Assembly (NCBI GenBank): GCA_020746105.1
Contig: CM036642.1
Location: forward strand, 4,743,501-4,807,500
From: Trogon surrucura
Taxonomy: Eukaryota > Chordata > Aves > Trogoniformes > Trogonidae
Direction of reading: 5' to 3'
Length of the DNA: 64,000 bases
Under the pieces are notes generated by a model. That model was not told where the DNA came from. It made no database searches and worked only from the letters and a program-made list of their open reading frames with translations. The position numbers and the translations under genes were made by a program. Shown here piece after piece: positions 1-64,000 of the stretch (within the stretch, counting starts at the first letter, position 1; each line of letters opens with the position of its first letter).

Positions 1-3000
1 AATGTAAGTGGCACTGATAATAAAGGACAGAGTGGTGTATCGACGCATTGTGATCTGCCTGTGTTTACTGTCGGGCAAACTGGGCTGATTGATGGTTGAG
101 AGGGGAGAAACATGAGCCCTAAGCAGCAGCTGGTGAATTGCACCAGTTAAGTGGGAATAGCAAGGGCACCTGCAACTGGCAGGAGATTTGCAACTGAGCT
201 GCTGCTCTTCTTTCACCTGTAGAAAATACTAGATAATGACACTTAATTGTAATTATCACTAAAGGATTACATCTGCTAGAAAAATGTGTTGACCCTGAAA
301 GGTCATTTTCCTCCCGCGTATCATTGGCTGTTAGTTGAGGGCACAGAGATATGTGCTCCTGACCTTCACGGCTGTTTTTCTATAGCCAGCGGGTCTGAGG
401 CACTTCTTCAGGCTGGGTGCTGAACAAAGGATGAAAAGTAAAATCCTGCTCTGAGATGCTCTGTGCTTACTGAAGTGCTGAGCTGTAATTTGCCAGCAGA
501 AGGGCCTGCAAGGTGGGAAATTCCTTACAACTGCAGGTGGCTCCTAGTACCTTGCATGAAAAATCTTCCCCTGCCCCGCTAAATCTCTTAAGGCTTCCAG
601 AGTGACTTGGATATAAACACCCTGCAGTGATCTGCCGAGGAGCTGAATCAGTCTGGCCTCAAATTTCTTTCAGGTAAGGGAACTGCTCTTCCCACTGCCG
701 AGTACAGGTAAACCTTGCCTTTTTTTGGAACATAAAGCTGTGTTAGCATAAATAGGATTAAGCTTAACTCCACCATAATCCTAGTAACGTGTGCTCTGCA
801 TAGTAACTCTTAGACTAGGCTGATATGGTTTTCTTCTGAAAATCCTGGTTTTGAAAAAAAACCAACCTGGTGCAGCAGTAGAGTAGTGTAAGCACGGTTA
901 AGTCTAAGGTTTGGCTGAATAGAAGCTCAAACCAAAATGCACAGAGAAGCAGAAAACTGCTTAGTGGTCAGTGCTTGAAGGAAGAATTATTTGGCTGGTT
1001 ATTCAGTTTTTATGAAGGAGGAGGTTGAGCTAGATAGAACAGTAGCTGTTCCCTCCCTGATGGCTCTGGGATGTAACTGTCAGCCATATCGGGTTATAAA
1101 CAAGGGGGAGCTCTTCAGGATTTCTTCAATCCTGTAATGTTCAGAGGTTCTGCAGGAAGCTGTGGTAGCATAGTTGCAGTTGGTGTAACAGGTCCCACAG
1201 GATTTTTTTCCTTCAACTAGAAAGACAAAAGTTAAACAAGAGGAGTGTTAAAATTTGAGCAGCGATGTCAGCAGGGGACTCGAGTCAGTTTGGGGGACTA
1301 CCGTGTCCAGTCTCTTAGGCACAAAGGCTCACTCTGCATCCTTTTTTTTTTCAGTCTGGGTTGTGTTCTCCTACTTGCTCTGCCTCTGGGGTTAGTGCCT
1401 CTTTTTGCTGATTATTTAGAAGGCACAAAATGTCCTATTCTGATGTTGGGAAGCAGTGTGAAAGCCCAGCAGGGACAGCCTTGGAAAAGGGAAGGAGGAG
1501 TCCTGTTGAGCTGTGTCATCCATCTCCTTGCGTGTTCCTAACCTCCTTTCTCTTCTCCTTGGAATCTTGTTAACTAAGAGGAGCTGAAACCTATGTGAGA
1601 CTGGATGGGGACACATGCAGTGTTTGAGCAGGGATGCCTGCAGCCACAATGGTGATGGAGAACGTGTCTTTTGTGTGTATTTCTGTGGACAAGCACAGAC
1701 TAGGGAGTGTTTTTGTGGGATGGAATAGGCTGTGTAGGACTGGTGTTGTCATGGCAGAATACATCTTAGCAAATCTTTATTTCTCTGTGCTGGAAGATGA
1801 TACCTGGGGTACTTTTCAGAATAGATGCCATGAATTATGTCCATCCAAGTAGCAGATCATGTTGTTGTGGTCGTACTTAGAGCTGTTCAGTTGTGATTTA
1901 AGATGGCCATCCTAAGTTTTGAAACAAATGGAATTTCCAGGGAGTGAAAGAAGGGAATTTTCTTAAAGGGTCTAGCTCTTTAAACTGAATCTGTGGCTGT
2001 GGATGAAGGCCTTGTGCTTGTGTTGAAGGTGTGGGTCTTTATGGCATGGCCCATGATGTCCTTGATATTGCCAGTTTATGCCAGCTGACGAGGAAGCCAC
2101 AGACAGTGGTGAAGCAAAGCATTTTTTGATTCATTAGCCTTAAAATTGCTGTTGCGATTTCTGCTGAGCAGCTTGGGGGGCACTGTCCCTTTGCATGTTT
2201 AACACCCCCTTGCAACTTTTAGGTCTTTTATATCTGTTATTTTCTTGGTAAATTCAATCACCTGTTCACATTAGCTCCCAGAAGTGACAGCTTACTCCCT
2301 GAGTTTTTACCTTTGCAGCAATCCAAGTCTCTTGCTAAAGTAAGTGATCTAGGTTTTGGATACAAAATCAGGAAATGCTGGTCAGTCCATCTCTCTGAAC
2401 TTCTGCTGGAAAATCTTATGCTTTGGTGGGGGAAAAAAAAAGCAAAAAACCCCAAACACAGCAGCTAGTGGTATGAAATTACTTCGTAATGGTGACATTC
2501 ATGTTCCATTGCCTCAAAATCCTCCTTTTAATCATAACTGTTTAAAATGTCACTCCTAAATCCCAGTGCACTTTTTTTTTCTTCTAATAATAATGTCAAC
2601 CTGCTAATGCTTTTAAGAGAGACTGGAAGTTTGCCAAAAATACTTTCTTACGCACGCATCAAGAATGTTCAGAGAACAGAAATAGAAAACAAACTGCGTG
2701 GTGAATGGTTCTGTATTTCCTTTGAATGAAAACAGAAGTGTCTGAATGGAAGAACCGGGTACACTCCTATGAAAACTTCATGTTTTCTGTAGGATATGAG
2801 GGGATATGCCCATGTGGAATTAGTACAAGGTAACAGTTTAGAACTTTGCAAAATTATTTGAAAAATGACAGCAAGCTACTAAACACCACTGTGATAAGGC
2901 TTTTTCCCTAAATTACGTGAATTTCAGTTGCAGTTTTCATGCTGGAATGCCGTTCAGTACAACTTTTATTTATGAATCTAGATATTTCTATGATGCTGTA

Positions 3001-4676
3001 TTATTATGAGCAAACTTGACTCTTTTCTCTGGTACTTGCTTAAATAAATTAAAGCTGTATTGAATCGTAATGGAAGGCTTGTGGTCTCTCTGGCATTACA
3101 CTGTTGTGACACTGAACCTCGGTGCCTGCGTGATCCGTTAAAATACAGTTGCAAAAGGTAGTTTGCAACTGGCAAATCACCATTGCTGTTCTGAAAATCG
3201 GCACAGGATCATCAACTTGGGCACGATAGAGTCAAGGCTTGCTGATCAACCACAGTGCCCAGTTGCATTAAGTGGAAAAATTAAAACCTCTGATACAGGG
3301 CAGGCAAAACTGTCACACGTCTTTGCCTTTACAGCCAAAGAAGAGCATTTAGATCAAATCCACGTGATGGGCCGAGTGTGCTCCGGCAAGCCGTGCATCA
3401 GATCTGCCTCTTCTGCTTCCTCTTTTCTCAAAAGCCATCAGGCTATCCCCCAAGCTCATCTCCTCTTTTCTGCCCTCCAGCTCTCTGCTGAGTGAGTGGA
3501 ACTGATTGAATGCAGGTCCGGTTACCTTTCTGAACCAGCAGACCGAACCATGGTGTGATTAGAGCTGGATTTCCTATGTCAGGCTAATTAAGAGTGAAAC
3601 TGTGATCAGACTTTGGTGAGCTGTAAAAGCATAAACTCTGACTGACATTTACTGAGACAATATGGAATGGAGACTTAAAACCTGCTGCATTGGCAGAATA
3701 ATGGGAAGCTTAGTGAAAAGGGAGGTAATCCCATAAATGGACAGGTTTATTTACCCTCCCTCATGTACCACACCAGCCCTGCCCATGGGGATTTCACTTA
3801 TTACCAGTGCTCCTCCTGGCCATGGAAGTGCTACTAAGAGGGGGATGGAAAAGGAAAGGTCCCGTGAATCTGTGCTTTGCCTTTCATTCACTTAATGCCA
3901 AATGGGTCCTCACACTGACTAAAAGCCCAAGTTTCCATTTCCCTCGTCTTGCCTTTGTAGAAACACAGGCAGCTGTATGAAGCAGCATCTGGTATGGCCT
4001 GCTGGAAGAGCAGTGCTCCTTGCTCTCAGGTCTTGCAGCTGTTAGGAGCTGTGGCGAGCAAGCTTCCACATGTACAAAAATAGAAATTGGGCCATGTAGC
4101 TCCAAGGAAATGGAGGGACTATAGAGCAGGGTGTCTCCTCCCTGTTGCATGAACAGTTAGAAATGAGCAACGCTGGGAGTGTTAAGAAGGGAAACTGTTG
4201 TCTCTTCCAGGACATCTGTTTCAGTTGTTTCTTTTGGTAGGTGACATAGTTTAATGGGAAATTACACAGGTTTTCTTGTTTCTGCATTGTGGGTTTTCTA
4301 ATTTTTTTTATATGTGGAAGAAAATAATGTAGGTGGAGCACTAAATTATGTGAGCGACTCAGTTCTGCCACCAAAAATGAGGGAATGACATGTTTGGTAC
4401 CAACCTAGATTAAACGTAATGTAAAGCTTTCTTCTCAGCTGTCCTTAAATCATGAGTTCTGTCCTGCTGCCTGCTTGCTCTTCCTGCCCTGGCGTGGAGT
4501 GAGCTACACCACCGTGTGCAATGATGTCAGTTAGTGCTCAGCAGGTTTTGGGATGAGACCATTGGTGTTTGTTTTAAAGGGTAAAAAACCAAAGAGATCT
4601 GTGAAGATCAAAGAGAAAAGTGAGAGCTGTGCAACTTCTGAAATGGCAGTGACACGCGAATGTTTTCTGTTTTCAG
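1..4676. other. DIXDC1 5' intron or upstream sequence, no exon recognised
   Basis: No coding exon could be supported here. The first DIXDC1 exon in the window opens at 4677 directly after a polypyrimidine tract and AG, inside the CH domain. The roughly 20 N-terminal residues of the long isoform must therefore lie upstream of the window or in an exon I failed to spot. Short open frames here have no recognisable similarity and look random. The sequence is AT-rich with simple poly-T and poly-A runs. Confidence 0.6.
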
Positions 4677-7600
4677 CAACAACTGCAGGCATATGTGGCC
4701 TGGGTGAATTCCCAGCTGAAGAAGAAGCCAGCAATAAAGCCAGTCCAAGACCTGAGACGAGATCTCCAAGATGGAGTCGTTCTTGCTTTGCTCATTGAGA
4801 TTGTAGGTCAGTAATACCATATGGCACTATTTTTCATCTTGCAGTTTTAGATTTCGTGTAGAAGAGGCTGGCCTCGGCTCTGACACCTGTCAGGCATGCT
4901 AGCAGATGTTAATGATGGTGTCAGAGCTTGGGGGGGATGGGGAGAAGGAATAACTTTATCAGAAAACAGTCATAAAGGAAGTTATAAATGCAATTGTATT
5001 GATGTCCTTACGTTTTAGCAAACAGTTGCAACAGGTGTGCTGAAACCTATCAGGGACCATATTAACTTTCACAAAGCTGGAATGGTTATGAAAGAACTTA
5101 CCGTGTAGAAGATTGGCATTACTGTGGCATTTTTGGAAGAATGACTTGCTTGCTGGGATACTCTCTTCTTCCTGGGTTCACCTTCACTCCAGAATTGTCT
5201 GCCTCCTCCCCCTGAGCAGCACTAGGGGCTGGGGACAGGGGGTTGTGGTCAGTTCATTGTGTGTTGTCTCTGCACCTCGCACTCCCTTCCTCCTCACGCT
5301 CTTCCTTTGCTCCAGTGTGGGGTCCTATGCACAGGAGACAGCCCACCATGAACTTCTCCGACACCATGGCCTGCAGTTCTTCATGAACTGCTCCAGTGTG
5401 GGTCTCTTCCACATGGTGCAGTCCCTCGGGACCAGACTGCTCCAGCATGAGTCCCCTGTGGGGTCACAGGTCCTGCCAGCAAACCTGCTTCAGTGTGGGG
5501 TCTCCACAGCCTCCTTCAGGGCACATCCACTTGTTCCACAGAAATCACCCTTGTAGCCCCACCCCCAGCTACCAAAGCCTTTCCGTATAAACCAAATATA
5601 GTCTCCAACCTCATTATTCCTGGTACTGAATACTTTATAAGCGGCACAAGAAGCTATGTATGCCTCCTGCAGTACCCAGAAAGGAGATAAAATCAAGTCA
5701 TACAAGTATAGCAATCCCTGTGACAGCACCAAGTGGTTCAGTTCTTCTCTAATAAAGTTTTTTTCACTCCTTTAGCTGGTGAGAAGTTGGATGGCATTCG
5801 GGTCAACCCTATCAGCCAGCAGGAGATGAAGGAAAATGTGGAGAAAGTCCTACAGTTTGTGGCATCAAAAAAGATCCGCATGCATCAGACATCAGCAAAA
5901 GGTACGTGTCCCTGGCATTCATTGTTTCATATCAAGCAGATAATGTATTTGCTTGTAGGGGGGAGTTTTGTTGGTTTTCCTCCTGTGGTTTAGCAATGGG
6001 TTTTGGGTTGAATGATAGGCCCTGTTCCTTACTGTTTGCTGGTTGTACTGGGAAGGGATACAGTTCTGATTGCCCATGGCCCTCCAGATGAGGAGGAGGG
6101 GAAGAATGCTGAGACAGACTACACAGAGTGCATGACCTTTGTTGTTAGCAGGAGAGCTCAAGCTGTTGGTTTATAGACCTTAGTGAGAGGCTTAGCGTTT
6201 AAATATAGAGTAATTGGTGCTGTTCCCACAGTACTGCTGCTGGCAGAGTGGAGGCTGTACTGTTTTCTTCTGTCGTGTTGCAAGTTGTCTTTCTAGCTCT
6301 TGACTGGTAAAAGTTTTGCAAAAGCAAAGATATCAAGCTGGATATGCAATGAAATGATGTCATGTGGTCACAGGATAGAACACAGGCATGAGGCTCTGGG
6401 ACACACACTCCAGAGCTCCAGTCCTAGTTCTGACATCCTAGGACTTCAAATGATTCACACGAACTTTTGGCTTCTTGTTCTCTGTGAGTTATGGGGAGGT
6501 GATGGTCACTGTGACCTGTTTTGGGCTACTTCTAATGTTTTGGATACTAAAGGAAATAATAACCAGCCTTCATGCCTCCAGCACTTATGATTTTTTTTTT
6601 CCCAGGCTGCCTTTGATATTTGGACACCCTGTCCTATTATTTTAATGGACTTTGACTATCTCAGTTGACTAAATTGCTCTGAGAAATCCTAGTTTGAAAG
6701 AATGGATGATCTTTGTAGTGAATTTAAGATCAAGGTGTTTGAGCTAGTTTGTATGCTGGGCAAGTGTCTAGTGTGATATTATTAAAACTGACTAGTTAAC
6801 GCTTAAAAGGCGCTACAGTTTACGGTACAGGATGCTATTGCTGAGGAAATACATTGCTGTTCTCTGGTTTTTAGTGTTTAAAAAAATGCAGATTCCATAT
6901 GCTAGTTGAAGTGACTGTTGGGACGATGGTAGTGTTCAGTAACTGCTGTGCTTTTCTGGTGAGCATTCAGTAATTATCACGTTGCATAGCCTGCTGGAAA
7001 TGGCCCTAGAGGGAAGGCTCAGGTCTGTTCAAAGCATTTAAACTTGTACAAACCAAGCAGAGCTCTAATTCTTTCATAGTCCTCTTTTATTGGCATGGCC
7101 CCATTGTGTTTAATTATTTTTGTGCTTGTTGGCCAGATACAGCTCCGGTGGGAACTTTGTGTTAATGGCATTGTCCTGGGCTTTATTTGCATTTTGCAGA
7201 TATTGTTGATGGGAACTTAAAATCTATCATGAGGTTAATCCTGGCCTTAGCTGCTCATTTCAAACCAGGCTCTGGGAGAGCAGTGAATCATGGCTCTGCT
7301 GGCGTGGTGGGGAAGAGCTTGTCTGCATCCTCTGCCAGTTACAGGCCTCGCTCAGCGGCTGCGGTGGCCCAAGGGGCTGTGGCTGCTCTGGCAGATGTTC
7401 GTCAAGACGTCTTGCAATCCGGCCGAGATGTTTTCCGACACCGACAGAGGTAATGAGTTTTCCCTGGTTACGTGAGGTCAGGGGATGTTTCCAGGTGAAC
7501 GCAGTTTATTTAAAAATAGATGCCTCTTTATCCTGACAATTCCTGGTGTAAGGTAACTCTCCTATTGTGCAAGCAAATAGAGGCAAACCACTGCCGTCTC

Positions 7601-10600
7601 ACTGAAATCTAAATAGAAAATGGCCTGAAAAAGGGGAGTACTGACCCAGCCTGGCAGCCTCGTGACGACTGCGTGTGTCCCAGGTTCTTTTCAGGTTTTA
7701 CAGCAAAATAACTGTTGGATCTCTGTTATCTCATTGGAAAAGAACGGTTCTTTACGGCCGAGCCGGAGGGAACTCTGCATTATTTTCTCCATTTCATGCT
7801 AAGCACAGTGCCCTTTCTTGGTGCTGTCTGCTTGGACACATTCTCATTTCAAGTGAAAATTTGAAAGTAAGGTCTTAACTGCAGGTACTGGTCACAGATC
7901 TGGGAGCAGTTACTACTAGGATGGAGGCACTGAGCCGGTTGCATAAGTACTCAAGGGAGTACTCTTGAAGAAGTTTGGAAATGAGATTGAAATGGTATAT
8001 TTTGTTGAAAAGTTAGAGGTTTCTCTTGCAAAGGCCTTGGGCCAGGAGTCCTTCAGAAAAGCTGGTCCATGTGCTATTTGCTAATTTTTTTATTTTCCTG
8101 GCCTTCCCAGAACTTTTGTAGTTTTACACTCACAGAATTAGGGATGAGTTTAAAAGGGGAGGGCCTGTTTGCCTGTGTTTCCCTCACACCAAGAGGATGG
8201 GATGGAGCTCCCCGATAGGAGAATTGTCTTAACTGGCAGTTTTCTAGCTGTCCCCTCCTTCTTACCTTCCTTTCATTAGCTTTTCTACCCTCCTTCTTGG
8301 AGACAAGAAGACTTTCTGCTCCTGTCAGGTGAGACTTCCCTCATTCTATGATAATTATCTGCAGAAATAGCAGCATGGATGAGGAGATTGAAAACCCCTA
8401 TTGGAGTGTCCGGGCACTGGTGCAGCAGTACGAGGGGCAGCAGAACATGCCACTGGAGTCCCACTCTTCCAGGTAAGGGACTTTGTTGCCAAGATGTGTC
8501 CCCTCGTGGTCCTTTGTCTGACATTCCCTGAAGTGCCCTTTCTAATGACTGTGATCTGGTTAGTTCTGATAGAGAAGAGGATTCCAGGCATATAGTCTCC
8601 TGCCTGAGCTGGAGAATGAAGCTTCAGGAACCAACACGAAGCTTGCAGCTGTGAACCTGAGCAGTGTTTTCCAGTTTCAACACGTTACACTGATGCTTTA
8701 CAAGCTCTTCTTACTACCCTTTGCTTTGGGGCAGAAGTAAAAACTCTTGCCCCAATTTACTTGAGCAGTGGTGAAGGAAGACACATGGCTGTGGTGTTTA
8801 TTTTCATGATTGTAGGAGGGGCAGTGTAGCTGAAGGGGTTTTTGAAGAGAAACTGTACTACAGTGGGAGAGCTGATCCAGCATTGATAGCTTCATAATAA
8901 AGGACAGCTTTTCCTGTTTCTCCCAGGGAATGAGCAACTGGCTTGAAGACAAGGGACTGTGTAACTGAACATACTAGATCTCCCTCTGGTTGTGATGCTT
9001 TGCTCCATTTAATCTAAGAGGACAGAGCTGCACGGACATAGCTGCAGCTCTCTTTGCTTCACAGTTTCCTGTCCCCAGCATAAGCCCCAACTGCTTTGTT
9101 GTCTACTTGTCCTGCCTGGGATGCTCCCTGAGGGTGCCTCAGCTAGCTTCCCTTCGGCCCCCCAATATGTACAGGAGTGAGGAGGTTCATTTTCCTGGGA
9201 CAGATTGGCACTGACAGTTTCTCAGCAGGCAGAATATCTCCACAGGATTTCTCAAGCTGCTTTTGATGCTCCATAGTACGAAGAGACCTCCATGTATCAG
9301 AGAACTTAGGTTGCTTGACTCAATAGAGGAGAAGAAAACACTGGAGTAGTCTGTGTTTATTCTCCAAATTTGCTGTGTATAATTGTGAGGGGTTTTTTTA
9401 ATAAATACAGATTTATAATTCATAATTTATAATACTCTTCCAAATATGTTTGGAAGAGTGTGGGAACTCCATGTGAGACAGTATTGGAACACTGCCCCTG
9501 CATGATGTCAGTAGAGAGTGTACTTTTGAAGCTGTCGTTCCAGGGCAGATGCAAAAAATTCTGATCTTGGCAACAGGATTTCATGGCTAATATCACAGGA
9601 CTTTGGTGTTGACTCCTGAACCGTGATCTCATGGCACATGCTGCTCTTTCCACTCATTCTGCAATTTAAGGTAGCTGTAGTATCTGTGTGTACTCTTCTA
9701 CGCTGTAACGGATTGTCAGACAACTGCTGTTTGCTCATATGTGGCTGTATTTTGGTGGTGAGTGAAAATGTCTCTGCACATCCTAAATCTTTGTGTTGTG
9801 CTTTTTTTTGTTTGGTTGATTTTTTTTTTTTTTTCCTCGTGTCATGAATTCTCGTACCATATGGTAATGGAGATATTGCTGATAGGACATAATATGGAGA
9901 ATCTTTACATAAGTGATCAGTGATCTACCCAAAGAATCTGCTGATACCAGGCTTCATGGTTGAAAACAAGATGCTTGTTTCTTTTTCCTTCAGAGGGAAA
10001 CGTACTGGCTTAGTTATGAGTACTGACAGGGAGAAACAAGCCACTTCTTTTATTAGTGAGAGATATAGCTATTAACTGCAGCCACCCCCTCCATCTAATT
10101 GTGCTGCTGTCACGTCTGTCCCAGGGCAGCATCCCCTGCCTAGCATCAGCTCATTTCTGCATTAACTCTTCGGTAAGAGAGCTCACAGCCTGAACAACAG
10201 AATTCCCAGAGACAAAAGCTCTAATAAGCAAAGGCAATTGAAACGACTCGTGGAAAATTTGCCAAAATCAGATGCATTCCCAGGCCGCTGAGCCCCTCAC
10301 CCATCCATCTCGCTTTCCCCTCCCCTTCCACCAGCCTTCCCTCCCCCACGCCGAGCCGGGCGTCTCAGAGAAAAGGCTCAGCCTTGCACAGCCGGTGTGA
10401 CAGCGGGAGGGAGAGGGAGCTGGAGGCAGCGAGATAGAGCGAGCCGAGCGTGGGGCTGGGCATTGCTGCAGACCCTCTCCCGAGACCGCATCCGAGCCGG
10501 GAAGAGCCGGGAACCCACTGCTTGCCCGAGCACCGTCTCTTGGCTCTTCGCGGGCATCTGCAGCAGCTGCCTGGAGTCTGAAGAGGGCGGGATGGGATGA

Positions 10601-13600
10601 GAAGCACCGCTGGCCATCCAGATCGCGCTCCCTGGGATGAAAACAACTGGGCGTGCAGCGGATCAAGATGCAGCAGCGAGAGACAAATAACCCGAGAGGA
10701 AAACCAGCAGAAGCAAAACCCAGACTGCAGGATTCCCGGACTCTGGAATCAAATCCGTGTGTGAGGGCGGTTGATCCATCCTACGGTTTTGTGCAAAGAC
10801 CCTGAGGGTGGTGTTGTTGTTGCTGCTGTGAATCTTTCAGCTGATGTGAAGCAGTCTGGCTTGCAAATATTTCTCCAGGAGTTTGACAGGAGCTGGCGTC
10901 TTCTGCACGGAATTCTGAGCATGTGAAGGGACAAGGCATGTCTGTAGCCAGAATCCCGAGGCTCCCGTGGAAACGGATTCTGTGAGGCGAGAGGTTAAAG
11001 TGGGATCATGGGAGGGAAGCAGGTCAAATGGTGAGCGATTGTTGCCATTGTCATTTCAAACAGCAGGGATGGGGTGTTTATTAAAATTATGAGCATTTGT
11101 CACTGGGGCTCTTGCCCTAAAACCTTGACTGTGCAGGCACTGGCAACTCTGGGACATGGTGGGGAAAGGATATGGGTTAAGAAATCAGCTGGTAACACGA
11201 ATCAGGTGGAATGGTTTGCATCATAAATCTCTCTTAATTCATTTTAATTTCCTAGCATTTATTTCTGCATGCTTTATTCACGAAGTGATGTGTACTTTAA
11301 AGAACAAATCATGCCAGCGAGTATTTCATGCTCTGACAGGTTTGGTGACTTCAGGGCCTAACATATGAGACAACTTGACCTGTGCTACTGCTTCATCCGA
11401 GTGTGTCTCAGTGGTTCTTTCACAGTGTGGCATGGATTGAGAGGTTGTCACTGATGTCATGTGAATCCACTGGCTTTTTTAAATAGGGAAACTGTCTGGA
11501 AAGGGGACTGTGGGCATAGGAATGCCTAAGCAATTATCTGTAAAACTGTTGTGGAGACCTGTAGCCCACTTAACTCCACCTCCCTGCACCAGCTGGGATG
11601 CTTTGTATTTGCTTCAGGCTGTGGGTCCAGTGCTGAGAGGAAAGGAGCAGCCTTTGAAAGAGGAGAATGTTATTTCCAGGCTCTGTATCCCCTTATTTTT
11701 TGTCCTGCTCATTTTCTTTCCAGTTCTCTGCTCTTGCCCATTCATCAGTTTCACCACCTTCTCACCCAACAGTTGCTAATGTTGTTTTTCTAGGACAGTT
11801 CTCGTTCTTTCATCTTTTGCATGGATAAGAATCAGCAATACACTTCTCAGTGGCCTTATCAGGATGATGACACATTCAGAGTATCAGCTAAAAATATGCA
11901 GGGAGAACACTGAGATCTGTTCCTAGAAGGAAATAAAATCCCTCTTAGTTACTGGATGTGTTAGAGCAGCTAGACTTGCTGTTTGTTTCCGTGCTGTTCA
12001 AAAGTTTCATCCTTTCCTCTGACCCTTATTGTATAAAGCAAACTCAATAGTATTCTCTTGGCTCCCAAACAGTTATTTTAATCTTGCACTGTGTGCCCAT
12101 TCAGCAGCAAGCAGGAGCAGGACGCTTGTTACAAATGCTGTATAGAAGATGTGCCCAGAGACTGCTGTAATGGAGTCAGCCTTCCTGAAGGTAAATCCTT
12201 CAGCAGAGTCAGGTGGCCTCGACCTCTTTAACAATCATACATACCATGTTTGAGCAGGTGTGATGGGTTATGTCTGGCAGGATTTTGGTGGGGAGAGAGG
12301 GGGCTGTGGAGGTGGCTCCAATCAAAACTGCCAGAGCCTTGCCCAGCCCAGGTAAAAGTTGGACCCACTTCTGGCCAACGCCAGGCCAATCAGTGTCTCT
12401 GCAAATCAACATATTCAAGAAGGGAGACCTGTTGGGTCAGCCTCTCTTCTCTGTCTTTTGTGTTGAGCAGTTTTGTTTGATTTGGAAAGAAGAGGTAGGT
12501 GAGCAGAGCAGCCGTGTGGCCACCGAGTTCTTTGAGGAAGGGGGAGGACACCGGAGCAGAGCTGTCCCTAGGACCCGCGGTGGGATGGCGACTGAGATGC
12601 AGACTGAGAAGATCAGCAGAAGCGTAGGAACCAGTCTGTGGCCCGTGGAAGAACCCTCGAAGGAGCAGAGGACTGTGCCCACGCTGAGGACCACGCTGGA
12701 GCAAAGGAAGCATTTGAAGTGTGTGCCATGATTCCAAGGAAAGCTCACATGGGAACAGCTTGACTGTGGCCTGTGGGAGGTACCCACACATATGGGAAGG
12801 ACTCACAAGGAGCAAGTTTGAGGAGGACTGTCTCCTGTGAGAGGAACACCGTGTGGCAGCAGGGAAAGACTGTGAGGAGTCCTTTCTCCAAGGAGGAAGG
12901 AGCATCATGGACCAAGAGTAATGGACGGACTGCAGCTCCCCTGTGCTGCTGGGGGAGAGGAGATAGCTGCAAAAGAAGGGAGGGGTGGGGGCAAGGTGTG
13001 TTTAAGATCTGATCATATTTATTTCCCTCGCTATCGTACTCTGATCTCATTGATTTAGTTGAACTGGTGGTGGTATTATATTTATGGTTCTCACACTGAA
13101 TCTATTCTGTGCTTATGCCCATAAGCGGTAAGCGAGCCTTCCCTCTCCTTAATCTCAGTCCTGAAGCCCTTTTGTTGAATTTTCTCATCCCTGTCCTGAA
13201 AAGGGAAAGAGGCAGGAGTGAGCGAGCAACTACGTAGTTTGTGGTTGCCAGATGAGTGGGCTCAAACTGCTACAGCTGGAAAGAACAGCTACTGTAGCTG
13301 TTAGAGATCCCCATTAGAAGATGGTTATTCTTTCACTTGGAAAGTTGCATACATCTTTTCCTTTAATATGGTGAAAGTCCATTTAGTCTGGACCATTAAA
13401 GCTCGACTGCTTGAAGCTCTGTAATATAAGTGAGAAGTAGGCCAGCTCTGGCAGTGGGAGTGGGCCTGACAGGAGCTGCCTGCAAGTAGTTTCCATCTCT
13501 GTTGCAAGGCTTTTCTGATCCTGTGAGAGAGCTGTGGAATATGCTGCAGGATGGCTGGGAAGATGTAGAAAGCAAGCTGTCACAGCCTCTTATTTTTCTA

Positions 13601-16600
13601 AACCCATTATATTATCTCCACACTGTTTTCTTTTTGTTCTCTGTCCTTTGTTTCTGTGTTGGGGAGAATGAAAAATTAACTCCTGCTTACATTTGCAAGG
13701 ATTAGTTCCTGCGACTTTAGAGGTACATTGAATGGGTCAGTGAGCTTCAGCTGCCTTATAGTGTTGTCTGGGTGATGTATCTCGGAAGAATTTCTGAAGA
13801 AAAGATTGCTTAAAACTCACATTCAGCTGACATGACCGCAGTGAAAATATATGGGTCCTTTCAAGAAGTTTTAACCTAAAACCATGAGTGAGTAGTGTCT
13901 GTCAAAAATATTTTGCCCTTGGAATTTCAAGTTAGTTAAGTGGTGCCTCTGAAAGCCAGAGCAAGAGATGGAGCAAGCCAGTGTGGCATTCTGCTCAGAT
14001 TGCATATGAACATAAGGCTGGCAGCATATTGTTTCTGAGTGAACCTTCAGCAGAGTGGTCTTACCTCTCTGTACGTGTATGTGAATTCTGTAGTGGTGGT
14101 CTCAGACTTGCATTCTGTTAAGGAAAATAGAGACGTATCATGCTATTTGTCAGTTAGCCTGCTATGACACTGATGTAGAATGATGGAACAGGTACATGTC
14201 CAGTTTTTGTTAATGTCTTCTAGTATGCAGGTAGGTCTTGGTTTCAGTGAGCCTGCCTGCATATTCAGGATGATGTTAATCAGCACTAGAAGTAACTGTT
14301 TCTCCTTTCCTCTGCAGTCTTGCATCACCCAGTCCTATCCATAGCGTGAAGAGTGAATCCACTGTAGCTCCGTCAGAGGAGAAGGAAAGGCTTGTGGTCA
14401 TCCGCACTGAAGAAACAGAAACTAAAGCAGGTACCTTGCAGATAATGCTGTAGAGCTCACACTTTCATTGGGATTCGTTTGTATCATAAACTTGCCAAAA
14501 AGTTCCCCAGTGGCTGAAATGAATGTGGAGAATGTGATGAGTATCTGTTCACATAAAACTAAATCCCAGCACTTTAAACACTACAATAATGCCATAATAT
14601 GATGATGACTTGCAAACTAGTGCTTGGGAAATAAAAAGCTCTGGAATACTTTCACTGTAGGCCAAATGCTTTCATCGCAGCATTAGGTCATGTTGGGGAA
14701 AAAAAAAACCCAAACGTTTTAAATTCTCTTAAACAAAGAGTCCATGTGAGCTTGTCAAGCTCATGATGCATAATTTGACTTTGTGTAAGGGTCTGTGTTT
14801 GCAGCACCTCTGCACATAGGTTGAGGCACTCTGCGAAGAATTGAGCAGTTGTAGTACCGGCTAGAAGACGTGTTTGTTTGTTAGTGGTAGCTGATGTGGG
14901 CAGCAGGTAATTACTACGTGGTGCAGGACTTTTCTGGGCTCCTGTCTGTCGTGACCACGTTCGGATGCTCTCTCTTTCAGAAGAGACAGAATCTCATTTC
15001 CAGCCTGAGCGGCAAGCAGGGAACCCTGAGTCGTATTTGGAGAATTCATGGGAGGAGCAGCTTTTGGAACAACAGGACCATTTGGAAAAAGAAATGGAGG
15101 AAGCAAAGAAGATGATTTCAGGTTTGCAGGTAATAGATTTTCTCCTCAGCCAGCATTCCCTTCCACATGCATTTCTTTTCCCATCAGCTGTAGCTAAATG
15201 ATGGGTTATCTTGCAGATGAGACACTAGCCTGGAACTCAAGAGAGTTCGTTAAGAGTCCCGGTCTCCTGGGGTGATTGTGCAAGAAGTCAGTTGGTCTCT
15301 TGGCTCGCCTTGGTTACGTAAGAACAGTAGCTCTTCCCTGTGTCTGACCCTGTGGGATGAGTCCCTTCAGGGAGGCATTTGTCAGGAACGAGGGAGTACT
15401 TCTGATAGCGTGGATGGTGCGTATCGGGGTGTACTGGCTACAGCAAGCTGAGCATTATCCAGTAACAGAATGCTGCTGACTAAGCACTCTGACATCCTCC
15501 TTTCTTGCAATGTTTAGGCTCTCCTGGCTCCTGCAAATGTAGTTTGATGCTGATCAACTTTACAGGATGGAGAATGCCAAAACAATCCTATTCAATGTCC
15601 CAGGTGCAATTTAGAAGACAGCTGGATCCAGACATAGTATTGCCTGGGACAGGATATACCTGTCCCCAATCATTGCATAGTGTGCTTAACCAAGAAAGCA
15701 CAGGAAAGCAGGAAAGATGGCTCAACTTCCCCAGCCCCAGTTTATTTACCAGGGGTTCAGAGGAAGGATTTTAACATCAGTCTGTGCAATTCATACACAA
15801 CCTTTTCTTTTTCTTAGCTCAGGCTCCTCCGAAACTTGGTGTTGACATGATTCGAGGCTTTTATTCAGTAGGGAGGGAGAGAAAAGGGTGTGGAGAGAGA
15901 AAGTTTATATTGCTATGAAGACTGAAGATCAGTGATATTCACTAATAGTAATTTAAGTAGGCTGTAAAGGGCGCACTGAATGCGGGCAAGAATGGAACCA
16001 CTGTTGTAAAGAATCTAAAACAAAGCCTAAGTTTAGAAGGTGGTTATGCCTGAGTTGTCTTTTGGTTGGAATCCAGATCCTAGCTGAGTTCATTGGCTTG
16101 GTCCTCTGTCCTGTGATGCTGTAACTCCTGTAAGTGCTGTCGCTGTGCAAAGCATGTGTGTTACTGTGCAAAATGGTAAAGATGCAGCAGTGTTTTCCCA
16201 CGTGCTGGGGCTGGGACTCCCCTTCTTCACCAGGGCATTTAGCAGCCTGCAAGTTTTATTAGCAGCTTGAGAGAATAGAGCAGCATTTCTGTGATTTGTG
16301 ATCAGAAGTAATGCAAAGAGACAGGGAAGGTCAGGAAGTGCATCAAGATTCACAGAGCTGATCAGGGGTCACACAGGCTTGCATCAGTCTTTCGGTGAGC
16401 TAGGCTGAACTATAATGTTTGGTACATTCTCTATGCAACTATTTATCTGCAAGACTTTTTCCTTGCTGCGCTGTTCTAGGCCCTCTCTGACCAAATGACC
16501 CTCACCCTGATGTGTTTGACTCTGCATGGGGAGTAGAGCCCCTGATCCATATGGTAAAGACCCTGAACTCTCTCAGGAATACTCCTTTCTGTTTGTGCTC

Positions 16601-19600
16601 GGAACCATGCTTGCTTTGAATTGTAAATATTTATGTGCCAGTAAACAAAGCAGAGATTGTGTGAGAAGCCTAGGCAGCCAGGAGGAGGAGGATGGAGTGT
16701 GGGTGGGCAGACACTTTCCCTGTGGACAACGAGCAGGGAACAAAAGGCTGGGGGGAGGGAGGGGGAAGGCTTGTTCACTGTTAAAATCCGGTTGCATTTT
16801 GTGCCCGCTGGGAGCAGGGAGAGGCAGCACTGGAGGGGCTGGCATGTCCTGTTCCTCCAACCATGGCCCCATGTGTCAGGACTGAGGGCGAGCAGCTGGT
16901 ATTGCTGCCCCCTTGTCCCCTGGGAGTAGGAAGAGGCAGCTGATGTTGCTAGCCAAGAAATCGGATTTGATTAATTCATTTTCCCCCTCTTGCTCAATAC
17001 TTCAGAGCCTCCAGTTCATCAGAGTTGGACTGAAATATCAGGGACCTAATGTATGTATACCCTATAAGGTGCTAAAGCCATGGCAGCTTTTTATGTTCCT
17101 GTGTCATTCTTGCTTGAATATCCTGCTGGGAAGACTTTGGGATCCTCTCAGCAAACGCTTTTCCAAAGAGCTTTTTTGTTAACTGGGTACAGATTGCTGT
17201 TTGCTATTTGGCAGTAGTTGCAGCTCTTTGGGAGGAGCATCTGTGGGCAGGCACAACCTTACCTGTCAGCCTTGAAGTCTTTTGGGGCTGAACTGGAGTA
17301 TTGCTGCAAATGGGATATTTTAGTTTTAGCCATGGAGTTCAAATGAATAGAAATAGAAAGCTAATTGAAAGAAAGAAGCATGACTTTCCATGTGTCCAGT
17401 TGTGTGCAACGTCCTGGCACATATAAAATGTCCCAAGTCCTGGAAATTAGAGACAAAGTTAAATGTTAAAAACCGTCAGCTAGAGAACTCATATGGTATA
17501 TGCTGCTGGAGATCTGACTTGGTCCTGCTAGTCACACTTCCTATAGTGCATGCTTTTCCCTCTTTCAGGCTAAATTCAGTCGACTGTGGGAATTCTGGTA
17601 TCTTCCTGCAGATGTTTGGACTACCTTGGAGCTACTGAAGGAGTTAATACTGTGCTTCTAGTAGCCTTCCTCAAGCACAGGGCATAGCTTCAGATTTTCA
17701 CTGTCTGTGTAGGTGAGGGTTTTTCTGTCCTTTGGACAACAGTTTTGGATAGATCTTGGTCTTGTCTACTGTAGAACAGAGTTAGGCTTCCCTGAATATC
17801 CTTTTTTCTAAAGTCTGTGGTAGATCTGTGGTAAGGAGAATGGCTTCTTTCAGCAGGAGACACCTCAGTTTCATTCCAGAAGAGAAGCCTTACAACATAA
17901 ACCTAGTTCAGTCTCTGCTTTAAGACTTCGAATTTGTTGTTGTAGTGAAGGCTACCCATGGACTGAAGCCTGAGACAGACTTCACTTCCTGAAAATCTGA
18001 GTAGTCGTTCTTGTTTGGTGCCTTTCTAGGGGGAAGAGTATTGATTGACAGATACCTCTGGAAGAGCTTTTTCAGGGGATATACCTTCTTGTCGTTCCTG
18101 AAAAATTGTACTCATGTTTGAGGGGCAAAAATGGAAAATTTGACTGTTTAGAGACCGTTGATAGGAATAACTGTTAGCCAGAGCTGTAGCTAGCCTATTT
18201 TCCTTTGAAACCCCCGAAGAGGAGATTTACTTTTTTCCTTTATCTTCCCAGGCTTTGTTACTCAGTGGGTCTTTACCTGAGGATGAGCAGGAAGGATCCT
18301 TTGAACTTTGTGAACACGGAGCCTGCCCTGAAGAGCAGCTGGTGAGCACATTGCTGCCCTTTGCACTGTTCTGCCACACACAGGTGTCTTGCACAATAAT
18401 AACCATGGTATTTTGCATTCAGATCATAATCCGAAGTCGCCTGGACCAGAGTGTGGAAGAAAATCAAGACCTAAAGGTTAGAGGAGGACAGGTGAAGGGG
18501 AAAGAGTGGGTTTGGGTCAAGAGATCTTTACAGACTCTGTCCTATATGATTTTGTTTGTTTGTTTTGGGGGAAGACAACACAGCAGATGACATGTCAGGT
18601 ATGTTGTGCTAGGGCTCCACCTCTGTTTCCATATTCTGCTATGTGGGATCCCCATCCATCTAGGAATAAAGGTATCTGCTTCCCTCAGACTGTAACTCAT
18701 TGACCCAGATAGCACAATACTTGGCTGGGAAGTGTTTATTGTATCTCTGTTAACAGTCAATAAAAGTTTGTGGGATAGCACCAGAAAATACATGCTGCCT
18801 CCCCACTGCCTCCAGTCAATGCTGGTAAAGTCATTTGCTGGTGAAACATATACTTAAGTGTTACTGGAATGTAAATGAACCCTGAAATTGATTTTTTTTT
18901 TTTCCTGCATGTTCTTGAAGCTGGAGCGATCCAGGTTGTACGAGCTTCTCAAAACTTTATTCAGGACAGCTGTTAAAGCTCTAACCATGTCTGAATGCCA
19001 GTATTATTCTGACACCAGTTCTGATGCTGGGAGAGAACTATCTGATGTTGCCCAAAGGACAGTTTGGGGGTCTAGGCAATCTTTTTCTCTCATGGCTTTA
19101 ATAGCAGGGACTTAGGGAGCTGCTCAACTGGTTTGTCATGTTTGTAATTTGTTAAAAGGGCTCAGGGCCTGACATGCTCTTTGGTGTACGGGTAGAGGCA
19201 GCATGTGCTTTCTTCTGAAGCAGGTGCCTGGGGACAGAGAATAGTGACTTTGCTTGGTTCTGAAGGGATGTCAAGATGCCATTAAATGAAATCTTGTTGC
19301 ATTTGCAGAAGGAGGTATTGAAATACAAACAAGAAGCTCGAAACCTACAGGGAATAAAGGTGAGGAAACCAACACTTCTCCAAATATGAATAATAAAGCT
19401 TTAGTCTGCTGTAGGCCATGTGTAACAGCAGCCACACGCCTTTGAGGAATCTCAGATTATGGAGGGAATTGTATTAGGGGACTTGGAGGTGGGGGATCCT
19501 GTAGTCTGTTCTGACTCTGGGGAAAGACTGCAGTTAGGGCAGGCACAAGGAGTTAAGTCTCCTGGGTTCTGTTTCTTTCTGTAGAATTGTTGTCAAATGT

Positions 19601-22600
19601 CATCCCCTCACTTGTTTGTTTCCCCCAAAGAAGATAAGAGGTGTAGGATGATGGCTTGGTTCTCGTGGCTCTTTTTTCCCCCCCTGCCCCACCCTCTGTC
19701 TTGGTGTATGTACAGTAGAATTGGCCCGGTGAACTCATTCTTAACAGCAGAGGAAAAAGAGCATGGGGTTATCCTTGTCCTCTTCAGCTGCAGCATTTTT
19801 CACAACTTTGGCTCCTGTTTGCTCAGTTTTTCCCTCTGGAGTTCTGAACACTAATAATCTACTCCAGAGCTGCCTGCCAGGCTCCTGTGAAGGGAGCAAA
19901 TAGCAGTAGCTGTCCAATGTGCAGTGCTCAACTTCTGGGTAACACTGAGTGAAAGGTGCAGAATTAGTCCTGACTTTGGCCTCTTGGGAGAGGATTTCAC
20001 TGCACAACTAGGTCACACTGAAAGCTGACGTTTCCTCTTGTCCTTGGCTGACCTTGACCGCTTTCTGCCCTCTGGATGCTGCAGATGCATGGCTGGAGAC
20101 ACTAGCTGTAGGCCATTGAAAAGACCTTCCAAAAAACCTGCTGTTTTCTTCCATAAGAGCAGATTGTCAGGCCACTTCTCGAGCAGGAAGTTCAGGCAGA
20201 AGCGCAAAAATTGCTCTGTCCCAGATGGCTAGAATGTTGGCAGTGAAGTTGCTTTTGGGTAAGACAAAGGCAGAAGGGCTGAGCTCTCACTGGGCAGATA
20301 TCAATATACCTCTTGCTGTCTTGGGCCCTTGGCAGCACTTCAGTCCTGTGAGTGGCCCTGCTGTGTTATGGCCACTGATCTAGGTCACTGACTTCTCAAA
20401 GAAAGGTCTCTGCCTCTGCCTTGCACCTTCCTACAGATAACATCTTTTCCTAGGACGCTTTGCAGCAAAGGCTGATCCAACAGGATGCTTCAGTTCTTCA
20501 GCTAAAGCAGGAACTGCTGAGAGCAAACATGGACAAGGAGGAATTGCACAACCAGAACGTGAGTCACCCTGCTGCTGAGGGTTAGATTATTTTGGAAGGA
20601 GATTGGTGGCCCTGAGGGCTCCAGCAGCCACAGGATGGAACTGGCGGTTGCAGCGTAGTTCTTGGGGTCGTGGGATAGTGAGCAACCAGTCAAAGGACTC
20701 TGCATAGTAAATATTAGCCAGCTGTGAGACTTGCTGGAGTTTCTACTCTTCGTTTCCACTTCCTGTCCTCCCAGACCTTCAGCTGAGAAAGGGAGGAGCT
20801 TCTCAGGATGTTTTCCATGCAGCTACATTCTTCCTTCCTCGTTGTGCTCCCTGGATTAGCAAGTGGCACTTTGACAGGTGGAGCTGCCATGTACAGTGCC
20901 TCTCTGGGGAGAGAAGGGCAAGGGAGGAACTGTGCTGCCCAAAAGGTCACCGTCCTTAGACACGAGCTCTCTTGAATTCTGTAGATATTTGTTCTTGAGT
21001 CAGTCTATTGTACAAGGGGCGAAGAGGTTGCCGCTAACATTCTAGGAATACTTACCTCACACCTATGCGTTGTTTTTGCAGGTTGACCTTCAGAGGAAGG
21101 TTGAAGAGAGAAACCGGCTACTGGCGGAATATAAAGTAATGGAATCTCTCTTCACTGGGGGCTTTGCTGGGGGCAGCATCTGGTGGTTCTTCATTTTTGT
21201 GAATGTGACTGCTGTCTCCCTGGCACACAGTCACCTCTGGGGATGGCACTGTGGGTAATGAATAAATTGCAGTAGCCATAGGTGTTTGTAATGAGATGGA
21301 GGGATCGGATGTTCTTTGTGTCCTGCCCACAGCTTTTTGTAGTGAATCTTTTATTGTCATGGTTTTTCTGTGGTGGCTTGCTGAGTACCTGATGCTTGTG
21401 CAGAAGCCTGTTAGATTAGGTTGGATCACGTGGTTTTCCACTGCTGCCTCAGGAATCTGTTTTCTCTAGGACAGTTTTCTGGCCTCAGTAGTGGATCTTT
21501 GCTGGGCAAGGGGACTCCAGGCAACAATCACCTGGCTGATCTTTTCAAAAATAGATTTGACACTCGGTTCTAATATCTGGATGGCAGTACGTGTATTGTG
21601 TGAGAGGAATCTGATCCTGGCAGATGATAAAACCTTCCCTGCCACGTATCGTGAGCCTTACTCGCTGTCCTTTTGATTCTCTTGATTACTGTGTTGCAGA
21701 AAGAACTGTGCCAGAAGGATCGGCATTTACAGCAGCATCAGACCAAACTGGATGAAATGCTTAGGCAGCTTTCTGAGGCCAGCTACCAGCAGGTATGGAG
21801 CAGGTGGTCTGCACTGATGCCTTGTGAGCTGGCACGTACCTTGGTGGCTCAGTTTGTGCTGACTCTTCTACTCTCACAGGTGGATTTGGAACGGGAGTTG
21901 GAGCACAAGGAGGCCCTGCTAGCTCAATGCATGAAGAGAGAAGCCGAAGAGGTATGGGAAGCCTTGGTCTGCACATCAGACTGTTGCAGTGGTGTTTCTC
22001 TCCAGCACTCTCTAGCTAGATCGCTCAAGAAATCATCCACTTCATCCCAGAGAGGCCGAGCTCTGCAGTCTTATTGTCAGTGCCCTCACCAAGGCAGCCA
22101 GACTGCACAAAGCATCCAACTCACCAACGCTCTCAGCAGTGAGCACTCTGGCTTAGCCTCTTGTGTCAAAATCCTAAGGAATGAAACAGTGAGGGAAGCC
22201 CAGGAATGAGTGGAAGCCAGAGACTGTTGGCTTCTAGCTTCAGCCCTGACACCGGCTAATGGTTAGACCAGAACTTAGTTTATTACCTCCTCCTTTTCTC
22301 GTTGACTCTGGTGTTTAAACACTTGGAACTATCTTGGTGGAAAGAGTGCCAGCCCCAATATGTGTTCCTACACAGTGCCACTTGAATGCTGATTATGCTC
22401 CCTAGAGCCTGCAGCGCCCTCTGTGATGTAGCAGCAAGGCCCTTCATGTCTCTGCTTCTTTTTCTCCACTTGTATGTGAGGAATCCTGTATGTGCTCTGA
22501 CCAATAGAACTGCCTGCACACCCCTTAGCGAGTGTATTCACCTGGTAGAAGACAGGAGCTACATCAGGAGCTATGGAAAGTTTTCGTGCCCTCTCATCAT

Positions 22601-25600
22601 TTTGAAGTTCACAAATTGTGATCTTTAGGGAGGTCCTAACATTTGCACATGCATCTTCCCCTGAATAGGTGATGGCTTACAGTGGCCATAGTGCTCAGAG
22701 CAATGGCTTCCTCCAGACAGCAGGAAAAGGAGCTGTTCCCACAGTCCACCGAGGGGTAAGTGCACCTAAGGAATATTTTACCAGCCAGATGGAGATGAGG
22801 GCTCCAGATATCCTGGAAGCTATTATCCTGTTAAGAGATATTTCCCCTTTCTAAGACCTGTGATTTTAGAGGAGAAGAAAGCAGCCTGGAGTTAGTCTGA
22901 CTGACTTGTGGTCTCTTGAGCAGACAAATGACTTGCAGCTGGTTCGTGATGCCCTTCGCAGCCTCAGGAACAGTTTCAGTGGCCACGATCCACAGCACCA
23001 CACCATTGACAGCCTGGAACAGGGCATCTCCAGCCTGATGGAGCGGTTGTACCACATGGAAACACAGAAGAGGCAAGAGAGAAGGGTAAAAGCTTCCTAG
23101 GGCACTTGACTTCTCCCCTCACAACCCAGAGCTAAACGGCAATGGGAGCTTCAACTGGGAAGTGACGCTTTGTTCTCACTCTTTTGGCTTTGCACCCTAG
23201 ATCTGGGGGAAATCACCAGCAAGCAGAGCAACGAACGAGTGTAGAGACTCCTGGCCTCCCAAATCCAGTAAGTGCCTTTTGGCTCCTGCACTCCCACTGA
23301 CAAATTCATTGCTCAGGTTTCTGGGCCAGAGTCCAGGGCATAGCATCCCCCTTGGGAATCTACTTTCTCCACCTTCTTACTCCGTTTACCAGAGCTCACT
23401 TTCCTCCCTCTAGTAATTTGCTGTACTGATTAGACTTCACTGCAAAGGGAAGGGGGCAGAGACAATCTGTGGCTGCTTGTTTGTAAAGCATCATCACAGT
23501 GGGAGTCTGTCTGGGCCACTTTGGCAGTACTGCAGTGTAAGTAACTGCGACAAACAGTTACCCCTAGGATGAGAGGGAAATGGGATATTTCAGCTTTCCC
23601 GCTGGTTTGTGTGCCATCTAGTGGAGACAGATAACTGTGTGGTTGCCTCTTCCCCTGTTCGCCCCTCATTTCGTGTATGTGTAGCAGCACGGGCTGCTCT
23701 AGCACCTCCAAGTTTGCTTTTCATCATGAAGGCTGTTTTTGCCAATATTGGTCATAAAGGTCACCTAGAAAGTCTGTGAGGTTGTAGGGGACAGTAGGTA
23801 CTGGGGAAAGACAGAGAACTCCACCTTTCAGCTGCATTGTAGTGTCCAGCAGCAGAGTAACTTGGAGGTACGAGATGTGGACGAAGGTAGGAGAGGAACT
23901 CAGAAGCGTGAAGCAGGTTGTGGGAAGGATTGCTAGATTTTCCCTCCTCTCTCATAAACTACAGTTTTTAGAGCAGCCACAGTGCTAGGCACATCTTCCG
24001 TGCTAGCAGTACAATTGGATGCTGACTCTACCTTAAAATGCAAAGTTTTCCAATAAGCTGGGGGATATCTACGCTCCCCAAAGGGGGCGATTAGCCACCC
24101 TCCTGAGTACCTCTTCCCGTCACCAGTTCTCTCCTCCGATGGCACATTCGCTGAGACCACCCGTTTTGTCACCTGTTGTGGCAGGAGACAGGCTGTTCCC
24201 CCACGAGGGTGCTCTTTTCTTTGCAGAGTTGCCTCATTCTCACAGCACACCAGTGATGAGCACCAGCGCCTGCACCAAAGTGTTGTACTTCACTGACCGC
24301 TCCCTCACACCTTTCATGGTCAACATACCAAAGAGGTGAGGTCTGGCTTTTGCCTTCCTGACACTGATGTAGGAGATGCTTGTTTCCCTTAAAGCATTAG
24401 TCTTTTTCGGATACAGTCACAGCACAGGTTTTCTGTGCATTAACTTGGATATTGGATTTCATACCGTTGTCTGGGGAAGCTTTCCTAAAGCTGATGCATT
24501 TAGTTTAGAGCCCTAAGAGATTCATCTCTTTTTGTAAAAACTTGCAAGAGTAAAAGAGAGCAGCTATTGTGGCATGCAGTGCAGGACACTCCTGTCAAAA
24601 CAACTATGGCTGTCAGTGCAAAAGGGAAACTGAAAAAGGCTATTTTGAGGTGGTTCTTAGTAAATCAGGAGGCAACTCTTGCTCTGAAGAGGACCTTGAG
24701 GTCAACAGGTATGTTCCGGGCAGGGCAGATCTTCACATCCCTGTGACCAGGGTGCCACATGACTAGTTGGACTTCTGCTGGGGTCCTGCATGTCAGGTAG
24801 TAACACGTGAGCTAAGTCTGGTAATGGTGTACCAGGGGATAGTGCCAAACTCTTCTTTTGCAGGTTAGGGGAAGTGACTCTGAAGGATTTTAAGGTAGCT
24901 ATCGATCGTGAAGGAACGCACCGGTACCACTTTAAAGCCCTGGATCCAGAGTTTGGCACAGTCAAGGAGGAGGTAAGTGTGGAATTCACCTATGGGGTGC
25001 TTTGGATTCAGTGTTACCACACAACCCTGGAGACCATGGTCACTTCACTTTTAACTTGCCCCTAACCAGACTGTTTTCACAATTGTAGATTGCAGGGTGG
25101 TAAAATGGGATGTTTTCATCCCCAGCCAGAGCAATTACCTGGCTGTTGGCAAAGCCAGTCTGTGACACAGCATTGCTCAGGGGCAAAAACTCTAGACCTT
25201 CATGTACCTTTGTAAGATCTGTTGCTATGAGAGACACTTTATGGAAAGAAGGTTTATTCAAAAAACATTTTCCTTTCTTTTAAAGGTTTTTCAGAGATAA
25301 CTGTGGCATATTTTCCCTAGTGTACTGCATTACAGCCCTGTTTGTGCTCAGGCTGCTGGTGGTGTGGACTGGATTCAGTAAAGGTTACTGGGATAGTTCC
25401 CGTTTCATAAATTAAAACAAGTGTAAAAGGTTACGCTCTCTGGGAGCAGTCAGATGACTAGGTAGCCATTCTGCAGAAACAGCTGGAGATTGTAGTCTGG
25501 ATCAGAAGAGGCATGTTTCCTGTGTCTATTTTACCTTTCCTAACAAAAACATGCCAATAATAATCTTGACAGTTATTGGTAAAAAGTGGCCTAACCTGTT

Positions 25601-25858
25601 TTTTACCTAAAACCTGAAAAGATTACTTGGGCATGTGAAAGAAGTACATGTTCTCAGGGCTCTGTGTGGTGAAATCTGAGCTGAGATCTCTGACTTGATG
25701 CCTACCTCTTCTGCTACCCAGACTGTGGAAGAGTGGTGTCCAGGCTCCAGACATGACTGGACTCCCTTTTTTTGTAGGTGTTCAATGATGATGACATCAT
25801 TCCCGGTTGGGAGGGGAAAATTGTGGCCTGGGTGGAAGAAGACCACGGGGAGAATTAA
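4677..25858 (+). CDS. DIXDC1: DIXDC1, DIX domain-containing protein 1 (5' end outside window)
   Basis: Coiled-coil DIX scaffold of canonical Wnt signalling; the family binds Dishevelled and Axin through the DIX domain, and the long form binds actin. Nineteen coding exons join in phase: 4677-4806, 5776-5901, 7200-7449, 8365-8472, 14318-14430, 14981-15129, 18252-18341, 18423-18476, 19309-19359, 20454-20558, 21082-21135, 21700-21792, 21880-21951, 22669-22755, 22924-23085, 23201-23267, 24227-24335, 24864-24972 and 25778-25858 (TAA). They give 669 residues; human has 683, so only the extreme N-terminus is missing. The first three exons encode the CH domain ([32 protein letters not shown]). The middle exons encode a long coiled coil ([20 protein letters not shown] onward). 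The last three encode the DIX domain ([20 protein letters not shown], ending [10 protein letters not shown]). The 5.8-kb intron 8473-14317 holds an alternative first exon. Confidence 0.96.
5190..5605 (-). mobile_element. ERV LTR-derived repeat fragment (avian ERVL-like)
   Basis: The stretch contains four imperfect copies of a GCTCCAGTGTGGGGTC-like motif (near 5311, 5390, 5439 and 5488), followed by a block reading like CACCCTTGTAGCCCCACCCC and TACCAAAGCC. From memory this resembles a widespread avian LTR family in reverse orientation. The same CACGCTGGAGCA-type motif occurs on the plus strand in the LTR at 12259-13274, so the two look like relatives in opposite orientation. It lies in the DIXDC1 intron just upstream of the exon at 5776. 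The family name and exact ends are uncertain. Confidence 0.45.
9434..9459. repeat. Perfect 11-bp inverted repeat with 4-nt loop
   Basis: ACTCTTCCAAA at 9434-9444 is followed by loop TATG and by its exact reverse complement at 9449-9459, so the stretch can fold into a stable hairpin. It lies in the DIXDC1 intron 8473-14317. There is no pre-miRNA-length stem and no other sign of function. Confidence 0.7.
10270..10570 (+). promoter_or_regulatory. DIXDC1: Internal CpG-rich promoter region of DIXDC1 (short isoform)
   Basis: Inside an otherwise AT-rich intron, this block is GC-rich with many CpGs (CCGAGCCGGGCG, GAGCGAGCCGAGCGTG, GAGACCGCATCCGAGCCGGG). It lies 440-740 bp upstream of an ATG-containing exon that splices in phase to DIXDC1 exon 14318. 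This is what an internal CpG-island promoter looks like. No TATA box is obvious. Promoter activity is inferred, not seen. Confidence 0.6.
11008..11030 (+). CDS. DIXDC1: DIXDC1 alternative first coding exon (short isoform, MGGKQVKC)
   Basis: An ATG opens a 23-nt coding stretch (MGGKQVK plus two bases of a Cys codon) ending at a clean donor, TG|GTGAGC. Its phase matches the acceptor at 14318, giving [17 protein letters not shown] and then the usual coiled coil and DIX domain, about 472 residues with no CH domain. Mammalian DIXDC1 has a shorter isoform lacking the CH domain, with a similar MGG-type start as far as I recall. The 5' UTR probably begins in the CpG-rich block upstream. Confidence 0.75.
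12259..13274 (+). mobile_element. Solo LTR of an endogenous retrovirus (avian ERVL-like), about 1 kb
   Basis: The element starts TGTGATGGGTTATGTCTGGC and ends with CTACA. The ends form an imperfect extended inverted repeat (GTCTGGC near the start, GCCAGAT near the end). The flanks GCAGG (12254-12258) and GCTGG (13275-13279) match at 4 of 5 bases, consistent with an aged 5-bp target duplication. The interior has the GGAGCAGAG and CACGCTGGAGCA motifs recalled from an abundant avian LTR family. No internal retroviral gene is present, so this is a solo LTR in sense orientation in a DIXDC1 intron. Short open frames inside it are fortuitous. Confidence 0.6.
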
Positions 25859-27157
25859 TCAAGCTTTTAAGTCTTGTCGCTATGGAAACCTGTAACTTGC
25901 TGCTGAGCTCAGAGAATGACCAAAAAAGCGTGTGTGCTGGAAGGAGTCCAATTCAAGCTGCCAAAAAAGAGGGATTCTCTGCAAACAACGGGTAATGCAT
26001 GTTGTGTGCGTGGACGCCTGGCATCTGACTTTCCGTGCCCAAGTGCAGACAGTGTTCTGAGACTGAAATGACAGGTCTGTGAGAAAGAACACCTTGCTTT
26101 GTCCTGTCAACTAAACCCCGAAGGCCTTAATGATGCATTGCTCCCTTCTTCTGCTTCTCCATCCCTGCAACGTTTGGTATAGACTGCAGCCTGGGCATTT
26201 CGAGTCTGTTGTTTCGTACGTGGTATTACAGAAATCTGGACTGATGGCAGAAATGTGAAGCTTTGCTTTCATGAGTCAGAAGAAGCTGCTACCTTACACC
26301 AACCTAAGGTTTGACCAGCTTTGGTCCTGGACTTGCACATGCTGCAGGAGCAGAGTGAGCTTTCTGGACATTCTAGACTGAAAGTAAGGAAATCTGACCT
26401 GGGGGGGAACACAGCCTTCTGGATGTTTTATGCATGGTCTAAAGCAAAGATCACCAGCTTGGCAAAGCTCCCTTTTCTTGCAGACCCGGGCTTCCACTTC
26501 CTAGCCCTGCTTTTCCCACTCACTTCTGAGGCCTGTCTGCGTTTGCTTTGTTGCCATGGGGACTATGGGATCCTGATGCTTGCTTATTTACTGAAGGATT
26601 TCCTTTGCAGGGGAGCTGGAATCAGCTGCTTCCCTGAGGTACTTACAACCCCTTTGTTTGTTGATCTGCTTTCCCTACACTCCTGCCCTCTCCTCTTTTA
26701 GCAAGGGAGGTGGTTTTTCACCTCTTGTGCACAGGCATCGCTGTGTGCTGCTGTCCACTCATTGCCAGGGCCACCGAACACTCGCCCACACCACGAGGGT
26801 AGGATAAACCCCATCAGTTACACCACCGGCTCCCTGGAATGCCTGCTGCTGGGGTGCCTGAAGAATCAGTGGCTGCTTGGGAAAGAACAAGCCCTGAAGT
26901 CCCTGAGGGTGGGTTTTTCTTTTTGGTTTTGTGGGTTGGTTTCTGCATTGCCTGTCTCTGCCCTTCTGCTGCCAGTCCGCTGTACTCACAGTGTGCTGGC
27001 TGGGATGTGCAGTAGGCACCGCCGGCTTAGAAGCTCAAATGGCAAGTCAAGGCTCTGCTCATTCTCAGTACATGTGCCCCTTCTGTGGACTATTTGTGTG
27101 TCTGTGCTGTGCATGAGGCTGGGAGAGGGTGAACCTGGTTTTACTGGTTTATATCCA
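25859..27157 (+). other. Probable DIXDC1 3' UTR and flank, no other gene seen
   Basis: This follows the DIXDC1 stop. I see no AATAAA before the CR1 at 27158. The nearest clear plus-strand AATAAA is at 30579-30584, so the 3' UTR may be long or may use a weak signal. Open frames up to 160 codons here show no similarity I recognise. Confidence 0.4.
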
Positions 27158-27402
27158 CATAGAATCATAGAATGTGTTGGGTTGGAAGGGACCTTTAGAG
27201 GTCATCTAGTCCAACCTCCCTGCAGTGAGCAGGGACATCTTTAACTGGGTTAGGGTGCTCAGAGCCCCATCTTGGGGCTGAGCTTGAATGTCTCCAGGGA
27301 TGGGGGCTTCACCACCTCTCTGGGCAACCTGTTGCAGTTTTTCACCAGCCTCTTGTAAAAAATGTCTTCCTTACACTCGGTCTAAACCTACCCTCTTTTT
27401 TT
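27158..27402 (-). mobile_element. CR1 LINE 3'-end fragment
   Basis: The plus strand opens with CATAGAATCATAGAATG, then TTGGAAGGGACCTTTAGAGG and a ...CCAACCTCCCTGC... block typical of the CR1 3' terminus read in reverse. The element is 5'-truncated, as most CR1 copies are. It lies between DIXDC1 and the FAM118A retrocopy. Confidence 0.92.
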
Positions 27403-27504
27403 AAAGGCTGAGATGCACAATTTTTATTCCACTTAAATCCATGGAAATATTTAACTCGGAGCTTGCCACGTAGCAGACGTAAAACACTTTTCAAAAGCGT
27501 CTGA

Positions 27505-28605
27505 GTTGGGTTGTGGTTTGGTTTTGGGTTTTTGGGGTGTTTTTTTTAATTATTTTTATTAAATAGCAGACATACCATTATCTGACTGCTTGGTTCTCAT
27601 TGGAAAGTCAGTGCCATTTTCTCCCAACTTCTTTTTAGCACAGTCCACACGTGAAGTTCCCAACAGTGTTGTGCTCTCCCCTTGATCAGCATCTGGACTT
27701 CTCTACTTGCAGATCTGAGCAGTCAGATCTTGTACACATTCTGGGAACTGGTGAAAGCAGTCCCTGTAGGAGAATACTTTTATTCCGTCCAGCAGCATAT
27801 CTGCCACTTAAGTGGTCTTCATTTTCTTTAAGCACCGACATACAACGTTCTAAATCCACTTTAGTCTTTTACGTAAAGACCTTGGAATATCTGATTACAC
27901 AGAATCTCTCCACAGCCCCAAAACAAAAGACTTGGTTCAATACAAATTTTTAAGAACTCGCATGACTTCAGGATTTTCAGTAACATCTTTATATCCCGAG
28001 GGATCTAGCGCTGTTCCACAGGGATCTGTATATAAGCTGTGAATATGAAGAACTCTATATTTTATATGACCTTTTGCCCGCTGACGAACCTTACCCGTAT
28101 CTTTCAATTCTAAAGATTCCATAGGCTTTCCCTGTTGCAGACCAAATATTTCAAGTAAATTATCACGGTTTGCAGTCAGAACCATTGTGCCTCTCTCCAT
28201 GAGTCTCAGGATTGATTGCAGAACAATCGGATTCTGAATGTGCTGTTACAAATTACCAGATGCCTCCATTAAGCAATCATGGGAGAAGTTAAGCTTAGCA
28301 CACCTGGTGTGTGGTGACGTGTTCCTAATGAGATCCCGTTCAGCCACAGGCAGGTCTCGGATTACTTTTTTACAAAATTCGGCAACGTCTCCTGGATGAA
28401 GCATTTCCAGCTGTTCAGCTGCTTCGGTGACAGCCTCAATGCAGCTTCTCTGGGAGCACAGTGCTGGGATTCCTGGTGCTACTGCAGCACTTACCCCGGT
28501 TCCAGTTACAAGAACAAGGTCCTGAGGCTGCTTTATTATTAGACTTTTTAAGGATTTTCTGGATTTCTGCTCACTTCTAATTGTTGATCGTTCTGATTAA
28601 TCCAT
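27505..28605 (-). pseudogene. FAM118A: FAM118A processed pseudogene (intronless, full length)
   Basis: The minus strand carries an uninterrupted, intronless match to FAM118A, a SIR2-like-fold protein of vertebrates. The ATG-equivalent is at 28605. Recognisable blocks are GTGVSAAVAPGIPALCS, AAEQLEMLHPGDVAEF, KPMESLELKD, VLHIHSLYTDPCG and LDPSGYKDVTENPEVM. Later, in shifted frames, come KVDLERCMSVLKENEDH, a VQDLTAQICK block and a C-terminal block ending at TAA 27559-27561. Breaks are a TAA as third codon (28597-28599), TAA at 28246-28248, TGA at 27937-27939, a frameshift after that, and TAG at 27703-27705. An AATAAA overlaps the final stop and is followed by an A-rich tail (minus strand, 27505-27548). 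The absence of introns, the full length and the A-rich tail indicate a reverse-transcribed copy. FAM118A is preferred over FAM118B because of the KSLKSLI...KQPQ N-terminus. Confidence 0.88.
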
Positions 28606-30720
28606 TTCTGAGCCCTCAGGGGAGCGGCCTTGCTCATGCAAACATGTTCCTGTTCTTGGAATTGTTTTGTACTGGTTTACATTTGTCTGAGGACTGTGGA
28701 TATTTTTATACTAGTGCTCTCTGTATATTTCTGCACGCAATATACTGTGTTTTACTCATTTTCTAGTGGATGCTGAGGTTTTGTATCGTCTCCTGTTAAC
28801 ACAACACTGGGCTCATAACTTTATTTTACTGTGGAAATACTGGTTCCTACTGGGTTTTATATTTTTGCCATCTGTAATAGGCAGCAACAATACCGTTTAT
28901 TTCCTCACTGCTTCACTGTCCAGGAGGTAACTCAAGGGTCGTATGTGTGGCTCTGTGCCACATTGGCACAACAGAACACACCTCTGGTTCTGGGCAATTT
29001 GTTGTGGTGACTTTCTCCTTACAGACAGCAGTAGGAAAGTTCATCATTGAAAAAGTTCATCAGTGGGCTGCAGCAGGGGGAATATATCTTTCTTGAAAAA
29101 GAAAATTTTCTTCCTCCCTGGAAACAAGTTTTTTTTATTGCATGGTCTTTAGGGGGTTGGTAAAGAGAGCATGGGGTTGTTATACTGAAATCAGTGCTTT
29201 TTAATGATCAATTTTATTTCAGCAAGAGCCACATAGCCAGGCTAGAACTTTAGGGAGAAAATTAAGACAGTTTTCAGGGTCTGTAGTTACCAGGTCCATA
29301 TCCCTTTCTGCTACTGACGATGAGCAGTTTGCTTTTGGAGCACGGAAGACACAGGAAGCTGTTAATGTAATCTAATGGTTAATATGAGCTTCTAATGGAT
29401 AAATCTTCAATCCAGCCTTGTCTGTAGCTGCCCAGTTTTTCCATGAAGAAAATGGTTATTAGCTGATACAGGAGCCAGTTAACTAGATCAGTTAACTAAC
29501 CATGGTCATGTTTGATGTGCCCACTGCCACCAGAGAGCTGAGAACTGAACCAAATATGGAAACACGGGCTCTCCAGAGCACCAGTGCGTTATACTTGAGA
29601 CAAAAGGCTTTTGCGGGGGGCTGGCAGTCATGTACCTTTCATCCATGCTGACGTTGCGTGTAAGCTGGGACGAACGAAGACCTCGCCGGAGCCAGAAGTG
29701 ATAGCTGCGCGCTATTCTTGTGCTCCTACGTGCAGCTCCCCTCCGTGAGGGTGAAGGTAGAATTGCTTGAATTGCCATCGTTGAAGCTGAAGGACTGCTG
29801 CTCTGATAAGCTGTATCACACACACACACAGTTTGGGTTTAGCTTTATTTCTATATTGACAAATTTTCTACCTTTGCATGATTGACAAAAAGGGGTCTGG
29901 AGGAGGTAAGGGACTATTAAGCATGAGGGTAAGAGGTATCAGGTGGAAAAAAATTTGCCAGATGTTTGTTTCTGATAAATCAAAGCAGAAGATGTTGCCT
30001 TTAAATCACCTTGGCACTACTCTAGCACTGACTTAAACAGATTTATTCCGGGGTTGTGCTCTTAATATCATACCCAGGACTTGTGTATTTTTCATTGGCT
30101 TGTTTCTGTTTCAGCTTTCTTCAAAGTTATGCTCCTATTCTGATGTCTGTAACTTGCTTATGTAACATACATGCTCTGTGTAAAATTATATTTTCATAGA
30201 AACTCTGATGTTTGCATTCATTGCTTAGAAAGGGCAATTACTCTAAAGCCTGTTCTCTAGGAAAGTGAAGGTTTATCTGTACATATAAATGGGACATATC
30301 TGACTGGTGATTAATGGACCAAGCAGTTATTTCAATAAAATGGGGCTTGCAAAGTCTGTTTAGTGCTTGTGAAAGGGGAAGATGGCTTTGAAATGAGAAG
30401 GCACAGGTAGGAGTACAACACATACATCACTGGGACTGCTTAGTGTTAGCCTTCCATGGTCCTGCAGAAACTTCTGTCACTTTTCTACAATGTTTAGGAA
30501 AGCACCTTTTCTGAGACTAGCAGAGCAGCAGGCTCAGTGTTAGTAAAATTTACATCTGCTTTTCAAATGGGCAAGAACAATAAAGAAAACCGAAACAAAA
30601 GCCCTTCTGGGCTGCCTTGGCAATAGCAGATTTCACTGCTTCCACTCCCCAGGTTGCGTGAACGGCTGCAACTGACTGAGCTGCGTGAAGGCGAGTCCTC
30701 TGTGCTTAGGAGTGATGTTG
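28606..30720. other. Intergenic region between FAM118A retrocopy and solo LTR
   Basis: AT-rich sequence with no recognised gene. It holds a short CA repeat (about 29816-29830), a CpG-enriched patch with an open frame at 29506-29829 (reported as a finding) and a plus-strand AATAAA at 30579-30584 that could be a distal DIXDC1 polyadenylation signal. Confidence 0.5.
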
Positions 30721-31225
30721 TGAAATGGCCAAAATCAGAACTTCATAGCCGTGATGTCTATTCAGCGGGTATTCTTTATTGCAGCACTGGGCACGCCTGG
30801 GATGGCTCCACAGTGTGTGCCCCGAGAAAGACCAGATGTATAGCTTTTATACAGTTTAGATATATATATATACATGCAATTTCTGAAAACTCATTAACAT
30901 GTTCCCACCCACTCCCACATGCATAATACAGTCTTTCAGTGGTCATCGGGGGTCTCTGGTGGTCGTTTTCCTTCATCATGATTGTCTTCATCGGGGTGTC
31001 CCTTTGATGGGCTCTACTCCTTGTCTTTGTTAAGAGCCCCCAAGGCTGGTTCTGCAGATCTTACCGGCCTTTGGGAGTCCTGGGGCATTCCATCTTTGAA
31101 GAGAAGAGCATCCTCTCCTTGGAGATAAGCTCTGCCTGTGGAATACCTGTCTCACCCCTCCATTCTCCCACTGATTCTGTTTGCCCAAACATACTGAGTC
31201 TTTTTACACACCCGCTAAACCTACA
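30721..31225 (-). mobile_element. Solo LTR of an endogenous retrovirus, antisense to DLAT
   Basis: The element has TG...CA ends (plus strand TGAAATGG...CCTACA) flanked by identical GTTG tetranucleotides at 30717-30720 and 31226-31229. Read on the minus strand it shows a TATAAAAG box at 30844-30851 and, about 65-75 bases further, AATAAA at 30775-30780. That is the U3-R-U5 order of a retroviral LTR. No gag, pol or env remnant lies beside it. It ends about 65 bp before the DLAT CpG island. The 4-bp duplication suggests a gamma-type (ERV1-like) integrase, but the class is not certain. Confidence 0.72.
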
Positions 31226-31914
31226 GTTGTGGCTGTAACTATGGCTCCAGCTAAAAACCACTGCTTCAGGAGCAGCCACCCCTAACTCCTTTACCATGGC
31301 GGGAACAGCAGCAATGCGGATCGTGCCGTTTATCGTGCGTGGTGTTTATCCTGCTGAGCTGAGCTCTCCAGACCCCGGCACAACGCGGCCGCGAACCCGG
31401 CGCAGCCCAGCCCCTGCGCGGACCAGCCGGGATGCCGCCAAGGCCCCGGCCGTGTGCCCGCGGCAGGGAGAGGCCCGGAGGGCCGGCTGCCCTCCTGGGT
31501 GGGCACCGCACCAGGAGAGCGATGCACGGCTCCGGCTCCAGCCCGGCCTTCTCTCTGCCGGGCCGGCTCCCCTGACTCACCGGCGGCGCGATCGACCGAC
31601 CTGGCCTCCCCACCGGCGACCCGCGGAGCTCCCGGCAGCTCTGCCCGCCGGGCCCGCGACACGCCGCGGCCTCAGCCGCCGGGGACGGGCCCGCAGCAGC
31701 CGGCCGGGGCTCCGGCGGCCGCCACAGCCCCCGCGGAGCCGCCCCCCGCGGGCCATCCCGCCGCTGCGCAGTGCGGGCGCGGCGCCGCCATGACGGCGCG
31801 GTGCGGCCCGTCCCTCCGCCGCGCTTTACGGCAGCGCCGCGGTGTCGCGCGGGGCGGTGCGGCGCCCTGCCCGGACGGGGGAGGTCACCGAGCGGCGGCG
31901 GCGGCGGCTGCAGG

Positions 31915-39617
<7,703 letters not shown>

Positions 39618-42187
39618 TTTAACCATGCAAGCAACATTTTCCTGGGTCACACTGTTTTGTTTTAAACAAGCTATTTAGACTGTAGTGTTCAGATTTATTA
39701 AAAGAGTTCCTTTTTTTATTTTAAATATGTATTATGTTATTTGGTAATGTTATTACCAGTCTGTACAGAAAAAGTTTGCAAAAGTGCTTTTCAGAGCAAT
39801 ATTACAGCTATACTGTATTTTTATACAGTTAGTTAACTTGCAAACTTCTAAAACAGAGTTAAGCATCCCAGATTTGAAAATGATCCAGGCAGTATGCATA
39901 CTGCCACCTGCTTCTAAACTAGGGTGAACAGCGGGGTGCATACCAAGCAATTTCTTGACCTCAGTGTTCTCAGAAATTTTAATATAAACATCTCTTCACA
40001 GGAGTTCAGATGAGATAATAACCAAACTGTACAAGTTAGTAGAAGGTGAATTCCCTCGTTATCCTGTTCTCCTGCTGGAGTGGGCGACTATGACACACGC
40101 GCTAAGGGACTGAAGCGCCTGGAAATAGTTTCTCAAAGGCCAAGTGCTAGCGTTCCAAATGTCTCTTCAGATTTGGCACTGGTCTGGACCTTCTCAGCTA
40201 CATGATCCCTTTCGAGCACTTTAAAGTAAGGTGAAAGAGCACTGATACCTACGGGGTCACAGCTCTCAGATACCACAGGGAGTGGGCTGTCTTCTCGTAG
40301 ACTTTCACTTACATGTGCTTTTTGTATGAAAACTCTTCATTGCTGTCCCTCTTGCTAAGTTAATATCAGTCTGTGATGCCATGGAAGTAACTGTTTTGCA
40401 GAGTATGCAAGAGACTCTGTGTGTTGGAACCCAGCGTAGGCAAATCACACACACTAATAATCCCATAGCTGGATATTAATCATGTCATGACTTGAATGCT
40501 TGGAAGTGTTTTTTTCAGGCATTCTAACAGAGGAAGGTCTGAGTTAGTCACTGGTAATGTGGTTCTTCCTTGAATTGTCTATGTTGTCCCAGCCTCAGAA
40601 AGCTGCAGAATGTGCTATCCATGTATATATTGTATGTAAAATGCTTCGATAGTTTTTTGGACTTGTGTCCAGTTACCCCAGTTGTTGTATCCTGAAAGGG
40701 GTGCAGTGCTGAACATTCTTAATTTCCACTTTCCACGTGAACATGTCAATGTTAAAAGGACCTCTGTGTAGTAATTACAATGTGACCAGGAGAATTTAAG
40801 AGGGTGGGAGAAGTTTAAAATAAAGAAAGAAAAAGTTAAAGGTGATCTGTTATTCTGTATATTGCAGTAAGTACTGTCTCCTGTAAAGTTCTACAAAATT
40901 GACTAAAGATATTGAAAGAAAATACTGTGGAAATTAAATATTTTTGTGGGAACTATTTAACGTCTGGTTGCTGTGGTTTTCATGCCTGGCTTAAGCAAAA
41001 AAAAAAGTGCATTATGGATTTGTTTTTTAATTTAATGATCTAAAATATCTTGGTTCCAGACTTGCTCTAGTGAACCTACATTCTATTAAATGTTTGGACT
41101 TAACAACTACTAAAACATGTTCCAGTGCTTTTCTGTTCAGTCGTGTGTGGCTTACTCTACTGCTGCAGCACCATCAGAGCTGTTTAGCCTTTCGGTCTGG
41201 TAGTGGAAGTCACCCTATTAACCTTACGCTGTAATCAAAAATATTCCAAACTACTACCTGCTTTGTTGCCCTCATGCAGCAGTGAACTTCAGGCGTCCTG
41301 GCTTCCTTGCTGCAGTGTTCACCGTAACCTCAAATTCTGGCTACAGAGAACCTTCACTTTCTTCCTGCAGTGAGAACACTTGCAACGCAAAAAATCCTAC
41401 TCGGTGTGTGCGCTTGGGAGTGCCGATAGCGACTTCTCTAGTGGAGCCTCCATCCTGCCACAGGCCAGCTCCGCTCATGCAGTGACAGAATTTCAGCCTG
41501 AACTCGCAACTACAGCCACTGAACGGTATTTCAATGCAGCCTTCTAAGTCTCTTTAAAACAAAGAAGGGGGAAAGCTAGGAGTTACTGCTCTTCCGTAAG
41601 CCTGTACTTTAAAGTTTCAGCTCAAAACCAGTTTGTCGATTTCCACTTCTGATCTGATGAGTACAGGTACAGCAGCACGGCTGTATTGCAAGTGCGTCCT
41701 AGAAGCGGTAAGAACGACGTCCTACCAAATCACTTCAACTTCTCTTTGTCCCTTTCCCAGTTAATTCTAGTAATGCTTAGCAATCCTTGAAGTCGCTTTG
41801 TGTTGCTGTGTATCACTTTGTAGTTTGTGTATTAGGATAAACTAACGGAGGTAGCTTTCCTCGCTGAAGTGCTCCAAGGTTGGTTCCGACTGCTAGCCTC
41901 ACTCTGAGCATTCCTGACCTTTGACTCTCTGTGCTGCTTTGAATCGTATAAAATCGGTCTGTTGGTCTACAGTTTCATTCAGAGATTAGCAAACTGGTAA
42001 GAAGTGAGGTCGAGCATATTCAGTGACTGAAGAGGCTGCAAAGCTTATTCTAGTTAAGATCAGCAGGCGTTGTCCTAAAAGGAACAGCAGCAGCGTGCGG
42101 TGAAGAACGGTCTGGCACACCTCTGCTGGTTGTCCCAGCATTAAATACACATGGGAGCTGCTCTAACCATGTGAATCCAGTAACCAA
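39618..42187. other. DLAT 3' UTR and convergent DLAT/PIH1D2 intergenic region
   Basis: The DLAT 3' UTR follows the stop at 39617. ATTAAA variants occur near 39700 and a strong AATAAA lies at 40819-40824. The rest, up to the PIH1D2 polyadenylation signal at 42188, shows no gene, repeat or RNA I recognise. Confidence 0.6.
40819..40824 (+). terminator. DLAT: DLAT distal polyadenylation signal (AATAAA)
   Basis: AATAAA lies 1.2 kb past the DLAT stop, and downstream sequence is T-rich. It is the strongest plus-strand signal before the convergent PIH1D2 gene. Earlier ATTAAA variants may also be used. Confidence 0.5.
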
Positions 42188-42193
42188 TTTATT
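42188..42193 (-). terminator. PIH1D2: PIH1D2 candidate polyadenylation signal
   Basis: TTTATT on the plus strand is AATAAA on the minus strand, 364 bp past the PIH1D2 stop at 42557. It is the first canonical signal downstream. Confidence 0.5.
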
Positions 42194-42556
42194 TAGCAAA
42201 ACAAACTTCACAACTGTTATTTCTGGACTTTACGACAAAATGAATGATGTGGTGAAGCATGTGTGCATGCATAGTTCTTTACTACAGCTATTAACATATT
42301 CAAGTATTCCTGAATGTTTATGGTCTTTGCTGACTTTTCTTCCTAAGTTTCGTGAGGCTAGTACTCCTCCAGACTTATTCCTCCAGACTTGGTTTTCTAA
42401 AAGCATCTTCTGAAGGCATTTCAAGTATTCAACCCTGAAGATTGGACGGTCAGTTAGAAAAACCAAAACACATCACGATCTAAAAGTTAGGATTCCCATT
42501 GTGGGCTTTTGTTCTGTTCTGTCACCTGCAAACAGGAACTGGACAGAGTGCAGTCT

Positions 42557-44980
42557 TTAAGGATCTGGCTTGGCAACTGGCGCTGTGACAAACAATACCC
42601 GCTGTCCTTTGTTAAATACGGCCGTAGTTGTTTCTTCATCCACCAATTCTGGCAGATCTAGTTGTAATTTGTATTTTTCGGGGACTTCAATGATTATGTC
42701 ATCCTAAATCAAGAAAATGAAAATACTTGATTAAACATTTGGCAATGAATTAGCCGTGAGCGCTTGTAGGAATTGGACACTAGGCAGAAAACAACGTTTC
42801 TGCTACATTACCTCTGAAATTCTGAGGTCACACTCGGAAACAGAGCTAACCTTGGGCAATTCAACTCTGAGTTCAATTTTGAGTGGTTTCTTGTTTGCGT
42901 CCTTCAAAGTGATCATCTCATAGACAGGGGTACTTAGCTCCTCTGGTGTTTCAGTACTGGCAATTTCCTTTATCAGATGCGCTCGAGACTGCGCCACACC
43001 TTCTTCCTTCAGCAACGCAGGAGCACTGCTGCTGTCCTCAGCTTCTATAGCGTGTAGGAGCTCATCAAGCGTCAGTTCTTTCAAGAAAAGTAAGTTTCAC
43101 ACATATCACTCAGTTACTAAGAACTGTAATGTTATGCCACTTGGCAAATATGTCAAAGCTTTAATTGTAATTCATTACAATTTGCCATTGTACTACCTGC
43201 AGACTGTCACTGGCTGTTTCTCCTTTGCCCATCATTTAATGCCAATGGATTAAAAGTTATTTTCAGATTACTCGTTACAGCAGCAACCCCTTTTATTCAA
43301 GTGAGAGCAAGAGAAACTTGGCACCTCAAAGGATCAGAGTTCCCCTATCTAGGGGACAGAGGAATGAGGACATTTGCTGTTCCAGTATCATTAGTTTTTC
43401 AATTGTAAAACACCAGAGATGAATGCAGATAGGGCAGCACAGTTAAACTAATGTCTGGTATGAACACCACTGCCTCATTCTGAATTCTTTGAGAGAAGCA
43501 TTGGGTTTATGCTTATGGCAAGGATTGGGGTGAGAGATAAGGCTTGAATAAATCTGTTGGAGAATCTGATAGGTCCTCAAAGCAAAGTGACAGCAGACCT
43601 CTACATACCCTTCTTTGTGCTCTGACCGAGCTGTGGAGTTGGCATCTGCTTTCCTTTCAAACGTTGCTGCATCGCTTCCAGGCTTCCTTTCAGTTTGAAC
43701 GATTCAACGGTGTACAGAGAAGTAAGAGTAAGGTTGCATCGCTCCTCAACGAATTTAAGTGTCAAATGGATCAACTGCTCCATTTTTTCTGGGTTTTCGT
43801 CTCCCCTCTGAAGAACATCTGGGTTATACGCAATATCTATAATGCTGTAAGGGTCTATACAAACAGTTATGTGTCAGTGTAAGTTACCGCTATGGCACCA
43901 CGCGCCAGCGTTCTTTATAATCATAGAATCATAGAATCATAGAATGTTAGGGATTGGAAGGGACCTCGAAAGATCATCAAGTCCAATCCCCCTGCCAGAG
44001 CAGGAATGCCTAGACTATGCCACACAGGAACGTGTCCAGGCAGGTCTTGAATGTCTCCAGAGAAGGAGACTCCACAACCTCTCTGGGCAGCCTGTTCCAG
44101 GGCTCCGTCACCCTCACTGAGAAGAAGTTTCTTCTCGAGTTTAAGCGGAACCTCTTATGTTCCAGTTTCAGCCCATTATTAGCCCATAATCACTTGGTTT
44201 AAAAGCAAAGAAAATGAATTTGTGGCTTCTGGGCAGAGCTAATTGTGTCAGCCTCCTCCAGAGACATCACCTCTCCGTGTGCTGACCCTGCGGTCTGTGC
44301 TCAGGGAGAGGCGTGGGAACACGACTCAGGTGTGTGTGAGCAAAGAGACTCCTGCGCCTCGGTACTTCCCAGCATTTAGGCCCGTGAAAGTTGTTCTTTC
44401 TTCCCTGTTTTGGGTGTTTTTGACCCCAAAAGGAAGACTTTAGAGTCCCCGCTGGGATACGCCTGTCACATCCTCGCCCGGCCGGGCACGACACCGCCCT
44501 CGGCCCCAGAAGAGCCGCCGTGCGACCGCCACGCAGGGCGCTGCCGCGGGAAGAAACGCATCCGGGGCGAGGCGCGACTCCCGCGGCACGTACCTCCCCC
44601 GCCCGCCGCTTCTTCCAGCGGCCCCGCGCTGACCGGCGTGGGCTCGGCGGGGCCCTGGGGCGCCGGGACCCTCTTCCAGCTGCAGACGTTGATGAACAGC
44701 GGCCCCCCGGCAGCGCCCTGCAAGACACCGATCGGCGCTCAGCTTCGGCCCGGGCCCCGCGGTCACCCGCGGACCCGCCTCCCGCCACCGAGCCCGGCAG
44801 CCGCGCACCCACCGCGGGGCGGGCCCGCAGGCACAGGTGAGGCTCCGGCGGGGCGCGGAGCCGCTCGGCCCGGGCGGCCTGCTGCCGCAGCAGCCGGCGG
44901 TAGGCCTGCGGCTCGTTCTCCGCCATCTCGTCCAGCAGCGACCAGAGCTGCGCAACGTGCGCCAGCGCCGCGCCCGCCAT
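42557..44980 (-). CDS. PIH1D2: PIH1D2, PIH1 domain-containing protein 2
   Basis: Member of the PIH1 family of HSP90/RUVBL co-chaperones; mammalian PIH1D2 belongs to the testis-enriched R2SP complex with SPAG1. Five minus-strand exons join in phase: 44813-44980, 44594-44717, 43609-43854, 42812-43077 and 42557-42703 (TAA). They give 316 residues (human 315). The start MAGAALAHVAQLWSLLDEMA parallels the human N-terminus. Exon 2 has PLFINVCSWKRVPAP and exon 3 YSIIDIAYNPDVL (PIH domain). Exons 4 and 5 form a CS-like C-terminus: KKPLKIELRVELPKV, CDLRISE, then the terminal DDIIIEVPEKYKLQLDLPEL. Intron 2 carries a CR1 fragment. The gene is head-to-head with NKAPD1, start codons 287 bp apart. Confidence 0.95.
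43922..44200 (-). mobile_element. CR1 LINE 3'-end fragment with three terminal octamers
   Basis: Three CATAGAAT octamers are followed by GATTGGAAGGGACCTCGAAAG, CCAATCCCCCTGCC and TCTCTGGGCAGCCTGTTCCAGGGC, the reverse complement of the CR1 3' end. It is 5'-truncated and sits in PIH1D2 intron 2, sense to that gene. Confidence 0.95.
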
Positions 44981-45560
44981 GGCTGCGGCCGTCGCTTAGC
45001 GACGGCGGCCGGAAGGGCAGCAAGGGCCGCGCTCCGCCGCCTTCCCCGCCCTCCTGCCGCTTCCGCGCCGGCCGGCCCCGCGATCGCCCGGCGGCCCGCG
45101 GACGGTACCCGCCCGTCCGCCCGCCCCCGGATCCGCCCCGCGGCGGCTCCGCGCCCCGGCGTGCGCAGCCGGGAGGAGGCGCCCGGCAGGGACCGCTTCC
45201 GGCGCGGCACCGCCCGGCGCTTCCTGCCCCGCCGAGCGGCCCCGGCGGGGCCTGGCAGGGCGGGAGCATGTCCCGGGTGCCGGTGGGGAAGGTGCTGCTG
45301 CGGAACGTCATCCGGCACACGGGCGCGCACAACAAGGTACGGCCGGGGCCGCCCTCCCTCCGTGGCTGCCCCGGGCCCCTCCCGCAGCGGCCTTTGTCCG
45401 CGGGCCCGGGCCGAGCCGCGCCGGGGCGGTGCCGCGCAGCGGGTGCCAGGCCCCCGGCGGCGGTGCCGGCCCAGGGGCGGGCGGGCGAAGGGCCGGGTTG
45501 TGGCCTGGCCGCGGGCAGGGGGAGCCGGGCGGGTTCCGGAGGGGAGGGAAGGGGAGGGGA
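44440..45560. promoter_or_regulatory. Shared CpG island, bidirectional PIH1D2/NKAPD1 promoter
   Basis: A long GC- and CpG-rich block covers PIH1D2 exons 1-2, the 287-bp gap between the two opposed start codons (44980 and 45268) and NKAPD1 exon 1. No TATA box is seen. The same head-to-head pair exists in mammals, supporting a shared promoter. A G-run cluster (GGAGGGGAGGGAAGGGGAGG, about 45537-45560) could form a quadruplex. Very long open frames on both strands here result from GC content. Confidence 0.75.
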
Positions 45561-48500
45561 GCCTGCCCGAGTCAGCCGCCTCAGCACGGCTCCGCTCACT
45601 CCACGTTGAGCCCTCACGGGTGTTTTGTTCTCCTGCTGGTGGGGGAATCCTGTGTGTGTGTGTGTACATATATACACGTAGCTGTGAAGTTTGCTCTGTG
45701 AGAAACACATTCTCTCAAGACTTCCGTGAAAGTTACAGCTTGCCTGTAGCAAACTGCTTGTTTTTCTCTCGTTGTACTGCGTGTGTGCTTTGAATTGCAT
45801 CAGGGAATTCGAGCGTTGCGTTAAGGTGCAGAGGAAGTGGTGTAGTGCAAGAGTAAGGAACTGTGTTCATTTTAGCCAGCTGCTTAATTCCTAACAGAAT
45901 CCAGCAGGCCCAACTCTTTTCTTACATATGTTTGTAAAATCTCTCATTTAAAGGCATTGCCCATAAACATAAACGGGTGCCAGACCCCTCAGTGTTTGCG
46001 TGCTGGGTTTTTTCAGCCTGTAGTGCAGCTGCAGGGATGGTTTGGGACGGTAATGAGTGACAAGGCAGGGTAGCCAGAACAGCTGGGATAGCAAAATCAG
46101 GCAAACTCGCCATTTCCAGTGCTGTTATCTGTGTGTGCTTTCTTAGGGTATTGCCCTCAAGACGTTCTCCTTTCGGTGCCCTGGTTATGGCTAGAAATAG
46201 GAATCGGTTTCAGTACAGTGGAAAAGCTCGCTGTGAGTTTTGTTAGCAGGAGTGTTGAACCAGGAGCTGATGTTGCGTGCTGCGTGTCTCTAAAATCTCC
46301 CTAATGCTACGCTTGTTTGCCTTTTGTGACTTTCAGATTCAGGAAGAGACTGAAATGTGGAAAATAAGAGAGTGGGAGAAGCAGACGGAAGAGACTTACT
46401 GGAAAAGGCAAAGCAGAATGCTGTCAGACACCTCCACGTGAGTTGTAGTTGTGCGGAGGAGCTAACTGTCTTGGCTTGGTTAAGACATCATTCTGGGATC
46501 ACTATGCGTTTACAGTATGCAAAGACTACATAGAATATAAATATGTTTATTTTCTCCTTAATGAGTCCCTGGAAAGAGGTCAGACCTGTGCTTGAGACTG
46601 ACCTTTTATCTCTTCTTCTGGCTGGATAGTCTTCAAAATACACCACCAGTTAGTCTGAATCAATGGGGGCAGGAAGTGCTTAAGAAGTATGTCAGAACTT
46701 TGTGCCACTTAGGTTACCATCATGAAAAAATGTTGCGGTGTGGGATCCCGCACTGTTACAACACACCAATATTGACCAGTGCTTATGTGGTGTCTGCCAA
46801 ATCATTCTGACGGGCCCGAGGATCTCATAAGCTGATTTTGGGGGGAGGATTGTGGGTTGGGGAGGAGGCAGAGCTTACCCCCGTGAAGACTTTTCAGAAG
46901 AGTGAATGTCACAGGAAGTGGTTTTGGTACCTTGGGAGAGAAGACCTTTCAGACTTAGCCTGAGTCCATGGCTGCTGTTCGGCTCAGGAAGTGCAGCGTT
47001 TCGAGTGAGAAACAAAACTAGAGCCACAGGCTGTAGAGAGCACTCAGAAATGTTGCTGCTTTCTGCGGATTTGGGGTCTTAGTCCTGATACCTGATCAAA
47101 TTGCAAATCTAGTAAGTCAGTTCTACTTTTTCAGTTTCCCCTTTGCTGCTCTTACTAGCCTGTGTCTCACCGCATATTGTTAGTGTGCTCCTGCAGAGTA
47201 TTCTAGAGGAAGAGAACTGCATTTCTCGTGATAGGCAAGGTAACACCTTCCTCTCCTTTTGCACTGTGAGCATCTCTGTCAAGAATTTTGCTGTGCAAGG
47301 AGAGCCATAGTAAGTTCTGAAAACCAGCATCAGCTACTGAATTGGTTTTGTGAGAGCTGTTTGTGGTGACTGTCTGTGAAAATGATAGCTGGTCTTCTTG
47401 CGTAGATGGACATCCAAGACTGGCTGGACTTTTGCTCCTCTCGCTGGACTAACCCCTTGCTCAGAAAGTTTCTCCATCAGAGCTGGCAGCTGAAGGACAA
47501 CTGTTCTCTTTCTGCAGCAGTCGGATGCGCAGTGACGGCTTTGATGAGGAGGGCCCCAGGGCTGACTGGAAAACAAGGAACTCACAATTTCTTGACCTAG
47601 TCGAAGATGATCTCCTTAGGGCCCGATCCTGGAATAAAAAGCTGTATGAGTGTGAAGCCAGCATGCCAGACAGGTTTGTGGAGGAATTAATGTTCTCTGG
47701 TTATAGCTGTAATTAAAATACCTTTTTGGAGTCCTGTACCAAAAAGTTAGTACATTTCTGTTTTTCAATATATACTCCCATTGAATAAGGCTCGATCTCA
47801 TTTTTAAGATGAGTAAGTAACGTGCATGAACTTTTGTAGTGTCACAAAGGAACCTGACTGGAGTTCCCAAGTCACACTAAGCAGCAAAAGTTCAGCCCTC
47901 AGCTTAGCATCTAAGCTTCGTATTTATTAGTTTGCCCAAGGAACTTAAAAACATCTTAGTGCTCTCCAGGGTTATTTCAAAGAAATTTGAGTTGTACTGT
48001 GGAAAAGGGACTGAGAACTTAAGGTGCCTTTTAATAGTACCAACCGACTCAGTCGTATTTCCTTCTGTGTTGGGAAGGTTCTGATAGCCGCCTTCTTGGC
48101 TGTCTAAACTCGTGTTCATTCTGTGGCTCTGTCTTTTCAGAATTATGCGTTGTCCTTAAACACCTCATCTAACAGATGGTTCTGCTTTCTTACAGATGGG
48201 GTCACAGTGGCTACAAAGAATTGTACCCTGAAGAATTTGATACGGATAGGTAAGACAAGCAGGTGTATTAATGTCTCCAGAGTCTTTCTTCCGTCAGGTT
48301 ATGCAGGGAATCGTAAAAACTGAGTTTTAAGTTTTGAATGTACATCAGCCTAGTCCATTAATGTGGTTCCCCCTCGTTTGACTCTTAGGAGGGGATTGCA
48401 TCTTCTCTAGTAATTAGTCATGTAGCTTTAGCGTGAGTTACTAAAATGCTGTAAATGGGGAAGGTCTGTCTGGGCTAACAGAATAGTAGGCTGAATCCAA

Positions 48501-49525
48501 ATCATCTCGGTACGCTCTCTCTCAAACAGCAGCTCCAAGTTCTCCTTTCTGTTATAGGGTACCTGTGTTTTCTGTGTTTCTCCTTTGGAGAACATGAGTT
48601 CTTGAAGTATCCTGGGGAGTGGAGACTTAACTGCAGAATAAGTTCTTATACAGAATTAATTATTTTTAAACTATGCCTAACAGAACCAGCAAGTACATTA
48701 TTTGACAAACTTACTTGAAATAACCTGCTGTAAATGAGTTTTCGTCGCTCAGTGGCTTTCAGTACACGTTCTCCTTGGCTCTGGCTCACATACCTTAAAC
48801 AGGAGTATTAGTAAGGTGTGGACCCAAGGTGTTAATAAATACTTGAAACAAAAATTTAGCTACCACATCTGTCAAAGCATCTGCTTCACTGCTCTAGCCA
48901 AGTGCATGGATGGGCTTTCTTAAAACTGTGAGACAGAAAAGGCTCAACTGCTGTGTGCCTGCCTGTCTGCTTCCTTTTGGTCATCCTTTATTCTTTTTAC
49001 AGTGACCAGCAAGAAGGAGATGAACAGAACGCTGTCAACGGGAAGAAGAAATCTCATCTGGGAAAGCACACTGCCCGTGAGTCCCACAGGCGGAAAAAAC
49101 CAAAGAAATCGCACAAGAAGAAGCAAAAAAAGCGATCACACAAAAAGCGAAAGAAAAAGAAAAAGGAGCAGGCGAGGTCATCGTCAGATTCCTCCCGGGA
49201 GAGCGAGTGCTCAGAAGAGGAGACTTCAGGCACCCGGAAAGGGAAACACAAGCGCAAGAAAAAGACCAGGAAGGTGCCTGCCAGGGAACCTACTTCTTCC
49301 TCTGGGCAGGAAAGTGACTTTTCTCATGCAAGCAGCTCAACCACCAGCAGCTCTGAGGACAGTGAATCTGAGGAGAAAAAAGAGAAACAGCCCCCAAAAA
49401 AGAGAAAGAAACATCACAGTTCTGTGTCAGAGAGGAACAGTGAAGTGCCAGAGAAGAGGAGCAAGAGGAAGAACTGGAAAGTGGCAGCTGATGAAAAATC
49501 AGAGGATAGCTCAGATGAGGACTGA
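45268..49525 (+). CDS. NKAPD1: NKAPD1 (C11orf57), NKAP domain-containing protein 1
   Basis: Basic, probably nuclear protein of unknown detailed function. Five exons join in phase: 45268-45336, 46337-46437, 47518-47673, 48196-48249 and 49003-49525 (TGA). They give 300 residues. The N-terminus MSRVPVGKVLLRNVIRHT and the internal SRMRSDGFDEE, SWNKKLYECEASMPDR and WGHSGYKELYPEEFDTDS blocks match human NKAPD1. The last exon is a long Lys/Arg/Ser-rich tail (KKPKKSHKKKQKKRSHKK, then serine- and acid-rich stretches) ending SEDSSDED. The tail is low-complexity and probably disordered, resembling RS-type splicing-associated proteins. It shares a CpG island with PIH1D2. Confidence 0.95.
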
Positions 49526-51091
49526 TGAGTCTAGGCTGCAGCGCAGACAGAAAGGCAGAGGACAGAGGCAGGTATTTGTCTTTCAGCACTGCCCCACGGT
49601 ACAGCTTGTTTCAACACTGTGGTTCATATAAGTCCTGCCAGCCCCCAGGGGAGAAACTGAGCCTTGGCAGCCTGTGGTAGGTGCCTCCCTGCTTTTCATT
49701 GCCTCGGTGTTCAGCAAACCAGGGGAGCAGCTGCCTCTCTCACAGGTTGGCTAGTCCTGTCAAGTTCAGATTCTTTTCCGTGAGCAGGTTGACCTCTAAT
49801 GCAAGAAAATGTTACAGGCTGTCTGCAGGGGGAAAGCAGGCACGTTTGCACCATTTATTTTTATTTTATTTTTAAATTAAGTTTTAACATGTTGCTTTTT
49901 TGGGTTACCAAATCAGTAAGACTTGCAGTAGAAGAGAGGAGAGACAAAAGTCTGATAACAGAGGAAATGTCACTGGATTTAACCCTGTGGTAGCTTTGCC
50001 TTCCTGTCCTCCCAACAAAAGCAGACCTCTGGTGGCACACACACCATCAGCTGGACACAGCAGGGAGCATGAGGGAATACTCTCATTCCAGCTGAAGGTG
50101 CTGTGACTCCTTTCATAATAATGAAGAAAAGACACCCGTGCGTTCGCGTGTGTTAGACTTCTCTCCAAATCCTGCCACGGGCTGGCCACTGTGACTGCCT
50201 TTCCTTCCCTCTCTCGAGGGAGGTGCTGAAACCGTTTGTGCTGACAGAGAAGCCTCGGTGGGTGTTGTGTTCTGTCTCTGGTCTGCCCAATGTATTACTG
50301 GAGAAATTGGTACCAGGCCGTTCTCCCTGCAGCAGAACAGCCAAGCCTTTTAACAAAATAAACAAATGCAGACACGGTCAATGCTTTGGTCATTGTTTTG
50401 GCGTCAAGCCCGGGGACAGAGCACAGGCCTGAGCAGTGTCGGTGGTCCTTGTGTTCCCCCTGCGCCGTGTTTCTGCCTGACCAGAGCAGGTGGTGGTGGA
50501 GGGCTTAGAGCTGAAGTGAGGGAGGCTGGAGGGGAAAGTCATCATCCAGGTGTGCTGCGCTGGTGTGGCCGATGTGTCAGTGAGGGAGCACGGCTGCAGC
50601 TTTACTCGGCACCTGAGCAAGGGCAAAACAGCGTCAGTGCCCCCAGGTCCTGTGCCGAGTCCTGCTTCCTGTCCTCCTTTGCACTGCTGGTGAGCAGGCG
50701 TCGCCTGCCTGCCCTTAACTGCTGGTTAAGGCCACAACTCAGACACGGGACTCCAGGCTCGGCTCGTGCTGGGACTCTCGCCGCTCCCCCGCGGCCTCCT
50801 CCGCCGGTCACACGCGCGGTGCCGCTGCCGGTGCCGTACGCGGCGTTCGCCCCTCGTACGGAGATTTTCCCTCGGCGAGCGCGCAGGTGAGGAGCGCCTG
50901 GCTCCGCCACGGCCCTTGCTGCGGGTTGCGGGGCAGGGCCGAGCCTCCCCCAGCCGCGCTCCTGCGGGCCCCACCAGCTCAGGCGCAGCCGCCACCGCCG
51001 CCTCCGCGCCCACCGGCTCCGCGCCCGGAAGCGGAAGGGCCGCGGTGCGTTCCGGTTCCGGCGCGCGGTGCCCTTGGGCAGGCGGGGGACG
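49526..51091. other. NKAPD1 3' UTR and NKAPD1/SDHD intergenic region
   Basis: The NKAPD1 3' UTR runs to an AATAAA at 50357-50362. GC rises from about 50740 into the SDHD CpG island. In mammals TIMM8B lies here on the minus strand; I find no twin CX3C frame on either strand, so that gene is not visible. Confidence 0.6.
50357..50362 (+). terminator. NKAPD1: NKAPD1 polyadenylation signal (AATAAA)
   Basis: Canonical hexamer 832 bp past the NKAPD1 stop, before the SDHD CpG island. Confidence 0.6.
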
Positions 51092-51480
51092 ATGGCGGCG
51101 CTGGTGCTGCTGCGGGCGGGGCTGGCGCGGCCCCGCGGCGCCCGGATGGGTGAGTGCCCGCGGGCCCCGCGCCCTGCCCTGCCCCGCCCCGCCCCGCCCT
51201 GACACCGCGTCCCCGTTCTCTCCGCAGCTCTCTTCGGGAGGACCCTCCTCCGCCGCCCCGCGGTCCTGGCGACCGTCGCCGATGGCAGCGCCCCGGCCCG
51301 GCAAGGCCACAGCCCCCCCCAGCAGGGCCACGGTACGTCCCGCGCCCCGGGGCAGCCCCCGCCGAGGGCGGGTGCGTGTGTGTTTGTTGGGGGGGGGGGG
51401 GGGGGGGGGGGTCGCGGCTTCCCCGCACCAGGCGGCGGGTTTGTGTCAGCCGGCGCGGAGCCGCTGTGCGCCCCTCCTCG
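50740..51480. promoter_or_regulatory. SDHD: CpG island of the SDHD promoter
   Basis: A GC- and CpG-rich block runs from about 350 bp upstream of the SDHD start through exons 1 and 2. It has motifs such as CCGGAAGCGGAAG (about 51025-51037, an ETS/NRF-2-like pair common in respiratory-chain promoters). No TATA box is seen. Confidence 0.7.
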
Positions 51481-53983
51481 GAACGGTTTGTCCGGTCCAG
51501 GCGGACAGCGCGGTGTTCGTGCCCCTGTTAGGCCCGTGCCTGGTCAGGGTTGCCCAGGTTTGGAGCCAGGCAGGAGATTTTTAAATGGCAGGTGTTAGTA
51601 CCCAAGAGCAGAAAAGATATTGCGTGGCACAGCGTTTTTTCCTGGGTGAGGCAGGGTTTACGGGTGTAACCGCGGTGCGTGTGTTACCATCGCCTCTGGC
51701 AGTCGTGTTTCCGGCCGAGAGCGCGGCTGTTGGCTTGCCCTCTGCCCGAGCGCGAGTTCAAACCAGATATAGGTGACTTCACGCTGCTTGAATTTGAAAC
51801 TGACGCTTGCGGTGTGCGTAACAAGTACATGAATGCTGTAAGGAGATATTCATGTTAAAGAATGTTTTGGTTGTGGAAAGAAGATTGAAAGGTTTAAAAA
51901 GAAATCAGATAGAAGGTTCAGCATTTCTTATTGTTTAACAGCAGTAATAATATGAAAAAACAGCGATTGTGTTTCTCTTTCTTAAATAGTAGAGCTTCTG
52001 ATTCACTGAGGTTAATCTGAGAAGTCTGGTCTGCAGTCAGACAGTGTTTCTTAGATGGCTTTTTCCTCTCTCCATGTGGTGGGACCACACAGAAGTGATG
52101 ATAGCATGCCAAGATAGGATAAGGAGGCCAAGACCAAGTCCTAGCCTGTCAGTTGCACAGCTAAATATGAGAAATGTGACTGGAGGCCACATAGATATGC
52201 ATTCTACAGCAGTGTTCAAAGGTTTTGCTTGGATGAAAGTGTAGTAATCAGGTCAGAGAAAACCTCTAACTGTGTGGTGCTGATCAGGTGTGCTGGTGAG
52301 GTGTCTGTTTTTAAGGTTACAGCACTTTGAACAGGAATTTTGCACTGAAAAATACTTCTCCTTACAGGCAGTTCCAAGGCTGCGTCTTTGCACTGGACAG
52401 GTGAGCGAGCTGTCAGTGTCTTTTTGCTGGGTCTTCTTCCTGCAGCGTACCTGTATCCTGGACCGGTCGTGGACTATTCGTTGGCCGCAGCCCTCACTCT
52501 CCACGGCCACTGGTAAGCACAGGAGGTCCCTCAGAGTTAAGGGTAAAGCCTGGTAGTGTGGCTCCAAGCCATAGGTCGTAAATCCAGATGTAGCAGTGAG
52601 CCTGCTGGCTTACTTCCTGATCTAGTGTAGAACACCTGGAAAGAGATGCAGACAAAGTCCTTACTCCCCAAGTTCCGTGACAGTCGTGATCTTTGACAAG
52701 ACTCGTTGTACCTCGGTCTTCCTTTGTCACGCTGTTCTCTCAGTCAGCAGGCAGGATACCTACTACTGCTCAGGAATCCAAAACCATTCTCCGGTGTTCT
52801 TCTACACAGTATTTTCCCTTAGGAGGACTTCTTTGCCACTGGCTCTGTAGAGTCTTGGATGTTTTTATCCTGTAGAAACTTCAGTGTTGTATGAACAGAG
52901 GGAATAGAAGCAGGACAGATCTGTGTAAAGCAAGTTGCTCTTCTGAAGTTAGTGCCGCGGGCTGGCTTTGCCCATCTCAACAGTGGTGAGATTCTGCATA
53001 AGGAAGAGTTGACAGCAAATATTCCACTGAGGAAGCTGAGACCTTGATAGTTATTTTCTTGATTGCTGGGAAACGCATGCTTGCTCATGTTCTTCTTCAG
53101 TGTAGTTCTGCTGTGATCTCTGAGGTGAGCAGTGCAGTTGAGTCGAGTTAGAGGAGAGGATCCAGCTGCATCGTTGGCCTGATGGGCAGCGTTTACAGTC
53201 TTGAGGTGATACTAGTCTGTAATTCCTTGTTGCAGGGATAAAGCATGTGGGCATCTCTGCTGGTAACTTTAATCAGAGTGAATTCCTCCCCAACTTGTGC
53301 GGAGTTTGTTCTCTTTTTACACTGGAAAGCTTCTCCAGTATGAAACTCCTACGTTGCAAACCATTGTCTTAAAAACCTAAAGGTGTTTCTGTGTAGGAAA
53401 AATCTCATCTTATACTTTCATAGGTACACAGTGCTAGAATATCTTTAAAAGAAAAAAGATTGCTTGCTTGCCATAAACACTAACTTGATTGCCGTAACAG
53501 ATCAGGTAATCCCCCTAGTAGCTGATCAGAGGAATATTGCGTGTATTTTTGAGGGGTTTCTGTGAGTATTCTACTGAGATGGCTCAAACACATCTTTTTC
53601 ACCTGCTATTGTCAACCTTTCCTAAAAAATGCCCAGCTCCTACTAAAAAATAAGATGCATCTATTGAAAAAAAACAAACCAAAATGAAAACATTCCACAA
53701 ATTCTGTTAAATATTTATATATACAGGCTCAGTGTTTACGTAACGTTACCGAGGGGTGGATTTCGGTGAAGAACGCTCGTTCCTGATTTCAGCTTCTTTC
53801 TCCCTCTTATTCCGTAGGGGCCTTGGACAGGTTATAACTGACTATGTCCATGGAGATGTACCCATTAAACTGGCCAATACAGGTCTGTATGTACTGTCAG
53901 CCGTCACCTTCGCTGGCCTCTGCTACTTTAACTATCACGATGTTGGTATCTGCAAGGCCGTTGCCATGCTGTGGAGCCTCTAA
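51092..53983 (+). CDS. SDHD: SDHD, succinate dehydrogenase cytochrome b small subunit (complex II)
   Basis: Membrane anchor of mitochondrial complex II; with SDHC it binds heme b and ubiquinone. Four exons join in phase: 51092-51149, 51228-51332, 52368-52512 and 53818-53983 (TAA). They give 157 residues (human 159). [16 protein letters not shown] begins an Arg-rich mitochondrial presequence across exons 1-2. The mature part opens SSKAASLHW in exon 3. Predicted membrane spans are about 66-84, 91-109 and 130-148. Conserved motifs are [17 protein letters not shown], the LTLHGHW heme/quinone region (His100, His102) and the C-terminal [21 protein letters not shown] 51092 matches the expected N-terminus. 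Intron 1 is only 78 bp; intron 2 carries a 23-G run. Confidence 0.96.
51389..51411 (+). repeat. Uninterrupted run of 23 guanines
   Basis: A homopolymer of 23 Gs starts 56 bp past the donor of SDHD exon 2. Such a run can form G-quadruplexes and is prone to length change and miscounting in assembly. Confidence 0.9.
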
Positions 53984-56900
53984 GATGCGACCAAGTCCCT
54001 GACAGACGTGATTGTCCACTGCTGCCTCTGCTTCATCGTATTGTTACCAACATGTTTAACGCAAAATAAATGAATAACCAAGGGTCCGTAACTATGTACG
54101 TACTGCAGTAAGTTCAGAGCTAATATTTTAGAAATAAATACCCAACAGCAGTGAAAATGTTAGAAAATAAAAAGTAGATTTGAAGTGGATAATGCCCAGG
54201 TGAGAATGAGTTGATTTAAGCTGCGCTGTACATTGGGGAGAAATAATTGCATCAGTGACACAGACTTGCATAGCTGAAGGTACCTGTCCTTGTAATGGCA
54301 GCTTTAATGAGTGTTTTCATAAAACAGCTGTTGTTTGGGTTCCTATTTTGTGAAACAAACTTGACTTGCAGAAAATTGAACTGTTCTTTCTGACATCACA
54401 ACTGAATTGTACGTAAGGCACGCCCTGTAAGCCTTTGGACCCTGAGAGCTGGTGTAGAAAAGGGAATATTTTTTTCTTAATCTGTACAATAAAGAATTTA
54501 CAGAAATTGTTTTTGTGCTTCTGAATGGTTTTTACTACTTTTGGGTTACTTAAAATGTTTTCTCTCCAGATAATTTTGGGGTTTGAGGTTTTTTTTCCTA
54601 TAATGAAGTTCAAAAACTAATTCATACTGTTATGTTATTGCTCATACTGTCACCCTGCATTACTTCATTTAGATGTTACAAAACATGGTTTCGAATGTGT
54701 TTCGTCCTTAAAGAGGTGACTTGAGGTTTGACTTAATACAAGAGTAATGTCCATTAGAAAATACAGCAATAACTGACTTGGAAGAAAAAGACTTTTGCAG
54801 ATTAATTTCAGGAGCCATAAACAGAGTGTGTAGCTTTCATAGTTTCCCTAGAACCTGTATGTTCATCTGCAACATTTTGGGGGTTTTGTTTTCTGGATAA
54901 ACACTGAAAAACATTTTCCTGTGTGACTGAAAAGGCAGGAAAGGTACCTTTTCTGTCATAGCTCGGCGTGAGATTGCGGGAACATTCATCTGGTTTTTAA
55001 CTTCCTTCTACACCTTTTTGTTTTTTTCTTCCTGGCTTGCATAGTAGTAAGGAGTGGTTAACTGTTCCCATGTTCTAATGGCACTTCTGTGGTGCTGTTA
55101 ATAGTAAGAGGAAGAGAATTGTATGTTACCATCAGCCTGATTATGCAATACACAGAATGAGTAAGTTGCTGCCTGAATTCTACACGACTTTATGATTTGA
55201 TTTTTTTTTTAAATCTGGATTGGAATTTTTATTTATTTACTTATTCGTGTAACTGTGGGAAGTACTGTGTTGCCGGCCACGTTCGTTTTGCTAATCTGGT
55301 GGTTCAGAATTGAGATGGTTGCTTCTGTCTGATGTGGTCTGATTTAGGTATCGGTGTAACCGTTGCTTGGTCGTAGTGAGGGAAGTGCGTATCCATGAGT
55401 CACTGGTACAGTCTGAGCGTCTATCGTAGAAAGTGTTTGCCATTTCCTGTTCTGAGACTAAATACAAGATGCATCCCTCCATGGTATTTGTTTAAGATAC
55501 CTTGTGTGATAAATGAGTTCTAGAAGAGGTCGGGGAACGCAGTAGTCCAGAGCCATGCTGTTAGGGGCTCGCAACTCTGAGACCAGTTCATTGTGGTGTC
55601 GAGGCAAGAGTGAATAGGTAATGACCACAGCTTTCTCTGTGAGTTACACGTGCTCCTCAGTCCTGCTGAAATTGAGTCAGTTCCTTGTAATTGCCATGAA
55701 CTTTGGTTCTTCATTGTTGTGATGGCTGTAACCACTTGGTGTAATTCCATTTTTGAACATTAATCAGCCATTTAAAACTGGGGCTCAGTTCTGTTGGGTA
55801 TTTGGATGTATTAAATACATTCTTGAGTTTAAGCCCCTCCAGTGAACTCTTCCTAAGTGATAGTTCACTCAGTGGTGCCTCTACTTGATCCTCAGTAATT
55901 GGTTTCTTAGTGCCCCTCGGTGCTCCTGTAGCAGCCAGACAGGTGAAATAGCAGGGGCAGCCTAACAGGAGGAGCTGAGACAGTCAGGGTTGTCACAGCA
56001 GTTTCAAGTCTTTGTGCTTTTTTAAGCGCTTCTGAAATTATAAGGGGTTTTTTTCACCAAACCAAGTCTTGAGGCTTAACTCTTCTGTAAGTTTCTCTCT
56101 CGTGAAGTGGAGGAAAATGCTCAGAGGCCTCCCTGTTTTCTCTGATCCCTTTTGCCTGTGTTGGGGTGTGACAGTTGTACCAGCTCTTCTGCAGCCTGAA
56201 GCCCCAGACCCCAGCTGCAACCAGTGTTCTGGCTATCACTACCCCGACTTGGAACAGAAGAGGAAGACCACCACTTCTATGTACAATAAAAGAACAATAT
56301 CTGTCATATCAGTGTTCTCAGTGTTAAATGCACAAAATGCATTACATGGATTCTGGTTTTGATGAAGTCCTGTGCTTGCTCAGCTCCAGATGTGAAATGC
56401 AGCTCACAGCTTGACCCCAGACAGTGCTGCATACACGGGGTAAGACAGGGTCCCTGTGGGAGGCAGTTCCAAACTGTTAGGAGGACAACTGTCTGTTTAA
56501 TTTCATCTCCAGTCTGCAATTTAGTGTTGACTTTAAAAAAACCTTTACGTGAAAGCATAATTTTTAATTTTTTTTTCCCCTTGGGCCCTCTGAAGACAAA
56601 CAGCTTTATTACAACTTTAATTTTTTCAGGTAAGTTAGCAGTTTTCTAAACAAAGATCTGTGCTACGTTAAAAATTGTTGTTTCTACTTCATGTGAAGGC
56701 GAGAGTGTCACTGTGTAACCACGAGTGATGAAAATGCCCAGGAAAGATTTATGCAAAAAAGTAATCTCTAAAGTGTTGTTGGCCAGGTGTATGGTCTACT
56801 TAGGAAATCTGTTATTTTAAGCAGCTTTCTCTCCCTCCTCAAAATATATTTTATGAGACACTTAAGTCAAAGATTTTAGGGATCAAACTATACAGGACAC

Positions 56901-57087
56901 TAGAGGCATGCGTATTCTTGTTTCTTCATTGTACAATTCACTTGCCTTCCTTCTGTCTGACTGGAAGGCGTTTTGCTTCTTTTTGCCCAGAATTTGAATT
57001 TAATTTTCCTAAGATGCTAATTTCTGCACTGATTTATGGTCGCTAAAAATGCAAAAGTGGCTTGCTTCTGATAAAGAAGGAGTAAGA
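53984..57087. other. SDHD 3' UTR and convergent SDHD/IL18 intergenic region
   Basis: AATAAA hexamers at 54065-54070 and near 54488 can end SDHD transcripts. The remaining 2.5 kb up to the IL18 polyadenylation signal is AT-rich, with no gene, repeat family or RNA recognised. Open frames up to 97 codons look random. Confidence 0.6.
54065..54070 (+). terminator. SDHD: SDHD polyadenylation signal (AATAAA)
   Basis: Canonical hexamer 82 bp past the SDHD stop codon. A second, AATAAAG, near 54488 would give a longer 3' UTR. Confidence 0.6.
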
Positions 57088-57093
57088 TTTATT
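57088..57093 (-). terminator. IL18: IL18 polyadenylation signal
   Basis: TTTATT on the plus strand is AATAAA on the minus strand, 65 bp past the IL18 stop. Confidence 0.6.
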
Positions 57094-57157
57094 TTATAAA
57101 AAGCCAAAATATATTTTAAGACAAAGTATGTCACAGGTTGTAAATTCCATTCTGAAG

Positions 57158-60100
57158 TTAGAAAGTTATCTTTATGGTTTCATCCACTTCGTCTTCTCTT
57201 GGCAGTTTCTTCAGGATTAATTTTCTCAAGCAGCCTTCTTTCTCAAAGGCCAAGAACATTCCTTGTTCTAGTGAGTATTCAAACTTAAATGCTCTGGAGC
57301 TGTAAGATGTAAACATCTTTTTGAAAAAGATTACATTACTTTCACCAGGAATTTCTTTGGGAAGTTCTCCTTCCTGAGGAAGAAAAAGGGAATGGTGTTA
57401 GTCCCCACACAAGACCCGAGCAGTTTTGTTGGAGCTCACACGTTTGAATTCTTAATTTTGCCTATTTATATATCCGTAAGGTATGGAAAGCAGATACTTA
57501 CCCTAAATCGAACTATCATTTTTCCACATTCTTTCTCACAACACATGTAATAACTTTTATCTTCTACCTGGATGCTGAAGGCAACAGGCATCCCTGTCGA
57601 CGGAGTGGTAGTTTTGTAATAATGAATGTTGAAGTGCATTCCATTGCCTAAATGTAAATGGTTTATTATTAATAGTCTGGTCGGGAGAGAGCTGCAACAG
57701 TGTAACTCTATTATTTTTTTACCATCCCACTGGTGACTTATCTTCCCAGGATGCTTTTCCTGACAGGAAAGCCAGGACTTGAGTTTTAACGACTGCTGGT
57801 AGCACGTACTTTACCTAATGCAATAATGCAATTGCCAAGATTTTAACTTTGCAATAAAGCATTTGAAATAACCAGTAAGATATTCAAATCCTTTTACATG
57901 CATGCAGTGAGAACTGGATTTGTGAAAAGCTATCTGTGTGCGTATGCGTATATATATATAATCTGCAAATAATATTCAATATAATTCTGAATGAATTGCT
58001 GGGGCCTCCTTAAAAGGTGAAATCCAAACCTGTAAGTACATTGTTAACTACTACTGTTAGAAAGTAAGAGTTTTTAGTACTAAATATATTGTTTAAGCCT
58101 AAAAATGATTTTTGTAATCAAACACACACACACACACAAAAAGAGATTAAGAATTTAGTCTGTGATCAGAGCTAACAAAAAATCTTAGCAGCCCTTTTCC
58201 ACATGGGACATCCTGCAGGTCTCAGTCTCATCCAGGAATCTAACCTGTCACCGGTGCACAAGACACAAAATTTTAGCTCTCTGTCAGTGTTTAGTGGCCA
58301 GCCCAGCCCTAACACTCTCTTGACACGCTCTTAGTTTTATTCTTAAAAATGAAATTTAAGTCTTCACTCTCAGTCTTATCATTTAAAGTCAGTGATTACA
58401 AAAGAACAAGAGCACATCCAGATTAAAGAAACAGTGCAATGATGACGGTATATATTTGAAAAATGGGGTACCGGATTTCAGCTCCTCATCTGTCACATCT
58501 TCAAAAGCTGCCATGTTTAAATCTGGGCGAACCACAAGCAACTGGCTGTTCACATTCCGAAGAACTCGGTGGAGAACTTTCTCCCTACAAAAGGCATCGC
58601 ATTCCAGCCCTGCAGAAGTATTAAGCAAAGAGGATCAAACATTTTAGCTGTAATCTCCTCAGATCGTAACAGTTTGCTACAGGCTTAATCTCATCCTTAA
58701 GGACAGCAGGTGAAATAATTTCTTAGAGTGACAATCTCAAACAAACGGAGGCCATGTCGTTCTTTCTACCTCTGGCTTGTAGTAACCCAGGCAAGGCAGA
58801 AGGATTTCCCAGAATACGAAAATCTGTATATATAAAGCACGAGAAGCTACTGTATCTGTTAATGTGAGTTCAGAAGCAACGGTTTTCTCTTATGCCCAGT
58901 ACTTAGAACTGTATTAAAAGGTCCTTCTGTTAGGGGAGCCACTACCCTGTACCTTAGGAGGAAATAAAGCAGCATCAACCTCAGGAGGAGGAGATGAGCA
59001 GTAGCTTTCTTCTTTACAGTGGCCATTATCAGTTCAAAACTTGTTCTCTAGGGCACACAAAGCATTTACGGGTTAGTAAGCATAAGCAGGTTAGTTCACG
59101 TCATAAAACTGATAACGAAGTTAATAAATCATGAGCTTTCAGCTTACCGTCATCATCTTGGTTCCAAGTGAGCAATAAAAAAAAGGAAAGAAAGAAGCAA
59201 AATTAAACCTTGCTCCCACAGAGGAAACCATATTCTACCCAGTTCTGTTCTGCAAGATTGGAAGCCAGCCAGCTGCCCACGCATTCCCAGTTGTACTCCC
59301 CAGTATCACCAACTCACCAAGATGAGCTGTTCTAACCACAGAGTGTGTTTTATGTGTGAGCATAACAAACTTAACAGAATGATGAAAACATCAGTCATTT
59401 GAGAAGTGGAGTTACCACCAAACCAAGAGGCATGCAAAATGTTTTAGGGTTACTTAAGGGTGAGCAGCTCAAGTCAGTTTGAGCCTATAAGCAAGGAATG
59501 AGCATTTTGTTTTCATTGGCACCTTTATTCTAAGTGAACAGAAGGACAAGAAACAGTCCTTTCAAATTCCTTCTGAAGAAGAAACTGTTTTCTAGCTAAC
59601 TTTGTAACACTGGAAGTTATTTACTTATTCCAAGTCCACCCCCCAGTATTCCAACCCTTTTGAGCGTCCTTTCCAGGAGTATAACGTATGAAGCAAGAAA
59701 TATTCCACTGACTCAGATACTTGGCTAACAATACTTCAAACTGAAGCTTATGGGAAAATTAGGTAAAATAAGACTAATAAAAGGAATTTGTTTTGATCAG
59801 TATTCAGACAGAAAAAGTTGTTAAATGTTTAAGGTGTTCAGCAATAATACAGTAATGACCTGCTAACACATAGAGACACCTGTGTCAAACTCAGATTCTT
59901 TTTGCCGTGACAGCCTGGATCTGTCGTCTAAGAACTATGATTCTTCTGAGTGGGTGGGCATCGTAACTGCTTTGAGGATTGCTCAAGTAACACGGAGGAG
60001 GGGGGGACAAAACCACAAAACCAGGGATGCCAGCCCAAGGTACGGATTGAACTGTATGTCAGCTTTTGATCTTCTGTGCCGTAAGAAGACACAGTGTGTG

Positions 60101-60192
60101 TCTTTCAGCAACGGCCAGTAATTACCTTCAAAATAGAGGCAGAAATTTTCTCCAAATTTTACTGCAAACACAAGAATCTCTTCATCACTCAT
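57158..60192 (-). CDS. IL18: IL18, interleukin-18 precursor
   Basis: Pro-inflammatory cytokine of the IL-1 family, made as a precursor and cut by caspase-1-type proteases. Minus-strand coding exons are 60126-60192 (exon 60126-60199), a 9-nt microexon 59148-59156, 58472-58609, 57502-57647 and 57158-57373 (TAA). They join in phase to 191 residues (chicken about 198). A 5' UTR exon ends at a donor after 61072. MSDEEILVFAVKFGENF begins the short propeptide and LECD|AFCRE is the expected cleavage site (Asp30). Mature-domain matches to chicken IL18 are LLVVRPDLNMAAFEDVTD, GMPVAFSIQVEDKSYYMCCE, EYSLEQGMFLAFEKE and LRKLILKKLPREDEVDET. There is no signal peptide, as usual for IL18. Confidence 0.95.
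58124..58138. repeat. CA dinucleotide microsatellite
   Basis: A short (CA)n run of about seven units lies in the IL18 intron between exons 58472-58609 and 57502-57647, followed by an A-rich stretch. A TA run of about ten bases lies nearby at 57950-57960. Confidence 0.8.
59148..59156 (-). CDS. IL18: IL18 9-nt microexon
   Basis: On the minus strand ATGATGACG is flanked by AG before and GTAAGC after, with a T-rich tract about 20 bases upstream. It fits phase 1 to phase 1 between exons 60126-60199 and 58472-58609, adding DDD and keeping frame, so the join reads FE-DDD-G-LECD. The length then equals chicken IL18 at this site; without it three residues are missing. Human IL18 also has a tiny exon at this point. 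Confidence 0.8.
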
Positions 60193-60609
60193 CTTCACTC
60201 TGCCAAAAACATGGGGAGAGGATTCAGAGTTAAGAAAAACGCTTCCTGCTCTCTAAGGCATGGGAGTTCTTGGGCCAGTTCTCTTCCAGTGCACAACACT
60301 GTAACAGGGCGGGCGTGTTTCACGACCTGTTGAAAAATTGCCAGTTTTAGTATCTGACACACCAAGCAGCGTGTGCTTCACACGGAGCGAGGTCTATCGT
60401 GACATCAAGGACCGCTCTGTTGCTCTAAAGCAGAAGTGAAGGCATTATTGATAAGGGATTAAAGGAAAAGGTGGCCCTTGCCTTAGAAGGTAAAACACGT
60501 AAAATGACTGCACTTCTTCCCCTGGTGTGTAGTAACAGACGGTGAGGTCTTTTAGCAAGCACGTTCGAAACCAGCAATAGAAGCTAAAGAGTTTTTCGCC
60601 CACCGTTCG

Positions 60610-61350
60610 AGGTAGCGCGGAATGTCTCCGCGGGGAAGGAGAGCACAGCCGCGTCCCGTCCGGAGCCGAGCCGGGGGCAGCCGGTGCCGCAGCGGGATGT
60701 CCCGTCCGGAGCCGAGCCGAGGGCAGCCGGTGCCGCAGCGGGATGTCCCGCCCGGAGCCGAGCCGGGGGCAGCCGGTGCCGCAGCGGGATGTCCCGCCCG
60801 GAGCCGAGCCGGGGGCAGCCGGTGCCGCAGCGGGATGTCCCGTCCGCGTCTCGAACGCCAACCCCCGCGTCCGCCCGAGCCGAGCCGGGAGCTGCCGCGG
60901 GCCCTGCCCCGCGCCCGGAGGCAGCGCTGCGGTCCCTCCGCCCGACGCGGCCCGTCCCGGGCGCAGCGCGCTCCCCCGGCCGGCCCCGCTCCGCGCCGCG
61001 CGGCTGAAAAGCGGGGGCGACCGGCTCCCGGGCCGGCCCTGGCGAGAGCACGAAGGCGGCGGCGGTCCTACCTCGCTCCTCAGCGGGCTGCGGCAGCAGC
61101 AAGCGAGACGGAAGGGCGAAGGCAGTCGGCGGAGGGGCGGGGACGGCCGACGTCTGGTCCCGCCGGCGGAGCCCACCCGCCCGGGCCGTTCCCCGCCGCG
61201 GGCGTGCCCCTCTAGCCGGGGCGACGGAACCGAAAGCCGCGGGGTCCCGGCCGGCAGCGTCCCGGGCGAGCCACCTGCACGCGTGCCCGCGGACCGGAGG
61301 AGAGCGACCTCAGCTGCAGCCGGTGCCGAGAGCGATCTCGCGAGGGGATT
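60610..61350. promoter_or_regulatory. IL18: CpG island at the IL18 5' end
   Basis: A GC- and CpG-rich block contains the presumed 5' UTR exon of IL18 (minus strand, donor GAG|GTAGGA after 61072) and the start of intron 1. No TATA box is visible. Multiple long open frames here are a composition effect. The transcription start probably lies around 61100-61250. Confidence 0.6.
60655..60838. repeat. 46-bp minisatellite, four tandem copies
   Basis: Four near-identical 46-bp units start at 60655, 60701, 60747 and 60793, and a partial fifth starts at 60839. The unit includes CCGGAGCCGAGCCGGG, GCAGCCGGTGCCGC and AGCGGGATGTCCCG. Copies differ at two or three sites (CCCGTCC versus CCCGCCC; GCCGGGGG versus GCCGAGGG). 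It lies in IL18 intron 1, about 230 bp inside the gene, within the CpG island. Confidence 0.95.
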
Positions 61351-64000
61351 CTGTAGCGTGTTGCATCACTGCGCGGCGAAAGAAGGCGACTGGACGCGCT
61401 GCAGAAGAAATTAGGACTCTTTCCCAAGATATTTGTCTACGTCTGCATTTATTCTGCGGCACTTCCCCTCCTTGGTGGGGAAGGCAAATCAAGCAAATCT
61501 GAGGTTACGAAGGAAGCTGGTTTGCGACTCCCTTTATCTCACGCAGACATCGTCAGGGGATACGTCTTGTTTCTACACCAGGCCGTTGCAGTCCGCTTAC
61601 TTGGTCCATAAAGTCTCAAGCAGCAGTTCTGAAACAGGTACCAGCCACCAGCTGACTTCCCCTTCTCCACACGCTGCCCGTAAACGTTGTGTGTGCCTCG
61701 GAGGAAGAGAGTTTAGAACTGAAAACAGATTGCCTTCTTTATAACAACAATACCAAAGAGTATATCACTGATGCCTGGTGGGAAATCTTTATTTTCCATC
61801 CCTTTGTAGCTAAGTACCTTCAGGGAAAGGATATACGCTCCTCTCAGGGAAATAGACAGCTGGAAACTACTTGGCAGTCGACGCCAGATTAGTAGATAGC
61901 TCTTAATTTACCAGCTGTAAAATGTTTCCCAGGTATGTGTTAATTGCAGGCAAATAAAATGGTAATAGCCTTTACTTGTACCCAGTTGCTGCAGCCCTGA
62001 AGTGTGGTAAGTGCTGCCTTTGGTGGTTGTGGAGGGCTTAACGCGACAAGTATTACTGTAACTGCGATGGCAAACACTGTGTAGTGATGGGATGACTAAG
62101 GCCATTAAAAAAAAAAAACAAAACAAAACAGGAAAAGGAACTTGGGAATTAATAAGTAACCAATCTTTTTTTTCTACTTTGTAGAACTGGACAGTGTTAA
62201 TTAGAATCTCCGTGCCTTGATTTTACATGTTCATATTGCTGATTAGCAAGGCATTAGAGCCTTCAGCTTTGTAGCTCAATGGGTGAGTTGAAGAGGCTCA
62301 AATTTTAACACGGGACTGTGCTACCCTGCAGTGCATTTCTTTGACATGTTAAGAGGAACAAAAAATACATGTGCTACACATGTTGTTGAGAGAAACTAAT
62401 GAAAGTGATTCAGAAGAATTTTAAAAAGAGGAATTTAGCAGCGGGGTAAAGCTACCTATTTCTGACTGGCAAACAATTATATCATCCCCTTTCAATTTGT
62501 TTTGTTACGTGGCATTCAGAGTGTATGTGGACTTGTGTTTATGCAAATCTGTATACCAGAGAGACCTCCAAATTTGATTTAAACAGCTTTATCTAGATGA
62601 TTTCTATATTCAGAGAATTATAGAATGGCTTAGGTTGGAAGGGACCTTAGAGATCATCTAATCCAACCTCCCTGCCATGGGCCGGGACACCTCTCGACTA
62701 CGTTGCCATTTGGGTAATACTGCTTTTTTTTTTTTGTTCCTAGGTACCTAATTTTTCATTTTGCTGATGTTTTGGTTGGTTGGTTTTGGGTGACTTTTTT
62801 TTGGTTTTGTGTGTGTGTGTCTTTGTTTAAATAATGCTGTAATAATTATTTATCATTTAGCTTTTTTTTTTTTCCTCAGTGAGTTTAAATTTGCATTCAA
62901 ATCACAAATGAAGCATTAAATAATATTGTACTTGGTTTCAAGCGTTGTACAACAGCACCAAAACCAGTATCAATCAGCCAACGTTGTTTATTTTGTATTA
63001 ACTGCTGGCACTAATATTTTTGGCCTATTGACGTTCTATACAAAACTATTCAGGAAGGAGGATTCGGTCTTTCCTGGCAGCCTTTGAGATTCTAGAAATT
63101 CAGTTAGGTCATTTAGCACATTGAATAAAATGAGCTTCCTTCTCTTAGTCTGTACATATTTACATTTATAAGGAACAGGATCAACTTATAAAAATAGCTT
63201 CTGTTGTAAGTTTTAGGCTTCCATTTCTCCTGGCATTTTAATATCTCCTTAAAGGAACTGGGACTACTTTTAGAGTAATGGGTTAGATTTTTTTTTTCCC
63301 CCCCACACTGAGCTTTCTCCATAGACTACCAGCTCCTTAAGATACGGAAAGTGGTAAAACAATTCAGATGTTTATTTTAATTCAGGTGGTGTGATGATAA
63401 AAATATCTTAGCATGCTAACGGCAACACTGTATGAGTATTTTCCTAACATTCTTTCTTATCTGTTTCTTTAATATTTAGATAGTACTGCTAATAACATAA
63501 AAACCTCTAATATTATTGGAGAATTTATTGAAGTAGGCCATGACAGCATATTATTTCTGCTTTGGGGAAATATTTAGTTCTTGTTCTTTCAATGGTTTCA
63601 TTTCTTGTCCTGAATTTTGACTTTCAGAGCCTGTTTGGATAACACATAATGTTAAGAACCTTTCTTTTCTTAGAAACGGAAATTAAAGATGGGGGGAAAA
63701 AAAAAAATCCCGAGAAAAATTCCCTTTACTCCAACATAACTTCAACTCCTGCAGTGATTTTCTTCGGCGTAGCTGATGAAGCCAGGATTTCGGAAAGCAA
63801 GAACCTGATGCAGCGTTTAGTGTTGCTGGAGTGTGGTACTGAGAGAGCTCTCCTCAATCGCTGCGTCTCGTTTCCTCCTGCCCTCAGCACCCCCCCCCGG
63901 GCGCTCCGGCTCGGTCCTCCCTGCAGGGAACCACACGCAGGGTCCCCGCGGGAGCGGACCCCGACATCAGGAAAATCCGCTCGTTTAGGAAAGAAGCCCT
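61351..64000. other. Region upstream of IL18, no gene recognised
   Basis: AT-rich from about 61430 with poly-A, poly-T and GT runs (62107, 62725, 62812). It holds one CR1 fragment. In mammals TEX12 and BCO2 follow IL18, but I see no exon of either. The last 120 bp are GC-rich with a C run (63888-63898) and may be the edge of the next gene's CpG island. Confidence 0.5.
62611..62705 (-). mobile_element. CR1 LINE 3'-end fragment
   Basis: TTATAGAATGGCTTAGGTTG, then GAAGGGACCTTAGAGATC and CCAACCTCCCTGCCATGG, is the reverse complement of a CR1 3' terminus. It is only about 95 bp long and strongly 5'-truncated. Confidence 0.88.

Follow-up and report, generated by a model that had tools for sequence, protein, structure and literature searches.

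A dead FAM118A retrocopy joined to a CR1 3' end in a trogon genome suggests template switching by an avian LINE

The window analysed here, the whole 64,000-nucleotide stretch of the Trogon surrucura genome, carries on its minus strand a composite in which a presumed 5' leader, a dead FAM118A coding copy, a presumed 3'UTR, a run of seven A and the 3' end of a CR1 element follow one another in that order and in the same orientation (Table 1). At somewhat better than even confidence, we consider this locus to be one chimeric retroposed insertion of ~1.5 kb, made by CR1 template switching. That the composite arose in a single event is suggested by its layout, by the geometry of the poly(A) signal and by a moderate direct repeat.

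Table 1 Features of the FAM118A-CR1 composite in the window, listed 5' to 3' along the minus strand.
Feature	Positions	Strand	Remarks
Rival 5' target-site duplication b	28840..28862	minus	Equal gapped score of 13, with three gap bases vs one for candidate a
Candidate 5' target-site duplication a	28667..28682	minus	14/16 identical to 27139-27154
Presumed FAM118A 5'UTR	28606..28666	minus	Between candidate a and the ATG
Dead intronless FAM118A coding copy	27559..28605	minus	1047 nt from ATG to TAA, with four in-frame stops and three frameshifts
A/C-rich stretch with AATAAA overlapping the stop	27515..27561	minus	Poly(A) tail of the first-pass annotation
Presumed FAM118A 3'UTR	27403..27558	minus	Outside the CR1 alignment
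AATAAA polyadenylation signal	27423..27428	minus	Separated from the A7 run by 20 nt
A7 run, presumed remnant of the mRNA poly(A) tail	27396..27402	minus	AATAAA 20 nt upstream
5'-truncated CR1 3' end	27158..27394	minus	Hairpin and terminal (ATTCTATG)2
Candidate 3' target-site duplication	27139..27154	minus	3 nt past the last ATTCTATG

Judged on its sequence, minus-strand 28605-27559 is a full-length, intronless and dead copy of FAM118A, running from an ATG at 28605 to a TAA at 27561-27559. Its 1047 nt compare with an expected 1074 nt for a 357-residue protein and its stop codon, 357 amino acids being given as the canonical FAM118A isoform length (PMC12786263). The ruler for the comparison was a working human FAM118A sequence (357 aa, with F109, N148 and H191), which agrees with the published length and residues. 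In a frame-aware alignment to this working sequence, 238 of 344 aligned codons were identical; the alignment spanned the first to the last residue, with ten residues deleted and no codon inserted, and thereby confirmed that the full coding length stands on the minus strand without introns, as a first-pass annotation had claimed. In tblastn with the same sequence, 217 of 352 columns were identical. The FAM118A gene itself has introns, since predicted passerine FAM118A mRNAs are described with a 221-224-bp exon in third or fourth position (PMC12786263).

Searched against the PDB, the two longest open stretches of the copy matched human FAM118B chains (E 1.2e-25 and 6.6e-17). The first search returned 23 distinct sequences, two of FAM118B and 21 of WDR5-type WD-repeat proteins (E >= 0.0097), while both sequences matched in the second were FAM118B; FAM118A itself was absent among the matches of both. 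Pfam, applied to five pieces of the copy, gave one sub-threshold SIR2_2 match (E 0.093, 13.3 vs 24.5 bits) and none for the other four. The two paralogues can be told apart by their key residues, reported as F109, N148 and H191 in FAM118A and as F122, N163 and H206 in FAM118B (PMC12700824). The F codon of the copy at 28287 and its N codon at 28170 lie 39 codons apart, which is the FAM118A spacing (41 in FAM118B), and FAM118B was ruled out as the source on this ground. The distance from N to H, 43 codons, is the same in the copy and in both proteins, and all three residues sit where the human FAM118A working sequence aligns.

The copy is clearly decayed. Four in-frame stops (28599, 28248, 27939 and 27705) and three frameshifts (near 27924, 27866 and 27805) interrupt it, and the three stops that the first-pass annotation had seen ahead of the first frameshift are indeed there, the stop at 27705 coming after it. 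The locus should thus not be annotated as a FAM118A gene. In the great tit, about 20 copies of a FAM118A-homologous region are reported on the normal chromosome 1A, a number raised about twentyfold on the rearranged one, and some of these copies are said to carry a premature stop (PMC12786263). Given retrocopies such as the present one, counts of FAM118A copy number in passerines need caution.

Domains on the plus strand to either side of the copy fit DIXDC1 and DLAT, and the copy would accordingly sit between these two genes, in agreement with the location first assigned to it: for DIXDC1 this is a DIX domain at 24811-25062, and for DLAT it is a set of lipoyl, E3-binding and 2-oxoacid dehydrogenase acyltransferase domains within 32501-38384. 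Of nine neighbouring open reading frames scanned with Pfam, six were given a family and three were not. Two long open frames, 48932-49525 (plus strand) and 44267-44995 (minus strand), had no Pfam match at E 0.01; we take them to resemble NKAPD1 and PIH1D2, which would presumably suit a DLAT neighbourhood. Elsewhere in the window, a G+C-rich tandem array at 60653-60846 (46-bp unit, 4.2 copies, 97% matches) is open in several frames.

The 3' end of the copy offers two candidate poly(A) sites. At the first, an AATAAA overlaps the terminal TAA and A-rich sequence follows, just as the first-pass annotation had described. Its reading of this stretch as the poly(A) tail is probably wrong. From the stop codon on, the 47 nt of 27561-27515 comprise 30 A, 12 C, 5 T and no G, and we read them as an A/C-rich 3'UTR rather than a tail, because transitions in a decaying poly(A) would be expected to introduce G. 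Neither of two flanks tested behind this stretch scored above 9 in the search for repeats described below, and on composition and the absence of flank repeats it was dropped as the poly(A) tail, which it probably is not. Beyond it, 27514-27429 consists of 86 nt of mixed sequence, leading to a second AATAAA and the A7 run. Across the window, such a signal, ending 10-30 nt upstream of an A run of at least seven, was found for 3 of 34 runs on the minus strand and for none of 12 on the plus strand (3/46 in total). From these features the copy appears to continue for 156 nt beyond its stop, to this better poly(A) site. We infer that 27558-27403 is the FAM118A 3'UTR; a comparison of this segment with the rest of the window (E 1e-3) was negative.

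CR1 homology begins one base past the A7 run, on the strand of the FAM118A copy. A local alignment to a working CR1 3' end ran from 27394 to 27158, with identity at 186 of its 234 aligned positions; the exact start at 27394 depends on the CR1 sequence used. The segment is an interspersed repeat, since three relatives within the window match it: 44100-43930 (72% over 180 columns), 62692-62598 (81% over 96) and 39217-39313 (78% over 98). The first two of these are minus-strand CR1-like ends; that at 44 kb, 72% identical to the CR1 of the composite, may belong to another subfamily. Two ATTCTATG units close the CR1 end at 27173-27158, and its last 88 nt (27245-27158) form hairpins of -29.1 kcal/mol (z -3.58), a fold matched by 1 of 200 shuffles. 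The CR1 3' end has been described as an RT-binding hairpin and a terminal 8-bp ATTCTRTG repeat, tied to reverse transcription (PMC5729268); the hairpins and ATTCTATG repeats of 27245-27158 fit this description at the level of features, not base by base. As a separate observation, the CR1-like tail region at 39279-39365 scored 20.3 and 19.7 bits against Rfam mir-3524 on both strands, compared with a gathering threshold of 99, and the mir-3524 family possibly has a CR1-derived hairpin.

Because the better poly(A) site adjoins a same-strand CR1 end with its own hairpin and repeat, CR1 is the likelier agent of the insertion. The first-pass annotation had called for another source of reverse transcriptase or a chance event; with a CR1 3' end next to the poly(A) site of the copy, an outside enzyme is not required.

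A search for target-site duplications, suggested at first for the retrocopy, gave an imperfect candidate repeat (14/16) around the FAM118A-CR1 composite as a whole, and nothing comparable in the flanks tried for the retrocopy alone. When the 25 nt past the CR1 end were compared with the 301 nt before the ATG, the best gapped score was 13, and the gapped form of repeat a (28682-28663 vs 27154-27136) reaches it. In controls, this score recurred in 3 of 3000 random 25-mers, in 38 of 3000 dinucleotide shuffles of the upstream sequence, and in none of 3000 random upstream windows. For an ungapped score of 12, the counts were 8 of 1500 (random 25-mers) and 0 of 1500 (upstream windows). Flanks taken for either half alone, three for the retrocopy and one for CR1, scored 7, 9, 7 and 7 vs 13 for the composite. 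The candidate direct repeat (28682-28667 and 27154-27139) brackets the composite, as evidence of moderate strength. The rival 5' repeat b lies 180 nt farther up than a and would give a 5' leader of ~234 nt; the nearer one is mildly favoured because G+C content is 51% in 28606-28666 vs 37% in 28667-28906.

An origin by CR1 template switching can be pictured as follows. A CR1 endonuclease would nick the DIXDC1-DLAT intergenic DNA, and the CR1 reverse transcriptase would start target-primed synthesis at the ATTCTATG end of a CR1 RNA, of which it would copy ~237 nt. It would then switch to a spliced FAM118A mRNA, entering at its poly(A) end and copying it toward the 5' end; repair would leave the target-site duplication, and stops and frameshifts would accumulate in the copy thereafter. 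Instead of a template jump, the two RNAs could have been ligated before they were reverse-transcribed, a second route considered for L1 (PMC13174262). Several points count against a chimera of this kind: the A run is only 7 nt long, the repeat is imperfect, has a rival of equal gapped score and is matched by some of the controls, and CR1-like tails are frequent, the window containing three more.

Two unrelated insertions could produce the same arrangement, namely a retrocopy made by another reverse transcriptase (an endogenous retrovirus, or a rare L1 or L2) and, later or earlier, a truncated CR1 in the same orientation. CR1 is reported as the commonest retroposed element in chicken (PMC2169234), its landing in an A-rich tail is conceivable, and the direct-repeat evidence for a single insertion is moderate. 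This history is nonetheless unlikely in our estimate: CR1 would have had to hit within a base of the end of the tail, in the same orientation and with no A run on its far side, and the scores of 7-9 for the flanks of either half stand against the 13 of the composite.

A parental FAM118A transcript that already ended in CR1, lying in or just past its 3'UTR and reached by read-through, could also have been copied directly, with no template switching. Such a transcript would explain the order, the orientation, the CR1 end, the hairpin and the single pair of repeats equally well. It would leave the AATAAA and A7 directly before CR1 to chance, except if CR1 had inserted into the parental gene right at its poly(A) site: of 128,000 strand positions in the window, 21 are no more than 3 nt from where such an AATAAA-preceded A run ends, which puts the probability that a CR1 5' end falls there by chance at about 1.6e-4 (a post hoc figure). 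We regard this source, the chief competitor among CR1-based origins, as quite unlikely. Least credible by far is the version of the first-pass annotation, an ordinary processed pseudogene ending at 27561-27515 with an unrelated CR1 downstream, which has in its favour the AATAAA over the stop and the A-rich sequence next to it, but whose supposed tail, with 12 C and no G, is unlike a decayed A tail, has no flanking match above 9, and leaves 27514-27403 with its AATAAA and A7 unexplained.

CR1 is thought to be unable to copy ordinary mRNAs, and a readable mRNA/CR1 chimera, if the origin by CR1 template switching is true, would show a way round this limit. A broader proposition, which we put forward tentatively, is that template switching allows avian CR1 to mobilise complete polyadenylated mRNAs. 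CR1-tailed retrocopies would then be an overlooked class, as repeat annotation cuts the gene part from its CR1 part; the search rule that we offer is to look for coding-like sequence immediately 5' of a CR1 end on the same strand. A paper by Suh (2015) reportedly deals with CR1 and the scarcity of bird retrogenes. Scans of viral and prokaryote contig collections for the parent or for other CR1 copies yielded nothing usable: one scan of viral contigs gave 0 matches, and of the 8 pattern matches in viral contigs and the 290 in genome contigs given by two others, none was confirmed. In the open-licence literature, no mRNA/CR1 chimera was found among the matches listed, as judged by titles, abstract openings and passages, and by title none of the papers listed for a FAM118A pseudogene had it as its subject.

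Template switching is claimed to be active from birds to mammals in a study that also describes, in turkey, one 5'-truncated U6 copy beside a CR1-like element, which its authors left unresolved owing to an assembly gap; of the U6 matches analysed there in chicken, turkey and zebra finch (4, 1 and 2), none is described with target-site duplications (PMC4476161). The turkey case likewise places a cellular RNA beside CR1 in a bird, whereas the present composite is wholly readable and its partner is an mRNA. Tailless retropseudogenes are reported as not found in chicken (PMC5322556).

Many SINEs are described as sharing a CR1-clade tail (PMC3747384), and CR1 template switching has been proposed for the passerine PittSINE (PMC5729268). 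The TguSINE1 and PittSINE families of passerines, with a tRNA head and a CR1 tail, resemble the composite in joining a host RNA head to a CR1 3' end and in their mobilisation by CR1, the probable route of the composite as well; they are multicopy SINE families with tRNA promoter boxes, whereas the composite is without a second copy within the window. The window also holds, at ~39120-39313 on the plus strand, a tRNA-like head joined to a CR1-like tail ending in ATTCTATG. The head (39137-39199) scored 34.8 bits against the Rfam tRNA model (gathering threshold 29) in a scan of 38900-39500 with laxer filters; it was missed both by ARAGORN, which found no tRNA in the window, and by the whole-window Rfam search at gathering thresholds, which gave 0 matches. 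From its layout we infer that this element may be TguSINE1, which is said to have arisen in the ancestor of Eupasseres (PMC5729268); if so, the element would by itself point to a passerine source.

Chimeras made by LINE template switching are described by five features: a full-length cellular RNA at the 5' side, a 5'-truncated LINE at the 3' side, direct joining in the same orientation, short direct repeats, and random LINE truncation sites (PMC2104539). Like the U6/L1, mRNA/L1 and WEIRD/MGL chimeras of Buzdin and Gogvadze, the trogon locus has an RNA copy at its 5' side, a 5'-truncated LINE 3' part, direct joining in the same orientation and candidate repeats; its 5' part spans the whole coding sequence, from ATG to stop, with a presumed mRNA 5' end. 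An ordinary L1-made processed pseudogene is alike in being intronless, dead and flanked by a candidate repeat, whereas the present copy ends in CR1 and not in a long poly(A). In a human L1 catalogue, 15 of 17 mRNA or lncRNA partners are reported to be the beginnings of transcripts, and many are joined at splice sites (PMC13174262). Unlike L1 chimeras, the trogon composite has an avian CR1 as its LINE and an apparently whole polyadenylated protein-coding mRNA as its 5' partner.
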